The notes under the pieces: generated by a model
The model's input: the letters and a program-made list of their open reading frames with translations, nothing else
What the model was told of the DNA's origin: nothing
Database searches by the model: none
Position numbers and translations under genes: made by a program
NCBI GenBank assembly: GCA_019636495.1
Contig: JAHBXL010000003.1
Location: 186,001 to 250,000, forward strand
Source of the DNA: Phycisphaeraceae bacterium
Lineage (GTDB): Bacteria; Planctomycetota; Phycisphaerae; Phycisphaerales; UBA1924
Reading direction: 5' to 3'
DNA: 64,000 bases
Part shown: positions 1 to 64,000 of the stretch, piece after piece
Numbering within the stretch: position 1 is the first letter of the stretch
Layout of the letters: every line of letters begins with the position of its first letter

Positions 1-38
1 ATCTGCCAGAGCGGGTAGTCACAGGTCTTGCAGCGCAT
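1..38 (-). CDS. N-terminal fragment of a zinc-ribbon protein (runs off the left edge)
   Basis: Reading leftward from an ATG at 38-36, the visible residues are MRCKTCDYPLWQ. A Cys-x2-Cys-Asp-Tyr-Pro-Leu-Trp opening resembles the N-terminal half of a zinc ribbon often found at the start of small planctomycete membrane proteins, where a second Cys-Pro-x-Cys pair normally follows. Only 12 codons are in the window. The gene starts 22 bp after the stop of the membrane protein at 61-741 on the same strand, so it is probably the third gene of the scpA operon. Function unknown; identification is from the short motif and gene spacing only. Confidence 0.5.
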   Translation of the reverse strand, partial: MRCKTCDYPLWQ

Positions 39-60
39 CGTTCGGTGGTTCGCCTCGATC

Positions 61-741
61 TCAGGAAATCCGCCCGTGTTGCCGGCTTGCCCAGCGCCCG
101 ACCTCGGCCTTCACCTTGGCCCGAGAGAACCAGATCAGCAGGAACGCCGGCAGCGCGCACCCCCACGCCAGGCTCCAGATGACGGTCATCGCGATTGTCG
201 CCACCATGACGCCGGTCATCACGCCCTGCATCTGCGGAGGCGCGTTGGGGTCCTCGGCCATCATCCGCGTGACCTCCATCATGATCACATACTGCATCCA
301 GCCCGCATACGCGGTGCCGGCGATCGTGGCGAAGATCTTTGCCAGCGACCACCACACCGCCGCGGGTCGCGCCATCGGCCGCCGCGCGTGCATCAGCCAC
401 CCCACGACGATCAGCGCGATGCCGAGCAGGAACTTCAGCGCCTCGCCGGCCACGATGAAGGGCATCATCGACTTGATCAACGGGAGAAGTTCCGGCCCGG
501 CGGGGCCCGCGCCCATGGTCTGCACGGGCATCGTGCCCAGCATCATCATCACGTTGGACCCGATCCCCCACATCCCGCCGATGACCCCGAGCGCGCCGAA
601 CACGATGCAGATGATTCCCACAACGCTCGGCCATGCCGCGGGGCGGTCCGGGATCGCCAGCATGCCCGGCGCCGTCGGCGGCGCTGCGGGCGGTGGCGGG
701 GGCACCTGATCGGCGTTTTCCGCGCCCGGGAACTGGCTCAT
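61..741 (-). CDS. Four-helix integral membrane protein, unknown function
   Basis: 226 aa. A Pro/Ala-rich cytoplasmic-looking N-terminus (residues 8-35) is followed by about four hydrophobic segments (roughly 38-60, 92-116, 130-150 and 178-203) and a short basic tail. Met-rich stretches around the helices are notable. No catalytic motif is visible. The start codon overlaps the stop of scpA by 4 bp (ATGA), so the two are translationally coupled. I do not recognise a family. Coupling to scpA is often just operon packing and is not evidence for a role in chromosome segregation. Confidence 0.7.
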   Translation of the reverse strand: MSQFPGAENADQVPPPPPAAPPTAPGMLAIPDRPAAWPSVVGIICIVFGALGVIGGMWGIGSNVMMMLGTMPVQTMGAGPAGPELLPLIKSMMPFIVAGEALKFLLGIALIVVGWLMHARRPMARPAAVWWSLAKIFATIAGTAYAGWMQYVIMMEVTRMMAEDPNAPPQMQGVMTGVMVATIAMTVIWSLAWGCALPAFLLIWFSRAKVKAEVGRWASRQHGRIS

Positions 742-1673
742 CGGTGCTCCTCGTGATCGCCCGCGGCGGGCTCCACCGCCGCGCCCGCGGCCTCGGATTG
801 TTCGGATGTTGCCGATGCGGCTTGCGGTTCATCGTCGGCCTCAAGGCCGAGATAGATCGTCCCCCGCGCGCTCTCCTGCCGCACGGCGATGCGCCGCTGG
901 CGAACCAGTTCGAGCATCGCCAGGAACAGGCCGATCATCTCCGAGCGCGTCCGACCGGCGAACACCTCGGCGAACTCGAGTTCGGCCGTCCCCGTCCCGG
1001 CGATGTGCGCAGCGAGCGATTCCTGCGCGCGCCTTCGCAACTGGTCGAGAATGTCCTCGGCGTGAATCTCCACCGGCGTCTCGTCGATCACCACGCGGTG
1101 CTCGCCGACGCGGGCCAGGTCCACGGTCTCGATGATCCGGGCGAACGCTTCGACCAGATCGACGATGTCCACGTCTTCGAGATCGGCGGGCTCGTCCTCG
1201 GCCGGGGTCTGGTCCACGGGCGCTTCGGGTCGCCCCGCCGCGCCGCCGGGAAAGCGCCGGTCCCACTCCGTGCGATACTCCTCGAGCCGCTCGGTGGCAT
1301 CGCGGTAGCGCTTGTAATCGAGCAGTTGCCGGACCAGTTCGGCGCGCGGATCGACCGCGGCCTTGCCGTCCTCGCTGCCCTTGGAAGACCCGCTGTCGCC
1401 GGGCTCTTCGCCATCGGCCGATGGCGGCGCGAGCATGCGCGACTTGATCTCCATCAGCGTCGCGGCCATCACGAGAAACTCGCCGGCCCGCTCGATGTCG
1501 ATCCTGCCCGACTCGCTCCCGGCCGTCAGTTGCTCAAGATGAGAGAGATACTGCTCGGTGATCGAAGCAATGGGGATGTCGTGGATGTCCACCTCGGCGC
1601 GGCGGATCAGGAACAGCAGAAGATCCAGCGGGCCTTCGAATGCTTCGAGCCGGACCTTGTACTCGGCGACCAT
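738..1673 (-). CDS. scpA: Segregation and condensation protein A
   Basis: 311 aa kleisin subunit that bridges the SMC ATPase heads together with ScpB. The N-terminus has the family signature VRLEAFEGPLDLLLFLIRR, followed by the I-x-DIPI-x-x-I-x-EQYL helix (residues 30-43) that contacts the SMC neck. The middle (about 95-190) is an acidic, low-complexity linker. The C-terminal 80 residues (ARIIETVDLARVGEHRV onward, then LEFAEVFAGRTRSEMIGLFLAMLELVR) form the winged-helix part. It is somewhat longer than typical ScpA (about 250 aa) because of the linker and an Ala/Glu-rich tail. No scpB lies in this window. It is divergent from kdsD with a 63-bp gap that must hold both promoters. Confidence 0.92.
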   Translation of the reverse strand: MVAEYKVRLEAFEGPLDLLLFLIRRAEVDIHDIPIASITEQYLSHLEQLTAGSESGRIDIERAGEFLVMAATLMEIKSRMLAPPSADGEEPGDSGSSKGSEDGKAAVDPRAELVRQLLDYKRYRDATERLEEYRTEWDRRFPGGAAGRPEAPVDQTPAEDEPADLEDVDIVDLVEAFARIIETVDLARVGEHRVVIDETPVEIHAEDILDQLRRRAQESLAAHIAGTGTAELEFAEVFAGRTRSEMIGLFLAMLELVRQRRIAVRQESARGTIYLGLEADDEPQAASATSEQSEAAGAAVEPAAGDHEEHR

Positions 1674-1736
1674 GCGGACTCCGCGATTGGGGAACGTACC
1701 GGGCAGAACTTCGGCCCACCAGTCTACCCTCTCCCC

Positions 1737-2855
1737 ATGCCCGGCACGCCCCGTGTGACGCCCGCCCCCCCGCCCGCCCCCCCGCCCGCCCCCCCGGCGG
1801 CCCCCCCGGCAGCCACCTCATCGGCCCCCCGTCCCGCGCTCGAGCCGGCCGCCGGCGAGGAGGTCTTCGCGCGGCGCGTGTTGCAGGCCGAGGCCGCCTC
1901 GGTTGGTCGTCTCGCGGAAACACTCGGGCCCGCCTTCGGCCAGGCCGTGGGTCTGATCGTCCGATGCGCCGATTCGGGCGGCAACGTGCTGGTGAGCGGT
2001 CTGGGCAAGTCGGGCCTGATCGGCCAGAAGATCGCCGCGACGCTGTCGTCGGTCGGCATCCCCTCGCACTTCGTGCACCCCGCGGAGGCCGCGCACGGAG
2101 ACCTGGGCAGGTTCCGCGCAACCGATGTCTGCATCGCGCTGTCGTACTCGGGCGAGACCGCCGAGGTCGTCAGTCTCGCGGCGATCCTGCGGCAGGACAA
2201 CCTGCCGGTCATCGCGATCACGCGCGGATCAGACGGTGGGAGCGCCCTGACACTGGAGCGACTGGCCGCGGTGAGCCTTGCAATCGGTGCGTGCGACGAT
2301 CCGGCGATCTCGCCCGCGCCGACCTGCTCGACGACGTGCACGCTCGCGCTGGGCGATGCGCTGGCGCTGTGCGCAGCCCGCCGGCGCAACTTCACCGATG
2401 ACGATTTCCGCAAGCGGCACCCGGGCGGCGCGCTGGGCGGCCTGCTGCAGACGGTGGGGGAGGTGCTGCGCTTCCGCGTGGGCCGGAATCTCGCCGCAGC
2501 GCCCGACGATCTGAGCATGCGCGAGGCGATGCTCGCCTCGGACCTTCCCGGTGTCCGGCGGCCGGGCGCGCTGCTGCTGGTGGACCGGTCCACCGGCGTG
2601 CTGTCGGGCATCTTCACCGATGGCGACCTTCGCCGCGTGGTGCTGCGCTCGCACGCCGAACTCGACCGCCCCGCGCGCGAACTGATGACCCGCGCTCCGC
2701 AGACCATCCGCGATGCCGCGCTGGTGCGCGACGCCGTGAACCTTGTCCGCGAGCACCGGCGCGACGAGATCCCCGTCGTCGATGCCGCCGGCCGACCCGT
2801 GGGCATCCTCGACGTGCAGGACCTGATCTCCATGCGGCTGATCGAGGCCGAGTGA
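1737..2855 (+). CDS. kdsD: Arabinose-5-phosphate isomerase (KpsF/GutQ family)
   Basis: 372 aa. Interconverts D-ribulose 5-phosphate and D-arabinose 5-phosphate, the first step of KDO synthesis. A SIS domain (about 70-205) carries GLGKSG (88-93), HPAEAAHGDLG (114-124) and SYSGET (136-141); two CBS domains follow (about 255-310 and 315-372). The first 35 residues are a Pro/Ala tract from a C-rich microsatellite and are absent from typical family members. The ATG at 1737 is chosen because the frame upstream only runs antisense through scpA; an internal start after the Pro tract is possible but no clear one is visible. The stop overlaps the next frame (GTGA), and the neighbouring kdsC supports the KDO assignment over GutQ-type sugar use. 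Confidence 0.88.
   Translation: MPGTPRVTPAPPPAPPPAPPAAPPAATSSAPRPALEPAAGEEVFARRVLQAEAASVGRLAETLGPAFGQAVGLIVRCADSGGNVLVSGLGKSGLIGQKIAATLSSVGIPSHFVHPAEAAHGDLGRFRATDVCIALSYSGETAEVVSLAAILRQDNLPVIAITRGSDGGSALTLERLAAVSLAIGACDDPAISPAPTCSTTCTLALGDALALCAARRRNFTDDDFRKRHPGGALGGLLQTVGEVLRFRVGRNLAAAPDDLSMREAMLASDLPGVRRPGALLLVDRSTGVLSGIFTDGDLRRVVLRSHAELDRPARELMTRAPQTIRDAALVRDAVNLVREHRRDEIPVVDAAGRPVGILDVQDLISMRLIEAE
1755..1815. repeat. C-rich Pro/Ala-coding microsatellite
   Basis: Reiterated CCGCCC/CCCCCG units inside the 5' end of kdsD, encoding alternating Pro and Ala. Its repetitive C-runs make it prone to slippage, which would shift the kdsD frame if the upstream ATG is the real start. Confidence 0.6.
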
Positions 2856-2917
2856 CGCGTTCCGGCGGAGGCCCGGCAGCGCGGGTGCCCGTTGCAGAAA
2901 CAGGAGGAGATTCCCCC

Positions 2918-3430
2918 GTGACAGTCGCGGCACCGACCTACCCCCTCATCGCGCTCGATGTCGACGGTGTGCTGACCGATGGCTCGATCATGCTCGACGA
3001 TGACGGGCGCGAGATCAAACGGTTCAACGTCCGCGACGGTCTGGCGATCACCACGTGGCTGCGGCTGGGTCTGCACGCCGGGATCATCACCCGCCGCGCG
3101 GGGCGTGCCGTCGAGCACCGCATGCGCGAACTCGGCGTGCCCCACGTCGTGCAGGGTTGCAAGGACAAGCGCGAGGCGGTCACCGCGCTGGCAGAGAAGT
3201 GTCGCGTGCCATTGGCTCAGGCCGCGTTCATCGGCGACGACTGGCCCGACCTGCCCGCAATGCGCGCCGTCGGCTTCCCCATCGCCGTGGCCGACGCCGC
3301 GCCGGAGGTCAAGGCTGTGGCGAAGTTCGTGACCATCGCCCGCGGCGGCCGGGGCGCGGTGCGCGAGGCGGTCGAGCACCTGCTGGTGCTGAACGGGCTG
3401 CACGCCCGCGCGGTGTCGTTCTTTGATTGA
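2918..3430 (+). CDS. kdsC: 3-deoxy-D-manno-octulosonate 8-phosphate phosphatase
   Basis: 170 aa HAD-superfamily phosphatase that removes the phosphate from KDO-8-P. Motif I is LDVDGVLTDG (nucleophile Asp14, acid/base Asp16). The ITRRAGR segment is motif II-like, GCKDKREAV carries the conserved Lys, and GDDWPDLPAM is motif IV. It is a capless C0-type enzyme of the usual KdsC length. The GTG at 2918 is preferred because AGGAGG sits about 10 nt upstream; an earlier in-frame GTG at 2852 overlaps the kdsD stop and would add 22 unconserved residues. The kdsD-kdsC pair implies LPS-type KDO in this organism. Confidence 0.9.
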   Translation: MTVAAPTYPLIALDVDGVLTDGSIMLDDDGREIKRFNVRDGLAITTWLRLGLHAGIITRRAGRAVEHRMRELGVPHVVQGCKDKREAVTALAEKCRVPLAQAAFIGDDWPDLPAMRAVGFPIAVADAAPEVKAVAKFVTIARGGRGAVREAVEHLLVLNGLHARAVSFFD

Positions 3431-3446
3431 TCGGGCCCGACTCGTC

Positions 3447-5006
3447 TCAGCCCGGTTGCTTGATCAGTTCGACCGTGGTTTCTGCGTGAATCTTGCCGCG
3501 GCGGTAGGAGATGCGGACGCGCTCTCCGGGCTCGCGGTCGCCGATCAGCCGAATGAAGTCGTTCATGTCGCGCACGGGATGGCCATCGATCGCGGTGATC
3601 ACATCGCGCAGCCGCAGGCCCGATTCGCGCCCCGCCTTGCCTCGTGGCGTGCTGTCGATCACGATTCCGTCGCCCACGCCGGGGCTCACGTCAACCGGCA
3701 GGTTGGCCATGCCGGGCCGGATCTCCTCGGCCACCGTCGGCACCTCGCGCAGCCAGGCGCGGAACTGCTTCTCGACCTCGGCCAGCGGCGTGCCGAAGAC
3801 CTGTTCCATCGCCCGTGCGCCGCTCCGATCGTCGGAGTAGCCCCGGACATACGCTGTGTACCAGTCGCGCAGCACGCCGCGCTCAGACAGGAACATGAAC
3901 ACCGCGCGGGCCTGCGCGTAATACGCCAGCGGCCGCGTGCCCACGAAGCGCCGCTGGCCCATCTCGAACAGAACCTCCCACGGCATGAGCGCGCCGCCCA
4001 TGGCCAGTCGCCTCGCCATGTTGGTCCGCCAACTCGGCAGCGCGCGGAACCCGCCCGGCGCGGGCTCCACGTCCTCGACCAAACTGCACAGCCCCTCCAT
4101 GACCCACACAGGGTGGCGCTGGCCGAGTTGGTCCATGTGCCGCCAGTGCAGCGCGTGCCAGTACTCGTGCCGCAGCGTCGAGCCCGCATCCATCGCGACC
4201 AGGCGCTTCTCGTCGTGGCTGTAGACCCCGCCGACGCCCTCACCCGCCGCGCCGTACCGCTGCGTCACCCAGCGGAGATAGTCGGGCCTGCTCGGCAGGA
4301 CGATCGTGACCCACGGCGGCGCGGGTCGCGCGGCCCCATCGCCCTCGGGACCGATCGGCGCCCGTCGCCCGCTCCGCAGCGGCTCATCCTCCGGAAGGAC
4401 CAGCGTCTCCCACCAGTGCGCCAGCAGCGCGATCTCCTGCCGCGCCTGCGCGAACGTCGTGGCGTCGAGCGCGCTGATGTACGCCAGACGCAGAGCCTCG
4501 TCCTTCTCAAACGTGTACGGGCGGCCCGGTGTGCCGCGGAAGATCTTCCTCGCCGCGTCGAGTTGGGCGTCGATGCGCGAGTCGATGATGCGGTCCCAGC
4601 CCTCGACGATCGCCTTGTAGGTCTCGGTGCCGCGCAGGTGCCGCAGGTCCGGATCCGTCGTCAGCGTGTGAAAATCCGCAAAGCCCTTCACCACCGATTG
4701 CTGCAGGGCCTCCGCCGCGGGCTCCAGTTTCCCGCGGATCGACAGCACACACGCGAGGTTGTACCAGGGCACGAAGTTGTCGGCATCGTCGCGGGTCCAT
4801 GCGAGCAGCGTGCGCTCCGCCCCCTCCAGATCGCCCCGACGCATCGCCTTCAGGAACGCTTCCTCGTGTTCTTCCCGCGTGAGCGTAGGTTCCGCGGCCT
4901 CACGCTCGGCCTGGCGCGATGGCAACGCGGGGGGCGTGCCGATCGCGCCCGGTGCCGATGCGCCCAGCGCCGCGAACACCACGCACACTGTCCATCGGCG
5001 GTTCAT
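3447..5006 (-). CDS. Exported zinc-metalloprotease-like protein with C-terminal PDZ domain
   Basis: 519 aa. The N-terminal MNRRWTVCVVFAALGA is a signal peptide. A TPR-like helical region (about 45-150) precedes a gluzincin motif HEYWHALH (280-287) with a downstream candidate third ligand in WVMEGLCSLVED (Glu304). The C-terminal 90 residues form a PDZ domain (GIVIDSTPRGKAGRESGLRLRD...). This order resembles planctomycete DUF1570-type predicted peptidases. The start is the ATG at 5006 because upstream in-frame codons only run antisense through purN. It lies 55 bp after purN on the same strand. Substrate unknown. Confidence 0.75.
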   Translation of the reverse strand: MNRRWTVCVVFAALGASAPGAIGTPPALPSRQAEREAAEPTLTREEHEEAFLKAMRRGDLEGAERTLLAWTRDDADNFVPWYNLACVLSIRGKLEPAAEALQQSVVKGFADFHTLTTDPDLRHLRGTETYKAIVEGWDRIIDSRIDAQLDAARKIFRGTPGRPYTFEKDEALRLAYISALDATTFAQARQEIALLAHWWETLVLPEDEPLRSGRRAPIGPEGDGAARPAPPWVTIVLPSRPDYLRWVTQRYGAAGEGVGGVYSHDEKRLVAMDAGSTLRHEYWHALHWRHMDQLGQRHPVWVMEGLCSLVEDVEPAPGGFRALPSWRTNMARRLAMGGALMPWEVLFEMGQRRFVGTRPLAYYAQARAVFMFLSERGVLRDWYTAYVRGYSDDRSGARAMEQVFGTPLAEVEKQFRAWLREVPTVAEEIRPGMANLPVDVSPGVGDGIVIDSTPRGKAGRESGLRLRDVITAIDGHPVRDMNDFIRLIGDREPGERVRISYRRGKIHAETTVELIKQPG

Positions 5007-5061
5007 GGTGCGACCCTGCGAGCGCTGCAGAGCGGAGGAGGAACAGCGGTACGCGGCGGAA

Positions 5062-5694
5062 CTACTCGGACACGATCCGGGCACATCGACCCTCCACTCG
5101 TACGCGGCCGGCGAGCAGTTGTTCCAGCGCGACGGGATACGTTCGGCACTCCAACTCGAAGACGCGTGCCGCGAGTGATTCCGGGGTGTCGTCGTCGAGG
5201 ACCGGACAGGCCGCCTGGGCGATGATCGGCCCGCGGTCGTACTCGTCGTCGCAGAGGTGGACGGTGCAGCCGGAGACCTTGCACCCGGCATCGAGCACGG
5301 CGCGGTGCACGCGCCGGCCGTACATGCCTTCGCCGCCGAAACTCGGCAGCAGCGCGGGGTGGATGTTCACGACGCGGTTGACGAGCGAAGGCGGGATGCC
5401 GAGCCTGCGCAGATACCCCGCGAGCACGATCCACGATGCGCCCGCCTCACGGGCCAGCGCTTCGAGCCGCGCCGCGTCGATCTCGCGAGGTTCGATGATG
5501 GTCGCGATGCCGCGGCCGCGGGCCAGTTCCTCTCCCGCGCACGGGCGCGAGGCGACCACCATCGCGATGTGTGCTCGCGACGTGCCGCGCTCGGCGTGCT
5601 CCAGCAGGTTCGCCAGCGTCCGGCCCGAGCCGGAGATCATCGCGATCACGGGTACGCGTGCAGCGCCGCGGGCATTCGACGCGTGCGGGCTCAC
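5062..5694 (-). CDS. purN: Phosphoribosylglycinamide formyltransferase
   Basis: 210 aa. Transfers formyl from 10-formyl-THF to GAR in purine synthesis. Begins VIAMISGSGRTLANLLEH (phosphate-binding loop) and has NIHPALLPSF, containing the catalytic Asn and His, and HLCDDEYDRGPII, containing the catalytic Asp. The GTG start at 5694 overlaps the stop of the STAS gene by 4 bp (GTGA), which fixes it; the open frame upstream is only antisense extension. The other purine gene in the window, purH, lies 38 kb away, so pur genes are dispersed here. Confidence 0.9.
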   Translation of the reverse strand: MSPHASNARGAARVPVIAMISGSGRTLANLLEHAERGTSRAHIAMVVASRPCAGEELARGRGIATIIEPREIDAARLEALAREAGASWIVLAGYLRRLGIPPSLVNRVVNIHPALLPSFGGEGMYGRRVHRAVLDAGCKVSGCTVHLCDDEYDRGPIIAQAACPVLDDDTPESLAARVFELECRTYPVALEQLLAGRVRVEGRCARIVSE

Positions 5695-6041
5695 ACGACG
5701 GCCTTCAGCGCGGCGTTCTTGTCCGGCACGATCTTCAGCACCTTCTGCAGGTGCGTGAGTTGGATCAACTGCATCAGATCGGGCCGGACATGGCAGATGA
5801 CCAGCGCGCCGCCGTTGCTCTTGGCCTTTTTGTGGGTGGAGACGAGAAGGCCCAGGCCCATCGAGGCGAGCATCGTCACATCCGACAGGTCGAGCACGAT
5901 CCGCCAGCCGCGGCCGGGCGCCAGCGCGTCCAGTTCCTTCTCGAGGATCTGCGCCTCGCGCGCGCCGACCTTCTCGCACCGGACTGTGCCGAGCAGCAGC
6001 CCGACATGATCGCCAACGGCCAGAAAACTGGATTCGCTCAT
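5691..6041 (-). CDS. STAS-domain anti-sigma factor antagonist
   Basis: 116 aa, one STAS domain of SpoIIAA/RsbV type. The core is RIVLDLSDVTMLASMGLGLLV: the serine normally phosphorylated by an anti-sigma kinase appears retained (Ala-Ser-Met-Gly), but the preceding Asp and following Ser of the usual DSSG are replaced. KNAALKAVV at the C-terminus is typical of the fold end. The start at 6041 is chosen over an ATG at 6104 because STAS homology begins just after it. Partner-switching would need a kinase and a PP2C phosphatase; a PP2C gene lies at 38359-39660, but no link between them is shown by the sequence. Confidence 0.8.
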   Translation of the reverse strand: MSESSFLAVGDHVGLLLGTVRCEKVGAREAQILEKELDALAPGRGWRIVLDLSDVTMLASMGLGLLVSTHKKAKSNGGALVICHVRPDLMQLIQLTHLQKVLKIVPDKNAALKAVV

Positions 6042-6100
6042 GGACGGATGGTATCGGCCCGCGCCGTGTGCACGCAAGCCAGGCCAGCCCACGGTCACGC

Positions 6101-6535
6101 TCACACCGCCGGATAGTGGATCGTCGGCGCCGAAGTGAACGGGATCGGCCGCCCATCCGGCCCCACGCTCACCAGCGTCATCGTGGCCTCGGTGACGGGC
6201 ACGCGGTCGCCCGACTCAAACCGCTCCGCCTCCACCTCGATCCGCACCGTCACGCTCGTGGTTCCGGCGCGCACCGTCGAGGTGTAGAACGACACCACGT
6301 CGCCCAGGTGCACCGGCTTCTTGAACTCCACCCGGTCCATCGCCACCGTCACCCACCGGTGCAGGCCGTGCCGCTTGGCCTCGACGAACCCGGCCTGGTC
6401 GATGAAACTCAGGATCACGCCGCCAAAGATCGTGCCGTAGGCGTTGGTGTCCTTGGGCATCGTCATCACCCGCAGCGCGGGGCACCTTGCGGCATCGGGC
6501 GCGGCAGGATCGGGTGTCGGCGGGGTTGCGGCCAT
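6101..6535 (-). CDS. Acyl-CoA thioesterase, hotdog fold (YciA-like)
   Basis: 144 aa single hotdog domain. The motif MPKDTNAYGTIFGGVILSF matches the YciA/BACH-type active-site helix (N-x-x-G-x-x-F/L-G-G), with the conserved Asp in IDQAGFVEA. The later MDRVEFKKPVHLGDVVSFY strand-turn-strand is also characteristic. Hydrolyses acyl-CoA esters; chain-length preference cannot be read from sequence. The start at 6535 precedes a short Pro/Ala tail. It is first in a leftward cluster with the STAS gene, purN and the metalloprotease. Confidence 0.85.
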   Translation of the reverse strand: MAATPPTPDPAAPDAARCPALRVMTMPKDTNAYGTIFGGVILSFIDQAGFVEAKRHGLHRWVTVAMDRVEFKKPVHLGDVVSFYTSTVRAGTTSVTVRIEVEAERFESGDRVPVTEATMTLVSVGPDGRPIPFTSAPTIHYPAV

Positions 6536-6627
6536 GGCGGAGCGTATGCAACCCGGGCATCCCCCCCGGCCGCCACCGCATTCCCCCCGCCCCCCCACCC
6601 CCCATGTGCCGCGGCGTACCGTTGGGC

Positions 6628-7263
6628 ATGTCCACCACGCCTCCCACCGCTCGCCCGCCCCAGCCCATGCTGGAGGACTTCGCCAAACTCAGCAACGCCG
6701 AGTTGCTCACGCGATATCGCCGCGGCGTGGAGAACTTCGATGCGCGGATGTTCAAACTGAGCAACGAGCAACTCGATGCGGCGTTCCTGCCCGAGGCGGG
6801 CGTGGGCCGCTGGCCGGTGCGCGTCCTGGTGGGGCACCTGGCCGATGCCGAACTGGCGTTTGTCCATCGCATGCGGCGGACCGTCGCCGAAGACCGGCCG
6901 ATGCTCAACGCCTGGGACGAGAACGCGTTCATCGACAGCGGGCTCTATGGCACGCAGGGCGCCGATGGCCGCCACACCGGCCCGGCCCACCCCATGGCGG
7001 GCTACGTCGCCGTCATCCACACGCTGCGGCGCTGGCACGCCGATTTTCTCGCCACGCTCACCGCCGCGCAGTGGGAGCGGGTTGCGTTGCACGCGGTCCG
7101 CGGCGAGCAAACCGTCCGCGTCATCTGCAACTACGCCACCTGGCACCTTGAACACCATGCCTGGTACCTGAAGGCGAAACTCGACCGCATGGTGCCCGCT
7201 GCGGCGATGAACGCAGCGCCGCAGGCTCCGCGCATGGGCGGTGTGGTCGGGCCGGGGTTATGA
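6628..7263 (+). CDS. DinB-family putative metal-dependent protein
   Basis: 211 aa four-helix DinB/YfiT-type protein. Candidate metal ligands are His in VGHLADAELAF and the pair in YATWHLEHHAWYL near the C-terminus, in the usual three-His pattern. Family members act in thiol-dependent or stress reactions, and many have no known substrate. The ATG at 6628 (MSTTPPTARPP) is favoured; another at 6604 would add eight residues. It converges on the broken kelch gene with 8 bp between stops. A second DinB-type gene is at 60808-61329. Confidence 0.8.
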   Translation: MSTTPPTARPPQPMLEDFAKLSNAELLTRYRRGVENFDARMFKLSNEQLDAAFLPEAGVGRWPVRVLVGHLADAELAFVHRMRRTVAEDRPMLNAWDENAFIDSGLYGTQGADGRHTGPAHPMAGYVAVIHTLRRWHADFLATLTAAQWERVALHAVRGEQTVRVICNYATWHLEHHAWYLKAKLDRMVPAAAMNAAPQAPRMGGVVGPGL

Positions 7264-7271
7264 GGGTGCCG

Positions 7272-8668
7272 CTACGCGTGCACGCGCACGTACGCCGCGA
7301 GCGAGCATGGCACGCCGAGGTCGTCGAGAATCCAGAGCAGGTAGTAGCCGGGCGGAGCGATACTCGCGGATGCGGGCGCTTCCACGTGCACCTGCCCGCC
7401 GCCCACGGTCATCTTGAGCGGCACGAAGCGCTGGTCCTGGTCGAAGCCGTGCGTGACGGACGTGAGGCGGGTGAGCGTGGCGCGGGTGATCTGGCGGCCG
7501 ACCTCGTGCAGGAAGCCGAACGAGTACTCCTGCGCGTAGACCATTTCCGTCGGCACATTCGTTGTAAGCACGGGCCGCTGAGGATTGCCGTACAGATAGG
7601 GTGGGCGGTTGTACTGGCAGTTCTGGCAGTTGTAGAGCGGCAGGTCGTTGTTTCCGCCCGCCGCGATCACGCGACCATCGCGCATGAGTGAGGCGGTGGA
7701 GTGGTACCAGCGCGGGATGGCCATCGTTTCGGTCACCGGATCAACAGTCCATTCGCCCGTGCCGGGGTCAAAGACTTCCGCCCGCATGACCGGGTCCTTC
7801 GGCGTTGGTCCTTGCGTGCCGCCGATGGCCACGACCTTGCCATCGGGCAGAACCACCATGTTGTGGTCGCGCCGCGCGAGTTTCAACTTCCCAACCATCA
7901 CCTATTCTGGTTGATCTGGTCCACCGAACACCGCGGCGTCATCTGTCGCCGCGCCGATGCCAGAGACCGGCGCGCCGCCCGCCTTGAGGATCTTGCCCTT
8001 CACCGCGTCAAACATCACCGCCGAACTGTCCGCGCACGTCGGCAGGATGCTGTCGATCGCTGCGCCCCAGGTCCACGTGGCCGGGTCGAGGAAATGCGTG
8101 AAGCGATTCGGTCCTGCATCGAAGAGCCGACCATCGGGCATGACGAACATGAACGGATAGATCTCCTGCACTCGCGTCGCCGAGGGCTTCTGTTCCCAGG
8201 TATCCGTTGCCGGATCGTAGATCTCGGGGATGTCGGCGTTGGGAGGCGGGCTGACGTTGTTGGCGGTCCAACCGGCAAAGACCGCGACCTTGCCATCCGG
8301 CAGCGTGGTGCAAGTGGGGTACCAGCGGCCAAGGTGCATGTCGGCCTTGCGCGTCCACGCGGGAGGCACGGATGTGGGGTTGAAGATCGCCGCGAACTTG
8401 GGTGCGATCCCCGAACTGTTGAACTCGCCCCCGCGGTGAACAACCGCCCATCGGCGAGTGAACTGTGACCGCAGCAGTGCAGGTTGAGGTTCTGGCCCGT
8501 GTGATAGATTGGTTGCTGATTCGGATCAGCGGGGTCATAGAGAGCAGTCTGGGTGCTGGCGGATGATCCATCCGCCCAGTAGAGAAACTTGCCGACCTTG
8601 AGATGCGCCAAGTGAATGGCGCGGAACTGCATCGGAATGGCGACAGTCGGTTCCCACGAGCCGTGCAT
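7272..8668 (-). pseudogene. Galactose-oxidase/kelch-like protein with DUF1929-type C-terminus, disrupted
   Basis: Three leftward segments form one product once two lesions are allowed. Segment 1 (from 8668) has NLHCCGHSSLADGRLFTAG, the kelch start of glyoxal/galactose oxidases. The frame then shifts by one base at a run of five C (8428-8432); one extra C restores GGEFNSSGIAP. Segment 2 continues through LGRWYPTCTTLPDGKVAVFAG to an in-frame amber codon at 7904-7902, where a Trp would fit (QPE-W-VMVGKLKL). Segment 3 (to 7272) has ARRDHNMVVLPDGKVVAIGG and an immunoglobulin-like C-terminal domain ending in LLWILDDLGVPC. There is no signal peptide: the start codon abuts the stop of the upstream gene, so the 5' end may also be lost. 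Natural decay or assembly error are both possible. Confidence 0.75.
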
Positions 8669-9361
8669 TCAACGTCTCCTTCTTGAATTTGCCATCGAGA
8701 ACAACGCGAGAGCGATTGCGCCCGTTGCCGATGTCGGCACAATCGACACGTGGTCAACTAGAATCGGTGTCATCGGGAGCCCTTGAGGGTGATCCACGTC
8801 AAACATCAGGCGAAACCAGTACGCCCCGTGTGTCGCGCTCGTAGGGAGCGATCCCAAGTGCAGTTCATCCACAAAGTAGGCCATCTGGGATCCTGTCCTG
8901 ATCATTCGGAACTCATGCAGCCCCGGCTCAAGTTCAAGAGGCTGAGAACTAACTGGACCGGGGCCGAAGGCCAGAATTCCTGAATCACCAAACGTCATGC
9001 GGGCAAGTATGGTCGGAGGGCCTCCAACTTGTGATCCGGCAACTTGAACGCTGATCGATCGGTGAGAGCCGGCCGTGAGACCCATCACAGCCGTAGCGGT
9101 GAAGTCACCGAAAAATGGGGGGATGAAGGTATCCAGCATCTGGTAGTTCGTTGGAGAACCGAAAGACGACGGAAGGTTGAGCGAGTTCACCGTCAGCAAC
9201 CCGCCTGAGACTTCATAGTCCCAGGCCTCAGGCTCTGGCCAGACGGTCTGCCAGTGCGGCGCGAGAGCATCGCCATCGAAGTCATCGAAGAACTGCGCCC
9301 GGCTCTCCGCCGCGACAAACAGCACCGCCGCAGCCGCAAGTACGCCCAGCAATCGGTTCAT
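8669..9361 (-). CDS. Exported protein with PEP-CTERM-like tail
   Basis: 230 aa. The signal peptide MNRLLGVLAAAAVLFVAAESRAQ is followed by a beta-rich domain (FFDDFDGDALAPHWQTV...) resembling concanavalin/LamG-type family openings. The C-terminus has a short hydrophobic run (GAIALALFSMA) ending in Asn-Ser-Arg4, a degenerate form of the anchoring tail seen at 24007 and 24929, but with Pro-Thr-Ser-Ala-Thr-Gly in place of Pro-Ala-Pro-Gly-Ala. Probably exported and cell-envelope processed. The next gene downstream (kelch pseudogene) starts immediately after the stop with no gap. Divergent from nadB across about 110 bp. Confidence 0.7.
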   Translation of the reverse strand: MNRLLGVLAAAAVLFVAAESRAQFFDDFDGDALAPHWQTVWPEPEAWDYEVSGGLLTVNSLNLPSSFGSPTNYQMLDTFIPPFFGDFTATAVMGLTAGSHRSISVQVAGSQVGGPPTILARMTFGDSGILAFGPGPVSSQPLELEPGLHEFRMIRTGSQMAYFVDELHLGSLPTSATHGAYWFRLMFDVDHPQGLPMTPILVDHVSIVPTSATGAIALALFSMANSRRRR

Positions 9362-9472
9362 TGCTCCCGCCTTACGCCCCCGCCGCCCCAACCGATCACC
9401 TTCCCAGTCTACCACAAGCCATGGCCGATGGCCAAGGAACATCCACCGCCGTGCATCCATACCCTTGATCGA

Positions 9473-11185
9473 ATGCACCCACTCTTCGACCAGCGCCGAT
9501 ACCTCATCCCCTTCCGGTCGTCGCTGTTGCCGCAGATTTTCACCGATGTGCTGGTGATCGGCACCGGCGTCGCCGGGCTTCGCGCGGCGGTCGCCGCGGC
9601 GGAGGCGGGCAAAGAGTGCATCGTCGTCACCAAGACCGGCGAGGCCGATGAGGACTCGAACACCGCGTGGGCGCAGGGCGGGATCGCCGCGGTGGTGGAT
9701 GCCGCGGACAGCACCGAGTCGCACATCGCCGACACGCTCGCGGCGGGCGCGGATTTGTGCGATGAACCGGCCGTGCGAACGATCATCGAGCGCGGTCCCG
9801 CGCGAATCCGAGAACTGATCGACTGGGGCATGAGGTTTGATCTTGAAGGCGGTACGCTCGCGCTCGGGCAGGAGGGCGCACACTCGCGCCCTCGCATCCT
9901 GCACGCCGATGGCGATGCTACCGGGCGCGAACTGGCCCGCTGCCTGCTTGCACGCGCAAAGTCGCTCGACAAAGTGCGTGTGTTCACGAAGTGCTTTGCG
10001 CTCGACCTGGTCACGCCCAGCCCCGAGCCCGGTTCGCCCGTCATGGGCGCGATCACGCACCACCCGCGCTACGGCTTGCAGGTGATCTGGGCCCGCGGCA
10101 CGATTCTCGCGGCGGGCGGCGCGGGAATGATCTACCGCGAGACCACCAATCCGCGCACGGCGACGGCCGATGGGCTGGCGATGGCGTATCGGGCGGGGGC
10201 GCAGGTCTCCGACCTCGCGTTTATTCAGTTTCACCCCACGACGCTGTACTTGGCGGGCCGGCCGCGGAGCCTGATCACCGAGGCGGTTCGCGGCGAGGGC
10301 GCGCTGCTTCTGGATCAATCGGGCCACCGCTTCATGCCGGATGTGCACCCGATGGCCGAACTGGCGCCGCGCGACATCGTCAGCCGCGCGATCGTGCAGC
10401 GCCTGGCGACGCACGGCGGCACGCACGTGCTGCTGGATGTGCGGAGCATTCGTAACTTTGCCGAGCGCTTCCCGGGCATTGCCGCGCTTCTCAGGTCGGT
10501 TGATCTTGATCCAGCAAGCGACCTGATCCCCGTGAATCCCGCCGCGCACTACACCATCGGCGGCGTGGTGACCGATGAGCGAACGCGGACGAACATTCCC
10601 GGGCTGTTTGCGGTGGGCGAGGTGGCGTGCACGGGTCTGCACGGCGCGAACCGGCTGGCGAGCAACTCGCTGCTTGAGGGGCTGGTGATGGGGGAGATCG
10701 CCGGGCGCGAGGCGGCGAACGCAAGCACGCCCGGCGCGAGCGGTGCGACGAGCAATGGGAGCGGTGGTAGTGGGGGGGTGCCGCCCGCGCCGGTGCCGAT
10801 CATCAGCGACATCCGCATCAGCGAGCAGGGGGAACTGGACTTGGCGGATGTGATTTCGAGCCTGCGCTCGGCGATGTGGCGGAATGCGGGCATCGAGCGC
10901 TCGGGCACGCGCCTTGCGGGCGTGCGCGAGATGATCGACTTCTGGGCGCGGTACACGCTCGACAAGATCTTTGATTCGCCCGAGGGCTGGCAAACCCAGA
11001 ACATGCTGCTCGCCGCCGCGCTCACGGCACGATCCGCCCACTGGCGCGAGGAGTCGCGCGGCTGCCACTGGCGGAGCGACTTCACCGCGCCCGATGTCAG
11101 GTTCCACGCGCACGACCGCTGGCATCGTGGCGAAGAGAACGCGACCACGGTGGCCGTGCGCAGCCGACAGGAGGCCGCCGCATGA
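9473..11185 (+). CDS. nadB: L-aspartate oxidase
   Basis: 570 aa flavoprotein that oxidises L-aspartate to iminoaspartate for NAD synthesis. The FAD-binding DVLVIGTGVAGLRAAVAAAEAG (GxGxxG) is followed by SNTAWAQGGIAAV, typical of NadB. Family motifs also include QFHPTTLY, the LITEAVRGEGALL loop, and HYTIGGVVTDERTRT then GLFAVGEVACTGLHGANRLASNSLLEGLV. The C-terminal helical domain (MWRNAGIERS...) is present. A Gly/Ser-rich spacer near residues 420-440 is unusual. The ATG at 9473 fits the family N-terminus. The stop overlaps the next start (ATGA). No nadA or nadC is nearby. Confidence 0.93.
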   Translation: MHPLFDQRRYLIPFRSSLLPQIFTDVLVIGTGVAGLRAAVAAAEAGKECIVVTKTGEADEDSNTAWAQGGIAAVVDAADSTESHIADTLAAGADLCDEPAVRTIIERGPARIRELIDWGMRFDLEGGTLALGQEGAHSRPRILHADGDATGRELARCLLARAKSLDKVRVFTKCFALDLVTPSPEPGSPVMGAITHHPRYGLQVIWARGTILAAGGAGMIYRETTNPRTATADGLAMAYRAGAQVSDLAFIQFHPTTLYLAGRPRSLITEAVRGEGALLLDQSGHRFMPDVHPMAELAPRDIVSRAIVQRLATHGGTHVLLDVRSIRNFAERFPGIAALLRSVDLDPASDLIPVNPAAHYTIGGVVTDERTRTNIPGLFAVGEVACTGLHGANRLASNSLLEGLVMGEIAGREAANASTPGASGATSNGSGGSGGVPPAPVPIISDIRISEQGELDLADVISSLRSAMWRNAGIERSGTRLAGVREMIDFWARYTLDKIFDSPEGWQTQNMLLAAALTARSAHWREESRGCHWRSDFTAPDVRFHAHDRWHRGEENATTVAVRSRQEAAA

Positions 11186-11772
11186 ACGAGCGCGTGCCGC
11201 AATGTGCGACTTTCGCCGCCGCGCTGTGCGCTGTTCTGTTCGCCGCGGCGGGCTGCGCGACCGAAGAACGCGTCACCAGTTACAGGCCATTCCTGACAGG
11301 CGTATCGGGCGCGCAGTTCGGTCAGCAACCCGTCTCGGGCCGCGCGCCGACATCCGCGTCGAACGCCGATCCGGGCGATGGCCGCATCGTCATCGAGAAT
11401 CCCGATGGCTCGCGCACGCTCCTGTGCCGCACGGTTCGCGCCCTCATGTCGCACCTCGAGCGAGAACTCGACGAGGGCAATACCGATGTCATTCTCAAGC
11501 AGTTGATCAGCCGCCGGACGCTGGAGGAGTTTGACCGCCGCGGCGAGTCGCCCCGGGCCATCGTCGACTTTCTCCAGAAGCACCGGCGAGACATCGCGGT
11601 GCTGTTCGCGCGCATGCCCATGGCCGAACGCTCGCCGACGATCATCCTGCAGCAGCCCGGCGACAACGTGTGGATCCTGAAACTCACCGGCGCTGCGGCG
11701 GAGGACACCCGCTTCACGAGACTGTGGGTCGTGATGGAGCGCGGCAGTTGGAAGTTCTACTGGGTGACCTGA
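11182..11772 (+). CDS. Putative lipoprotein, unknown function
   Basis: 196 aa. An N-terminal hydrophobic segment ends in a lipobox-like AAAGC (Cys about residue 25), so it is likely lipidated and exported. After a low-complexity linker, the C-terminal 130 residues form an alpha/beta domain (GRIVIENPDGSRTLLCRTVRALMSHLERELDEGN...) with no motif I recognise. Translationally coupled to nadB by a 4-bp ATGA overlap. Conserved pairing with nadB would need checking; nothing here shows a role in NAD synthesis. Confidence 0.7.
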   Translation: MNERVPQCATFAAALCAVLFAAAGCATEERVTSYRPFLTGVSGAQFGQQPVSGRAPTSASNADPGDGRIVIENPDGSRTLLCRTVRALMSHLERELDEGNTDVILKQLISRRTLEEFDRRGESPRAIVDFLQKHRRDIAVLFARMPMAERSPTIILQQPGDNVWILKLTGAAAEDTRFTRLWVVMERGSWKFYWVT

Positions 11773-11859
11773 TCCTCGTGCGTCGGTGCTCCGCGCCGGC
11801 CGTTCGTGCCCGCCTAAACTCAGTGCGGCGCACTCGCTTAGTTCGTCGCGTTCCACTCC

Positions 11860-13302
11860 ATGCCTGCACCCACCGAGCGCACATCCATCAGCGTCCAGTC
11901 CGAGCGCGCCGTACTGGCCGCCGTCCGGCTGCCCGAGTCGAACTTTGACCCGCGGGACCCGTTCGGCGAACTGGCCAGTTTGGCCGAGCAGGCCGGTGCG
12001 ATGGTCGTCGGCGAGATGGAGCAGCGACGGACCAAGCCCGAGGCCGCGACGTTCATCGGCTCGGGCAAACTCGAGGAACTCCGCAACCTGTGCGACGCGC
12101 TGGATGCGACGCTGGTGATCTTCGATCACGACCTGTCGCCGCGACAAATCCGAAACATCGAGGAGATCCTGTCGCCCAAGGGCCATCGCGCGATCAAGGT
12201 GATCGACCGCTCGGAACTGATCCTCGACATCTTCGCGAGCCGCGCCACCACGCACGAGGCCAAACTCGCGGTCGAACTGGCGCAGATGGAGTACACCTAC
12301 CCGCGTCTGCGCGCCATGTGGGACCACCTCGAGCGCATCGTCGGCGGCGCGGGCGGCGGGATGGCGGGCATCGGCACGCGCGGCCCCGGCGAGCAGCAAC
12401 TCGAGATCGACCGGCGCCTGGCGCAGCGCCGGCGCCTCGAACTGCAGGCCGAACTCGACGTGATCTACGAGCGCAAACGCCGAACCGTGCGCGATCGGAA
12501 ACTCTCGCACTTTACGGTGGGTATCGTCGGCTACACCAACGCGGGCAAGAGCACGCTCTTCAACGCGCTCACGGTCGGCGGGGCGTACGCAGACGACCGC
12601 GTGTTCGCCACGCTCGTGACGCGCACCCGCGACTGGGACTTGGGCGGCGGCCTGGCCGTCATGCTCTCCGACACCGTCGGCTTCGTGCGCGACCTGCCGC
12701 ACCACCTCATCGCCAGTTTCCGCGCCACGCTCGAGGAGGCCACGCACGCCGACCTCGTGCTCATCGTGCTCGATGTCTCCGACCCCGCCGCGGACATGCA
12801 GTACGCGACCGTCATCGAGACGCTCGACTCGCTGGAGAAGGAGATCGCCGAACGGCAGGAGCGCGATGCCCGCGCCGCCGGGCCCGCCGGCGCCCGCGGC
12901 GCGAGCGACGACGGCGAAGCGTCCTGGACGCCCCCCGAGCGCGTCGTCCTTCTGAACAAGTCCGACCGCCTGAGCGACAACCGCGAACTGCTCGTCTGGC
13001 TCAGCAAGATTCCCGGCGCGATCACCATTGCCGCGGTCGATCCCGGGCATCCGGGGTTCGAGACGTTGCGGAACAAGGTGCGGGCGGCGGCCCAGATGGG
13101 CGTGCAGGAAGTCGATGTCACCGTGCCGCTGAGCGAGGGCAAGGCCATCCAGCGGCTGGAGACCCGGGCCAAGGTTCTCGACCGGCACTACGCGGAGGAC
13201 GGCCAGAGCGTGCGGATGCGCGTGCGCATCGGCCGGCGACAACTGGACCAGTTGTTGTCCACCACGGGGGGACGGCTGGAAGTGCGGCAACTCACGGTCT
13301 GA
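11860..13302 (+). CDS. hflX: Ribosome-associated GTPase HflX
   Basis: 480 aa. The N-terminal HflX domain has the P-E-A-A-T-F-I-G-S-G-K-LEEL signature (about 60-75), followed by the coiled linker around GGAGGGMAGIGTRGPGE (about 162-178). The G domain carries G1 GYTNAGKST (about 224-232), G3 DTVGFVRDLPHHLIASFRATLEEA and G4 NKSD. HflX splits stalled or stressed ribosomes. An acidic Ala/Gly-rich insert (about 335-355) lies between G3 and G4. The start at 11860 gives the usual N-terminus. An 87-bp gap separates it from the lipoprotein. Confidence 0.93.
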   Translation: MPAPTERTSISVQSERAVLAAVRLPESNFDPRDPFGELASLAEQAGAMVVGEMEQRRTKPEAATFIGSGKLEELRNLCDALDATLVIFDHDLSPRQIRNIEEILSPKGHRAIKVIDRSELILDIFASRATTHEAKLAVELAQMEYTYPRLRAMWDHLERIVGGAGGGMAGIGTRGPGEQQLEIDRRLAQRRRLELQAELDVIYERKRRTVRDRKLSHFTVGIVGYTNAGKSTLFNALTVGGAYADDRVFATLVTRTRDWDLGGGLAVMLSDTVGFVRDLPHHLIASFRATLEEATHADLVLIVLDVSDPAADMQYATVIETLDSLEKEIAERQERDARAAGPAGARGASDDGEASWTPPERVVLLNKSDRLSDNRELLVWLSKIPGAITIAAVDPGHPGFETLRNKVRAAAQMGVQEVDVTVPLSEGKAIQRLETRAKVLDRHYAEDGQSVRMRVRIGRRQLDQLLSTTGGRLEVRQLTV

Positions 13303-13393
13303 GCAGCGGATCCGTCTGACCTCGGAGTTTCTTCGCGGGTGGAAAACCCGCTCCACCCTGCCGATACTCTTGGCCTGCCGCTTCTGCGGCTTG

Positions 13394-13465
13394 GCCACCT
13401 TAGCTCAGCGGTAGAGCGATGCTTTCGTAAAGCATAGGTCCAGGGTTCAAATCCCTGAGGTGGCT
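13394..13465 (+). tRNA. tRNA-Thr (anticodon CGU)
   Basis: A complete 72-nt cloverleaf. The acceptor arms are GCCACCT and AGGTGGC, the D stem is GCTC/GAGC, the anticodon stem is ATGCT/AGCAT around loop TTCGTAA (anticodon CGT), and the T arm is CAGGG-TTCAAAT-CCCTG. The discriminator is T and no CCA is encoded. It sits between hflX and the flavoprotein gene and is followed by a hairpin with a T-run. Confidence 0.96.
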
Positions 13466-13472
13466 CTTGTTC

Positions 13473-13509
13473 ACGGCACGGGTTCGCGGCCCGTGCCGTC
13501 GTCGTTTTT
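13473..13509 (+). terminator. Probable Rho-independent terminator of tRNA-Thr
   Basis: A perfect 10-bp stem ACGGCACGGG / CCCGTGCCGT around a 7-nt loop (TTCGCGG), followed after a few bases by TTTTT at 13505-13509. It begins 8 nt after the tRNA. Confidence 0.6.
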
Positions 13510-13527
13510 GCACCCGCGCGCCCACGA

Positions 13528-14880
13528 ATGAACACGCAGACCCTCGAACCCCAGCCGCCCGGTGCGTTGCAGGCCGACATCGCCATTGTCGGTGCCGGCG
13601 CGGCGGGCATGATGGCCGCGATCGCCGCGGGCCGGGCCGCGCGGCACTCGGGGGCGTGCCTCCGCATCGTGCTGCTCGATTCGGCTCGCAGACCGGGCGC
13701 GAAGATTCTCGTCGCCGGCGGCGGGCGGTGCAACGTCACGCACCACGAGGTGACCGAGCAGGATTACAACGTCGGTCCGGGCTCGTCGCGTAACTCCGTG
13801 CGCAACATTCTGCGCGGCTTTGATGTGCCGCGAACTGTCGCGTTCTTCGCCGAACTCGGCGTGCAACTCAAGCGAGAGGAGACCGGCAAACTCTTCCCAA
13901 CGACCGATGATGCGCACACCGTGCTGGATGCGCTGCTTCGCGCGGTCCGCGAAGCCGGGTGCGAACTGCTCTGCCCCTGGCGCGTCGAGGCCATTACGCG
14001 CGAAGCGGCGGGCTTCGTGCTGAGCGGGCCCGCGGGCGTTGTCGCGGCGGATCGCATCATCATCGCCACCGGCGGCAAGAGCCTGCCAAAGACCGGATCT
14101 GATGGGCACGGATGGGAGATGCTGCGTTTGCTCGGGCACACCGTGACGCGGACCTTCCCAGCGCTGGTGCCCCTGGTCGTCGACAAGAGCGCGAAGTGCC
14201 TGACCGATCTGTCGGGTCTCTCGCACATCGCCGAAGTGCAGGTGTGTTCCCCCAGCGGCCGCAAGGTCGCGGCGTACACCGGGTCGCTCCTGTGTACCCA
14301 TTTCGGGCTGTCCGGCCCTGCCGCGCTGGATGTCTCACGCCACCTTGCCGCGGCGAGATTCGAAGATCGCGGCGCGACGCTGCACATCAACTGGCTCCCC
14401 GGCCGAACAACCGAGCAGTGCGATGCCGCGCTGGTTGCCGCGTCGGCGCGGCCGGGTTCGGTGCTCCGCGCCCTGCTCGATGCGCCGGCGTTTGCGCCCG
14501 CCATGCCCGATCGTCTGGCCCGCGCGGTCATCGAGTCGGCCGGTGTTGATCCCGCCGCCGCTGTGGGCACGCTGACGCGGGATGTCCGCCGCGCACTGGC
14601 CCGCGCTCTTACGGCCATGCCCGTGCCGGTCACGGGCGATCGCGGTTACCTGTTCGCCGAGGTCACGGCGGGCGGCGTGCCGCTGTCCGAGATCCGACCC
14701 GCGACCATGGAATCGCGGCCATGCCCTGGCCTGCACATCTGCGGCGAGGCCTGCGATGTGGATGGCCGGATCGGCGGGTTCAACTTCCAATGGGCCTGGT
14801 CGAGCGGCTGGGCCGCGGGCCGGGGCGCGGCCCAAAGTCTGGCAGAACGTGAACGCAATCCCCGCAACTTGGCGGGCTGA
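13528..14880 (+). CDS. HI0933/BaiN-family FAD-dependent oxidoreductase
   Basis: 450 aa. The N-terminal dinucleotide fold ADIAIVGAGAAGMMAAIAAG is followed by the family signature KILVAGGGRCNVTH (about 68-81). Further motifs are RIIIATGGKSLPKTGSDGHG and the C-terminal MESRPCPGLHICGEACDVDG with GGFNFQWAWSSGWAAG. Members are flavoproteins, some reducing unsaturated bile-acid intermediates, but most have no established substrate. The start is the first ATG after the tRNA terminator. No partner gene indicates a substrate. Confidence 0.87.
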   Translation: MNTQTLEPQPPGALQADIAIVGAGAAGMMAAIAAGRAARHSGACLRIVLLDSARRPGAKILVAGGGRCNVTHHEVTEQDYNVGPGSSRNSVRNILRGFDVPRTVAFFAELGVQLKREETGKLFPTTDDAHTVLDALLRAVREAGCELLCPWRVEAITREAAGFVLSGPAGVVAADRIIIATGGKSLPKTGSDGHGWEMLRLLGHTVTRTFPALVPLVVDKSAKCLTDLSGLSHIAEVQVCSPSGRKVAAYTGSLLCTHFGLSGPAALDVSRHLAAARFEDRGATLHINWLPGRTTEQCDAALVAASARPGSVLRALLDAPAFAPAMPDRLARAVIESAGVDPAAAVGTLTRDVRRALARALTAMPVPVTGDRGYLFAEVTAGGVPLSEIRPATMESRPCPGLHICGEACDVDGRIGGFNFQWAWSSGWAAGRGAAQSLAERERNPRNLAG

Positions 14881-15031
14881 GAGCCATTCAACTACCGACC
14901 GTCTGCCTACCATCGACCGCCGATCAATCGGCGCAATCCGCGGGCTGTCCGGTGTCGAGCCCTGGGCACAATCGACGACGGGGCCATGTGGTGAGGGCGG
15001 GGTGGACCAACGGGGTCCGAGGAGTTCAGGA

Positions 15032-16231
15032 ATGCCGCGTGGCGCGAGACTTGGTCTGACGGTTCTTCTTGCTGTATCTTGCTTTGCAGCAACTACTTAC
15101 GGCCAAGATGGACCGCCCCCGGCCAAGGTGCGGCTCGACGATGTCCGCCTGGAGACGGTCGAGCGTTGGCGCGAGGTCACCGGCGAACTGCGGGCTGTCC
15201 GGCGGTCAATCGTCGCCGCGGAAGAGCCCGGCCAGATTGTCGAGATTCCCGTTGAAGCAGGCGACCGCATCAGATCCGGACAGGTAATCGCCAGACTGGA
15301 CGACGCGCTGGCGCGGCTGGAAGTCGAGCGGGCGACCGCGCTGATGCAGACGCGCGAGGCCATCGTGGCCGAGCGCATCGCCACGCTGGAGAAGTCGCAG
15401 CGCGATCTGGCGCGCATCGAGGACAGTTTCGCGCGGGCCGGGGCAGCGCAGATTGAGATCGACGAAGCGCGGACCAACAAGGCCAACGCCGAGGCGCGGC
15501 TGCTGCAGGCCCGCGCCGATGTCGCCTGGGCGGGCGCCGACCTGCGCTCGGCCGCCAAGCGGTTCGAGGACATGACGATCGAAGCGCCCTTCGACGGCGT
15601 CGCGGTCTCGCGCCGGACGGAGTTGGGTCAGTGGGTGCGCGAGGGCGACGCGGTGATCGAACTGGTCGCGCTCGACGCGCTCGATGCCTGGCTCGACGTG
15701 CCCGAGGCCTTCGCCGCGCGGCTGTTTCCCAAGGAAGGCCACTCGCCCGAGGTCGTGCTGCGCGTTCCCGCGCTGCGGGCCTCCGGAATCGACGAGACCA
15801 TCCGCGCCACGGTATCGAGCGTCATTCCCGCGGCCGATCCGTTGTCGCGCCTGTTCCCCGTGCGCGTCCGCCTCGAGAACAAGCCCGTGGTCGGCTCCGC
15901 CGATGCGTCCAACGGCGGCCCGCTGCGCCCCGGCATGACGGTCGTCGGCCTCATCCCCACCGGCGAGACCACGCAGGCCCTCACGGTTCACAAGGACGCC
16001 ATCCTCCGCAATGAGACCGGGCCGTTCGTCTACTTTGATGGCGGCGGTGTCGCGGCGATCGCGCCCGTGCGCATCGACTTCGCCGTCGGCCAGCGCGTCG
16101 TTGTGCAGTCGCCCGCGCTCCAGCCCGGGATGAAGGTCGTCATCGAGGGCAACGAGCGCATGTTCCCCGGCCAGCCGCTGCTTGTCATCGATGCGCCGCC
16201 GGGCGGCGGCGCCGCCGCGGCACGGCCGTAG
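15032..16231 (+). CDS. RND efflux periplasmic adaptor (HlyD/MFP family)
   Basis: 399 aa. The signal peptide (MPRGARLGLTVLLAVSCFA...) is followed by a lipoyl half-motif VAAEEPGQIVEIPVEAGDRI, an alpha-helical hairpin (about 95-165), the second lipoyl half (MTIEAPFDGVAVSRRTELGQWV) and beta-barrel/membrane-proximal domains ending in PGMKVVIEGNERMFPGQPL. It links the inner-membrane pump to an outer-membrane channel. GGAG about 10 nt upstream supports the ATG at 15032. The RND permease follows 69 bp downstream. No TolC-like gene is in the window. Confidence 0.88.
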   Translation: MPRGARLGLTVLLAVSCFAATTYGQDGPPPAKVRLDDVRLETVERWREVTGELRAVRRSIVAAEEPGQIVEIPVEAGDRIRSGQVIARLDDALARLEVERATALMQTREAIVAERIATLEKSQRDLARIEDSFARAGAAQIEIDEARTNKANAEARLLQARADVAWAGADLRSAAKRFEDMTIEAPFDGVAVSRRTELGQWVREGDAVIELVALDALDAWLDVPEAFAARLFPKEGHSPEVVLRVPALRASGIDETIRATVSSVIPAADPLSRLFPVRVRLENKPVVGSADASNGGPLRPGMTVVGLIPTGETTQALTVHKDAILRNETGPFVYFDGGGVAAIAPVRIDFAVGQRVVVQSPALQPGMKVVIEGNERMFPGQPLLVIDAPPGGGAAAARP

Positions 16232-16300
16232 CGAGCACACACCGCCGGACCACTCCCCAGCCCGCCACTCGCCCACGCCGCACTCTCGGAAGTTTCCCGC

Positions 16301-19300
16301 ATGGACCCGATCCGCTGGTCGATCAACAAGCCCGTCAGCGTCGCCGTGGGCGTGATCCTCGTCGTGATGTTCGGCCTGATCGGGCTGGGCGCGATCCCCA
16401 TCCAACTGACGCCGACGGTTGATCGTCCGAACATCGAGGTCACAACGCGCTGGCCCGGACGCAGCCCTCAGGAGATCGTGGACAACATCACGCGTGAGCA
16501 GGAGAAGCGGCTCAAGAACGTCTCCAACCTCAAGCGGATGCGATCGACCTCGACGGAGGGCCAGTCGACGATCAGTCTGGAGTTCTACCTCGGCGCCGAC
16601 ATCTCCCGCGCGCTCCAGGAAGTCTCCGACTCGCTGCGACAGGTCCCTTCGTACCCGGCCGAGGTGGACGAGCCGACGATCAAGGCGGCCGATGGCGCGA
16701 GCGAGAACGCCATCGCCTGGATCATCGTCGACGTCGACCCGGCCAAGCGCCACAAGCACCCGGACTTCGACATCACCACGCTGTACGATGCGCTGGACAA
16801 GGAAGTGAAGCCGTACCTCGAACGCATCGGCGGCGTGGCGGAGGTGAATGTCTTCGGCGGGCGCGAGCGCGAGGTGCGCGTCCTGCTCGACCCGGTCAAA
16901 CTCGCGCAACGAAGGCTGACCTTCAACGAAGTCATCGGCGCGCTGCAGGCCGAGAACCGTAACATCTCCGCGGGCTCCATCGCCGAGGGCAAGCGCGACT
17001 ACCGCGTACGCATCGTCGGGCAGTTCGCGACCGAGCAGGACGTGCTCGACACCATTGTCGCCTACCGGCCCGCGGCGGACGCCCCGGGCGCGGCACTCAA
17101 GCCGGTGTACGTGCGCGACCTGGGCGACGTGGAGTTCGGCCACACCAAGAAGCGCGGCTTTGTCCGCTCGCTCGGCCAGCCGTGCATCGCCATCAACACG
17201 ATCAGGCAGGCCAACGCCAACGTGGTGGAGGTCATGGCCGAGTTGCGCAGCCGCCTCGACGAGGTGCGAGCCGACATCCTGCCCAAACTCGGCGGCGAGG
17301 TCGGGCCCGACCTGCGCATCCGACAGGTGTACGACGAGACCACCTACATCGACTCGGCCATCGACCTGGTCTCGACCAACTTGTGGGTCGGCGGCATCAT
17401 CGCGACGCTTGTGCTGCTTGTGTTCCTGCGCAGTTTCACGGCGACCGGCGTCGTCGCGCTGGCCATTCCCATCTCGGTCATCGGCACGTTCCTGGCGATG
17501 GTCGCCTTCGGGCGCACGCTCAACGTCATCTCGCTCGCCGGGCTCGCCTTCGCGACCGGCATGGTCGTCGACAACGCGATCGTCGTGCTGGAGAACACCG
17601 TGCGCCGCGTCCGCGCGGGCGACTCGCCGCGGCTCGCGGCGTACTGGGGCGCCAAGGAAGTGTGGGTCGCGGTTCTTGCCTCCACGCTCACCACCGTCGC
17701 CGTGTTCGTGCCCGTGCTCACCATCAAGGAGGAAGCGGGCCAACTCTTCCGCGACATCTCGCTGGCCATCGCCGCGGCGGTGCTGTTCTCGCTGGTGGTA
17801 TCGATCACCGTCATCCCGTCCGCGGGCGCGCGGCTGCTCTCCGTGCACAGGCCCGATCACGAGCGCTCCGCGCTGCGGCGGAACTTCGACCGTCTGTTCG
17901 GTCTGGCGCCGCTTCTGCAGCGGCTGGCCGACCGGGTTGCCGATGGGCTGATGTGGATCATGACCGGCTGGCGCGGCTGGACGCTGCGGCCCGCGATCAT
18001 CATCGCCATGGCCTCGCTCAGCCTCTGGGGCAGCATGAAACTCATGCCCCCGCTGGATTACCTGCCCACGGGCAACCGCAACCTGGTCTTCGGCGGCCTG
18101 CTGATCCCGCCGGGATACTCGGTGGAGCAGCAGGAGTCCATCGCGACGCGGATCGAGCAGCAGATCCGGCCGTATATCGAAGTCGATGCGGCCGACCGCG
18201 CCGCCGTCGCCGCGCTCCCGCCGATCCCGCGCTTCCCGCCGGGGATGGCCCCCTTCGAGCCGGTGCCGATCAACAACTTCTTCATCGCCGGTTTCAACGG
18301 CGGCATGTTCTGCGGCGCAACCTCCGCGTGGCCGGAAGTGGTCATTCCTGTCGGCGGCGTGCTCACCAACGCCATGAACACCATCCCCGATGCGTTCGGC
18401 GGCGCGCGGCAGTCGGCCATCTTCGGTCGCGGCGTGGGCGGCGGAAACTCGGTGAAAATCGAGATCTCCGGGCCGGATCTTTCGCGTGTGATCGCCGCGG
18501 CGCAGTTCATGTTCCTGACCGCCGGCGCCGAGCAGGGCGGGTACGGCATGCGCAACGTGCAGCCCGAGCCCAGCAACTTCCTGCTCGGCCAGCCCGAGGC
18601 GACGGTGCGGCTGAACCAGCACGGTCGCGAACTGGGTCTGACGGTGCGCGATGTCGGCGTCGCCGTCCGCGGTTTGTTTGACGGCGCGTTCATCGACGAT
18701 TTTCGTCTTGGCGGCGACACGGTTGACATGGTTCTCCTGCCGCGCAGCGGGCGGTTGGAGTATCAGGAGCAACTCGCTGCGGTCCCCGTCGCGACGCCGG
18801 CGGGCCCCGTTGTGCCGCTCGACACCGTGGTCACTCTGGAACGCACGACCGCGCCACAGGCGATCCAGCGCTCGGAGGAACTGCCCTCGGTCACGATCAG
18901 CATCGCGCCGCCGGTCGGGATCACGGTCGACGAGGTCATGACCCGGGTGCGCGAGGACTTCCTGCCGCGGGCCCAGGCCGCCGGGCTGATCGACGCGTCG
19001 ATGCGCGTGCGCCTCGAGGGCACCGCCGCGAGCCTCGACGAGGTGCGCGCGGCGCTCTTCGGTCAGGCGCAGACCGGCGCGCCGCTGGCCGGCTGGCAGC
19101 GCGGCCTGCTGTGGGTGTGCGGGGGTCTGTGCGTGCTGGGGGCGCTCGCCGCGGCGTACTCGTTCGCGCGGGGTTTCGGCCTGCTGGCGCGTCGCGGGAG
19201 AGTGCCGCGATCGGGCGCGTTCTACGGCGCGGTGAGCATCATGCTGCTGACGACGGTTGTGGTCGGGCTGCTGGCGGGCGTGACGACGCAGCCGCAGTTC

Positions 19301-20032
19301 ATGACGGCCCGCTTCGTCTGGGCGCTGCTGGTCACCTACCTGCTCATGTGCTCGGTGTTCGAGAGTTTCCTGTACCCGCTGGTCATCATGTTCAGCGTGC
19401 CGCTGGCGGTGGTGGGGGGCTTTGCCGGCCTGCGCATCGTGCACGACATCACGCTCGCCGACCCGACGATCGCGCCGCAGCAACTCGACGTCCTGACCAT
19501 GCTCGGATTCGTGATCCTCATCGGCACCGTGGTGAACAACTCGATCCTCATCGTCGAGCAGTCGCTGAACTTCGAGGACCCGCGTCGCTACGGCGCAGAG
19601 GGCGAGCGGATGCCGATCTTCAGGGCCATCCGCGCCTCGGTCGCCTCACGTTTCCGCCCGATCTTCATGACCACCTGTACCACGCTCGGCGGCATGTTGC
19701 CGCTGGTGGTCTCCCCCGGCTCGGGCTCGGAGATGTACCGCGGTCTGGGCGCGGTCGTGCTGGGCGGGCTGGCGTGCTCCACCGTGTTCACACTGTTGCT
19801 GGTGCCGCTGGTTTTCAGCCTCGTTGTGCAGATGAAAGAGGGTGTGAACGCGGCGTTCGGCCGCGCGAGCGAACGGATGATCCTCGACCCTGTGCCCGCC
19901 GGCATGACGGGTATCGCGATCCCGGCGTCCGCGACAAGGCCCGATCCGGCCCCATCGCCCTCGAACGGCGATGGCGTGTTGGCTGCCGCGAAGGCGACCG
20001 CCCCGACAACCGAACCTCCGAAGTCGGCATGA
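16301..20032 (+). CDS. RND-family efflux permease (AcrB/MexB-like), enlarged
   Basis: 1243 aa inner-membrane proton/substrate antiporter. It opens with SINKPVSVAVGVILVVMFGLIGLGAIPIQL (TM1), followed by porter domains, then TM2-6 from about residue 355. The TM4 relay lies in GLAFATGMVVDNAIVVLEN (Asp present once, not as the AcrB Asp-Asp pair). After the second porter region there are two extra hydrophobic segments (about residues 935-960 and 975-995) before the canonical TM8-12 block with GTVVNNSILIVEQ. That and a long periplasmic part make it about 200 residues longer than AcrB. A Pro/Thr-rich tail ends it. It works with the adaptor upstream; substrate unknown. Confidence 0.88.
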   Translation: MDPIRWSINKPVSVAVGVILVVMFGLIGLGAIPIQLTPTVDRPNIEVTTRWPGRSPQEIVDNITREQEKRLKNVSNLKRMRSTSTEGQSTISLEFYLGADISRALQEVSDSLRQVPSYPAEVDEPTIKAADGASENAIAWIIVDVDPAKRHKHPDFDITTLYDALDKEVKPYLERIGGVAEVNVFGGREREVRVLLDPVKLAQRRLTFNEVIGALQAENRNISAGSIAEGKRDYRVRIVGQFATEQDVLDTIVAYRPAADAPGAALKPVYVRDLGDVEFGHTKKRGFVRSLGQPCIAINTIRQANANVVEVMAELRSRLDEVRADILPKLGGEVGPDLRIRQVYDETTYIDSAIDLVSTNLWVGGIIATLVLLVFLRSFTATGVVALAIPISVIGTFLAMVAFGRTLNVISLAGLAFATGMVVDNAIVVLENTVRRVRAGDSPRLAAYWGAKEVWVAVLASTLTTVAVFVPVLTIKEEAGQLFRDISLAIAAAVLFSLVVSITVIPSAGARLLSVHRPDHERSALRRNFDRLFGLAPLLQRLADRVADGLMWIMTGWRGWTLRPAIIIAMASLSLWGSMKLMPPLDYLPTGNRNLVFGGLLIPPGYSVEQQESIATRIEQQIRPYIEVDAADRAAVAALPPIPRFPPGMAPFEPVPINNFFIAGFNGGMFCGATSAWPEVVIPVGGVLTNAMNTIPDAFGGARQSAIFGRGVGGGNSVKIEISGPDLSRVIAAAQFMFLTAGAEQGGYGMRNVQPEPSNFLLGQPEATVRLNQHGRELGLTVRDVGVAVRGLFDGAFIDDFRLGGDTVDMVLLPRSGRLEYQEQLAAVPVATPAGPVVPLDTVVTLERTTAPQAIQRSEELPSVTISIAPPVGITVDEVMTRVREDFLPRAQAAGLIDASMRVRLEGTAASLDEVRAALFGQAQTGAPLAGWQRGLLWVCGGLCVLGALAAAYSFARGFGLLARRGRVPRSGAFYGAVSIMLLTTVVVGLLAGVTTQPQFMTARFVWALLVTYLLMCSVFESFLYPLVIMFSVPLAVVGGFAGLRIVHDITLADPTIAPQQLDVLTMLGFVILIGTVVNNSILIVEQSLNFEDPRRYGAEGERMPIFRAIRASVASRFRPIFMTTCTTLGGMLPLVVSPGSGSEMYRGLGAVVLGGLACSTVFTLLLVPLVFSLVVQMKEGVNAAFGRASERMILDPVPAGMTGIAIPASATRPDPAPSPSNGDGVLAAAKATAPTTEPPKSA

Positions 20033-20203
20033 AGGCTCATGTGGCTTTCTCGGGGTTTGTTTGGGAACATCCGGCCGATGTGATGCGTACACCATGAGAC
20101 GATGGAACCGCCGCCCCGGTCATGCGTCCAATGATGCAGGGCGGTCGGCGGAGGGGAGCGGGGTCTGGCGCCGGTGGGCGCGGCAGGGGGACAGGAGCAT
20201 TCC

Positions 20204-21148
20204 ATGAGCAGGCATGTGCGGTTCGCGACGCTCGCGGCGGTATCGGCGGGAATGGTGTGCGCGGCCGCCGGCGCACTCGCGCAGACCAACACGACCCGCG
20301 CGGGCGCAAGCCCGGCGCCGACCCAGGCGGCACAGCCGGCCCGGCGCGTGGCCGTCAACCCCAAGCGCGAGACGCTGCAGAAGATGCAGCGCCGCATGAC
20401 CATCGATTTCAAGGAGTCGCGGCTCGAGGACGTGATCACGTTCATCCAGGAGATCAGCGGGGCGGAGTTCGATCCGATGTGGCAGTCCGACCGCGGCACG
20501 GGAATGAACAAGGACAAGTTGATCACCGTGGCCGTGCGGAATGAGCCGGCGCTGCGTGTGCTCGAGAAAGTGCTCGACAAGGCGCAGGAGGACTTCGAGG
20601 AGAACACCTGGCAACTCTCCGATGTCGGCGCGCTGGAGATCGGTCCCAAATCCGCGCTCAACAAGAGCAAGCGCGTCGAGATCTACGACATCAACGACCT
20701 TCTGCACGTGATCCCGCGGTACACCGAAGTCCCGCAGATCGACCTGCAGAGCGTGCTGCAGCAGGGCCAGGGCGGCGGTCAGACGCCGTTCCAGGACACC
20801 AACAACCAGCAGCAGGAGCAGCCGCGCACCCGTGAGCAGCGCACGCAGGACATCATCGACCTGCTCATCACGCTTGTCGAGCCGACGCAGTGGATCGACA
20901 ACGGCGGGGACGGCGCGAGCATCCGCGCCTGGAACGGCCAGTTGATTGTGCGCGGCCCGGACTACATGCACCGGCAGATCAACGGCTATGCCTTCTGGCC
21001 GTCGTACACCGCTTCGACCGTCCAGGGCCGGCGCTACGTGTCGCTCGACACCGACAACAGCATCGGGAAGATCGACGGCTTCGCCCAGCAGCCCGTGACG
21101 GGAACCACAGGCGGGGCGGGCGGCGGAACCGGCGTGCCGCCCCCGTGA
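20204..21148 (+). CDS. Exported protein with secretin-N/STN-like domain
   Basis: 314 aa. The signal peptide (MSRHVRFATLAAVSAGMVCAAAGALAQ) is followed by an STN-like unit, MTIDFKESRLEDVITFIQEISG, of the kind found at the start of secretins and in planctomycete relatives. A central region (VEIYDINDLLHVIP, residues about 150-165) resembles the secretin N-domain strand pattern. A Gln-rich linker precedes a C-terminal part (DLLITLVEPTQWIDNGG...). The secretin pore domain is absent. ACAGGAG 6-12 nt upstream fixes the ATG at 20204. It follows the RND permease by about 170 bp; a functional link is unproven. Confidence 0.65.
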   Translation: MSRHVRFATLAAVSAGMVCAAAGALAQTNTTRAGASPAPTQAAQPARRVAVNPKRETLQKMQRRMTIDFKESRLEDVITFIQEISGAEFDPMWQSDRGTGMNKDKLITVAVRNEPALRVLEKVLDKAQEDFEENTWQLSDVGALEIGPKSALNKSKRVEIYDINDLLHVIPRYTEVPQIDLQSVLQQGQGGGQTPFQDTNNQQQEQPRTREQRTQDIIDLLITLVEPTQWIDNGGDGASIRAWNGQLIVRGPDYMHRQINGYAFWPSYTASTVQGRRYVSLDTDNSIGKIDGFAQQPVTGTTGGAGGGTGVPPP

Positions 21149-21178
21149 GCACGGATTTCTGATTCACGCATCGACCTC

Positions 21179-21203
21179 GCGGCCGCATTGAGCGGCCGCT
21201 TTT
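21179..21203 (+). terminator. Rho-independent terminator after the STN-domain gene
   Basis: Two copies of the self-complementary GCGGCCGC (21179-21186 and 21192-21199) form an 8-bp all-GC stem with loop ATTGA, followed by TTTT. It lies between converging genes and just before the subtilase stop at 21207. Confidence 0.8.
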
Positions 21204-21206
21204 CAT

Positions 21207-22844
21207 TCAACAGCCGGCCAGATACGCCGCGAGAAACGCGTACAGATCGAGCGTGTCGGTCGTGCCGTCCCCGTTGATGTCGGCCCGCCCCGCAAAGAAG
21301 TCATCGAAGAACTGGTACAAGTCTTCGGGCGTGACAACGCCGTCGCGGTTCCAGTCGCCGATGCAGAACCGGTCGCTGTCGGCGACCGCGGCGAGCGCGC
21401 GACCCGCGTTGACACGGCCATGGCCGTAGTACTCGTCCCATCCCGCCGGGCCTCGGTCGTCGGCGGTTTCCGTAAGAATGCGCTTCACCTCGTCCCCGCT
21501 CAGCCAGGGAGAGGTCTCCAACAGCAGGCACGCAACACCCGCGACAAACGGCGCTGCCATCGATGTGCCGGTCTCCAGTCGGTGACCATTGGGGCTCTGA
21601 TTCGTGTCGATGGTCGTCGCGATCAGAACTCCCGGCGCGCTCAGGTCCACCTCGGGCCCGCGGCAGGAGAACCCGGCGAACTGGTCTCGATTGTCGGTCG
21701 CCGTCACACAGAGAACGCTCGAGAATCGCGCCGGGTAGTAGATCGGGACTCCTGCGCCGGCATTGCCCGCCGACGACACAACCACGGCCCCGCTCAGATG
21801 GGCGTACTCCGCCGCGGCACGGAGCACCTGGGTGCCCGTTGTGAACCCGAGGCTGATGTTCAGCACGCGTGCCCCGTTATCGATCGCCCACACAATTCCG
21901 GCGGCGCACGCAACCTCGCTGCTGTTTCCCCAAAGGTCGGCAACGCGTACCGGCATGACCAGCGAGTTCCACGTCACACCCGCGATGCCGAAGTTGTCGT
22001 TGGCCCTTGCCGCGGCGATCCCGGCGCATGCGGTGCCGTGGGAGACCCACGGGCTGTCGTCGGTCGCTTCGGGATCATCGCCGATGAAGTTCCGGCCGGG
22101 CACGAGGCGCGATGCGAGGTCCGGGTGGCTGTGGCTGACGCCGGTATCCAGGATCGCGAGAATGACGGGCGAGCCCCCTGTCGCGATGGTCCACGCGGCG
22201 GGGGCGTTGATGTCCGCGCCCGCGATGCCGGCGATGCCGCCGATGGCCGCGCCGCTGTTCCGGAGCCCGTACTGCCACGGGAAGAACGGGTCATTGGGAA
22301 CGAACACGCCGTGCACATACCCGAGCGCATCGGGTTCCGCCGATTCGAACAAGTCGGCGCGTGAGCGAAGCGCCGCGGCCGCGGCATTCGCCGCTGAGGC
22401 GTTCGCGACTTCGAACGTGACCAGACGGGACAGGCCGAGTTGATCCGCGAGCGCGCGATTGCCCGGCTCCGTTTCAAACGTCGGCCGGGAGCGTTGCAGC
22501 CCATGCGCTGCGAAGATCGCGACAAGCGCGTTGTCGACGGCGCCGTGATCGATCGCTGCCTTGTCGGTGTTGGCATCAAGCATCGCCGCGCTCGCGGTGA
22601 CGATGTGCTCCCGCCCCGCGACGAGGCGCGCGACGACCGAAGCACGTGAGCGGTCCAACTCCGCGGACATGACCACCGGTCGCGAGAACGACACTCGGTC
22701 GCTGCTCGCGATTCGGTCCGGCTCACCCCACGAGGCACTCGCGATCAACAGGCCGACGAGAAGGCCTGCACAGTGAGATGTTCCGGGCAAGCGTGGCCCT
22801 CCGGTGTTTGGGGGAGCATCGAGCCGGCAATCATCGGCCGGCAT
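21207..22844 (-). CDS. Exported subtilisin-like serine protease with dockerin-like C-terminus
   Basis: 545 aa. A signal region near residues 20-40 and a propeptide (to about 165) precede an S8 catalytic domain. The Asp is in VILAILDTGVSHSHPDL, the His in SHGTACAGIAAARAND, the oxyanion Asn in VVVSSAGNAG and the Ser in GTSMAAPFVAGVACLLLE. The C-terminal 55 residues are two Asp-rich repeats (GDWNRDGVVTPEDL and ADINGDGTTDTLDL) ending in AGC, the GC-type dockerin-like tail. The ATG at 22844 is chosen because the 38 codons upstream look non-coding. Probably calcium-binding and surface-retained. Confidence 0.88.
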   Translation of the reverse strand: MPADDCRLDAPPNTGGPRLPGTSHCAGLLVGLLIASASWGEPDRIASSDRVSFSRPVVMSAELDRSRASVVARLVAGREHIVTASAAMLDANTDKAAIDHGAVDNALVAIFAAHGLQRSRPTFETEPGNRALADQLGLSRLVTFEVANASAANAAAAALRSRADLFESAEPDALGYVHGVFVPNDPFFPWQYGLRNSGAAIGGIAGIAGADINAPAAWTIATGGSPVILAILDTGVSHSHPDLASRLVPGRNFIGDDPEATDDSPWVSHGTACAGIAAARANDNFGIAGVTWNSLVMPVRVADLWGNSSEVACAAGIVWAIDNGARVLNISLGFTTGTQVLRAAAEYAHLSGAVVVSSAGNAGAGVPIYYPARFSSVLCVTATDNRDQFAGFSCRGPEVDLSAPGVLIATTIDTNQSPNGHRLETGTSMAAPFVAGVACLLLETSPWLSGDEVKRILTETADDRGPAGWDEYYGHGRVNAGRALAAVADSDRFCIGDWNRDGVVTPEDLYQFFDDFFAGRADINGDGTTDTLDLYAFLAAYLAGC

Positions 22845-23209
22845 GCTGCGCGAGTGTACAGGACAGCGTACTCGGTCCGCCACGCAAAAATGGCTGATAA
22901 AGGACAGATAAGGATGTTTTAGGCCAAACCTGGCCAGTTCACTTGGCACGCAGCGCATCCCAAATAACCGAATTTAGGGATCACTTTGCGCAGTCGGACT
23001 ATGGATAGTGAAGGAATAGGCAAGATGCGCCAGATTCAATGAGATTCGCCTTGACAACAGGTGTTTTTTCTGGCAAAGTAGGTGGCTGAGAGATGGTCTC
23101 GAGCGGCGGCTTTGCCGCGCGGGATCCGGTTGAGTAGAGAGATTCCCGTCGCCGAGTGTCGGTTGGATCGCTCGCGGCGAACGGGTTCATGTAGTGAGGA
23201 GAGACCCAC
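22845..23209. other. Divergent intergenic region between the subtilase and PEP-CTERM-like gene
   Basis: 365 bp with lower GC around 22880-23080 than flanking genes, consistent with promoters for both directions. A perfect TTGACA (23051-23056) is followed 17 nt later by CAAAGT. No ORF, repeat or recognisable riboswitch is seen. Confidence 0.5.
23051..23079 (+). promoter_or_regulatory. Candidate sigma-70 promoter for the PEP-CTERM-like gene
   Basis: A consensus -35 TTGACA at 23051-23056, a 17-nt spacer and a weak -10 CAAAGT at 23074-23079. It lies about 130 nt before the ATG at 23210. The -10 match is only three of six, so this is tentative. Confidence 0.35.
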
Positions 23210-24007
23210 ATGGCCTTTGCCCGCAAGAGCGTTTTTTCCGCCACCGTCGCTGCCGCCGTATTGCTCGCGACGAGCGCGGGTGCCTTGGGCAGCGTTTCCC
23301 AGTTCTGCTTTGTGCTGAACGCCAGCGCGACGGTTGACGGCGTCCCCGTCTCCTACAGCCTGCAGATCGACAGCCAGAACATGTACTCGTTCTCAAACGA
23401 GAACGGGGACTTGGTCTATGGCTGGTTGATGGATTCCCCCTTTGAACTTCGCTCGGCCCCGACTGCAACGCACCCCAACGGCGTTGTGCTGGGCACGTTG
23501 CAGCACGCGTTTGTCGAAACCATCGCGGACCCCGTCGTGTCGCTGAACTTCGCGGTTCAGGCCGGCGCGGTGATGACCAGTTTCTCCGCGACCTCGACGA
23601 TCCTGTCATTCGCGAGCATCGTCAACGGCATCGGCACCGCGTCCGCGGGCCTGACGGCCGATGACACCGGCAGCGACGGCGTTTCGCTGGGCCTGGGCTC
23701 TCGCCCCGGCATGTATGTCGCCAAGTTCAACAACAGCGGCATCCCGTTCTCTGATCTTGACGGCACCACGTTCGCCGACCTGCACACGTCGGCCATGTTC
23801 GACCCGGTTGGCATCAACGTTTCGGCGGACACCGGCCCATTCCAGTTGATCCCCGGCTCGGTCTTCAACATGCAGTCGGGCTTCGACTTCACCCTCTCCG
23901 CGGGCGACATCGCCAGCGGCGTCAGCACGTTTGTGATCATCCCAGCGCCCGGTGCAGCCACGCTTCTGGGCATCGGTGGCCTGCTGGCGATGCGTCGCCG
24001 TCGCTGA
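23210..24007 (+). CDS. PEP-CTERM-like exported protein
   Basis: 265 aa. A signal peptide (to about residue 27, Ala-Gly-Ala) is followed by a beta-rich domain with no catalytic motif. The C-terminus is Ile-Pro-Ala-Pro-Gly-Ala-Ala, a hydrophobic segment (TLLGIGGLLAM) and Arg4, the layout of PEP-CTERM sorting tails, where exosortase cleaves near the Pro motif. A strong GAGGAGAG lies about 7 nt upstream of the ATG. The next gene has the same architecture, suggesting tandem duplication with divergence. No exosortase gene is in this window. Function unknown. Confidence 0.8.
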   Translation: MAFARKSVFSATVAAAVLLATSAGALGSVSQFCFVLNASATVDGVPVSYSLQIDSQNMYSFSNENGDLVYGWLMDSPFELRSAPTATHPNGVVLGTLQHAFVETIADPVVSLNFAVQAGAVMTSFSATSTILSFASIVNGIGTASAGLTADDTGSDGVSLGLGSRPGMYVAKFNNSGIPFSDLDGTTFADLHTSAMFDPVGINVSADTGPFQLIPGSVFNMQSGFDFTLSAGDIASGVSTFVIIPAPGAATLLGIGGLLAMRRRR

Positions 24008-24125
24008 ATCGCACCGTTTCATCGGGGTCGCGTCGGCCGCGCAGCCGTGCATCGTGCCCCATGCGTCCGTGTATCGATGAATCAGTCCGGTCGTGTGACA
24101 GCAACAGATCAGATAGGACCGTTCC

Positions 24126-24929
24126 ATGTCCACAAAGATGACCAAGTCCGCCGCGGTTGTTGGTACGTCCGCCGCGGTACTCGTTCTCGCTTCGACGGCG
24201 GGCGCCTCGATTTCCGACCCGTTCCTGACGATCACGGCGATCAACGGCGCGGGTACGGACACGTTCATTGTGCCGCTCGGTCTCACGGCTCCGGGAGCCA
24301 ACCCGGGCGCGCGGGTCTACTCGAACGGTAACATCGCGCTATCGAACGGGGCCGCGGTTTCTCAGTTGTCGATGACGATCGACCCCCAAGGTCCGCTGAA
24401 CACGCCGCACGACAACCTGATTTCCCTCACGTTCACGGCCTGGGGCGGCGCGACGAACACCACGTTTATCATCACCACCGCCAACCTCGACGTGTCGTTC
24501 CCGCAGCCGGTGCTCGCCCGTGCGAGCAGCAACTTTGCCGCGGTCGACCAGAACGGTGACGGCGTGACGGTCACATCGATTGATCAGTTTGGCGCCGCCG
24601 CGGCGGGTTGGTGGCGCACGCAGTTCAATGGGGGTTACGGCCCGAATCCGAATGCCGCGCCATTCGGCACTCAGTACGCGTTGAACGGAGCAGGTTCGAT
24701 TTCGACGGCGTCGCCGTTTGGCTCTGTGAATGGCGGTAACAACACCGGCATCCTGTCGCCGATTGGCCCGGGCTGGCTGGACATGAGCGCCCAACTCCGC
24801 TTTACGATCACCCCCGGCGATTCGGTCGGCGGCACCAGCACGTTCATCTCCTCGATCGCAATCCCCGCGCCCGGCGCGGCGGTGATGCTCGCCCTCGGCG
24901 GCATCGCGGCCGGTCGGCGTCGCCGCTGA
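24126..24929 (+). CDS. PEP-CTERM-like exported protein (second copy)
   Basis: 267 aa. A signal peptide (STKMTKSAAVVGTSAAVLVLASTAGAS) precedes an Asn/Thr/Gly-rich beta domain. The C-terminal tail is Ile-Pro-Ala-Pro-Gly-Ala-Ala, hydrophobic VMLALGGIAAG, then Arg4. The end of the domain (SVGGTSTFISSIAIPAPG) closely parallels the upstream gene's IASGVSTFVIIPAPG, so the two are probably paralogues sharing processing. It lies 118 bp after the first gene and is followed by a strong terminator. Confidence 0.8.
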   Translation: MSTKMTKSAAVVGTSAAVLVLASTAGASISDPFLTITAINGAGTDTFIVPLGLTAPGANPGARVYSNGNIALSNGAAVSQLSMTIDPQGPLNTPHDNLISLTFTAWGGATNTTFIITTANLDVSFPQPVLARASSNFAAVDQNGDGVTVTSIDQFGAAAAGWWRTQFNGGYGPNPNAAPFGTQYALNGAGSISTASPFGSVNGGNNTGILSPIGPGWLDMSAQLRFTITPGDSVGGTSTFISSIAIPAPGAAVMLALGGIAAGRRRR

Positions 24930-24971
24930 TTACCCGCGATTCGCGGGCCATCGTGCGGAACCACGGTTGAG

Positions 24972-25006
24972 CCGGCCGCTCCGAAAGGGCGGCCGGTTTG
25001 TTTTTT
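24972..25006 (+). terminator. Rho-independent terminator of the PEP-CTERM-like pair
   Basis: Stem CCGGCCGC (24972-24979) pairs with GCGGCCGG (24989-24996), followed by TTTG and six T. It lies about 45 bp after the second gene's stop and upstream of the converging gcvP. Confidence 0.85.
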
Positions 25007-25133
25007 GGTCCTGCTTTGTCGCCGTCGCGTACTGCGAGCCAAGCACTGCTTGCGCCCGCCGCTCCGCGGCAGGGGTGCGCTGGCCTAAGGCGGCTTGGTA
25101 GAGCAACCGTGCGACGACGGCTTGATCAGGTCT

Positions 25134-28160
<3,027 letters not shown>

Positions 28161-28394
28161 TGTGGGGTGTGAAATGCGTGCAAGCGGGTGCGTGTGGAAG
28201 GGTGCGGGGAATGCTAGCGGGCGGGCCGGGCGCGGGGTGGACCGGGGGCACGGCTGCCTGGCCGTAGGCCAAATCCGGAGTTGACAATGATGACCCGGAT
28301 CGGAGGCCGGATGGGCACAGATGGGAAAGAGATTCGGATTGAACGCGTGGCCCAAGCCCGGACCAATCCGGGTTTCACCACAGCGATCTGTGCT

Positions 28395-28607
28395 TCATCC
28401 AGCGCGCGGCTCGCACCGGCCCGCGGCATCATCGGCGAGCACCTGATCGACAATCGACTTCAGGCTCGAACCGTTCGCCGACGATGTGTCGGTCCACCGC
28501 TGGTCTTCGGCCAGTTCGTGAAGCAGGAACTCCGCGAGCTTGTCCTGCTGGCTTTCCGGGACTGCACGCAGTCGTTCGATGGCTTGTTCCATGAGCCTGG
28601 TCATCAC
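28395..28607 (-). CDS. Small antitoxin-like protein
   Basis: 70 aa. The N-terminus MTRLMEQAIERLRAVPESQQDKLAEFLL resembles the amphipathic helix of small planctomycete and cyanobacterial addiction-module proteins that pair with RelE/ParE-type toxins. No toxin-sized ORF with recognisable motifs lies directly up- or downstream, so it may be an orphan or a remnant. It lies about 235 bp upstream of gcvP on the same strand. Confidence 0.5.
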   Translation of the reverse strand: MMTRLMEQAIERLRAVPESQQDKLAEFLLHELAEDQRWTDTSSANGSSLKSIVDQVLADDAAGRCEPRAG

Positions 28608-28720
28608 TGAAATGATACTCTCAGAGGGAAACCGAAAAGTTCCCGGCAGCGAGGAACTCGGGAGTGAGGAACCCCCGCTTCGCTCTTTCCGGAGTAAACG
28701 CGAAGTACTATGCTCTCAGC

Positions 28721-29404
28721 ATGAATGGCGCACAGCCGAACTTCACGGAGCAGGAGTGGTGGCGGTCACTTTCTGACCATGTGCAGAAGAGAATCACCGT
28801 CCAAATGTCTTTGTCCGCGGAGACGGATCGCGGTGCCGCTATCGTTGGGGTGAGTTACCTAGACACACAGCTCGAACGCCTGTTTCAGCGTGTCTTCGTA
28901 AGCAGCCGCTCACATGGGCGGCAACTCCTAAAGGGCCCGGGGGCGCCTGTTGGTACTTACTCGTCACGAATTGACATGGCATTTGCCTTGGCACTCATCG
29001 GTTCTCAACAGCAAAAGCATCTGCATGTGTTTCGCAAGATCCGAAATCTGTTTGCTCACAGTTTTGAGCCGCTCTCGTTTGACGAGAATGCAATTATTGT
29101 CGAAACGAAAAAGCTTGAGCTCCCTAAGGTGCCTCCTGGCCTACTGTCGAATGCAAGTTCTCGCACCCGCTTTGAGTTTGCCGTGACGTTTGAAATGTCG
29201 AGATTGGAAGGCCAGATTGAGAGTGCACTTCCCTTGGAGTTTCTGCCGCAAGGCGGTTACGAATTCGAGGCCGGTAGTCCCGAGTACCGCAATTGGATTT
29301 CTCGCATTCAGTCGATTCAGGCGGGAAAGGAACCCGAACCACGAACGTGGTATCCAGATCCTCGTTCTGAACATCGCATACACCAGCCAGAATCCCAAGA
29401 GTAG
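28721..29404 (+). CDS. MltR-like (mannitol-repressor family) protein
   Basis: 227 aa. The stretch SAETDRGAAIVGVSYLDTQLERLFQRVF, then GTYSSRIDMAFALALIG and LHVFRKIRNLFAHSF, matches the MltR/DUF4145-like helical family. Despite the name, most members are uncharacterised, and several sit in accessory or defence-like loci. The ATG at 28721 is chosen because residues upstream are not family-like. Base composition is noticeably lower in GC and codon use more relaxed (AAA, AAT, TTT, CGT) than in neighbours, suggesting recent transfer. Confidence 0.65.
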   Translation: MNGAQPNFTEQEWWRSLSDHVQKRITVQMSLSAETDRGAAIVGVSYLDTQLERLFQRVFVSSRSHGRQLLKGPGAPVGTYSSRIDMAFALALIGSQQQKHLHVFRKIRNLFAHSFEPLSFDENAIIVETKKLELPKVPPGLLSNASSRTRFEFAVTFEMSRLEGQIESALPLEFLPQGGYEFEAGSPEYRNWISRIQSIQAGKEPEPRTWYPDPRSEHRIHQPESQE

Positions 29405-29520
29405 TTTGTCACTGAAATCTCAAGTGCTCCTGGCACTCAGATGGCAACCACAATAGGCTGCGCTTTCGTGACGACTATTAGACCGCTTGGTCCAGCTATC
29501 ACGGCACATTTGTATCTCAC

Positions 29521-31323
29521 TTAGAAGTGCACTACTGCTCTCTTCGCCCCCTCCGCCCCCCCGCTCTCCACCATCACCCGCTTCACGTGCCGCTTGCCAT
29601 CGGTCATGGTAATGAGCAGTTCGGCAACCGCCGCGCCCGGCGATCCCGCACCCGCCTCGCGCGTCGTCACTTCCTTCGATGCGATGGCCGCGGCGTTGTC
29701 CTTCAGCCACGCGGCGATCTTCTCGGCCGGTTCCGCCGTCGCCCGCCAGAACTCGACCTGATCAAGCGGCACTTCCAGGAGTCGCTTCTTCACCCATGCT
29801 CGGTCGAGGAACGCCAGCAGGTTGCCCGCCTTCGGGCCCGCGGCCTTGTCGAAAAGCACGCGGTACAACGCCGCGAACGCGAGCCGCTGCTCGATGGGCG
29901 TCAGCCTCGCGGCATCGAACACCAGCGATTGCAGCGCCTCGCCGTTCCACTCCGCACCATCGAGCATCGCCGCGAGCGTGTGCAGGAAGCCGCGCTGAAC
30001 CACCGTGAGTTCCGCCGCGGCGGCGGGGAGCGTCTGCTGCAACTGCATCCGCTCCTCGGGCGTGGCGTAGTGCTCGAGGAAGACCTGCGCGGCACGAATC
30101 CGCCGCGACAGGTGCGCCAGTTCGATCTCGGTGAGCGATGACCCCTTGATCTTCTCAAACTCGCGGACGACATCCAGGTGCGGCATCTGCACCAGCGCAA
30201 GCACCAGCCCGAATTCGCAGTCAAAGAACCCCCCCTCCCCGCCCTCGGGCTTCACCTCGCACAGGTGGTACGTCTTCCTTTCATCATCGGACAACTTGGG
30301 ATCGTTGAAGGTCTTGAAGTGCGCGCGGTCGAGTTCGTTGAAGACCTTGACCAGTTGCTCGTACGTCGGCTCGAAGTTCGCCTGGCGCTTCGGGGGCGTG
30401 CGCAGCATAAGGAAGCGCAGGATCTCCGGCGGCAGGAAGTTCGCCACATCCCGCGCGGCGACACCGACGCCTCGCGATGAACTCATCTTCGCCCCGCCCA
30501 CCAGCACGAACCCGTAGGGAATGTTCAGCGGCGCATCCAGCCCATAGATCGCCTTCAGGCAGTGCGCGGCGACATCGCGAGAGCCGCCCTTGGTGTTGTG
30601 ATCCTCGCCCGCGCCCTCAACCGCAACCGGGAACGTCGCCCATTTCGCGACCCATTCAAGTTTCCACGGCATCTTGCCGCGACCATCAAACGGGGAAACC
30701 TTGCCGCGGTGGCCGCACCCCTGGGCCCACTCGACGAGATTCGGCTTGCACTCGTAGACGACCTCCTTCCCGTCGTACTCGGTCACCTCGGTCGTGCCGA
30801 TGCGCCCGCAGTTCTCGCAGATCGTCTGGAACGGGAACCAGTTGTCGGGGCGGTCGGAGTTGGAGACTTCCTTGTAGATCTTGCGGACGGTCGGCGCAGC
30901 ACGCAGGATCCGGTCAATCGCCTCGTTGAACTTGCCGCTTCGATAGATGTCCCGCATGCGATAGAACTCGCACTTCACGCCCAGGTCGGCGAAGACCGAC
31001 CAGAACTCGGTGATGAAGTGGTCGGCCATGTCCGTCGCGCTCGAGCCCGGCGGCGGTGGGGCGTTGCACAGCGGCTTGCCCAGGTGCTGACGCCAGATCT
31101 CGCCCTGTCCGAAGGGGATCTCGTCGACCGGGTCGTAGTCATCGCAGCCGAAGCGATAGTGGACATCGACGCCGCGCTGCTTGAGCGTGCGGAACGCGGC
31201 ATCGTGAATCAGTACGCCGCGGAGCGCGCCGACGTGCGCGCGGCCCGAGGGCGTCTTGGAGTCATTGATGATGACGGGCTTGGAGGTGTCCAGGCCCTGC
31301 AGGGCTTCGTCGGTCCAGTGCAT
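29521..31323 (-). CDS. lysS: Class I lysyl-tRNA synthetase
   Basis: 600 aa. Charges tRNA-Lys. The Rossmann fold carries the HIGH-equivalent SGRAHVGALRGVL (about 27-39), a zinc-type CENCGRIGTTEV / CGHRG region, and the KMSKS-equivalent GGAKMSSSRG. The C-terminal alpha-helical anticodon-binding cage follows (RQANFEPTYEQLVKVFNELDRAHF...). This is the archaeal/spirochaete class I enzyme, not the class II LysRS of most bacteria. The start at 31323 gives MHWTDEALQGL; upstream codons are low-complexity Pro/His/Ser. No class II lysS is in the window. Confidence 0.92.
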   Translation of the reverse strand: MHWTDEALQGLDTSKPVIINDSKTPSGRAHVGALRGVLIHDAAFRTLKQRGVDVHYRFGCDDYDPVDEIPFGQGEIWRQHLGKPLCNAPPPPGSSATDMADHFITEFWSVFADLGVKCEFYRMRDIYRSGKFNEAIDRILRAAPTVRKIYKEVSNSDRPDNWFPFQTICENCGRIGTTEVTEYDGKEVVYECKPNLVEWAQGCGHRGKVSPFDGRGKMPWKLEWVAKWATFPVAVEGAGEDHNTKGGSRDVAAHCLKAIYGLDAPLNIPYGFVLVGGAKMSSSRGVGVAARDVANFLPPEILRFLMLRTPPKRQANFEPTYEQLVKVFNELDRAHFKTFNDPKLSDDERKTYHLCEVKPEGGEGGFFDCEFGLVLALVQMPHLDVVREFEKIKGSSLTEIELAHLSRRIRAAQVFLEHYATPEERMQLQQTLPAAAAELTVVQRGFLHTLAAMLDGAEWNGEALQSLVFDAARLTPIEQRLAFAALYRVLFDKAAGPKAGNLLAFLDRAWVKKRLLEVPLDQVEFWRATAEPAEKIAAWLKDNAAAIASKEVTTREAGAGSPGAAVAELLITMTDGKRHVKRVMVESGGAEGAKRAVVHF

Positions 31324-31339
31324 GGGACGAGAGGATAGG

Positions 31340-31382
31340 GGGCGGGGATGTGGGATGTGGGAAGTGGAGTGGGAAGTCGGAA
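31340..31382. repeat. GTGGGA-type low-complexity stretch
   Basis: Imperfect GTGGGA/GTGGGAAGT units between the lysS start and the next gene. Simple-sequence DNA with no coding signal; it may carry no function or tune spacing between divergent promoters. Confidence 0.5.
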
Positions 31383-31458
31383 CTTCAGACGGGACCGGGC
31401 AACGCGCACCCCGCTGGCGAACCAACCACCTGCGTTCCCAGTATCCTCAAGCAGCGCT

Positions 31459-32544
31459 ATGGACGAGATACCTTCCGTCACAATGCCAGTGAGTGCCCGA
31501 CCCACTGCACGGCGTTGGCAGATTGGCTTCGCGTGGATGGTGGTGTTTGTCGCTGCGGGGTCGCTCGCCTTCGGCTGGCTGTGGCCCGACCTCGGCGATG
31601 ATGGCCGTCTCATCGCGCCATTGAACTGGCTGGCGTTCATGCTCCGCACCTTCACGCCGCACGCGGCGATGTTCCTCGCACTTTCCGCGTTGCTCGCATC
31701 GCTGCGCAGATTGTGGTGGCCGGGGGCGGCCATGCTCGCGCTCGCGGCGTGCTGCGCAGCGCCGATCGGGCTGAGTCTCCTGCCGCGGGAGGGGCAGCGT
31801 GTCGCCGATGCCGATGCAATCACCATCATGTCGTGCAACGTGATGTACGGCCGCGCGAACGCCGCGGCGATGCTGGCCGAGATCGATGCCCACGGGCCCG
31901 ATGTGCTGGTGATCCAGGAGTACACCGGCGCGATGCATACGCGCGTGGGTCACGAGTTGAGCGCACGCTTCCCACACAGCGCTGTTGCGCAGCGCGATGA
32001 TGCCTTCGGTATGGCGGTCTACTCGCGCATCGAGTTCAGCCAAGCGCCGGTGCTCTACCCCGCGCTTCGCGGCAGTGTTCCTGGGGGCGCAATCGGGCGC
32101 GACTGGACCTGTGCCGAGCCGCAGATTCGCGTGGTGATCAGGCGCGGCGAGCACGAAATTGTTGTGCAGGGCGTGCACACGCTGCCGCCGATCAGGCCGT
32201 CGTATCTGCGCGAGCAGCGCCGGCTCGTGCGCGGTCTCGCGGCGTGGGCCGAACGCGAGCGACGGCCGGTCATCCTCGCCGGAGATCTGAACCACACATC
32301 TACGGCGCAATCGGCGCGTTGGCTGGCGCGGGCAGGATTGACCGACACACACGCCACGGCGGGCAATGGACGCGGGCTGACGTGGCCCGATGGTGAACTC
32401 GGCGGCCTGTGGCGTGTGCTGGGCTTTCGACTTGATCACATCTTTGCCGGGGCCGGGCTTGCCTGTGAGTGGACCAAGGTCGGCGCGAGCATCGACGGCG
32501 ACCATCGCCCGGTGATCGCCCGCATCGGGACGCGCGGACGATGA
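31459..32544 (+). CDS. Membrane-anchored endonuclease/exonuclease/phosphatase-family protein
   Basis: 361 aa. Three N-terminal hydrophobic segments (about 20-40, 55-80 and 88-108) anchor an EEP domain: ITIMSCNVMYGRANAAAM (Asn), VLVIQEYTG (metal-ligand Glu), the His in VVQGVHTLPP, VILAGDLNHT (Asp/Asn) and the terminal SIDGDHRPVIA (Asp-His). The catalytic set is complete, facing outward if topology is standard. Substrate (phosphodiester lipid, nucleic acid or inositol phosphate) cannot be told. Divergent from lysS; converges on the methyltransferase gene with about 20 bp between. Confidence 0.83.
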   Translation: MDEIPSVTMPVSARPTARRWQIGFAWMVVFVAAGSLAFGWLWPDLGDDGRLIAPLNWLAFMLRTFTPHAAMFLALSALLASLRRLWWPGAAMLALAACCAAPIGLSLLPREGQRVADADAITIMSCNVMYGRANAAAMLAEIDAHGPDVLVIQEYTGAMHTRVGHELSARFPHSAVAQRDDAFGMAVYSRIEFSQAPVLYPALRGSVPGGAIGRDWTCAEPQIRVVIRRGEHEIVVQGVHTLPPIRPSYLREQRRLVRGLAAWAERERRPVILAGDLNHTSTAQSARWLARAGLTDTHATAGNGRGLTWPDGELGGLWRVLGFRLDHIFAGAGLACEWTKVGASIDGDHRPVIARIGTRGR

Positions 32545-32563
32545 GCGCAATGTGCGCTCACGC

Positions 32564-33457
32564 CTACGGCTGCATCTCCATGTCGTCGTTGCCCTCGCCG
32601 CCGCGGCCCGAGTTTCTGCCGCGCGGGCCGCGATTGTCCGGCTCGTCCGCCGGCAGGCGCGTGGCGAAGACCAGGTCGGGCGTCGAACTGGCCGGTCCAT
32701 CGGCCCGAACACCGACTCCATCGAGGCCCGGCAGGGCTCGCAGTGCGCCCGCCGCGGCGTCGCCCGTACCTGTGGAGCAGGCGACAAGCAGCCATCCGCC
32801 GGGCGCGATGACCCGCCATACTTCGGACAATGCCCCCGCATCATCTCCCGGCAGCGATCTGAGCACCGCTGCGCCCTCGAACGCGCCATCGGTCTCGCCG
32901 CGCAGGCCCTCCATCCCCGCGTGCTCGAAGGCCACGTTGTGCCGCGGATACCGCTTCGCGGCGAACATCACGCTCTGCTCATCGGGTTCGAGCGCGACGA
33001 CCGCGCCCGACCTGCCGACGGCCGCGCCGAGCCACGCCGCGGCGGAGCCGGTGCCCGCGTTCACGAGCAGCAGTCGGGAGCCGGGCCGGATGATCTCCAG
33101 GAGCGGCGCGAGCAGCCCCTGACCCGCGTCATAGCCCAGCGGGGCCATGACATCGTCGTACACGCGCTGGGCCGAGGCTCGGATGATCTGCTTGCTGCCA
33201 TCGGGAAACGTAACGCGGTACTCCTTCCACCCGCGACCTTTCTTCGACAGCGCGCGCTGCAGCGATTCGGCGGACAACTCCTTGTAGTACACGCCGTGCA
33301 CCTTCACGCCGCGACGAAGGCCGATGGCCGAACGAGCCCGCCCCAGCCACCGCCGGAGGTGCCGTGCCGAGCGCTGCGCGGCCTCGCGCAGCGTGCCCGG
33401 ACGGGCCGGCACGCCGTCGCCGATCCGGGATACGGCTTCTTCACCCGGCGCGCTCAT
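32564..33457 (-). CDS. SAM-dependent methyltransferase, class I-like
   Basis: 297 aa. A Rossmann methyltransferase core begins after residue 100: SRLLLVNAGTGSAAAWLG is motif I-like, VALEPDEQSVMFA is the acidic loop, and VWRVIAPGGWLLVAC is motif IV/V-like. The N-terminal 100 residues contain an unusual basic segment (GLRRGVKVHGVYYKELSAESL...). The C-terminus is a Gly/Asn/Asp-rich tail. The start overlaps the upstream MBL gene's stop (ATGA), so they are coupled. Substrate unknown. Confidence 0.7.
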   Translation of the reverse strand: MSAPGEEAVSRIGDGVPARPGTLREAAQRSARHLRRWLGRARSAIGLRRGVKVHGVYYKELSAESLQRALSKKGRGWKEYRVTFPDGSKQIIRASAQRVYDDVMAPLGYDAGQGLLAPLLEIIRPGSRLLLVNAGTGSAAAWLGAAVGRSGAVVALEPDEQSVMFAAKRYPRHNVAFEHAGMEGLRGETDGAFEGAAVLRSLPGDDAGALSEVWRVIAPGGWLLVACSTGTGDAAAGALRALPGLDGVGVRADGPASSTPDLVFATRLPADEPDNRGPRGRNSGRGGEGNDDMEMQP

Positions 33458-34404
33458 GCCGCTGTGACCCCGTCAAACAGGCCGCGCGACCCGATGCATA
33501 CCGTCGGATGCAGCCGCGCTTTCTCCGACGATGATGCGCCGATGCGGAGCCACGGCGTCGGCGTGTGCTGGCTCGTCACCACCACGCCGCAGGGACCGGC
33601 GTCGTGCGCACGCTGCGCCGCCTCCGGCGTGTTGCACTGGCGCGAGAGGTGCAGAAGCACGGCGCGCGTCCGCGGCGAAATCTCACGCACCGCCGCGGCA
33701 GACTCGTCGTTGCTCAGGTGCCCCGCCCCGCCCATGATTCTGTGCTTGAGTACCTCCGGCCGGTCGCTGGCCAGTTGCATCGCGCGGCAGTAGTTCGACT
33801 CGATCGCCATCGTGTCCACGCCGCGGAAGTGCTCCAGCAGCGCGTCGGTCACGCGGCCCAGGTCGGTCGCGAAGCCCAGCGTCGCCGCGCCGTCGGACCC
33901 GTGATGCTCGATCCTGTACGCCACGCTGCCCAGCGCATCGTGAGCCGTCAGCACCGGCCAGACCGTGGCCCCGCCCAGATCGTGCTGGATCTCGAACACG
34001 CCGCCGCCCGATGGCCCGCACGCAAACGGCACGACCAAGTGCGCCGGCACTCCCGCCCGCGCCGCCGCGGACGCGTGCCGCTCGTGCACGCGCACCCTCA
34101 CGTGCCGAGGGATCATCGCCTCGCCGCGCGCCTCTCCGCGCCGCGCCGGTCTGCCCCACGATTCGTAGTAGTGATCGGCATCGAAGTGCGTGACCAGCAC
34201 ATCGTCCACGTCGTGCAGACCAAGGCCGCACTCGGCCAGCAGTCGCACCGTCCGCCGCGGCGAGAGACCGAGGTCCACCAGGCACACGCGTCGAACCCCG
34301 CCCCGGCGGAACAGCAGCACCGAGCAGTTCCCAGCCGAGCCGCTCGCGAGAACGCGCAGGTACACACCATCGGCTTTGGGGGCTGCATCCTCCGTGAGCG
34401 GCAT
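33454..34404 (-). CDS. MBL-fold metallo-hydrolase (YycJ/WalJ-like)
   Basis: 316 aa. LRVLASGSAGNCSVLLFRRGG at the start and VDLGLSPRRTVRLL match YycJ/WalJ exonuclease-type proteins; the metal site is THFDADHY, a divergent form of THxHxDH. Later ligands are probably in LTAHDALG, FATDLG and GGAGHLSNDES, the last matching the family's HLSN motif. Related proteins are 5'-3' exonucleases tied to DNA repair in Gram-positives. The ATG at 34404 is the first before homology. Coupled to the methyltransferase downstream. Confidence 0.82.
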   Translation of the reverse strand: MPLTEDAAPKADGVYLRVLASGSAGNCSVLLFRRGGVRRVCLVDLGLSPRRTVRLLAECGLGLHDVDDVLVTHFDADHYYESWGRPARRGEARGEAMIPRHVRVRVHERHASAAARAGVPAHLVVPFACGPSGGGVFEIQHDLGGATVWPVLTAHDALGSVAYRIEHHGSDGAATLGFATDLGRVTDALLEHFRGVDTMAIESNYCRAMQLASDRPEVLKHRIMGGAGHLSNDESAAAVREISPRTRAVLLHLSRQCNTPEAAQRAHDAGPCGVVVTSQHTPTPWLRIGASSSEKARLHPTVCIGSRGLFDGVTAA

Positions 34405-34463
34405 GGGCACAGCATAGCGGCCGCCCCGGGGGCCGGTCGGCCCGGCGGCGGGACGCGGGAATG

Positions 34464-35369
34464 TCACTTCTTCTGATACTCGAACACGCCGCGCCCGCTC
34501 TTCACGCCCAGCCTCCCCGCCGTGACCAGTTGCTTCAGCAGGGGGCACGCGCGGTAGCGGTCGTTGTTCAGCCCATCGGCCAGCACATCCATGATGTGCA
34601 CGCAGGTATCGAGCCCGATGAAGTCCGCGAGGTTCAGCGGCCCCATGGGGAAGTTGCAGCCCAGTTTCATGATGCCGTCGATGTCCTCGGGCTTGGCCAC
34701 GCCCTCCATCCACGCATAAAACGCCTCGTTGATCATCGGCATCAGCACCCGGTTGCTGACAAACCCCGGACGGTCGTTGGCCGGCAGCGGCGTCTTGCCC
34801 ATCGCTTCGGCGAGGGCGATGGTGCGCTGCGTGGTTTCGGCGCTCGTCGCCAGGCCGTTGATCACCTCGACCAGTTTCATGATCGGCACGGGGTTGAAGA
34901 AGTGCATCCCGATGATCTGCTCGGGCGCGTGCACGCTCGGCCCTTTGATGTTGTTGCACGCCGCGGCGATCTCGGTGATGGAAATGCTGCTCGTGTTGCT
35001 CGCCAGGATCTGCTTTCCGGGGATCTTCGCGAACATCTCGGCCAGTTGCGTGAACAGCGCGACCTTCACCTTCACATCCTCGACGACCGCCTCGATCACG
35101 ATGTCGCAATCGCCGAACGGCTCAAGTCCGCTGACGTAGCGCAGCCGCTCCCGCGCGGCATCGGCATCGGCCTGTGAGAGTTTCTGCTTTTCCACATCGC
35201 GCGCCAGCCGCTTCTCGTGGTCGGCCTTGCACTTGTCCAGCGACTTGGGGAACGCGTCGTACACCAGCGTCTTGAACCCCGCCACCGCCGACACCTGGGC
35301 GATCCCGCCGCCCATCTGCCCCGCGCCGATCACGCCGACCGTCTTGATCCCGTGCATGGACATCTCCAT
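34464..35369 (-). CDS. 3-hydroxybutyryl-CoA dehydrogenase family protein
   Basis: 301 aa. An NAD-binding Rossmann domain (IKTVGVIGAGQMGGGIAQVSA) is followed by the AVVEDVKVK segment, then SNTSSISITEIAAA and the catalytic His in IIGMHFFNPVPIMKLVE; the C-terminal helical domain has RPGFVSNRVLMPMINEA and GCNFPMGPLNLADFIGLD. Oxidises (S)-3-hydroxyacyl-CoA, usually C4. Three in-frame ATGs (35369, 35363, 35357) lie together; the first has an AAGG-type site about 10 nt upstream. No thiolase or crotonase is adjacent. Confidence 0.9.
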   Translation of the reverse strand: MEMSMHGIKTVGVIGAGQMGGGIAQVSAVAGFKTLVYDAFPKSLDKCKADHEKRLARDVEKQKLSQADADAARERLRYVSGLEPFGDCDIVIEAVVEDVKVKVALFTQLAEMFAKIPGKQILASNTSSISITEIAAACNNIKGPSVHAPEQIIGMHFFNPVPIMKLVEVINGLATSAETTQRTIALAEAMGKTPLPANDRPGFVSNRVLMPMINEAFYAWMEGVAKPEDIDGIMKLGCNFPMGPLNLADFIGLDTCVHIMDVLADGLNNDRYRACPLLKQLVTAGRLGVKSGRGVFEYQKK

Positions 35370-35473
35370 CCGAATATCACCTTCTCCCGCGGCGCTACCG
35401 GTCCGCTCGGGCGTGCTGTAGCATATCGACATCCCTCCCGGGTCTCCCGGCCCGGCTCGTGAAGGAGCGGATC

Positions 35474-35794
35474 ATGCCCGACCGTTTGAGCAAACTCGCC
35501 GCGCTTCTCGAGGCCGACCCCGCCGACCCGTTCGTGCTCTACGGCCTGGCGCAGGAGCACGCCAAACAGGGCACCGACGATGCCCACGCCCGCGCCATCG
35601 AGTTCTACGATCGCTGCATCGCCGCCGACCCTGCCTACCACTACGCCTACTACCACAAGGCCATGTCGCAGATCGCGCTCGACGACAACGCTGCCGCCGC
35701 GACAACACTCCGCGCGGGGCTTGTCGCCGCTCGAGCCTCCGGCGAACAGAAGGCGATGAGCGAGATCTCGTCACTTCTCGACCAGATCACGTGA
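35474..35794 (+). CDS. Small TPR-like protein
   Basis: 106 aa of helix-turn-helix repeats of TPR type: MPDRLSKLAALLEADPADPFVLYGLAQEHAKQ, ARAIEFYDRCIAADPAYHYAYYHKA and LDDNAAAATTLRAGLVAA. AAGGAG lies 7-12 nt upstream of the ATG at 35474. Probably a protein-binding scaffold. The stop overlaps the recX start (GTGA), so expression is coupled to recX, but a functional tie is not known. Confidence 0.75.
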   Translation: MPDRLSKLAALLEADPADPFVLYGLAQEHAKQGTDDAHARAIEFYDRCIAADPAYHYAYYHKAMSQIALDDNAAAATTLRAGLVAARASGEQKAMSEISSLLDQIT

Positions 35795-36438
35795 GCGACA
35801 TTCCGGTCATCTCCGAACTCCGCCCCGACCCCGCCAAGCCCGGGTGCGTCGTGGCTCGCATCCGAGGCCGCAAGCCCTGGCGGATCGACGCCGAGGCCGC
35901 GGCAGGTCTCGGGCTCGTGGCGGGCCGCGAAGTGTGCGACACGCTGCTGGAGCGGATCGAGCACGCCGCGGCGAACTGCAAGGGGCGGTTGCGGCTCCAA
36001 TCGCGCCTCGCCGTCCGCGCGCTCAGCCGCATCGAGGCCCAGGCGCTGATGCGCCGTGCCGGCGCATCGGGTGACTACGCCCGCACGACTGTCGAGGACT
36101 TCGTGAAACGCGGCTGGATCGACGATGACCAACTCGCACGCTCGGTCGCGCGTGCGGAGGCCGCGCGACCCGTGGGCGCGCAGCGCGTTGTCGCCCGCGT
36201 CGCGCGGCGCGGCGTCGGGTCCGGCCTGGCCCGCGCCGCGGCCGACGAGGCCGTCAAGGCCCGAACCCGCTCGGCGCTGGAACTCGCGATCGCCGCGGCC
36301 CGCGCGCAGATGCGGAAACTCCCGCCGCGATTGGGTGAACAGGCTCGCCAGCGGCGCGTGCTCGGCTTCCTGGCGCGCCAGGGGTTTGATCAGCGCACGG
36401 CGCTGCAGGCCGTCCGCGAAGCCCGCGCGGCGGAATGA
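35791..36438 (+). CDS. recX: Regulatory protein RecX
   Basis: 215 aa. RecX-type three-helix repeats: ALSRIEAQALMRRAG, VEDFVKRGWIDDDQLARSVARAEA, VGAQRVVARVARRGV and RVLGFLARQGFDQRTALQAVREA. The family binds in the RecA filament groove and limits strand exchange. The N-terminal 50 residues (beta-rich, IRGRKPWRIDAEAAA) match the extended form seen in many phyla. The GTG start overlaps the TPR gene's stop. No recA is in the window. Confidence 0.82.
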   Translation: MSDIPVISELRPDPAKPGCVVARIRGRKPWRIDAEAAAGLGLVAGREVCDTLLERIEHAAANCKGRLRLQSRLAVRALSRIEAQALMRRAGASGDYARTTVEDFVKRGWIDDDQLARSVARAEAARPVGAQRVVARVARRGVGSGLARAAADEAVKARTRSALELAIAAARAQMRKLPPRLGEQARQRRVLGFLARQGFDQRTALQAVREARAAE

Positions 36439-36479
36439 TCCTTGCACCCGGCCGGCGCGCCCGTGCGTATCCTCAACCC

Positions 36480-37061
36480 ATGAAGCGACTGTTCATTCCC
36501 GCGGGCGTGCTCCTGCTGTCCGCGGCACCGGGGTGCAACTCGTTCTCGACCAACTCCGATGAGGCCATCGCCCGCGGCTGGGCGCCATCCCGTTTCTTCG
36601 GATCCGTGCCGACGGACCCGGTCCTGCCCATGGATGCCCCCCGCATCGATCCCGGTCCGCGGACCGAAACCGTCTCGCGAGAGCATTGGCCGCTCATCCC
36701 CATCACGACGTGGCCTGTGTATCCCGAGCGGCAGCCGGTTTTCACGCGATCTCCGGCGTTCAACGACTCGAGCCCGCGCGCCGGCGGGAAGTTCCCGACT
36801 TCCGCGAGCGCCATCGACAGCGTGACCACCGAGCAGATGAACGCGCAGGTCTTCGAAGGTCTGGCCGCGCCGTTCTACGCCGTGGCGGACATGGTTCTGT
36901 TCATCCCGCGTGCCATCCGGACGCCGCCCTGGGCGACGGTCGACAACAGCACCACGACGTACGAGCGTACGCCGGGCCCGCGGATCCACGCCGCGGCCCG
37001 GGCCGGCCTGCTCCCGCCGCCTGCGGCACAGCCCCCGCGAAGGTCCGAGAGCGCGCAATGA
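36480..37061 (+). CDS. Putative lipoprotein, unknown function
   Basis: 193 aa. Signal segment MKRLFIPAGVLLLSAAPGC with Cys at about residue 19, a lipobox-like end. The mature part is Pro/Ser-rich and largely unstructured, with one more ordered stretch (QVFEGLAAPFYAVADMVLFIPRAIRTPPW) near the C-terminus. No domain recognised. The stop overlaps the rhodanese start (ATGA). Confidence 0.65.
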   Translation: MKRLFIPAGVLLLSAAPGCNSFSTNSDEAIARGWAPSRFFGSVPTDPVLPMDAPRIDPGPRTETVSREHWPLIPITTWPVYPERQPVFTRSPAFNDSSPRAGGKFPTSASAIDSVTTEQMNAQVFEGLAAPFYAVADMVLFIPRAIRTPPWATVDNSTTTYERTPGPRIHAAARAGLLPPPAAQPPRRSESAQ

Positions 37062-37447
37062 CCGGCCGTTCCAGCGACGCCCGCGGTCTGCCGCCGGGCT
37101 ATCCGTTCCGAGATGGGTGGGAAGTCTCGCCCCTGGCCGCGCGCGACGAACTGGCATCGGCCGCGCCGCCGATTCTGCTCGATGTCCGCCGCGACGACGA
37201 ATGGAACGTTGTGAACCTGCCCGGCGCGGTGCACATCCCGCTGGCGGAACTGGAACGCCGTGCGGACGAACTGGAGGACGAGGAAGGCCGCCGCGACCGA
37301 CCGGTGATCGTCTATTGCCACCACGGATCGCGTTCGTTGCGTGCCGCGGCCGCGCTCCGCGCCATGGGCTTTGCCGATGTGCGTTCGATGGCCGGGGGCA
37401 TCGATCTTTGGGCGGCCACGGCGCAACCGGGGATGCGGCGGTATTGA
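37058..37447 (+). CDS. Rhodanese-like sulfurtransferase domain protein
   Basis: 129 aa single rhodanese domain. PILLDVRRDDEWNVVNLPGAVHIPLAEL is the N-terminal hallmark and VIVYCHHGSRSLRAAAAL carries the active-site Cys in the usual CxxGxRS-type loop. GGIDLWAAT closes the fold. Probably a cytosolic sulfur-transfer or persulfide-binding protein. Coupled to the lipoprotein upstream by 4 bp. Confidence 0.88.
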   Translation: MTGRSSDARGLPPGYPFRDGWEVSPLAARDELASAAPPILLDVRRDDEWNVVNLPGAVHIPLAELERRADELEDEEGRRDRPVIVYCHHGSRSLRAAAALRAMGFADVRSMAGGIDLWAATAQPGMRRY

Positions 37448-37517
37448 GCGTGCCGGGACGCGCGTTGATGGCCGCTCGCCGCGACCTTTTGCCGGGTCGC
37501 GGGTAGCAACCGGACCG

Positions 37518-38294
37518 ATGATCACCCCCATGGCCGAAGTCCAGCCCACGCCCGGTCCCGCCGCCAACCCGCGTTGGGGGAGTCCCATTGCCGAGTTGAT
37601 CGGCGTGACCAAGACGTACTACAAGCCCGATGGGAGCGTGCTGGTCGAGGCGGTGGGTCGCAGCGGGCGCGGGGTCGACCTGACCGTGCCCCGCGGGCAG
37701 TACCTGGCGATCATGGGCGCATCGGGCTCGGGCAAGAGCACGCTGATGAACATGCTCGGCTGCCTCGACCGGCCTACCAGCGGCTCATACCTGCTCGACG
37801 GGCACGATGTCTCGGTGATGGCGGATACGGAGTTGTCCTCGTACCGCGGACGGAAGATTGGTTTCGTGTTCCAGGCGTTCAACCTGATCCCTGAACTGAC
37901 GGTGCTTGAGAATGTCGAAGTGCCGCTGCTGTATCAGGGCATCTCGCGCGGCGAGCGGCGCGCCCGCGCCATGGACAAACTCGAACTTGTCGGCCTTGCC
38001 GACCGCACCGGCCACCGCCCGCGCGAACTCTCGGGCGGGCAGCAGCAGCGGACGGCGATCGCGCGTGCGCTGGTGACCGAGCCGGTCATCCTGATGGCCG
38101 ACGAGCCCACGGGCAACCTCGACTCGGCAACGGGCGAGTCGATTCTCCGCGTGATCGAGCAACTCCACGCGTCGGGCATGACCATCATCATGGTCACGCA
38201 CGATGACCGCATCAGCGAGCGCTGCGAGCGGATCTTCCGTCTCAAGGACGGCCTGGTCGAGTCGGACCGGTTCGTGAAGGTCCGCGGGGCGTGA
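37518..38294 (+). CDS. ABC transporter ATP-binding protein, LolD/MacB type
   Basis: 258 aa. Walker [12 protein letters not shown]-loop in [17 protein letters not shown], signature [15 protein letters not shown], Walker [14 protein letters not shown] and H-loop VTHDDRI. The [14 protein letters not shown] stretch is characteristic of the MacB/LolD (MacB-class) ATPases that partner FtsX-like permeases. No such permease is adjacent: the PP2C gene converges 64 bp downstream. The ATG at 37518 or 37530 could be the start. Likely role: lipoprotein release or envelope export with an unlinked permease. Confidence 0.87.
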
Positions 38295-38358
38295 GGAACT
38301 GTGGACTGGGGATCGGGAAGAGTCGCCGGACGCCTGCCGCCATGCCCAACAACCTCGC

Positions 38359-39660
38359 TCACCGGTGGTGTGCGCGATGGTCGATCGCGCCGGCGCGGGT
38401 CGTTTCGCGCACGCACGTGGATTGGAACGCCAGCACGGTGACGTCGTCGTCCTGGTGCAGCGACCCGGTCTGCGCGTCAAGATCATCGGCCAGCCGGTCC
38501 ATGGCCGCGCCCAGGCTCGCCAGCGCATCGCCGCGGCGCATCTGCGCAAAGTGCGCAAAGTGCGGCGGGATGGGCGGCGTTCCGGCCTCGCCGGGGCGAG
38601 CGTTGCGCGCAAAGGCCGACTCGATGCCGTCGGAGTGAATGACGAGGATCTCGTCTTCCTCCAGGCGCACGGTCACCTGCTGGTACTCAAAGTCCGGCAC
38701 CACGCCCAGCAGCATGCCCGAGACGTTGATGGGCCGCACGCCGTGGGGCCCGATGCGCAGAGGCGGCGGATGCCCCGCCGCGGCAAGCGTGATCAGCCCC
38801 GTGCGCACATCCACCAGCCCGCAGATGGCGGTGGCGAAGCGTGCGGGGCCGGCGATCGAATCCGCGAGTTCGGCGTTGAGGCGCTTGAGCGACTCGGCAG
38901 GGGGGATGAGCCGATACCCGCCGTGCGGGCCGGGGCCGATCTCTTTGCGCGGGATGGAGCCGGAGATGTACAGCGTCATGAGCGCGGCGGGTACGCCGTG
39001 CCCCATCGCATCGGCCAGGAAGAAGCCGATGTGGTACTCGTCAAGTTGGCAGACGTCGTACGTATCGCCCGAGACGAACCCCGCCGGGCGGTACAGCACC
39101 GAGCAGCCCAGCCCGTCGAGCATCGGCATGCGCTTGGGCAGAAAGTCGCGCTGCACCTTCGCGGCCAGCAGCAGTTCCTGGTGCAGTCGGTCGATCTCCG
39201 CGGCGGTCTCGCCCTGGAACGACTGGGTCATCCGCACGGTCTGGTCGAGCGCGCGGACCGCCGGCTGCCGCTGCGACAGGCCGAACAGCAGCCCGGCCAG
39301 CGAGCGCGGATCGACCGTGGCACGCTGCGTGACGATCGAACCGGGGTTGAAACCTTCCAGCCGCGCGTTGTGGTCGGGGTTATCGTCCAGCAGCAGCAGC
39401 GTCGGCACCAGCGCCTGCTGCAACACGTCCGCGAGTTTGTACAGCAGCGAGTCCTGCGACGCGGGGAACGGCGCTACCGCCGCGGCGTCCCACGTCTGCG
39501 AGGGCTTGAGCGCACGCGAGGTCGACAGCACCTGCTCGGGCGAGAGGTGTTCCACCCGCGGCGGGACTCCCGGCCATGCACGCAGGATCGGCTCCCACCA
39601 CCCGGGGCGCGAGGCCTCGGAACCGGCGGGAGCGATCAGTGCCAGGGAGTGGCTTTGCAT
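38359..39660 (-). CDS. PP2C-type (SpoIIE-like) serine/threonine phosphatase
   Basis: 433 aa. A variable N-terminal domain (about 1-155, response-regulator-like layout but without clear acidic pocket) and a helical linker ([21 protein letters not shown]) lead into an SpoIIE/RsbU domain: [34 protein letters not shown] (metal-binding Asp and the DAxGHG motif), and [11 protein letters not shown] and DDDVTVLAF, completing the metal site. Family members dephosphorylate STAS antagonists; one is encoded at 5691-6041. The C-terminus is His-rich. Converges on the ABC ATPase. Confidence 0.85.
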
Positions 39661-39746
39661 GGCCGGTCCGGTCTTCGCGACGGCAAGGCGCTCGCCCCGG
39701 CCGACGCGGCCGCGGCGTGAGACTCGCCCGAAGACCGGGAATCGGA

Positions 39747-40289
39747 TTATCTGGCCATCTTCTTGAGGGCGGCGTGGTCAAACACGGCCATGTCCCCTTC
39801 TTTCAGACCCAGTTTCTTCATGGTCCCGGCCCGGAGTTCGATGACAAAGGTGGCGGGGTAGCGGCTGGAATACTTGGGCAGACGGGCCTCGTACCGCTCA
39901 TTGGCTTCGCCGTCCTTGCCCTCGCCCTCGCCGCGGGGCGGCTCGGCCTTCATCTCGTGCATGGTGAGGATGCGCCCCACGCCGTCGGTGTAGATGATGT
40001 CGATGTCGATCGGGCAATCACGCATGACGAAGTTCTGCACGGCGACCTGCGAAGCGGGGAAGACGAAGATCATCCCGCCATCGTCGTCGATGTGCGTGCG
40101 GCCGCCCAGCCCGCGCATGCGCGTGTCGAAGTCCGCGGCGATCTGGAGGTGGAAGGTCTTGCCCGCGAGTTTCACCTGCGCGACATCGGCGGAGACGGTG
40201 TCCTTTTCGTCGCACGCGGTGAGCGCGGCGCACGCGCACACCAGGCAAAGGGCCAGCGCCACTTTCAGCGTGATTGCGATCGGAGCCAT
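39747..40289 (-). CDS. DUF192 lipoprotein
   Basis: 180 aa. Signal and lipobox LALCLVCACAALTAC, then a DUF192 domain: VQLAGKTFHLQIAAD-type strands, the GLGGRTHIDDDGGMIFVFP motif (family RxGLxGR...), CPIDIDIIYTDGVGRI and the terminal GLKEGD. Small single-domain exported proteins of this family are common and uncharacterised. An acidic low-complexity insert (GEGEGKDGEANE) interrupts the fold. The start at 40289 overlaps the end of gluQ by about 25 bp, on the same strand. Confidence 0.82.
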   Translation of the reverse strand: MAPIAITLKVALALCLVCACAALTACDEKDTVSADVAQVKLAGKTFHLQIAADFDTRMRGLGGRTHIDDDGGMIFVFPASQVAVQNFVMRDCPIDIDIIYTDGVGRILTMHEMKAEPPRGEGEGKDGEANERYEARLPKYSSRYPATFVIELRAGTMKKLGLKEGDMAVFDHAALKKMAR

Positions 40290-41290
40290 TGGTCGTCCTC
40301 GTCGGTGAAGGTGATCGGCGATCGCTTGATGGTACTCAGGTCCAGGCCGGCCCTGAACTCCGGCGCGCTCAGGCGCTTCCGCCGCGGCAGCACGCCGCAC
40401 CAGAAGGCGACCAGGCCGATCACCGCCTCCGGCGGGATACCCGCCGCGCGGTACGTTTCAATCCGCGTATCGCCGTGCCGCTTGGCCAGGCGCCGGCCAT
40501 CGGGACCAAGCACGAGCGGGAGGTGCGTGAACGTGGGCTCGGGTTCCATGTCGAGGGCGCGACGAATCTGCAACTGCCGTGCGGCGGAATCCAGCAAGTC
40601 GTCGCCGCGAACGATCTGCGTGACGCCCTGCCGGTTGTCATCCACGACGACCGCGAGTTGGTACGAGGGCTGCCCGCGCCGCGTCCAGAGCACGAAATCG
40701 CCCACGGTCGCGGCAGGGTCGATGCGCTGAGGCCCCGCGAACGCGTCCTCGAACTCGACCACGCCCGGCGGCGTGCAGAAGCGCCAGTTGGGCCGCTGCC
40801 CCTCCCCCAGGGCGCTGCCCTGGCCCGGCGGCGGGAAGTCGAAGTCCAGCGGTTGACAGGCGATGGGTGGCCGAAGCGAGGCGGGGTAGGGGGTCTCGTG
40901 TGCGCCCTCCTGCGGCGCGCTCGCCGCGGCATCGACCTGTGTCCGGCTGAGGTGGCAGGGGTAGGCCATGCCGAGGCCGGCGAGGCAGCGCATCTCGTGG
41001 GTGTAGGCGGCGATGTTGGCGCTCTGCACCAGCACGCCCGGACCCGCTCCCTGGTCAGGAACATCGGGATCGGGGTCCCAGTCCATGCCAAGCCAGCGCA
41101 ACGTGTCGAGCAGGGCCGCGGCGGCCCCGGGCTTGATCCGGGGCGTGTCGAGGTCCTCGATCCGAAGGATGATCCGCCAGTCGGCGCGGCGGGCCATGGC
41201 CCAGTTCACCAGAAACGTCCGGGCGTTGCCGAGGTGCAGCGCACCCGTCGGCGATGGCGCAAGTCGTGTTGTTTCAGGGTGTTGGGACAT
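40265..41290 (-). CDS. gluQ: Glutamyl-Q tRNA(Asp) synthetase
   Basis: 341 aa, a truncated GluRS-like enzyme lacking the anticodon-binding domain. Charges glutamate onto queuosine 34 of tRNA-Asp. RLAPSPTGALHLGNARTFL contains the HIGH motif; LAKRHGDTRIETYR is the KMSKS equivalent. The zinc-binding region is present as CLAGLGMAYPCHLSRT, where the family CxC is reduced to Cys-His-Leu. The stem (ITFTDEDDQWLRSQSR) ends early, as expected. The ATG at 41290 is favoured. Queuosine biosynthesis genes are not in the window. Confidence 0.88.
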   Translation of the reverse strand: MSQHPETTRLAPSPTGALHLGNARTFLVNWAMARRADWRIILRIEDLDTPRIKPGAAAALLDTLRWLGMDWDPDPDVPDQGAGPGVLVQSANIAAYTHEMRCLAGLGMAYPCHLSRTQVDAAASAPQEGAHETPYPASLRPPIACQPLDFDFPPPGQGSALGEGQRPNWRFCTPPGVVEFEDAFAGPQRIDPAATVGDFVLWTRRGQPSYQLAVVVDDNRQGVTQIVRGDDLLDSAARQLQIRRALDMEPEPTFTHLPLVLGPDGRRLAKRHGDTRIETYRAAGIPPEAVIGLVAFWCGVLPRRKRLSAPEFRAGLDLSTIKRSPITFTDEDDQWLRSQSR

Positions 41291-41409
41291 CGGCTCGGCG
41301 CGGGAGCCCCGGCAAGGCGTGCAAGGGGCCCGCAGACGATACACTCCTGCGGCCGCGGATGGCCCGCGCGACGGTGGGAAATGTGTGTCACGAGCACGGA
41401 GTGCCCGCG

Positions 41410-41730
41410 ATGACGAAACTGACCGATGCGCAGATCGCCGGAATGCTCGAAGCGCGGCCCGATTGGTCGGAGACCGGCGGCGCGATCCAGCGGACGTTCG
41501 ACTTTGCCGATTTCGCCGAGGCGATGCGGTTTGTCGATCGCGTGGCCGAGGCGGCCGAAGCCGCGCAGCACCACCCCGACATCCTCATCCGCTACAACAA
41601 GGTCACGCTCACACTCAGCACGCACGATGCGGGCGGGATCACCGAGAAGGACTTCGCGCTCGCGGCGAAGGTTGACGAAATGCGCGGGCCCGCACCCGCG
41701 GCCAAGGGTCCGCGGAAAAAGAAGATGTGA
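41410..41730 (+). CDS. Pterin-4a-carbinolamine dehydratase
   Basis: 106 aa. A single PCD/DCoH fold. HHPDILIRYNKVTLTLSTHDAGGITEKDFALAAKVD contains the active-site His-His-Pro and the downstream Thr-His-Asp/Gly-Leu-Thr pattern. Dehydrates 4a-hydroxytetrahydrobiopterin after aromatic hydroxylation; bacterial members may act without a hydroxylase neighbour, and none is seen here. The ATG at 41410 fits family length. C-terminal Lys-rich tail. Divergent from gluQ with about 120 bp between. Confidence 0.86.
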   Translation: MTKLTDAQIAGMLEARPDWSETGGAIQRTFDFADFAEAMRFVDRVAEAAEAAQHHPDILIRYNKVTLTLSTHDAGGITEKDFALAAKVDEMRGPAPAAKGPRKKKM

Positions 41731-41788
41731 GGCGGGCTTCTCGATTTCCCTCTCCGCGGTCGCAGGGGAGAGGAGAACGAACCAAGGC

Positions 41789-41847
41789 ACCCCTCACCGG
41801 TCGCTGCGCGACCACCTCGCCCCGTTCAAAGCAACGGGGAGAGGGGA
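41789..41847. repeat. Inverted-repeat element shared with mutS
   Basis: Its reverse complement reads CCCTCTCCCCGTTGCTTTG, then a GAGGTGG core and GACCGGTGAGGGG, matching 58338-58410 inside mutS except for small differences. It holds outer CCCTC/GAGGG arms and lies between the PCD and HNH genes. Widely known in other GC-rich genomes as a dispersed palindromic intergenic element (from memory, not searched). Confidence 0.7.
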
Positions 41848-41859
41848 AACGGCACACGT

Positions 41860-42609
41860 TCACTTCAACTCGACGTTCCAGTATGCATCATCGAGGAAAG
41901 TCTTCCACGATGAGTAGCGCTCCTGCCCGAGTCGGATGGTGATCAGCGGGTTGCGCTTGGGGCGCACCGGCAGCCGGACCAGCCGCATGTGCGCCTGCTC
42001 CGGCGTGCGGCCGCCCTTGCGGGCGTTGCACTTCACGCACGAGCACACCAGGTTCTCCCACGCCTCGCCGCCGCCCTGCGAGCGCGGCAGCACGTGGTCG
42101 ATCGAAAGTTCGCTGGTGGGGAACGTCTTGCCGCAATACTGGCACTGGTTACGGTCGCGCGCAAACAGGTTGCGCCGGTTCAGTTTCACCACCTGCACCG
42201 GCAGGCGGTCGTAGCCCAGGAGCCGGATGACCCGCGGCACCGCGACCTCGAGCCGCACCGTCCGCACCCAGTCGTGCTTGTCGGGCTCGAACGTCCGCCG
42301 CAGTGCCGAGAGTTCGGTCCACGATTCGAAGTCGTAGGTGAGGTACTTGCCCCCATCGACGTGGATGACCTCCGCCATTTCGCGGCAGAGCATCGTGAAC
42401 GCCCTGCGCGCCGAGATGACGCGGACCGCAACGAACAGTTTGTTCAGGACGAGGACTTTGCAATCCAGCGCGGTCGCCGCGGCGGCCGCGTGGCCCGGAA
42501 GCGCCATCCCGCCCCCAAATTGCCCCGCTCCTGGCGGGTCCAACTCCCCGGCCGCATCTTCGAGCGCGGCTTGCTTGGGATAGGACGGTCTGGAGCGTGG
42601 GGCGCTCAT
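41860..42609 (-). CDS. HNH endonuclease-family protein
   Basis: 249 aa. The HNH fold is CQYCGKTFPTSELSIDHVLPRSQGGGEAWENLV, CSCVKCNARKGG and RTPEQAHMRL, with two zinc-binding Cys pairs and catalytic His. The N-terminal half (VLVLNKLFVAVRVISARRAFTML...) matches the common bacterial HNH protein that starts with KVLVLN. These are widespread single-copy genes, usually not tied to a restriction or intein context. Start uncertain: ATG at 42609 (used) or 42678. No partner methylase is nearby. Confidence 0.85.
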   Translation of the reverse strand: MSAPRSRPSYPKQAALEDAAGELDPPGAGQFGGGMALPGHAAAAATALDCKVLVLNKLFVAVRVISARRAFTMLCREMAEVIHVDGGKYLTYDFESWTELSALRRTFEPDKHDWVRTVRLEVAVPRVIRLLGYDRLPVQVVKLNRRNLFARDRNQCQYCGKTFPTSELSIDHVLPRSQGGGEAWENLVCSCVKCNARKGGRTPEQAHMRLVRLPVRPKRNPLITIRLGQERYSSWKTFLDDAYWNVELK

Positions 42610-43182
42610 AATCGCTCGCCGTCGCCGCTGGGCGGCGGTGAGTTGTACAAATCTGTCATCGGTCAGCGTAGGGGGCAAGGCAAATGGAGTCGAGGAGCGA
42701 TGAAAGGGGAGTGTTTGGGTTTGGCGGGATCTTCACCCCACCGCAAGCCCACTGGACCCTCCCGGGCTGATGCGCCACACACCGGCGACCCGGCTTGCCC
42801 AGATACACGGCCCCGCCTGATTTGTCCCACCTCCCGCCCCCACCGAGTACACCTTCCGCCCGCCCTCACACAGGGACGACACCGTGCCGCCGAGATCGGC
42901 TCTGCGATCTCGGTGGAACGATCAGTGCACGATCACGCTCAATCAGGGGCAGAATCTCGGTGCCACCGCCGACCCCCAAAGGCAAAGACATCGCGCGCGG
43001 GGGCTGCTTCTGGTGGGCCGGCAAAGTGGGGGGGCCGTGCCGGCCGTGGGCTTGCTCGCCGCCGCGCGGTCCCGAAGACCGCGCCGGCTCAGTCATCTGC
43101 GGAACTCACCCTCCCCCATCCCCCTCCCACTGGGAGGGGGCTCTTGAGACACATGGCCGGGCCGGCCACGCCCCGGACTGAA
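42610..43182. other. 573-bp intergenic region without supported gene
   Basis: Contains several G- and C-runs and a near-perfect hairpin at 43121-43141 (CCCCCTCCC AGT GGGAGGGGG read on the minus strand), downstream of purH. There is no T-run, so a terminator role is possible but not clear. No ORF has coding character; no tRNA or riboswitch seen. Confidence 0.5.
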
Positions 43183-44820
43183 TCAATGCCGGAAGTGCCG
43201 CATCCCGGTGACCAGACACGAGACGCCGTGCTGGTTGCACAGGTCGAACGTTTCCTGGTCGCGCTTGGAGCCGCCGGGGTGGACGAGCACTTTGACACCG
43301 GCATCGATCAGCACGCGCGGGCCATCGGCAAACGGGAAGAACGCATCGCCCGCCGCGGCCGCGCCCTTCGCGTGCGGGCCGGCTTTGCTTGCCGCGAGGC
43401 GGCAGGCGGAGACGCGATCGACCTGTCCCGATCCGATGCCGAAGAGGCGGATGCAGTGTGAGGCATCGGTGCTGGGTCCGGGCGAGGCATCGACTCCGCC
43501 GATGACGACGGCGTTGCTGGAGACGAACTTGGCGATGGTCTCCATTGCCACCGCCGCGGCGTGCAGATTGGGGGTTGGCGCAGGCCCGGCCTTGTGTTCC
43601 CAGCGCAGGGGCTCGGGGGGCGCGACATCGCGGTCCTGCACGAGCATTCCGCCGGGGACCGAGCGGTATTCGAGTTTTCGCGCGACGGATGCGGCGTTGT
43701 CGCCGACGGCGAGGAGGCGGACATTGGTCCAGCGCTCGCGCAGCACGGCGAGGGCGCCCGAATCGAACTCGGGCGCGACGACGACTTCGAAGAAGTTGCG
43801 CTCATCGGCGATGATCTTCGCCGCGGCGAGATCGACGGGACGATTGACGGCGAGGATTCCGCCGTAGGCGGCGAGGGGGTCTCCGGCGATGGCGCGATCG
43901 ACGGCGCGGGCGAGCGATGCGGCCATGGCCGCGCCGCAGGGGTTGGTGTGCTTGACGACGACAGCGGTGAAGGGGAGGTGTGCCAGGGCGGGCTGCGCGG
44001 CGAGGCGGGAGAGTGCGCGGGCGGCCTCCTGCGCGGCGGAGGCATCGAGAATGTTGTTATAAGAAAGTTGCTTTCCGTGCAACTGCCGCGCGTTGACGAT
44101 GCTGGGGCCGGTGCTGGAGGGATCGCGATAGAGCGCGGCCTCCTGGTGCGGGTTCTCGCCGTAGCGGAGTTCCTCGCTCTTGGTGAACGCGATCTTGAGG
44201 ACCTGCGGGAATGCGCCGGGCACGCGCCGGCCAAGGAACGAGGCGATGGAGGCGTCGTACTCGGCGGTCTTGCTGAACGCCGCGGCGGCGAGTTCGGCCC
44301 TTGTGCGCAGGGTGGTCGCGCCGTGGTTGGCATCGATCTCGGTGACGATGCGGTCGTAGTACTGCGGCGCGGGGACGACGGTGACCCACTGGTAGTTCTT
44401 TGCCGCGGCACGGATCATCGCGGGCCCGCCGACATCGATGTTCTCGATGGCATCGGCGATGGCGACGCCCGGGCGGGAGACGGTCTGCTCGAACGGGTAG
44501 AGGTTGATGCAGACCAGATCGATGGGCGTGATGCCATGGGCCTTGAGGAAGGCGGCGTGCTCGGCGTTGTCGCGGACGGCCAGGAGGGCGCCATGGACGG
44601 AGGGGTGCAGTGTCTTCACGCGGCCATCGAGCCCCTCGGGGAAACCGGTGACCTTCTCGACGGGGAGAACATCGATCCCCGCCGCGGCGAGGGTCTTCGC
44701 GGTTCCGCCGGTGGAGACGATCTCGATACCGCGCTCGCGCAGGGCGCGGGCGAAGGGCACGAGGTCGGCCTTATCGCTGACGGAGAGGAGTGCGCGGCGG
44801 ATGGGGACGAGTTCGGGCAT
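43183..44820 (-). CDS. purH: Bifunctional AICAR transformylase / IMP cyclohydrolase
   Basis: 545 aa. The N-terminal cyclohydrolase (MGS-like) has IRRALLSVSDKADLVPFARAL, STGGTAKTL and HPSVHGALLAVRDN; the C-terminal transformylase has ELRYGENPHQEAALY, LSYNNILDASAA, VVKHTNPCGAA, YGGILAVNRPV and the final LCNQHGVSCLVTGMRHFRH, close to the family's FTGMRHFRH. Full length and intact. Catalyses the last two steps to IMP. A lipoprotein starts 24 bp upstream on the same strand's gene order (44845). Confidence 0.95.
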   Translation of the reverse strand: MPELVPIRRALLSVSDKADLVPFARALRERGIEIVSTGGTAKTLAAAGIDVLPVEKVTGFPEGLDGRVKTLHPSVHGALLAVRDNAEHAAFLKAHGITPIDLVCINLYPFEQTVSRPGVAIADAIENIDVGGPAMIRAAAKNYQWVTVVPAPQYYDRIVTEIDANHGATTLRTRAELAAAAFSKTAEYDASIASFLGRRVPGAFPQVLKIAFTKSEELRYGENPHQEAALYRDPSSTGPSIVNARQLHGKQLSYNNILDASAAQEAARALSRLAAQPALAHLPFTAVVVKHTNPCGAAMAASLARAVDRAIAGDPLAAYGGILAVNRPVDLAAAKIIADERNFFEVVVAPEFDSGALAVLRERWTNVRLLAVGDNAASVARKLEYRSVPGGMLVQDRDVAPPEPLRWEHKAGPAPTPNLHAAAVAMETIAKFVSSNAVVIGGVDASPGPSTDASHCIRLFGIGSGQVDRVSACRLAASKAGPHAKGAAAAGDAFFPFADGPRVLIDAGVKVLVHPGGSKRDQETFDLCNQHGVSCLVTGMRHFRH

Positions 44821-44844
44821 TGGGCCGCGTCGGTGGGCAGGCGG

Positions 44845-46014
44845 TCAGTTGCGGGTCACGAGTTTGGCGACGACGCCGTTGGCGCTGACAGCATAGAGCG
44901 GTCCATCGACAAACTGGTCGGCGCGCAGGTGCACGATGCGATCGAGTTTGACGGATTCGATGGTTTCGCCGCGAGCGGGGTCGACGAGGGTCGCGGTGGA
45001 GGTCGCGTTGTCCCAGACGACGAGCCGGCCCTTGCGCATGGCGACGACCTCGCCGCGGACGTTCTTGTTCTGCCACAGGATGCTTCCCGAGCCGCTGTCG
45101 AACGCGGTAAGTCCCGGGCCTCCGAGGTCGCAGTAGACGCGGCCCTCGTAGAAGGCCGGAGCGCGGCGGAGCGGTTCCTCGGTGCGGTGTCGCCAGAGTT
45201 GCGCTGCGCGATCTCGCGAGAAGGCGTAGAGCGAGTGGTCGACGCTGGCGATGAACAGCGACGAATCGCTCGCGGCCAACGGCGCGCCCGGCCCGCCGAA
45301 GATGCGAGCCCGCCCCATGCCGTTGCCGGTTCGGCCATCGGTCACGAGGATCTCGCCCCGGCTGGAGACCAGCGCGACCGCGTCGGTATCGCCGAAGCGG
45401 ACGGGGTCGGCGGTGATCGCGCCATCGAGCCCGGAGCCCCAGAGGCGGAAGCCGTTGACCGTGAGGTGTCCGAGCACCTGGCCATCCGAGCATCCAAAGA
45501 CGAGCACCTCGCCGATCTTCATCGGGCGGGTGTTGACGACGCGCTCGAGGCGTTGCTTGTCGAGGAGGTTGCCGGTCTCGGAGTCGTAGAAGAAGACTTC
45601 GGACTCGCTGGCGACGATCACGCGGTTGCCTTCGCGCGTCATGCCGGTGTACTTGGTGAGCCGCTGCGCCGGCTGGTCCGACCATCGGCGCTCGCCGCTG
45701 CGGACTTCGATCGCCGACACGACGCCCGCGGTGTCCTGCACCATCACCAGGTCGCCGAGCACCTCGGCAAAGCGGACGCGCTCGCCGGCGAACATCGTCG
45801 GGAAGCCGCGCCACTCGATGCGATACCCCAGCGTCGCGTACTCGCTCGTGTGTACCGGCACCGATGCGGCACGGGCCTCGGGCGAGGCCGCCGCGGCGGG
45901 CTGGCCGTCGGTCTCGCATCCGCCCGCGGCGGAAACGAGCGAGAGCAGCACGGCACCCGCAACGGTCGGACGCAGACGGGCTCGGCTTCGGCGGGCGGGG
46001 GGCGTGAGGCTCAT
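44845..46014 (-). CDS. PQQ-like beta-propeller lipoprotein
   Basis: 389 aa. A signal with lipobox VSAAGGC (Cys about residue 33) precedes WD/PQQ-type repeats: VMVQDTAGVVSAIEVRSGERRW, VIVASESEVFFYDSETGNLL, VLVFGCSDGQVLGHL, LFIASVDHSLYAFSRDRAAQLW and VYCDLGGPGLTAFDSGSGSILW. The repeats match BamB-like or planctomycete outer-membrane PQQ-propeller proteins. No enzymatic motif. The ATG at 46014 is used because upstream codons cover the intergenic region. Transcribed toward purH. Confidence 0.82.
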   Translation of the reverse strand: MSLTPPARRSRARLRPTVAGAVLLSLVSAAGGCETDGQPAAAASPEARAASVPVHTSEYATLGYRIEWRGFPTMFAGERVRFAEVLGDLVMVQDTAGVVSAIEVRSGERRWSDQPAQRLTKYTGMTREGNRVIVASESEVFFYDSETGNLLDKQRLERVVNTRPMKIGEVLVFGCSDGQVLGHLTVNGFRLWGSGLDGAITADPVRFGDTDAVALVSSRGEILVTDGRTGNGMGRARIFGGPGAPLAASDSSLFIASVDHSLYAFSRDRAAQLWRHRTEEPLRRAPAFYEGRVYCDLGGPGLTAFDSGSGSILWQNKNVRGEVVAMRKGRLVVWDNATSTATLVDPARGETIESVKLDRIVHLRADQFVDGPLYAVSANGVVAKLVTRN

Positions 46015-46201
46015 CGTGTTCTGGCCTTTCGTTGGGTGGTCCGCGGCGGAAGTTCTGTGGCAGGGAGCGGCCGGGACCGCCCGGAAGTCGCTCTGTCGGG
46101 GCAAGCAGTATCGACCCCCCCCGCCAAATGGTCAAGCCGGAGGACTCGGCAAGGGCTGCGGGCGTGTCCCGGGCCCATCCGCCCTCGGCTATCGTCTGCC
46201 C

Positions 46202-46894
46202 GTGTTTACGGGGCTGGTCCAAGCCGTCGGCCGGGTGGCCGCGATCGAACAAACCGGGCGGGGCCCAGCGGTTCCGGTTCGTCTGCGGGTCGATCCCGGT
46301 TCCTGGCGACACCGTTCGGCGTTGGGGGATTCAATCTGTGTCGGGGGCGTCTGCCTGACTATCGCCGCATTGGGGCGGGGTCGGGCGGGGAGAGGCGGTC
46401 GGACCCTCGAGTTTGACGTGATCCCCGAGACGCTCTCTCGGACGACGCTGGGGGGGCTGAAGGCGGGTGACCGTGTGAACCTCGAACACGCGGTGACCGC
46501 CGCGACGCTGATGGGCGGGCACTTTGTGCAGGGGCACGTCGATGGGGTTGGACGTGTGGTGAGCGTGCGCGCGGGCGACGACTGGCGCGTTCGGGTGCGC
46601 GTGCCGCGAGAGTTGCGGCCGCTGATGATCCCCAAGGGCTCGGTGTGCGTGGACGGCGTGTCGCTGACGATCGCGGCGGTTCACGCCGATGGGTTTGAGG
46701 TCGCGCTGATTCCCACGACGCTGGAGTTGACGACGCTGTCGCGGCTGCGCGCGGGGGACGGGGTGAACATCGAGGCGGACATGCTGGTGAAATCAGTGGC
46801 TTCGGTGTTGCGGGGGATGGGCGCGCACGCGAAGCGTGGTGCGGCGCGGCAGGGGACCGTCGCGGTCAAACGCAACAAGCGGAGCCGATCGTGA
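46202..46894 (+). CDS. ribE: Riboflavin synthase, alpha subunit
   Basis: 230 aa. Two lumazine-binding barrels: FTGLVQAVGRVAAIE, LGDSICVGGVCLTIAA, MGGHFVQGHVDGVG and then IPKGSVCVDGVSLTIAAVHADGF. Catalyses dismutation of two 6,7-dimethyl-8-ribityllumazine. Start is GTG (the ORF begins MFTG-like as V-FTGL). A Arg/Gly-rich insert (GRGRAGRGGR) follows the first repeat. The stop overlaps the ruvC start (GTGA). No FMN riboswitch signature was found upstream, and other rib genes are absent. Confidence 0.92.
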   Translation: MFTGLVQAVGRVAAIEQTGRGPAVPVRLRVDPGSWRHRSALGDSICVGGVCLTIAALGRGRAGRGGRTLEFDVIPETLSRTTLGGLKAGDRVNLEHAVTAATLMGGHFVQGHVDGVGRVVSVRAGDDWRVRVRVPRELRPLMIPKGSVCVDGVSLTIAAVHADGFEVALIPTTLELTTLSRLRAGDGVNIEADMLVKSVASVLRGMGAHAKRGAARQGTVAVKRNKRSRS

Positions 46895-47436
46895 AGGTGC
46901 TGGGGATCGATCCCGGCCTGCGCGTGACGGGGTACGCGTGCGTTGAAAGCGCGGGGGGCGGTGGCGCGGCGGGGCGAGTGGTGGGGGCGGGGGGGGCGGG
47001 CGGGGGGAGCGGCGCGCACAGAGCCGGATTCGGCAGCGCGCTCGTCGAAGCGGGCGTGATCCGGCTGAGCAGCAAGTCGAGCGTAGCGGATCGCTTGGTG
47101 GAACTCGAACGCGACCTGGCGGAGATCATCGAGCGCCAGCGCCCGGCGGTGGTGGCGGTCGAGAAGTTGTACGCGCATTACGCGCACCCCACGACGGCGA
47201 TCGTGATGGGTCACGCTCGCGGCGTGGTTTTGCTGCAAGCGAGACGCGCGGGGCTGGGAATCGTGGAACTGGGCGCGACGGAAGTGAAGAAATCGCTGAC
47301 GGGCAACGGGCACGCGAGCAAGTCGCAGATGCAGGATGGTGTGAAGTCGCTGCTCGGCCTGCCGCGAAGGCCCGAGCCGGCGGATGTGGCGGATGCGATC
47401 GCGATTGCGCTGTGCGCGATGAGAAGAGCGAGATAA
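46891..47436 (+). CDS. ruvC: Crossover junction endodeoxyribonuclease RuvC
   Basis: 181 aa. Begins KVLGIDPGLRVTGYACVE with catalytic Asp7; further acidic residues lie in VVAVEKLYAHY (Glu) and PADVADAIAIALC (two Asp). HASKSQMQDGVKSLLG carries the DNA-contact region. A Gly/Ala-rich insertion (about residues 22-45, with a long G-run at 46969-47017) sits in a loop after the first strand and is absent from standard RuvC. GTG start overlapping ribE. No ruvA/ruvB nearby. Confidence 0.92.
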   Translation: MKVLGIDPGLRVTGYACVESAGGGGAAGRVVGAGGAGGGSGAHRAGFGSALVEAGVIRLSSKSSVADRLVELERDLAEIIERQRPAVVAVEKLYAHYAHPTTAIVMGHARGVVLLQARRAGLGIVELGATEVKKSLTGNGHASKSQMQDGVKSLLGLPRRPEPADVADAIAIALCAMRRAR

Positions 47437-47559
47437 GTCGGAACCCGGCGTGGCGGTTCGCGTAGAGTACGGACATCGGCCCGGGGCAACGGCAACGTGG
47501 GGAGGGTGGAGCGCGCGGGGGGCATGAGCGCGTCGGGCCGGCCAACGCGAGGGTGAGCG

Positions 47560-50124
47560 ATGAACAAACGAGTGTGGATGGGCGTGCGCGGTGGCCGCAT
47601 GTGGTCGGCATTTTTTGCCGCGGCGGCGGTTGTGCTGGTGTCGCACGCCCATGCGCAGTGCGAGGGCGAGTGGCTGCCGGGGATGGGGATCCCGGGCATC
47701 AACGGCGAGGTGGATTGTCTTCTGTCATGGGACCCCGATGGCGATGGTCCGCTGGGCAATCTCATTGTCGTGGGCGGGCGGTTTACATTTGCGGGGGAGA
47801 TTGCCGCTGAGAACATCGCGGCGTGGGATGGCGAGCGGTGGCACCCGTTTGGCGCTGGACTTCGGAATGCCCAGCAGGGCGGGCGGGTTCTGGCGTTGAT
47901 GGTTCACGAGGGGCACCTCATCGCGGGCGGGCAGTTTCAGCGGAGCGGCGATGCGGTCATCGTGGGTACCGCGCGTTGGACAGGGGTAGGCGCTGGCGAT
48001 GGATCTTGGGAGGAGATCGGCGGGGGCTTTGGCATCGGGCAGTACGGGCAATGGCCCGTCAACGCGCTGGCGGTGTACAACGGGGAGTTGATCGCAGCCG
48101 GGCGGTTCAGTGTTTCGCAGAGTGATCCGAGCACACCGTTGCAGAGAATCGCCCGCTGGGATGGTGCGGCTTGGAGGCCGATCGGCGCGGGGTTGGAAGG
48201 ACAGGTCTACGCGCTGGAGGTGTATCGGGGGGAGTTGATCGCGGGCGGAATCATCAGGGCCTCGGGCGAGGTGCCACTCAGCGGAGTCGCGGCGTGGGAC
48301 GGCACGAGTTGGCGATCGCTCGGCGGTGGGGCGGGGGGAGTGGACGCGCCCGTCGTTCGCGCGCTGCGTGTGTACCGTGGAAAGTTGATCGCCGGGGGCC
48401 ACTTCCAGACCGCCGGCGCTGTTCCGGCGCGCCGGATCGCCGCGTGGGACGGGGCGGCGTGGTCGGCGCTGGGCGGCGGTGCTGAGGATGGGGCGGTCAA
48501 TGCGCTTGCAGTGGGTGGCGGGAGGCTGTACGCAGGCGGGAACTTCACTTCTGTGGATGGTGTGCCCGCAAGGCACATCGCGTCGTGGAGCGCGATGACC
48601 AACTCATGGTCGTCACTGGGTGAGGGAGTCGAACCAGGCGGCGTCGATGCGATCGCCGTGGCGGGCGGTTGCGTGCTTGCGGGCGGCCGCTTCGCAAATG
48701 CCGGTGAGGTCGGGGTCAACGCTGTCGCGCAGTTCTGCGGCGGGCAGTGGGAATCGCTGGGGTCGGGTTTCAATGCGCCGGTGCTGGCGCTGGAGAAGTA
48801 CCAGGGCGAACTGGTGGCCGGCGGTTGGTTCACTCGCGCGGGGGAATCCTCCGCGCGGGGGATCGCGAGTTTCGATGGTGTGCGGTGGCGGCCGCTGGGC
48901 GAGGGCTTGGGGACGCCCTTTGTGCGGGCGATTGCGAAGTACCAAGGCGAGTTGATCGCCACAGGCGGGTTCGATACGGCGGGCGGCGTGCCGGTCAACA
49001 AGATCGCGCGATGGGATGGCACACGCTGGGCGCCGCTGGGGTCCGGTCTGACCAGCGCGTCGACGTACGACTCTGGGAGTCGTGGCGGGTATGCGCTGGC
49101 GGTCTATCAAGGAGAGTTGATCGTTGCGGGGTTCTTCGACCTTGCCGGGGGAGTGCCTGCGAGAAACATCGCGCGGTGGGATGGAAGGGCGTGGCAGGCG
49201 ATCGAGGGCGCTCGGCCGTGGGGCTGGTTCACTGCTCTGGAGGTGTTCGGCAACGAGTTGATCGTGGCGGGCCGGAACCGCGCAGGTCCTGCCAGTGGCT
49301 TCCGCCCGATTGCCAAGTGGGATGGGTCGGACTGGACCTGGATTCCGGGAACACGCCCGTTGAACCCACTTGTCATTCCGACCATGGCCGTGTTCGAGGA
49401 TCGCTTGTTCCTCGGCACGAACTTCGCGGGGGCTTACACCTGGACAGCGGACGGCATGCAGCCGGGGCCGGTCAGCATTTCGCTGCCCTCGGGCACCGCG
49501 CGGGCGATCGAGCCGATCCAGGGAGAACTGTTCATCGGGCCCAACCGGTGGAATGGCGAGCAGTTGGTTCCGATACCCGGCGCGCCGCCTGATGTCCGCG
49601 CGATTGCCGAGTATCGCGGCCATGTTTACTTCGGAGGCGCTTGGTACACCGCTGGAGATGGGCCATCGGCGTTTCTGGCGCGGTGGCGCAATCCGGTGCC
49701 GCAGATCGTCCGTCAGCCGGTCTCGCTGGGCGCGGTGTGCATCGGGCAAAACATCTCGCTGAATGTCCGCGTGGCCCAGGGCTACAACGACTTGCAGTTC
49801 CAATGGCGGCACAACGGCGAGCCGATCGATGCTCCCATCGGCACGCAGCGCGTGCTGGACCTTTCGCCCTTGCGGCCGACCGATGCGGGCGTGTACGACT
49901 GTGTCGTGAGCAACCCCTGCGGGAGCGTGACGAGTATCGCGGCGGAGTTGGTGCTGTGCGCGGCGGACTACAACTGCGATGGCTCGACCACCGGCGCGGA
50001 TGTCACGCTGTTCTATGACTTGTGGTTCGCGGGCAACGCCGCGGCGGACTTCAACGGCGACGGGCTGGTGGACAACCAGGACGTGGTAGATTTCATCGCG
50101 GCGTGGCAGGGGGGGTGCCCGTGA
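47560..50124 (+). CDS. Large exported beta-propeller protein with Ig-like and GC-type dockerin-like tail
   Basis: 854 aa. Signal peptide (MNKRVWMGVRGGRMWSAFFA...AHA). About eleven repeats of about 45 aa with the core G-E-L-I-A-G-G-x-F ... I-A-x-W-D-G-x-x-W-x-x-L-G form kelch-like blades. A domain near 710-800 (ISLNVRVAQGYNDLQFQW, DAGVYDCVVSNPCG) is immunoglobulin-like. The end has two Asp-rich loops (YNCDGSTTGADVTLF, DFNGDGLVDNQDVVDF) and finishes in Gly-Cys-Pro, the dockerin-like tail also seen in the subtilase. Likely surface-exposed; function unknown. Confidence 0.85.
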   Translation: MNKRVWMGVRGGRMWSAFFAAAAVVLVSHAHAQCEGEWLPGMGIPGINGEVDCLLSWDPDGDGPLGNLIVVGGRFTFAGEIAAENIAAWDGERWHPFGAGLRNAQQGGRVLALMVHEGHLIAGGQFQRSGDAVIVGTARWTGVGAGDGSWEEIGGGFGIGQYGQWPVNALAVYNGELIAAGRFSVSQSDPSTPLQRIARWDGAAWRPIGAGLEGQVYALEVYRGELIAGGIIRASGEVPLSGVAAWDGTSWRSLGGGAGGVDAPVVRALRVYRGKLIAGGHFQTAGAVPARRIAAWDGAAWSALGGGAEDGAVNALAVGGGRLYAGGNFTSVDGVPARHIASWSAMTNSWSSLGEGVEPGGVDAIAVAGGCVLAGGRFANAGEVGVNAVAQFCGGQWESLGSGFNAPVLALEKYQGELVAGGWFTRAGESSARGIASFDGVRWRPLGEGLGTPFVRAIAKYQGELIATGGFDTAGGVPVNKIARWDGTRWAPLGSGLTSASTYDSGSRGGYALAVYQGELIVAGFFDLAGGVPARNIARWDGRAWQAIEGARPWGWFTALEVFGNELIVAGRNRAGPASGFRPIAKWDGSDWTWIPGTRPLNPLVIPTMAVFEDRLFLGTNFAGAYTWTADGMQPGPVSISLPSGTARAIEPIQGELFIGPNRWNGEQLVPIPGAPPDVRAIAEYRGHVYFGGAWYTAGDGPSAFLARWRNPVPQIVRQPVSLGAVCIGQNISLNVRVAQGYNDLQFQWRHNGEPIDAPIGTQRVLDLSPLRPTDAGVYDCVVSNPCGSVTSIAAELVLCAADYNCDGSTTGADVTLFYDLWFAGNAAADFNGDGLVDNQDVVDFIAAWQGGCP

Positions 50125-50140
50125 AGTGTCTGAGGATTAC

Positions 50141-50527
50141 TCAAGGTACTTCGAACAACTCGAGGCGTTCGGCTGCTTGACGCAGCGAACGATCAAGCGT
50201 CCAGAGGCCTACTTTTGCGAGCGACGCGGATGCCAGCAGATGCGCATCCATCCAGCCCAGTCCCTTGCCGATCAACCGATGCTCACGGACAAAGGCGATG
50301 CAGACATCGGTCTCAACGATGGGGATGAGCGGCAGCAGCCGCAGGTCGCCGACATCGGGAACCGGCTGGGGCAGGGAACCAAGAGTCAGTTCCCCAATGA
50401 CAAAGTCATGCGTTCCGATCCGCTGTGCCGCGAGCGCTTTGGCAAGCGCGGGATTGCCACGCCGAAAGTGATCGACCCAGACCGATGTGTCTGCAAGAAC
50501 AAACTTGCTTGAGTTGAAGGCGACCAC
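50141..50527 (-). CDS. vapC: PIN-domain toxin VapC
   Basis: 128 aa. PIN ribonuclease fold: LADTSVWVDHFRRG with the first Asp (13), VIGELTLGS with the conserved Glu and GLGWMDAHLLASA with the acidic pair. Cleaves RNA, typically tRNA-fMet or rRNA in this family. The GTG start at 50527 lies 3 bp after the vapB stop. Intact, with the full metal-ligand set visible. Confidence 0.88.
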   Translation of the reverse strand: MVAFNSSKFVLADTSVWVDHFRRGNPALAKALAAQRIGTHDFVIGELTLGSLPQPVPDVGDLRLLPLIPIVETDVCIAFVREHRLIGKGLGWMDAHLLASASLAKVGLWTLDRSLRQAAERLELFEVP

Positions 50528-50530
50528 GGA

Positions 50531-50731
50531 TCAAGCCTTGGCCGATCTACGACGGCGCGGCGCCGGGCCGAACTTCGGAAACTTGCCACCCGCGTTGATC
50601 AATCGGCGAATCGCCGCGGCACGAAGGAGCTCCTCCAGTCCGGCGTGAACCAGATCGGTCTTGCGCTTGATTCCGGTCTGTCGTCGGGCCTCATCGAGCA
50701 GGTCGGTTCGGATGTTCAGAGTCGTCCGCAT
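50531..50731 (-). CDS. vapB: Antitoxin VapB, ribbon-helix-helix type
   Basis: 66 aa. MRTTLNIRTDLLDEARRQTGIKRKTDLVHAGLEELLRAAA is the Arc/MetJ-type VapB of the VapBC class (RTTLNIDDDLL family motif). The C-terminus (GGKFPKFGPAPRRRRSAKA) would wrap VapC. Starts with ATG at 50731, essentially at the predicted transcription start (see the promoter). Autoregulation with VapC is inferred from the class and the inverted repeat over the promoter. Confidence 0.88.
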   Translation of the reverse strand: MRTTLNIRTDLLDEARRQTGIKRKTDLVHAGLEELLRAAAIRRLINAGGKFPKFGPAPRRRRSAKA

Positions 50732-50767
50732 ATGCACGATTGTACCACTTTGATGCATACCCGGCAA
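50731..50767 (-). promoter_or_regulatory. vapBC promoter with overlapping inverted repeat
   Basis: Read on the minus strand, TTGCCG (50767-50762) is the -35, a 17-nt spacer follows, and TACAAT (50744-50739) is a 5/6 -10. TATGCA/TGCATA arms at 50759-50754 and 50736-50731 flank the -10. The ATG begins 7 nt after the -10, so the mRNA is probably leaderless or nearly so. Confidence 0.6.
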
Positions 50768-50840
50768 CAGTCTATTCCTGATTGGGTCCCCGTCTTGGCG
50801 GGCGGCACCTCGGGTGTCAGCGACTCGCTTATCCTTGCCC

Positions 50841-52451
<1,611 letters not shown>

Positions 52452-52493
52452 ACTGGCCCTGCGGGTTGGTTGGGGGTGGAGTTAAAGGAGTCC

Positions 52494-53387
52494 GTGTTGT
52501 TCCGAACCGCGATTGCCCGTGCCCGTCGTCTTGCGCACCTGAAACTCGGAGTGCCGGGGTCGTTCGCGACGCTGCTGCGTCTTGATGCGCTGCCGCGGCC
52601 GCACTACGCGTATGGCGTCTATCACGCCGCGCTGCAGGCGCGGGCGCTGGGCTTGCCGGCGATCAGCGCGATCGAGTTCGGCGTCGCGGGAGGACAGGGG
52701 CTGATCGAACTTGAGCGCATGGGCGATCTGGTGCGGGCCGAAACCGGCGTGGAGGTGAAGGTCTACGGCTTTGGGCTGGCCAAGGGCATGCCGACGCCGG
52801 TCGACCATCGCGACATGTCGTATGTGTGGGCGCCGGGGCTGTTCAAGATGCCGCTGAAGCGGATCCGGTCGCAACTCAAGCGCGGCGAACTGGTGTTGGG
52901 CGATGTGCGTGCGACGGTGCCGACGTTTCGGTCGAAGTTCAATGCGCCGCCGGTGGGGTTCGTCGCGTTCGATCTTGACTATCACTCATCGACGATGGCG
53001 GCATTCGGGCTGTTTCGCGATGAACCGGCGGCCACGCTGCCGCGGGTTTTCTGCTACTTCGATGACTGCATCGGCGATGATGCGGAGTTGCACGGGCCGT
53101 TCGCGGGCGAACTCGCGGCGATCGACGACTTCAATCGCGAGAGCGAGCATCGCAAGATTTCACCGATCTTCGGGCTGCGTCACAAGCGGGTTCTTCCCGC
53201 GGCGTGGAACGACGTGATGTTCGTGATGCACGCGTTCGATCACCCGCGCTACAACGAGTACATCAACCCGCGCTGGAAAGCGCCGGCGCAGAAGCCGGGG
53301 GACGGGCCGCGTGCCGAGGCCGCGCCGGAGGTGGTCGTTCGGCCGGGGCTCAATGGGAAGGTGACGCCGCGACGGGTTACTTCTTGA
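52494..53387 (+). CDS. Unknown protein with a Rossmann-like N-terminal region
   Basis: 297 aa. AISAIEFGVAGGQGLIELERMGDLVRAETG and VKVYGFGLAKGMP resemble a class I methyltransferase motif I with its acidic neighbour, and VGFVAFDLDYHSSTMAAFGLFRD a following strand, but no full SAM-binding set is visible. The C-terminal part has CYFDDCIGDDAEL and a Pro-rich tail. AAAGGAG at 52484-52490 supports GTG at 52494 or TTG at 52497. It overlaps the convergent membrane gene by 11 bp. Family not certain. Confidence 0.55.
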   Translation: MLFRTAIARARRLAHLKLGVPGSFATLLRLDALPRPHYAYGVYHAALQARALGLPAISAIEFGVAGGQGLIELERMGDLVRAETGVEVKVYGFGLAKGMPTPVDHRDMSYVWAPGLFKMPLKRIRSQLKRGELVLGDVRATVPTFRSKFNAPPVGFVAFDLDYHSSTMAAFGLFRDEPAATLPRVFCYFDDCIGDDAELHGPFAGELAAIDDFNRESEHRKISPIFGLRHKRVLPAAWNDVMFVMHAFDHPRYNEYINPRWKAPAQKPGDGPRAEAAPEVVVRPGLNGKVTPRRVTS

Positions 53388-53700
53388 ACGCCCGCACCCA
53401 GCCGAGCACCATGAGCACGAGCCCGCTGAGAACGCCCATCACGATGAAGCCGACCAGCGCGCCGAAGATCGCGCCCAGGCCCTGCATGTATGCGTAACCG
53501 ATGCCCGCGCCGACCAGCGCGCCGACAACCACGCACGAGCCCTGGAAGATGTAGTCGAACTTGCGGAACGAGGGCATCATGCCCACGGTCTCGGCGACGC
53601 GGTTGTACTGCTCGAGGCCCGACTGCGCCGGCGCGGGCGATTGCAGCGGGCCGGGTGTGGTGGGTGGGGCGGGCGGGTGTGCGGGGGGCTGGTCGGACAT
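53377..53700 (-). CDS. Small membrane protein, two transmembrane helices
   Basis: 107 aa. A Pro-rich cytoplasmic-looking start, then RKFDYIFQGSCVVVGALVGAGIGYAYM (TM1) and LGAIFGALVGFIVMGVLSGLVLMVLGWV (TM2), ending FKK. No known domain. Its start is just downstream of the REP at 53713-53735 and its stop lies within the convergent upstream gene's end. Confidence 0.6.
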   Translation of the reverse strand: MSDQPPAHPPAPPTTPGPLQSPAPAQSGLEQYNRVAETVGMMPSFRKFDYIFQGSCVVVGALVGAGIGYAYMQGLGAIFGALVGFIVMGVLSGLVLMVLGWVRAFKK

Positions 53701-53712
53701 GGGATTCACAAT

Positions 53713-53735
53713 GTAGCACGGGCATCCTGCCCGTG
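53713..53735 (+). repeat. REP-like palindrome (GTAG head), single copy next to RAYT
   Basis: Head GTAG followed by perfect arms CACGGGCA and TGCCCGTG around TCC. It ends 3 bp before the stop of the RAYT gene, with the head on the outer side. An identical 23-nt copy occurs inside mutS at 58680-58702. Confidence 0.85.
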
Positions 53736-53738
53736 CGT

Positions 53739-54431
53739 TTAAGCCGCAGTGTCGGTACTGGCCGTCGCTGGTGCTTCGATCATAGGAGCAAACACGGATT
53801 CCAGTAGCGCCTCACTCCTGCGCCCAACCCAGGGCCAGTCGACGAGTCCCGCGGATGCCGGGTTTCTCAATACATACGCGATCTGCCTCGCGAGGTCCGT
53901 CCGATCCCGTATCAGGTGATCGTAGTACTCGGATTGCCAGAACATGCCGCTTCGACCGAGCAGCCTGTTGGCCTGGAGCGAGGTGAAGCTCTTCCATGAA
54001 TGCAGAACCCCTGGCAACTCATGAGCCGGCAGAGGTTGAAGTATGACATGAACGTGATTCGGCATTACGCACCACGCGAAGATCCTGTATCGCTCAAGGT
54101 CGAAGTGCAGCACCGCATTCTGGATGAGTTCGGCAATCTCCGGCTTGTTCATCCAGCATGCCCCGTGGCCCGCATCGAGGTACCTCTCAATGCGCTCTGA
54201 ATGTAACTCGTCGAGCCTTGTGAGTTCGTAGACCGAAAGTGGTCGACCGAGAGCGGCTGCGCGCTTGACGATGTCCTCTCGCTCCGCAAGCCAACCCCGG
54301 AGCACGCTGGCTGGGAGACTGTCCTCGAGTCGGAACGTGACCGCGTATGCCGCGGACTCGCGGGTCCAGTGCGGGAGTTTGGCGCCGTGGCGCTTCACGA
54401 TGCCGGATGAGATGGCCCGATCTGTGGCCAT
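53739..54431 (-). CDS. REP-associated tyrosine transposase (RAYT, Y1_Tnp)
   Basis: 230 aa. HUH motif in FAWCVMPNHVHVILQP; the catalytic Tyr lies in SEYYDHLIRDRTDLARQIAYVLRNPASAGL, matching the single-Tyr of the RAYT/IS200 family. VTFRLEDSLPASVLRGW and the preceding helix are typical RAYT features. All motifs are intact. The gene is bracketed by GTAG-headed palindromes: one directly 3' (53713-53735) and an array 22 bp upstream of the start (54453-54743). Such arrangement is the REPtron form. It has no inverted-repeat transposon ends or TnpB partner. Confidence 0.88.
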   Translation of the reverse strand: MATDRAISSGIVKRHGAKLPHWTRESAAYAVTFRLEDSLPASVLRGWLAEREDIVKRAAALGRPLSVYELTRLDELHSERIERYLDAGHGACWMNKPEIAELIQNAVLHFDLERYRIFAWCVMPNHVHVILQPLPAHELPGVLHSWKSFTSLQANRLLGRSGMFWQSEYYDHLIRDRTDLARQIAYVLRNPASAGLVDWPWVGRRSEALLESVFAPMIEAPATASTDTAA

Positions 54432-54452
54432 GCGCGGGAGTGTATCGTGGTG

Positions 54453-54743
54453 GTAGCATGGCCATCTTGGCCATGCGGAACCTCTGCACCTTCAAAATGG
54501 CCGTGGTACGGTCGGTTCTGCACGGCCAGGATGGCCGTGCTACTCGGTTTGTGCACGGCCAGGATTGCCGTGCTACTCGGTTTGTGTGCGGGCAAGATGG
54601 CCGGGGTACGGGGAACTTTTCACGGCCAGGATGGCCGTGCTACTCGGTTTGTGCACCTCCAGGATGGCCGTGCTACGCGGCTTGTGCGCGGGCAAGATGG
54701 CCGGGGTACGGGGAACTTTTCACGGCCAGGATGGCCGTGCTAC
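54453..54743. repeat. REP-like palindrome array upstream of RAYT
   Basis: Nine palindromes. The first (54453-54475) has head GTAG on the plus strand with arms CATGGCCA/TGGCCATG. The rest read CACGGCCA-GGA-TGGCCGTG-CTAC or degenerate forms, in the opposite orientation, at 54487, 54521, 54554, 54587, 54621, 54654, 54687 and 54721. Spacing is 33, 33, 34 bp, giving an exact 100-bp super-unit copied twice. The last copy's CTAC head contains the stop codon of the ABC permease gene. Confidence 0.85.
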
Positions 54744-55771
54744 GCCGGCTTCTTGGGCTGGGCCAAAACCGCCGCGAGGATGATGAGCCCTTTCAGCAGT
54801 CCTTGGTAGTACACGTTCACATTCAGCATGTTCAGCATGTTGTTGATGACGCCGAGGATGAGCACGCCCACAACCGTGCCCCACACCCGTCCTGCGCCGC
54901 CCTGAAGGCGCGTGCCGCCGATGACGACCGCCGCGATCGCGTCGAGTTCGTAGAGCATGCCGGTTGAGGAACTCGCCACCGAGTTGGCGCGGCTCGAGAC
55001 CAGCAGCGCGGCGACGCCGCAGCACAATCCGGCGATGGCGTAGACGCTGATGGTGGTGGAGACGATGGGCACGCCCGCGTAGCGTGCGGCCATGGCGTTG
55101 TCACCCAGCGCGTAGACGCGTCGGCCGAACACCGTGCGCGAGAGCACGATGTGCGCGACCGCCGCGAGCGCGAGGAAGACCAGGATGCTGACGCGCAGCG
55201 GCAGATCGTGGCCCTCGAGCCCGAGGCCGGGGAGGGAGATCGTCGCCGAGCCGATGCCGCGATAGTCGGGCACGGCGGAGCGGATCTCGGCGCCCTGCAC
55301 CTGCGCGACGATGAGCGAGCGGAAGATGGCCATGGTGCCGAGGGTTGCGACGAACGCCGCGATGCGGCCCTTGGCGACGAGCAGGCCGTTGAACGTTCCG
55401 GCGAGAATGCCCCCGCCGATGCACACGGCCACGGCCGCCGCGATACCAAGAGCGACGCGCTGCTCGTCTCCCTGCGCGCCGGCGACACGATTCATGGCGA
55501 GAATCGCCGCGCCGCCGACCAGCGCGACCATCGCGCCGACGGAGAGGTCGATGCCGCCGATGAGGATGACGAACGTCATGCCGATCGCGACGATTCCGAC
55601 GAAACTGTTCTGCCCGAGAATGTTGTTGAAGTTGGCCAGCGTGAGAAAGCGGCGGTCCTCGGCGGGCACGTTCATCGCCTCAATGATGGCGGTGCCGGCG
55701 ATGAGCAGCAGCAGCGCGGCCAGAGGGCCGAAGCGTTCGAGGATGCGCGTGAGGCTGGGGGATGGGGGCAT
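54740..55771 (-). CDS. Sugar ABC transporter permease (RbsC family)
   Basis: 343 aa. About nine hydrophobic segments; LTLANFNNILGQNSFVGIVAIGMTFVILIGGIDLSVGAMVAL is the hallmark of RbsC/AraH-type permeases, and VIGGTRLQGGAGRVWGTVVGVLILGVINNMLNMLNV closes the core. Normally needs a double ATPase (RbsA) and a binding protein, but neither is in the window. The stop codon TAG (54742-54740) falls within the head of the last REP copy. Start ATG at 55771; divergent from mutS. Confidence 0.88.
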   Translation of the reverse strand: MPPSPSLTRILERFGPLAALLLLIAGTAIIEAMNVPAEDRRFLTLANFNNILGQNSFVGIVAIGMTFVILIGGIDLSVGAMVALVGGAAILAMNRVAGAQGDEQRVALGIAAAVAVCIGGGILAGTFNGLLVAKGRIAAFVATLGTMAIFRSLIVAQVQGAEIRSAVPDYRGIGSATISLPGLGLEGHDLPLRVSILVFLALAAVAHIVLSRTVFGRRVYALGDNAMAARYAGVPIVSTTISVYAIAGLCCGVAALLVSSRANSVASSSTGMLYELDAIAAVVIGGTRLQGGAGRVWGTVVGVLILGVINNMLNMLNVNVYYQGLLKGLIILAAVLAQPKKPA

Positions 55772-55918
55772 GGCATGGATGGTAAGGGAAAGAAGCAAGG
55801 CGGAAAATCAGCACAGCGCTTGGAGGCAGGGACCCGGGGGAATGGATACGGGATTGTGTGGCGGGCGCTTCCGGATTCGGGGCGTGTCGCGTACGCTGTG
55901 CCCAGATCGCGTAGTGGT

Positions 55919-55979
55919 GCCGGGCACGGAGTGCCGGGCCACCAGGAAGCAGAATCCCGGCACGGAGTGCCGGGCCACC
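55919..55979. repeat. Two REP-like palindromes upstream of mutS
   Basis: Two near-identical units, 55919-55943 and 55956-55979, each with a CCGGGCACGGAGTGCCGGG-type (or CCGGCAC..GTGCCGG) palindrome and a GGCCACC flank; on the other strand this gives a GGTGG head followed by the palindrome. They end about 12 bp before the mutS start and would place hairpins in its leader. Confidence 0.75.
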
Positions 55980-55990
55980 AAGAGAGGCAG

Positions 55991-58936
55991 ATGGCCGACC
56001 CCCGCGACACCCCGGCAATGCGACAGTACTACCGCTTCAAGCGGCAGCACCCGGATTGTCTGCTGCTCATCCGGATCGGCGATTTCTACGAGTGCTTCGA
56101 TGATGATGCGATCACGCTCTCCAAGGCCGCGGGGCTGACGCTGACCAAGCGCACCGAGGGTGTGCCCATGGCGGGCATGCCGTTTCACCAACTCGAGACC
56201 TACCTGCGACGGTTGATCGACAAGGGATACCGCGTCGCCGTGGCCGACCAGATGCAGGACGCGGCGGAGGCCAAGGGACTGATCGAGCGGGCCGTCACGC
56301 GCGTGCTCACGCCCGGCACACTCGTTGATGAAACGCTGCTGGCATCCGATGCCGCGTGCGCGCTCGCCGCGGCGTGTTTTCTTGATTCGGGCGATGCGCC
56401 CGAGGGACGTGTCGCCGCGGCGGTGGTCGAGGTGAGCACGGGGCGGTTTGCGGTGTTCGAGACGACCGCGGGCGCGCTGGCGGATGAGTTCGCGCGGCGG
56501 CAGGTGACGGAGGTGCTGTTTGCGCAGACGGCCGATGGCGCAACGCCGCCGCGGATGAAGGTGGTGCTCGATGCGCTCGGGCTTGCGGGGACGCCGCAGC
56601 CTTCGTGGCACTTCCGTCATGATGAAGCGCTGGAGGCGGTGCTGGCGCAGTTTGGCGTGGCGACGCTGGAGGGGTTCGGGATTCAGCGCGATGACCCGGT
56701 GATCCGCGCGGCGGGCGCGGCGATCCGCTATCTGCGACAGACTCAGGGCGCGGGCGAGGAGGAGGGGGCCAGCGGGAGCGCGAGCGCCGGCACAGGCAGG
56801 AAGCGCGCGGGCACGCTCGCCCATCTGCACCCGCCGCGGAAGGAAGAGAACCGCGGCCACCTGCACCTGGATGCGATCGCGCTGCGCGCGTTGGAGGTGC
56901 TGGGGACGATGCGCGGCGATGTGGGTCGAATCGGCAGCGCCGAGGCCGCGGCGGGGGACGGCTCGCTGGTCGGGATCTTCGCCGACCCCGGCTGTCGCAC
57001 GGCGATGGGTAGGCGGCTGCTGCGCGAGTGGCTGTGCCGACCGTTGTGTGATCGTGCGGCGATCGAGATGCGGCACTCGTGCGTGGCGACGTTGATCAGC
57101 GATCGCCGTGCCGCGGCGGAGTTGGGCGAGGCGCTCGAAGGCGTGCAGGATGTGCCGCGGATGGCAGCGCGGATCGCGATGGCCCGCGCCACGCCGCGCG
57201 ATGTCGTGGGCCTCGGCCGGTCGGTGGGGCAGGTGCGGGTGGTGGCCGACGCGCTGGAGAATGCGCCGGCGTTTGCGGGGCAGTTGGGAGCGCTGCGGAA
57301 GATCGAGGCGGAACTGGGCGGACTGGCGGAGAAGATCGCCGCGGCGTGCGTGGAGGCCCCGCCCGCGCACCTGCGAGAGGGCGGGCTCGTGCGAGACGGG
57401 GTGGATGCCGAACTCGATGAGGCGCGGCTGCTGCAGCGCGACAGCGCGGAGTGGATGGCGCAGTATCAGAAGGACCTGATCGAGAAGCACGACCTGCCGA
57501 GCCTGAAGGTCGGGTACAACAAGATTTTCGGATATTACATCGAGTTGCCCTCGGCGCAGTCGCGACGGGCTCCGGCGGAGTTCACGCGGAAGCAGACGCT
57601 CAAGAGCGCGGAGCGGTACATCACGCCCGAACTCCGTGAGTATGAGCGAAAGGTGACCACCGCCGAGACGCGGGCCATCGCGCGGGAACTGGCGATCTTC
57701 GAGTCCTTGTGCGCCGGCGCGGCCGCGCTCGCCGCGCCGATCACGGCGTTCGCCGACATCGCGGCCGAGTTGGACGTGCTGCTGTGCTTCGCCGACAAGG
57801 CGGCGCGGCGCGGCTGGGCGCGGCCGGAGATCGTGGAGGAGCCGGTGCTGCGAATCGTGCAGGGGCGGCACCCGGTGCTGGATGAGTTGCTGGAGGGCGC
57901 GGGCGGCGGGTTCGTGCCCAATGACATCGAGTTGGGCGGAATCGACGAGGGACAAGTGGGGGGGGCGGCGTGCGGGACGCTCGCGCTCATCACCGGGCCG
58001 AACATGGCGGGCAAGAGCACGTTCATCCGGCAGACCGCGCTCCTGGTGCTGCTGGCACACTGCGGGAGTTACGTGCCCGCCGCGGGCGCGACGATCGGGC
58101 TGACGGATCGGATCTTCACGCGGGTCGGCGCGGATGATGCGCTGCACGCGGGGCAGAGCACGTTCATGGTCGAGATGACGGAGACGGCGCGGATCCTGCA
58201 TCACGCGACGGCGCGGAGTTTGGTGGTGCTCGATGAGATCGGCCGCGGCACTTCGACGCTCGATGGGTTGAGCCTGGCGTGGGCGATCGCGGAGACGCTG
58301 GCGGCGGGCAGTGCGGTCGAGGTCGCTTCGGAAGCACCCTCTCCCCGTGGCTCTGAAAGGGGGGGGCGGGGAGAGGTGGCGAGCCCGTTCGGGCGAGCCG
58401 GTGAGGGGTTCCGTGGCCCGCGCACGCTCTTCGCCACGCATTACCACGAACTGACGCGGCTGGAAGAACTGATGCCCGGGTGTGTGCAAAACCTGCACGT
58501 GAGCGTGCGCGAGTGGGGGGATGAGATCGTCTTCCTGCATCGCATCTTGCCCGGCAAGACCGACCGCTCGTACGGCATTCACGTCGCGAAACTTGCAGGC
58601 ATGCCGACGGGAACGGTGGCGCGGGCGCGCGAGGTGCTGGAATCGCTGGCGGTGCATCAGGCGGAGGGTGTCGACGGAAGTAGCACGGGCATCCTGCCCG
58701 TGAAGGGCGAGGGGGACGCCGAAGGCAATTGGGATTCGGCCGTCAAGCCACGCCGCGGCAAGCGCGTGGATACTTCCCGCATTCCGCCCGCGGGCCAGTC
58801 CGATCAGCTCGCGCTGTTCACTCAGTTCGTGCAGCATCCGGCAGTGGATCAGTTGCGCGAGGTGAAGATCGAAGCACTGACGCCGCTGGAGGCGTTTGAT
58901 ACGCTGCGGAAGTTGAAGGGGATGGCGGGGGAGTGA
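55991..58936 (+). CDS. mutS: DNA mismatch repair protein MutS, with in-frame repeat insertions
   Basis: 981 aa (E. coli MutS is about 850). Recognises mismatches via Phe-Tyr-Glu (32-34 in IGDFYECF). The ATPase carries GPNMAGKSTFIRQ (about 669), LDEIGRGTSTLDG (about 747) and FATHYHELT. Extra segments: a low-complexity insert near residues 255-285; a 25-residue insertion (about 783-807) encoded by a dispersed palindromic element at 58338-58410, placed between the Walker B helix and the FATHY strand; and a REP copy at 58680-58702, about residue 897, in the C-terminal domain. All three keep the frame. GAGAGG upstream supports ATG 55991. mutL is not nearby. Confidence 0.92.
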   Translation: MADPRDTPAMRQYYRFKRQHPDCLLLIRIGDFYECFDDDAITLSKAAGLTLTKRTEGVPMAGMPFHQLETYLRRLIDKGYRVAVADQMQDAAEAKGLIERAVTRVLTPGTLVDETLLASDAACALAAACFLDSGDAPEGRVAAAVVEVSTGRFAVFETTAGALADEFARRQVTEVLFAQTADGATPPRMKVVLDALGLAGTPQPSWHFRHDEALEAVLAQFGVATLEGFGIQRDDPVIRAAGAAIRYLRQTQGAGEEEGASGSASAGTGRKRAGTLAHLHPPRKEENRGHLHLDAIALRALEVLGTMRGDVGRIGSAEAAAGDGSLVGIFADPGCRTAMGRRLLREWLCRPLCDRAAIEMRHSCVATLISDRRAAAELGEALEGVQDVPRMAARIAMARATPRDVVGLGRSVGQVRVVADALENAPAFAGQLGALRKIEAELGGLAEKIAAACVEAPPAHLREGGLVRDGVDAELDEARLLQRDSAEWMAQYQKDLIEKHDLPSLKVGYNKIFGYYIELPSAQSRRAPAEFTRKQTLKSAERYITPELREYERKVTTAETRAIARELAIFESLCAGAAALAAPITAFADIAAELDVLLCFADKAARRGWARPEIVEEPVLRIVQGRHPVLDELLEGAGGGFVPNDIELGGIDEGQVGGAACGTLALITGPNMAGKSTFIRQTALLVLLAHCGSYVPAAGATIGLTDRIFTRVGADDALHAGQSTFMVEMTETARILHHATARSLVVLDEIGRGTSTLDGLSLAWAIAETLAAGSAVEVASEAPSPRGSERGGRGEVASPFGRAGEGFRGPRTLFATHYHELTRLEELMPGCVQNLHVSVREWGDEIVFLHRILPGKTDRSYGIHVAKLAGMPTGTVARAREVLESLAVHQAEGVDGSSTGILPVKGEGDAEGNWDSAVKPRRGKRVDTSRIPPAGQSDQLALFTQFVQHPAVDQLREVKIEALTPLEAFDTLRKLKGMAGE
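58338..58410. repeat. Dispersed palindromic element inside mutS
   Basis: CCCTCTCCCCGTGGCTCTG, a run of G, GAGAGGTGG, GAGCCCGTTCGGGCGAGCC and CGGTGAGGGG. Matches the reverse complement of 41789-41847. It sits in frame, adding residues rich in Ser, Arg, Gly and Glu in the MutS ATPase domain. Confidence 0.75.
58680..58702 (+). repeat. REP copy inside mutS
   Basis: Identical to 53713-53735: head GTAG, arms CACGGGCA and TGCCCGTG. It encodes Ser-Ser-Thr-Gly-Ile-Leu-Pro-Val in frame. Confidence 0.85.
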
Positions 58937-58957
58937 GAGCCGGTTACGGGGCGTGCG

Positions 58958-59749
58958 ATGTCCAGCGTTTGGCGCGTAGCTCTAGTCTTGATCGTCGCCG
59001 CGATTGCGTCGTGGCTCGTGGCTGTTGTGTTCGCGCTGTCGAGCAAACCTCAAACGTGGTACGTCGTGAGGGACGTTGAGTCCACCGTGATACGCTCGAG
59101 TATTGGTAACAGCCACTATGGAAGTGCGGAACTGCTCTGGATGGCGTATGCGCGCCAGCTTCGCAATGTCGAGGAGCGTCGCCAGGCTCCCGCGCACTGG
59201 GATCGCCAGACCATCAGAAGATTGAATCAACTGCGGGAGGTTGACAGAGACGTTGTAGGCTACTACGCCTCAGGCTTTCCGTTTCGATGTCTGGGATATG
59301 AGGCCAGATTGGCTAAGGGAACGCCGGGTCGTCCATGGCCGGCCGTGGATTCGAAAGCGGGCATCTTTGAGTGGAACGGTATGGCAGGCAGGTTTGGAGA
59401 TGCGCCGAACGGCTGGTCGATTCGGGCCGAGATCCGCCGAGGATTGGTTGTCGGGCATGATGCATTTGGGGTACCGACTGTCTTGCCGCTCGGAGTTGAG
59501 TGGATCGGAATGGCTCTCAATGTCTTGGTTTACAGCGTCGCGGCGATGGGAAGCGTGCTGCTCGTTCGAGTTGTGCGAAAGGCCCGACGGGATCGAAAGG
59601 GATTGTGCAGGCGATGTGCGTATCCGCGGCCTGCTGGTGCGGAGCGGTGTCCGGAATGTGGGACAAAGTTCGCTAGCCCCACGCGATCGGAACCTGGCGA
59701 AGGGAAGAAGGCAGAAGATGCGGTGGCCTCAAGCGCCGGCCCGGCTTGA
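58958..59749 (+). CDS. Membrane protein with C-terminal zinc ribbon
   Basis: 263 aa. TM1 near residues 7-28, an extracytoplasmic domain of unknown type (about 30-180), TM2 at about 185-205 and then GLCRRCAYPRPAGAERCPECGTKF, a four-Cys zinc ribbon of the type common in planctomycete small membrane proteins (and at the left edge of this window). Lower GC and less biased codons than mutS. Function unknown. Confidence 0.72.
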   Translation: MSSVWRVALVLIVAAIASWLVAVVFALSSKPQTWYVVRDVESTVIRSSIGNSHYGSAELLWMAYARQLRNVEERRQAPAHWDRQTIRRLNQLREVDRDVVGYYASGFPFRCLGYEARLAKGTPGRPWPAVDSKAGIFEWNGMAGRFGDAPNGWSIRAEIRRGLVVGHDAFGVPTVLPLGVEWIGMALNVLVYSVAAMGSVLLVRVVRKARRDRKGLCRRCAYPRPAGAERCPECGTKFASPTRSEPGEGKKAEDAVASSAGPA

Positions 59750-59819
59750 TGGCGAGGGCGGGGGAGAGCAAGTAGCGCTGCCGAGTAGCGAGTGGAACTG
59801 CTGCGGGCTTGTTTCTTCC

Positions 59820-59927
59820 GCCCATGAAATGGGCAAGCGATGGTTGCCAGACGCGGCAGCGTCTGGTGGCGAAAGCAGTTCTCTTTTCCTCATCCATACT
59901 TTGTTCTGTCCGCCCATGAAATGGGCG
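59820..59927. repeat. Palindromes on the left of the TnpA-like gene
   Basis: Two copies of GCCCATGAAATGGGC (59820-59834, 59912-59926; 92 bp apart) and one CCAGACGC-GGCA-GCGTCTGG (59847-59866) preceded by GTTG. They are the inverted counterpart of the units at 60437-60683. Confidence 0.8.
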
Positions 59928-59960
59928 GGCGACTGCACCAGTTGTTGGTAGACTGAGCAG

Positions 59961-60413
59961 ATGCCATCCTCCTGGACACAGAACTACTACCACATGGTGT
60001 TCGGTACTGATCGCCGCGACCCGTGGATCAACGCCGAACTCAAGGACCGTCTCTATCCGTTCTTTGGCGGGATCGCCAAGAGCCTTCGGAGTCAACTCAT
60101 CGCCGGGAACGGGATGCCGGATCATGTTCACTTGCTGATCCGGTTCGCGGCGGATATCGCCCCGGCGGTGCTGGCCCGCGAGGTGAAATCGAGGTCTTCT
60201 GGGTGGATCCATGAGACATTTCCCGCCATGCGCGAGTTCGCGTGGCAACGCGGCTACGGAGGATTCACCATCAGTCGGTCGGTGGTTCCGGAGGTCGAGG
60301 ACGACATCCGGCGGCAGGAAGAGCATCACCGGGGCACGACGTTTGAGCAGGAGTTTCCGATGCTGCTGACCGAGCACGGCATCGACTTCGATCCGGATCA
60401 TCTGTTCGATTGA
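59961..60413 (+). CDS. IS200/IS605-like Y1 transposase, catalytic Tyr apparently replaced
   Basis: 150 aa. HUH motif in GNGMPDHVHLLIRF (His55-His57), then GYGGFTIS and the family C-terminus (DDIRRQEEHHRGTTFEQEFPMLLTEHGIDFDPDHLF). In family members the residue aligned with Asp115 (codon 60303-60305) is the nucleophilic Tyr (Y-I-x-x-Q-E-E-H-H); here it is GAC, one base from TAC. No TnpB partner. Flanked on both sides by inverted palindrome sets. Probably inactive for cleavage, so binding-only or in decay. Confidence 0.8.
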   Translation: MPSSWTQNYYHMVFGTDRRDPWINAELKDRLYPFFGGIAKSLRSQLIAGNGMPDHVHLLIRFAADIAPAVLAREVKSRSSGWIHETFPAMREFAWQRGYGGFTISRSVVPEVEDDIRRQEEHHRGTTFEQEFPMLLTEHGIDFDPDHLFD

Positions 60414-60436
60414 CGAACTCGCCCGCCCATTGCATG

Positions 60437-60683
60437 CCAGATGCTGGCGCATCTGGCAACCATCGCCCGCCCATTTCATGGGCGGGAGACAGAAAGAGGA
60501 GAGGACAGGCGCTTGTCTGTGCTGGCCTTCCAGATGCTGGCGCATCTGGCAACCAACGCCCGCCCATTTCATGGGCGGGAGACAGAAAGAGGAGAGGACA
60601 GGCGCTTGTCTGTGCTGGCCTGCCAGATGCTGGCGCATCTGGCAACCAACGCTCGCCCATTTCATGGGCGGAAGACAGAAGAA
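60437..60683. repeat. Tandem 93-bp repeats right of the TnpA-like gene
   Basis: Units begin at 60437, 60530 and 60623 (exact 93-bp period; third partial). Each has CCAGATGC-TGGC-GCATCTGG with GCAAC flank (head GTTGC on the other strand) and GCCCATTTCATGGGC. A degenerate fourth copy of the first palindrome is at about 60714-60732. Inverse of the left flank. Confidence 0.85.
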
Positions 60684-60763
60684 CAGAGGATGTGGTAGGG
60701 TGTGGCTGCCGGCCAGACGCTGCGCATCTGGCAACCAGCGCAGGCCCGCTTCGCGTGCTGGAT

Positions 60764-60787
60764 GGCAGGCGGGACGCCTGCCCCACC
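60764..60787. repeat. REP-like palindrome of a third family
   Basis: GGCAGGC-GGGAC-GCCTGCC followed by CCACC; on the minus strand this is a GGTGG head plus the palindrome. It ends about 20 bp before the DinB-like gene. Confidence 0.7.
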
Positions 60788-60807
60788 GGATACAGGAAAT
60801 CAGCGCA

Positions 60808-61329
60808 ATGAACCCCCTCAAAACCTACAACTACCTCGTCCTCGCCCGACAGAAGATCCTCGACTGGTCTCGGCCGCTTTCGCCGGAGCAGCACACGCAG
60901 GTGTTCCCCATCGGCCTCGGCACGCTTGCGCGGATTCTCACGCACATCATGATCTGCGAGTGGTTCTACATCCAGCGGATGCAGGGGCTGGCGGTGCCGC
61001 CATACAAGGAGTGGCCGATCCGGGATGAGACGCCGCCGCGGTTCGAGATCATTGAGCAGGAATGGAAGACGATCGAAGCGCAGACCCGCGCGGCGATCGG
61101 GTCGGTCGATCGCGCGGGCGAATGGGGCAAGGTGGTCACCTACATGGCCCAGCGCGATGATGGCAAGCGCGTGGAAGTGAGCGCGACCAAGGGCGACATC
61201 CTCACGCAACTCGTGCTGCACGAGGTGCACCACCGGGCGCAGGCGATGAACACTCTGCGGCAACTGGGCGTGAAACTCGACGACATCGACTACAACGCGA
61301 TGATGTACACGCGGCGGGAGTTGCCGTAG
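60808..61329 (+). CDS. DinB-family protein (second)
   Basis: 173 aa DinB-type helical bundle. Candidate metal ligands: ILTHIMICEWFYIQR and LVLHEVHHRAQAMNTLRQLG, the latter with the typical HxxxH. Different from the copy at 6628-7263 (low similarity by eye), so not a recent duplicate. The ATG at 60808 follows a REP-like palindrome. Function unknown. Confidence 0.82.
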   Translation: MNPLKTYNYLVLARQKILDWSRPLSPEQHTQVFPIGLGTLARILTHIMICEWFYIQRMQGLAVPPYKEWPIRDETPPRFEIIEQEWKTIEAQTRAAIGSVDRAGEWGKVVTYMAQRDDGKRVEVSATKGDILTQLVLHEVHHRAQAMNTLRQLGVKLDDIDYNAMMYTRRELP

Positions 61330-61656
61330 TTTTCGCAGCGCGTTCGCATTCCATGCGGTGAGATTGACTCCACGGCGCGCATGTGAACAATCACCGCGTC
61401 TGTGCAGCCGAGTCTCCGGCCGATGCCGGAGAACGGGGGACCCACCGCCGCGATGAACAATCGCGGCAGGGGCGCAGGGATCGGTCGATCCCAGGCCACT
61501 TTCAAGGCCTAGCCCGTCAGCTTACCCCGTAGGCATGTGAAAGGGCACTGCGCGAGGCTCTCCTGAGACAGCCGGTCGACCGATCGGGCGTTTCACGGGT
61601 TCGCGGCGGTGCGATGGGCGATGTGTCGGCTGCGCGTGCAGGAGCGCGCGGCGGCG
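61330..61656. other. 327-bp leader of the TrkH/KtrB gene
   Basis: Contains the c-di-AMP riboswitch-like RNA described separately (61396-61545). After it, about 110 bp without a clear terminator; GGTCGACC at 61574-61581 is a short palindrome only. No ORF supported. Confidence 0.6.
61396..61545 (+). ncRNA. Cyclic di-AMP riboswitch (ydaO/yuaA type)
   Basis: Matches the motif's conserved blocks in order: GCCGAGTC start, ACGGGGGACCCA (61433-61444), a CCGCGAT-GAACA-ATCGCGG stem-loop, GGGGCGCAGGGATCG, and the 3' block CGTCAGCTTACCCCGTAGG (61515-61533). This class binds c-di-AMP and usually switches off potassium uptake or cell-wall genes. The next gene is a TrkH/KtrB potassium channel, the expected target. 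Assigned by eye; boundaries approximate. Confidence 0.82.
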
Positions 61657-63132
61657 ATGCCGCGCCCCGGGCCAAGCACCAAGGAGCCGGGCAACGACGG
61701 TCGGAACGAAAGCGGATCGAACAGTCTGGGCAAGGACCAACCCCGCGCCGGAGGCGGGGCGGGTGCCGCGCGTGCGGCGTTCGGCGGTTTCGCGCGGGCC
61801 GCTCTCGGGGCGATGCGAAGCCTCCGCGCCGCGTGGGAGCGGCTGCGTCCGCCGCAGCAGTTTGTGCTCGGCTTCGCGCTGCTGTCGACGGCGGGCGCGG
61901 CGCTGCTGTGCTTCCCTTTCATGCGCGAACGGCCGGTGTCGTTCACGGACAACCTGTTCAACGCCGTCAGCGCGGCGACGACCACCGGCCTGGTGACCAC
62001 CGGCACCGCCGAGAGTTATTCGTTCGCTGGCGAACTGCTCCTGCTCGTGCTGTTCCAGATCGGCGCGATCGGGTTCATGACGATCGCCTCGGTGTTCATC
62101 CTCGCGCGCGGCGGAAAACTCGAGGGCCCGAGGCTCGGCGTGCTGCGCGCGGGGTTCAGCCTGCCGCACTGTTTCGTGATGCGCAACTTCGTGGTCCACG
62201 TCGCCGTCTTCACGGTCGTGTGCGAGGTCGCGGGTGCGATCATCCTCGCGTGGCGCTTCGCCGCGCTCGGCATCGAGCGCCCGCTCTGGTCCGGCGTGTT
62301 CCATTCGGTCTCCGCCTTCGCCACCGCGGGCTTCGGGCTGCACGGCGACAGCCTCGAGCGGTTCCGGGGCGACTGGGTTGTCAACCTGACCATCGGCACG
62401 CTCGCATACCTTGGCGCGATCGGCTTCATCGTCGCGCAGGACGTGTGGTACTCGTTCCGACTGCGCGAGCGTCTGCTGACCTTCACGAGCAAGGTCATCC
62501 TGGTCATGACGGGGAGCATCTTCGTTCTGGGCTTCGCGCTGCTGTTCTTCGTTGACCCCTCCGTCCGCGCGCTGCCCAACGGCGAGCGGCTCCTCGCCGC
62601 GGCGTTCCAGACCATGACCGCGTCCACGACGGCGGGCTTCAACACGGTGCCCATCGGGGGCATGGGCCACGCCGCGCTGCTGGTCATCATGCTCGCGATG
62701 CTCGTCGGCGCCTCGCCCAGCGGCACCGGCGGCGGCATCAAGACCACCAGCATCAGCGCGCTGGTCGCCAACCTGCTCAGTGTCCTGCGCGGACGCGAGG
62801 TCGTCGCCTGGCTCGGTCACGAGGTGCCGATGCTCCGCGTCCTCTATGCCGCGGCCGCGGCGACGTTCTATCTCGCGCACCTCGGGGTCGGGCTGCTCCT
62901 GCTGTGCCTGACGGAGCGGCAGCCGTTCCTCCCGCTGCTGTTTGAGGTGGCCAGCGCGCTCGGCACCGTCGGCCTGTCGATGGGCATCACCGCCGATCTT
63001 TCGACCGCGGGCAAACTCATCGTGGTCGTGCTGATGCTGGCCGGTCGGTGCGGCCCGCTGACCATCGGTCTGGCGTTGATGACACCGGCCAGGCCCGCCA
63101 CCGGACTGCGCGGCGACGACCTTGCGATCTGA
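61657..63132 (+). CDS. Potassium uptake protein TrkH/KtrB
   Basis: 491 aa. Four selectivity-filter-like loops: SAATTTGLVTTG, SAFATAGFGLHG, MTASTTAGFNTVPIG and ASALGTVGLSMG, with conserved Gly. About eight to ten TM segments; the first 65 residues are low-complexity. Needs a TrkA/KtrA regulatory subunit, which is not in the window. The ATG at 61657 (or 61813) is uncertain; either retains the membrane core. Regulated by the c-di-AMP riboswitch upstream. Confidence 0.88.
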   Translation: MPRPGPSTKEPGNDGRNESGSNSLGKDQPRAGGGAGAARAAFGGFARAALGAMRSLRAAWERLRPPQQFVLGFALLSTAGAALLCFPFMRERPVSFTDNLFNAVSAATTTGLVTTGTAESYSFAGELLLLVLFQIGAIGFMTIASVFILARGGKLEGPRLGVLRAGFSLPHCFVMRNFVVHVAVFTVVCEVAGAIILAWRFAALGIERPLWSGVFHSVSAFATAGFGLHGDSLERFRGDWVVNLTIGTLAYLGAIGFIVAQDVWYSFRLRERLLTFTSKVILVMTGSIFVLGFALLFFVDPSVRALPNGERLLAAAFQTMTASTTAGFNTVPIGGMGHAALLVIMLAMLVGASPSGTGGGIKTTSISALVANLLSVLRGREVVAWLGHEVPMLRVLYAAAAATFYLAHLGVGLLLLCLTERQPFLPLLFEVASALGTVGLSMGITADLSTAGKLIVVVLMLAGRCGPLTIGLALMTPARPATGLRGDDLAI

Positions 63133-63164
63133 CGGCGGGCGCGGCCGATGGGTACCCTGCCTGC

Positions 63165-63740
63165 ATGAACAGGACGCGGAGTGCGGCGAAGGTCCTTCTG
63201 GCGGCGCTGTCCGTCGGGCTCGCCGCGTGCGCAGCAAGCGAGAGCAGCCGAGTGAACAAGCAGACCAGCGGACAGGAATCTCACAACCAGGCGCGCGACA
63301 TCGCGCACGCGACGCGGCACGACGTGCTGGCCATGCTCGATGCGTTTCACGCCGCGGCGGCACGCGCCGATGGCGCGGCGTACTTCTCGCTGTATGCGCC
63401 CGAAGCGGTGTTCATCGGGACGGATGCAGGCGAGCGATGGACCATGGAGGAGTTCAAGGCGTACGCCGAGCCGTACTTCTCGAAGGGGAAGGGGTGGACG
63501 TATGTGCCGCGGGCGGGCTCGCGCCATGTCACACCCGTGTCCGGCACCGACGGGCGCATCGCGTTCTTTAAGGAGTTGCTGGACAACGACAAGTACGGCA
63601 CCTGCCGCGGGACGGGCGTGGCGCGCGTCGAAGGCGGCGCATGGCGCATCGTGCAGTATCACTTGACCTTCCCCGTCCCCAACGACCTGGCCGAGCGCAT
63701 CACCGGGGAGATCAAGGCGTGGGAGCGCGGGACGCGATGA
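63165..63740 (+). CDS. Lipoprotein with SnoaL/NTF2-like domain
   Basis: 191 aa. Signal with lipobox LAACAAS (Cys about residue 22), a Ser/Gln linker, then HATRHDVLAMLDAFHAAAARADGAAYFSLYAPEAVFIGTDAGERW, a typical SnoaL-like opening, and TGVARVEGGAWRIVQYHLTF closing. Family members include enzymes and binding proteins; function unknown. It is about 30 bp after the TrkH gene on the same strand. Confidence 0.8.
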   Translation: MNRTRSAAKVLLAALSVGLAACAASESSRVNKQTSGQESHNQARDIAHATRHDVLAMLDAFHAAAARADGAAYFSLYAPEAVFIGTDAGERWTMEEFKAYAEPYFSKGKGWTYVPRAGSRHVTPVSGTDGRIAFFKELLDNDKYGTCRGTGVARVEGGAWRIVQYHLTFPVPNDLAERITGEIKAWERGTR

Positions 63741-63827
63741 AGACCCCGATGCAGGAGCGGGGCTGCGCGGAGGCGGCCGAATGTCTTGCGGTCCGGATTC
63801 CTGGTCCACGGAAGAGGCTGCGTGTGT

Positions 63828-64000
63828 TCAGGCTTGCGGCCGCGCGATGCGCCCGACAAACAGGATCACGCCGGTCTTGGTATCGTGGATGATGAACAGA
63901 AACGGATGATCGGCGTGGAACTTCGGGATGAAGGGGACCATTTCCACAGGCCTCACCGCCGCGCCGGCGCGGACCATGATGACGGCGGTTGCCGCGGCGG
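63828..64000 (-). CDS. Serpin, C-terminal end (runs off the right edge)
   Basis: 57 codons before a TGA at 63830-63828. The visible residues are AAATAVIMVRAGAAVRP, then VEMVPFIPKFHADHPFLFII and HDTKTGVILFVGRIARPQA. The F-x-ADHPFLF-x-I block and G-x-I-L-F-x-G-R-I end are serpin hallmarks. The Ala-Ala-Ala-Thr-Ala just before matches the hinge of inhibitory serpins. The P1 region cannot be fixed without the rest. Confidence 0.85.
   Translation of the reverse strand, partial: AAATAVIMVRAGAAVRPVEMVPFIPKFHADHPFLFIIHDTKTGVILFVGRIARPQA

Follow-up and report, generated by a model that had tools for sequence, protein, structure and literature searches.

The window analysed here, a stretch of 64,000 nucleotides from a Phycisphaeraceae bacterium (genome G000), carries a RAYT (TnpA-REP) gene bracketed by GTAG-headed palindromes (REPs). 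The element has one full copy in the genome. Two minus-strand genes enclose it, one for a small membrane protein (53377-53709) and one for an ABC sugar permease (54740-55798). Its features are the following.

53713-53735, plus strand: REP GTAG-CACGGGCA-TCC-TGCCCGTG, a perfect hairpin with its head outward; 3' border of the element
53739-54431, minus strand: RAYT (TnpA-REP) gene, an open reading frame of 230 aa, with HxH at residues 126-128 and Tyr186 as the catalytic tyrosine predicted from sequence; GTAG-contact residues, by alignment, W165, Q166, D171, H172, R175 and N190
54453-54475, plus strand: REP GTAG-CATGGCCA-TCT-TGGCCATG, on the 5' side of RAYT, head facing the gene
54487-54743, minus strand: array of eight REP units repeated every 33-34 nt, heads outward, starting at 54487, 54521, 54554, 54587, 54621, 54654, 54687 and 54721; units 54521-54543, 54621-54643 and 54721-54743 are perfect, the remaining five degenerate
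54721-54743, minus strand: outermost REP, which forms the element's 5' border

The first-pass annotation had placed a complete REPtron, a RAYT between GTAG palindromes, at 53713-54743; these coordinates are exact, and the head of the 3' palindrome points outward as it had stated. It had also described a nine-copy array on the 5' side with mostly outward heads: eight of the nine do face outward, and the unit at 54453 faces the gene. Four of these nine units form perfect hairpins (54453, 54521, 54621 and 54721); the others contain mismatches. The TAG of the outermost head (54740-54742) doubles as the stop codon of the permease gene, whose orthologue in the congener G001 stops with TAA.

The REPs have arms of 8 bp and a TCC loop, with a conserved GTRG head outside the stem. 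Their pattern matches the window 9 times, versus 0.00 expected from 100 dinucleotide-preserving shuffles. A compensated arm change (GGGCA/TGCCC versus GGCCA/TGGCC) had been read as a sign that pairing was kept; it is present, together with a second one (CAC..GTG versus CAT..ATG), and covariation bears the reading out. Among 27 distinct G000 copies and one copy from a family member, G031, 94.6% of cells pair and both-sided change occurs at three pairs; the cells altered on both sides number 16, compared with 4.5 in shuffles, and none of the slid registers approaches this.

The RAYT protein has the HUH motif and single catalytic tyrosine of the Y1 family, as seen in alignment and in its Pfam Y1_Tnp match (1.1e-6, above cut-off). 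Residues H126 and H128 of HxH, W165, D171, R175, Y186, N190 and P191 are invariant in 26 aligned sequences. The residues known to contact GTAG, in E. coli numbering W94, Q95, E/D100, H101, R104 and N119 (PMC6006769), are matched by W165, Q166, D171, H172, R175 and N190, with D at the E/D100 position. Its NCBIfam REP_Tyr_transpos score of 77.5 bits is marginally below the cut-off of 80, a point against the REPtron reading; its IS200 score is 20.4 for a cut-off of 55. The sole sequence match in the PDB is 4er8 (4.4e-6), a structure of the E. coli RAYT in complex with a REP hairpin; in a Foldseek search with an AlphaFold2 model (pLDDT 89), 4er8 again ranks first (1.2e-7), ahead of IS200/IS605 transposases. 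By all three comparisons, the protein is nearer to RAYTs than to IS200/IS605 TnpA.

Other palindromes occur nearby. A GTAG REP of the same family lies in frame within mutS (58680-58702, plus strand), and G001 carries an orthologous, slightly degenerate copy. Upstream of mutS, at 55920-55978, a different hairpin, GTGG-CCCGGCAC-TCC-GTGCCGGG, occurs in two copies, the second of them perfect; its arms also flank a RAYT within miaA of genome G003 (L141), and it has several matches in G001.

Dispersal of the palindromes and their pairing with RAYT genes

Pattern searches of the whole genome found 44-46 REP copies in G000 and none with the reversed pattern, so that the palindromes are not confined to the window: the RAYT is flanked by GTAG hairpins, and those hairpins are dispersed across its genome. 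The GGGCA arm version is dispersed and common to G000 and G001; the GGCCA version occurs in G000 mostly in tandem arrays, in the window and on contigs C14 and C32. The latter two arrays, C14:50918-51971 (period 33 nt) and C32:61565-61684 (period 32 nt), have no RAYT.

The nearest RAYT in the family, in G031, is 62% identical and laid out in the same way, but its hairpin is another one, GTGG-CATCGGCA-TCCC-TGCCGATG. G031 contains 60 copies of this hairpin, and eleven further genomes, G000 included, contain none; the G000 hairpin has a single, inexact match in G031. As in REPtrons, the RAYT gene is matched to its palindrome.

Position relative to genes is similar in both genomes. The head lies at most 60 nt, often 0-4 nt, behind the stop codon of a long frame for 14 of 26 REPs in G000 and 13 of 19 in G031, and stop codons lie on the tail side of two REPs in each (random-position control, 14-15%). 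The dinucleotide CC immediately precedes 11 of the 19 GTGG heads in G031; a CT rule sought before the heads in G000 gave no match to this pattern, and we therefore make no claim on a cleavage dinucleotide. In a REP pair at C30:159972-160311, one REP directly 3' of a stop codon is missing in G001, and the remaining alignment is uninterpretable.

We searched 150 genomes, G000 and 149 relatives, for the G000 REP at up to two mismatches. Matches occur in 16 of them: 44 in G000, 15 in G001 and at most 3 in any other. The annotation had taken equal abundance of the palindromes in genomes without any RAYT as a sign against its reading; in general this is not the case, 134 of the 149 relatives having none, and the exception is G001, where no RAYT match was found despite its 15 REPs. 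Because of this genome, we conclude that REPs can persist without a RAYT. Exact copies number 26 in G000 among the matches listed and 3 of 15 in G001, whose RAYT-less population looks more decayed, though the G000 count is inflated by arrays. As for the proposed extension of such systems to planctomycetes, the GTAG example is real; its novelty is weak, since Planctomycetes and Verrucomicrobia REPs already appear in a 2013 report (PMC3733652).

In the wider clade, strict GTRG hairpins gather around RAYT genes: near 48 of them, 59 lie within 250 nt, versus 5 in the 150 kb beyond, a density about 67-fold that farther out (0.61 per flank versus 0.0005 in shuffles). Heads point outward in 43 cases and inward in 16. 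Both sides carry a strict hairpin at 15 loci, a single side at 6 and neither at 27; these 27 RAYTs count against the REPtron explanation. Within 1.5 kb on each side of ten further Y1_Tnp genes of G000 (L002, L009-L014, L016-L018), no flanking pair of GTAG REPs was found. About half of these ten genes are IS200-like.

RAYT genes in frame inside housekeeping genes

Among the RAYT hit loci of the 150 genomes, tallied by reading, some lie in frame within housekeeping genes. For the first five hosts below, this is the case in 34 genomes, 31 of which belong to the family of the window:

leuS (11): L083-L086, L088-L093, L099
valS (18): L087, L094-L096, L098, L100-L102, L150, L151, L226-L233
rdgB (11): L097, L138, L140, L142-L145, L234-L237
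kbl (1): L139
miaA (1): L141 (G003)
wider clade of the window RAYT, in Verrucomicrobiota and Planctomycetota: isochorismate synthase (L153), nadE (L160), ispG (L169), alaS (L185)

NCBIfam confirms the host in 20 frames, 19 of leuS or valS and one of rdgB; it also confirms single examples of kbl, miaA, rdgB, leuS and valS, and the four hosts of the wider clade. Two more in-frame RAYTs, L189 and L203, have hosts named by eye, apparently a FAD monooxygenase fusion and a DinG helicase.

The break in leuS falls at profile positions ~234/238 in nine genomes (site A) and 520/522 in two (site B), and that in valS at ~359/369. Wherever leuS is interrupted, the genome scores a single LeuS over the cut-off, and only G075 and G009 show a partial second match; no genome showed a second full ValS. 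The valS gene is split by contig ends in G040 and G072, its frame is broken in G047, and stops occur downstream in G039. Nearly all in-frame RAYT copies retain HxH and the tyrosine.

Hairpins were examined in 21 in-frame copies, and a matching outward GTRG pair, often within the same reading frame, surrounds the RAYT in 14: valS 6/6, rdgB 2/2, miaA, leuS site B 2/2 and leuS site A 3/9 (L088, L089 and L099). Two of the 14 pairs are not quite identical left and right: in L096 one base pair differs, and in L150 the stem is shorter at one flank. The six site-A copies without a pair count against the REPtron explanation; in four of them, as in kbl, this search found no hairpin, and in the other two one flank alone has a hairpin.

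An element spliced as RNA, for instance an IStron, is unsupported: Rfam detects neither introns nor any other known RNA in nine loci, of which eight contain in-frame RAYTs. The genomes are mostly metagenome assemblies, and single in-frame cases could be misassembled; as a general account this is unlikely, because the sites recur across many genera. We searched the open-licence literature for RAYTs inside tRNA synthetases and for transposases inserted in frame, and no earlier report emerged. Taken by itself, the window locus adds a member to a known kind; the newer result is the in-frame REPtrons.

Possible mobility of the element and comparison with known systems

Altogether, the element is very probably a REPtron, a gene for an HUH/Y1 single-strand DNA transposase (RAYT) with its cognate GTAG hairpins. 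Direct support comes from the match between gene and palindrome, from the structural constraint that the hairpins show and from their spread across G000. By analogy with the biochemistry of REP_Sm, whose design is GTAG, 8 bp and a 3-nt loop, RAYT would bind the single-stranded REP hairpin, with the GTAG head guiding its choice of cleavage site, and would cut and rejoin DNA via Tyr186. The expected outcome would be REPs scattered chiefly just behind stop codons, with the head facing the gene; the whole unit between outward hairpins may move too.

That an ordinary IS200/IS605 insertion sequence lies here, with the hairpins as its subterminal ends, seems extremely improbable: the HUH/Y1 fold is shared and IS200-like tnpA genes do occur in G000, but sequence and fold both match the RAYT 4er8 best, the IS200 profile score falls well short, and the genome has a single full copy with hairpins dispersed alone, neither multi-copy nor confining its hairpins to its ends. 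We also consider it very unlikely that the palindromes are host RNA hairpins, terminators or mRNA stabilisers, found beside RAYT by chance. Many REPs directly 3' of stop codons would fit such a role; against it, the palindrome sequence changes along with RAYT between genomes, flanks are strongly enriched in hairpins, the GTRG head is conserved outside the stem, and copies sit within reading frames.

Whether the unit itself moves is a closer question. At the orthologous site of G001, the whole REPtron (53674-54742) is replaced by ~76 bp with one degenerate hairpin, between syntenic flanks of 82% identity on both sides; this empty site could reflect an insertion in G000 or a deletion in G001. 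A domesticated, stationary RAYT, a fixed host gene that moves REPs alone, is the published view, as surveys state no evidence of RAYT mobility (PMC8266576, PMC6006769). It would ascribe the G001 state to loss by recombination between flanking REPs, and the in-frame copies to a few old events inherited with losses. G001 indeed keeps the degenerate junction hairpin, 15 REPs elsewhere and the shared mutS REP, so that REPs were present in the common ancestor of the two genomes. We nonetheless regard this account as rather doubtful. One supported RAYT clade (100/99) spans leuS site A, leuS site B, valS, kbl and miaA; forcing the copies of one host together yields trees that are rejected at leuS site A (p 0.0035) and for valS (p 0.0006), and not rejected for rdgB (p 0.17). 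Full-length relatives, at 45-64% identity, occur in four other phyla (Acidobacteriota, Verrucomicrobiota, Sumerlaeota and Peregrinibacteriota). The window RAYT itself falls outside the in-frame clades, together with that of G031, and the wider clade to which it belongs extends over several phyla. With phyla named, the RAYT tree shows some mixing, at a support too low for counting transfers. Near-identical copies within G265, sought as a sign of recent movement, were not found, the copies being just 43-64% identical.

With moderate confidence, then, we suggest mobility of the whole unit between its outward hairpins; this would explain both its absence at the G001 site and the in-frame relatives in genes such as leuS, valS and rdgB. 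These comparative data speak for RAYT movement, of which published surveys saw no evidence. We lean towards a broader picture, in which REPtrons of this kind would be mobile units between an outward pair of GTRG hairpins. Their stop-less variants would enter essential genes in frame (leuS, valS, rdgB, kbl and miaA; in the wider clade nadE, alaS, ispG and isochorismate synthase), recurrently at fixed sites. The fused host protein would stay working and RAYT would keep its catalytic residues, in an intein-like niche without known splicing. This touches on how REPs and RAYTs spread, and raises the question of how essential enzymes put up with a transposase domain. In-frame elements at recurrent sites of single-copy aminoacyl-tRNA synthetases, together with the empty site, make RAYT mobility directly testable.

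Among known systems, the window element resembles REPtron Sm of Stenotrophomonas maltophilia (group 3, subclass 2.5), whose REP of 23 nt consists of GTAG, a perfect 8-bp stem and a 3-nt loop (PMC8266576). The two share this design and W, Q, D (for E100) and R at the GTAG contacts, a likeness drawn from residues and REP design alone, the D residue also occurring in subclass 2.7. They differ in phylum, and in that the window element has sister elements in frame inside genes. With E. coli TnpA-REP (4er8; subclass 2.2), its top match, the window RAYT shares the HUH/Y1 fold and H-x-H, W, Q, H, R, N and Tyr, at only ~16% identity over the fold and with D at E100. The REPs of E. coli exceed this one in length and have mismatches in their stems.

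Within the PVC superphylum, GTAG REPs and REPtrons were reported earlier for Planctomycetes (R. baltica) and Verrucomicrobia (O. terrae), with GTAG/GTGG heads as here and intragenic REPs included; what the available part of that report describes are REPs inside genes, whereas here whole RAYT genes lie inside housekeeping genes (PMC3733652). Rickettsia palindromic elements and inteins are alike in entering essential genes in frame and keeping the frame of the host. The former, to our knowledge, are without a transposase. Inteins are excised from the protein by splicing.

Follow-up and report, generated by a model that had tools for sequence, protein, structure and literature searches.

A Y1 transposase gene with aspartate at the catalytic tyrosine position, flanked by inverted REP-like hairpins in a planctomycete, is probably a recently inactivated copy

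The gene tnpA (59961..60413, forward strand) lies in a planctomycete DNA stretch of 64,000 nucleotides, hereafter the window, and encodes an IS200-like Y1 transposase in which an aspartate occupies the position of the catalytic tyrosine. A reading made earlier from the sequence alone (the sequence-only reading) had proposed that the protein is a domesticated regulator that binds DNA but does not cleave it, or alternatively that it is newly inactive. Which of the two applies is the question raised by this locus. The analysis favored inactivity: with a probability of roughly 0.75, this is a single-copy, REPtron-like Y1 transposase locus that recently died through a TAC to GAC change, a kind of loss that recurs in the family.

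The identification of tnpA as a transposase gene of the Y---Q--HH type was based on the open reading frame, profile matches, and alignment. The frame is open from its ATG to its stop over 150 amino acids, and the protein matched the Pfam family Y1_Tnp (PF01797) with 82.3 bits against a cut-off of 23 and the profile NF033573 with 61.9 against a cut-off of 55. The sequence DHVH was found at residues 54 to 57, where H55-V-H57 forms the HUH motif (codons 55 to 57, at 60123..60131 on the forward strand as counted from the start codon). The Y-motif reads Asp115-Ile-Arg-Arg-Gln119-Glu-Glu-His122-His123, and the codon of Asp115 is GAC (60303..60305, forward strand), one base from TAC. The sequence-only reading was thus accurate in describing an intact HUH, a Y-I-x-x-Q motif with Asp115 for its tyrosine, and a frame free of stops and frameshifts. 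The catalytic tyrosine that characterizes Y1_Tnp and IS200-like TnpA proteins is absent; the gene is a Y1_Tnp member by descent, but probably not by activity, and a protein with Asp115 is probably unable to cleave.

The assignment of residue 115 to the catalytic position was drawn from the alignment, the codon, and an AlphaFold model (mean pLDDT 94.4; monomer), in which this residue is predicted to lie on the helix of residues 106 to 117, as expected for the catalytic helix. The active site of IS200 TnpA is shared between two subunits. Foldseek matched the model to structures of the ISDra2, IS608, Sulfolobus, and REP TnpA proteins, including 2xo6, which according to its entry title is the Tyr-to-Phe mutant Y132F of ISDra2 TnpA crystallized with DNA.

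Residue 115 was tyrosine in nearly all relatives. A profile search, after 35 more stretches were added, identified 178 distinct domains, three of which did not cover the residue; the remaining 175 carried Tyr (170), Cys (two), His (two), and Asp (one), the Asp being private to the window copy. An initial survey by tblastn, with 139 distinct sequences aligned, had included 133 with Tyr, two with Cys, one with His, one with Asp, and two in which the residue was not covered. The codons of the five Tyr-less members (GAC, CAC, CAC, TGC, and TGC) are each one base from TAC, and the HUH motif is also broken (H55R) in one of the His copies, L238. Sporadic inactivation is common in the family, as five further copies carry an in-frame stop. 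The nearest full-length relatives compared, L206, L048, and L050, are 62%, 61%, and 59% identical to the window copy, and all have Tyr. Outside the planctomycete's own genome, no Asp115 was found among the sequences read, which came from genome contigs (the best 80 of 232 matches, 69 of which form alignment A1 with the window copy), from 101 genomes (matches whose stretches were retrieved), and from 397 genomes of the class (matches with E up to 1e-42); both genome sets include the own genome. No relative was found in viral contigs, and 18 plasmid records matched the protein with at most 37% identity among the matches listed. Two tnpA fragments in genome G107 were rejected as a single orthologue and left apart, since they differ in their overlap at residues 47 to 82; the fragment covering residue 115 has Tyr. 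The sequence-only reading had named one outcome as counting against a regulator, namely orthologues that carry the usual Tyr while the Asp form is not retained, and this was the pattern observed: 170 of 175 members have Tyr, and retention of the changed residue, which would mark domestication, was not seen, although the relatives compared over their full length are at most 62% identical.

Of the five copies of the Y---Q--HH group encoded by the own genome, three have Tyr at this residue, one has His, and one, the window copy, has Asp; the window copy is the only one of its type. The second Tyr-less copy (L004/L010, C18:25684-26133) has His (CAC) in place of the catalytic Tyr, is about 43% identical, and is otherwise intact. 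Tyr-less copies account for two of five in this genome versus three of 170 outside it (post hoc Fisher test, p 0.006). This exceeds what evenly spread sporadic loss would give, which speaks against the preferred reading, and the excess may reflect relaxed selection on these enzymes in the lineage.

The rest of the protein is intact. Among 26 columns conserved in at least 90% of sequences, the window copy deviates at 115 alone. Across the 167 near-full-length sequences considered (11 of the 178 were partial and left out), 72 had no departure at these columns, 51 had one, and 44 had two or more. Had the protein been free of all constraint since the loss, the lack of change at the other 25 columns would cap the divergence at about 0.12 substitutions per site (5% level), whereas the terminal branch of the window copy measures 0.39; therefore, unless the loss was recent, the protein must have remained under selection. 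The intact remainder does not favor domestication, because stop-bearing and surely broken copies look alike, with zero to three other departures at the conserved columns. Both a very recent loss and a retained role in binding are compatible with it, recency being the simpler. A codon model of nine sequences gave an omega of 0.11 on the window branch versus 0.052 elsewhere, a difference that was not significant (2 x 0.55), and disfavored an omega of 1 on that branch (twice the lnL difference, 4.9; 2 x 2.44), although the model is weak, since its synonymous sites approach saturation and implausible lengths were reached by two of the four control branches. In the dN/dS check suggested by the sequence-only reading, the branch omega is below 1, which fits a retained function too; pairwise dN/dS was saturated, with NG86 giving no dS in some pairs. 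The nearest full-length relative among the sequences searched is 62% identical, which limits the case for recency.

The gene is flanked by hairpins on both sides. Upstream, a double-hairpin REP-like unit (59818..59866, reverse strand) consists of a larger hairpin CCAGACGC/GCGTCTGG, a spacer, and a small hairpin GCCCATTTCATGGGC, as read on the reverse strand, and another small hairpin (CGCCCATTTCATGGGCG on the reverse strand) is located near the start codon at 59910..59931. Downstream, a partial small hairpin of family D4 adjoins the stop codon (60419..60436, forward strand), followed by three tandem 93-bp units (60432..60710, forward strand), each of which contains both hairpins (60437-60485, 60530-60578, and 60623-60671), and by a degenerate fourth unit (60712..60762, forward strand). 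The layout of a unit is a larger hairpin of the CCAGATGC/GCATCTGG type, a spacer starting with CAAC, and a smaller hairpin of the CGCCCATTTCATGGGCG type, where GTTG precedes the larger hairpin on the opposite strand (the forward strand for the upstream unit 59818..59866). CGCCCATTTCATGGGCG with up to three mismatches had nine matches in the window versus 0.57 expected in shuffles, all at five sites of the tnpA locus, four of which match on the other strand too; CCAGATGCTGGCGCATCTGG had four matches in the window versus 0.01 expected. Between the two sides of tnpA, complementarity in inverted order amounts to 88% for a pair of 59 nt and to 100% for one of 23 nt, and the locus hence has two REPs inverted around the gene, as in a RAYT locus or REPtron. 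The inverted order of the palindrome sets described in the sequence-only reading was therefore confirmed, but the two sides are unequal, the downstream one being composed of three 93-bp units and the degenerate fourth. The first of these units shares 97% identity with the second and 69% with the third, and the similarity of the first two indicates a recent local duplication beside a probably inactive transposase.

Flanks were compared at 130 loci, which are the 139 distinct sequences of the first survey minus nine that were partial or lacked 120 nt on both sides. Inverted flanks with a matching score of at least 16 were found at 102 of the 130 loci, versus 10 of 130 with swapped partners. Direct-order matches occurred at 51 of 130, because hairpins that are tandem or self-complementary produce matches in this order as well. 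The type of unit present in the window also flanks the Tyr-bearing relatives L048, L049, and L053. The inverted palindromes are thus the usual arrangement in Tyr-bearing relatives and provide no evidence for a special role. GTAG and GTTG were among the four leading tetranucleotides at the stems, with 30 and 30 of 130 loci upstream and 31 and 24 of 130 downstream (as the reverse complement); TAGC and TTGC, which complete the four, represent these heads shifted inward by one base. Heads of the general form GTNG were found at 62 and 59 of 130 loci, versus 20 and 24 when the opposite strands were read. Among nine distinct units, covariation was observed at pair 6 of stem 1 (T-A, C-G, and G-C) and at pairs 1 (C-G, T-G, G-C, and A-T) and 6 (G-C and A-T) of stem 2, where the nine were chosen for good stems from 15 distinct sets and the count leans towards pairing. 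Inverted double hairpins, many of them headed by GTAG or GTTG, were seen at Y---Q--HH TnpA genes of several phyla, for example at the three relatives above and at L206.

Comparison with known systems placed the protein closest to subclass 1.2 of TnpA Y1, an assignment that rests on the signature, of which Q119 (+4) and H122/H123 (+7/+8) are present and Tyr is missing. As described by Quentin et al. (2018, PMC6006769), this subclass shares with the window copy a length of about 150 amino acids, the DH[u]H motif, the Y---Q--HH spacing, and a low copy number, and differs in its Tyr, which is Asp here. The same paper describes the Y---Q--HH subclass 1.2 as generally lacking the typical terminal structures of IS200, whereas the sampled relatives, many of them from planctomycetes, are bordered upstream and downstream by double hairpins with a GT[AT]G head. 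A literature search on subclass 1.2 TnpA and REP found nothing beyond that paper. In most sampled loci, the Y---Q--HH group has inverted REP-like double hairpins at its flanks, many of them with GT[AT]G heads, which extends the published description. Inverted REPs with heads of the GT-N-G type are a hallmark of RAYT loci in Nunvar et al. (2010, PMC2817692), and RAYTs as described there and in Di Nocera et al. (2013, PMC3733652) resemble the window locus in their inverted REP-like hairpins, GT-N-G head, and few gene copies. The RAYT head is GT[AG]G; the head here is GTTG, and both GTTG and GTAG are leading across the 130 loci. In contrast to RAYTs, the window protein is class 1 like, with Q rather than NP after the Tyr position, and it scored 20.7 bits with the NCBIfam profile REP_Tyr_transpos (NF047646), against a cut-off of 80. 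The window unit also differs in having two unlike hairpins and very few copies outside the locus. The TnpA proteins of IS200/IS605 elements such as ISDra2 and IS608 share the fold and the HUH core, but the window gene differs from them in having no tnpB neighbor, inverted double hairpins on both sides, and one copy of its type in the genome.

The many dispersed cognate REPs typical of RAYTs and REPtrons were not found in the own genome: in 4.08 Mb, the small hairpin occurred eight times with up to two mismatches, five of them at the tnpA locus, and two exact solo copies were located outside it. The unit pattern with two mismatches was too loose for counting, as it gave 21 matches versus 16 in a backward control. 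The Tyr-bearing genomes G101 to G104 contained 4, 1, 12, and 7 small hairpins (up to one mismatch). A low REP copy number was accordingly rejected as a sign of death, given that G101, G102, and G104 also have few.

The neighbors of tnpA are mutS, an open reading frame with no Pfam match, dinB, and trkH. From the mutS stop to the dinB start, the stretch 58937..60807 contains a 263-amino acid open reading frame (58958-59749) and the REP-tnpA-REP unit. This frame has a zinc-ribbon-like C-terminal tail (CxxC...CxxC) and is unrelated to tnpA. The gap between mutS and dinB is 1,871 nt in the window versus 12 nt in G001, a genome of the same genus (identity of 83% along most of mutS and 77% for dinB), where no tnpA, hairpins, or stretch with the 263-amino acid frame was found between the two genes. 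With two genomes compared, the REP-tnpA-REP unit may equally have been gained here or lost in G001.

Several other explanations of the Asp were considered. An enzyme still active through a different nucleophile, either Tyr99 of GYGGF or Asp115 itself, is highly improbable. Tyr99 is present, which lends no direct support; it is not the catalytic residue, because 14 of the 133 relatives that keep Tyr115 have Phe (12) or Gly (two) at residue 99, and the model sets residue 99 just before the strand of residues 100 to 104, whereas 115 lies on the helix. Tyr99 was therefore ruled out as the nucleophile, and the sequence-only reading's choice of position 115 for the active site holds. No HUH enzyme is known to use an Asp as its nucleophile. 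It is also quite unlikely that the Asp is a base error in the draft assembly or a minority variant in an organism that has Tyr: GAC is a single transversion from TAC and everything else is normal, but the frame has no other defect, and the His copy in the same genome has also lost its Tyr, such that the losses are not confined to one base.

A domesticated, cleavage-dead TnpA that binds the GTTG-headed hairpins, for example in self-repression or by occupying REPs near neighboring genes, is unlikely. Consistent with it, the protein has kept the HUH, Gln119, His122/123, and every other strongly conserved column, the branch omega is below 1, the hairpins are intact on both sides, and the ISDra2 mutant structure 2xo6 indicates that binding is possible without the catalytic tyrosine. 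However, Asp115 occurs in no second sequence, the catalytic HUH and Gln should have relaxed if binding alone mattered and yet are intact, the targets beyond the locus are few (the two exact solo small hairpins), and copies broken by stops are equally intact. With Asp in one of 175 members and inverted palindromes normal beside Tyr-bearing genes, the domesticated regulator was not supported, and the alternative of a newly inactive protein is the better reading. For the preferred reading of a recent death, a single-base change from TAC to GAC would have turned the catalytic tyrosine into aspartate, and without the tyrosine the protein would neither cleave nor join single-stranded hairpin DNA, such that the enzyme encoded at the locus could not mobilize it or its hairpins any more. 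The fold and the hairpin-binding surface are probably still intact, and a retained binding role is conceivable. A bolder scenario, which we regard as a long shot, is that a HUH transposase lacking only its nucleophile was kept as a binder of single-stranded hairpins, guarding or silencing the REP-like units that belong to it, and, together with the His copy, would represent a lineage converting REP transposases into binders.

As a single gene, the window copy is of little weight, as it is probably a dead representative of a type of transposase already known. The by-product of the analysis is more useful: the hairpin flanks tie the Y---Q--HH group to REP biology and give testable substrates, and binding assays could make use of the naturally Tyr-less protein that the locus encodes.
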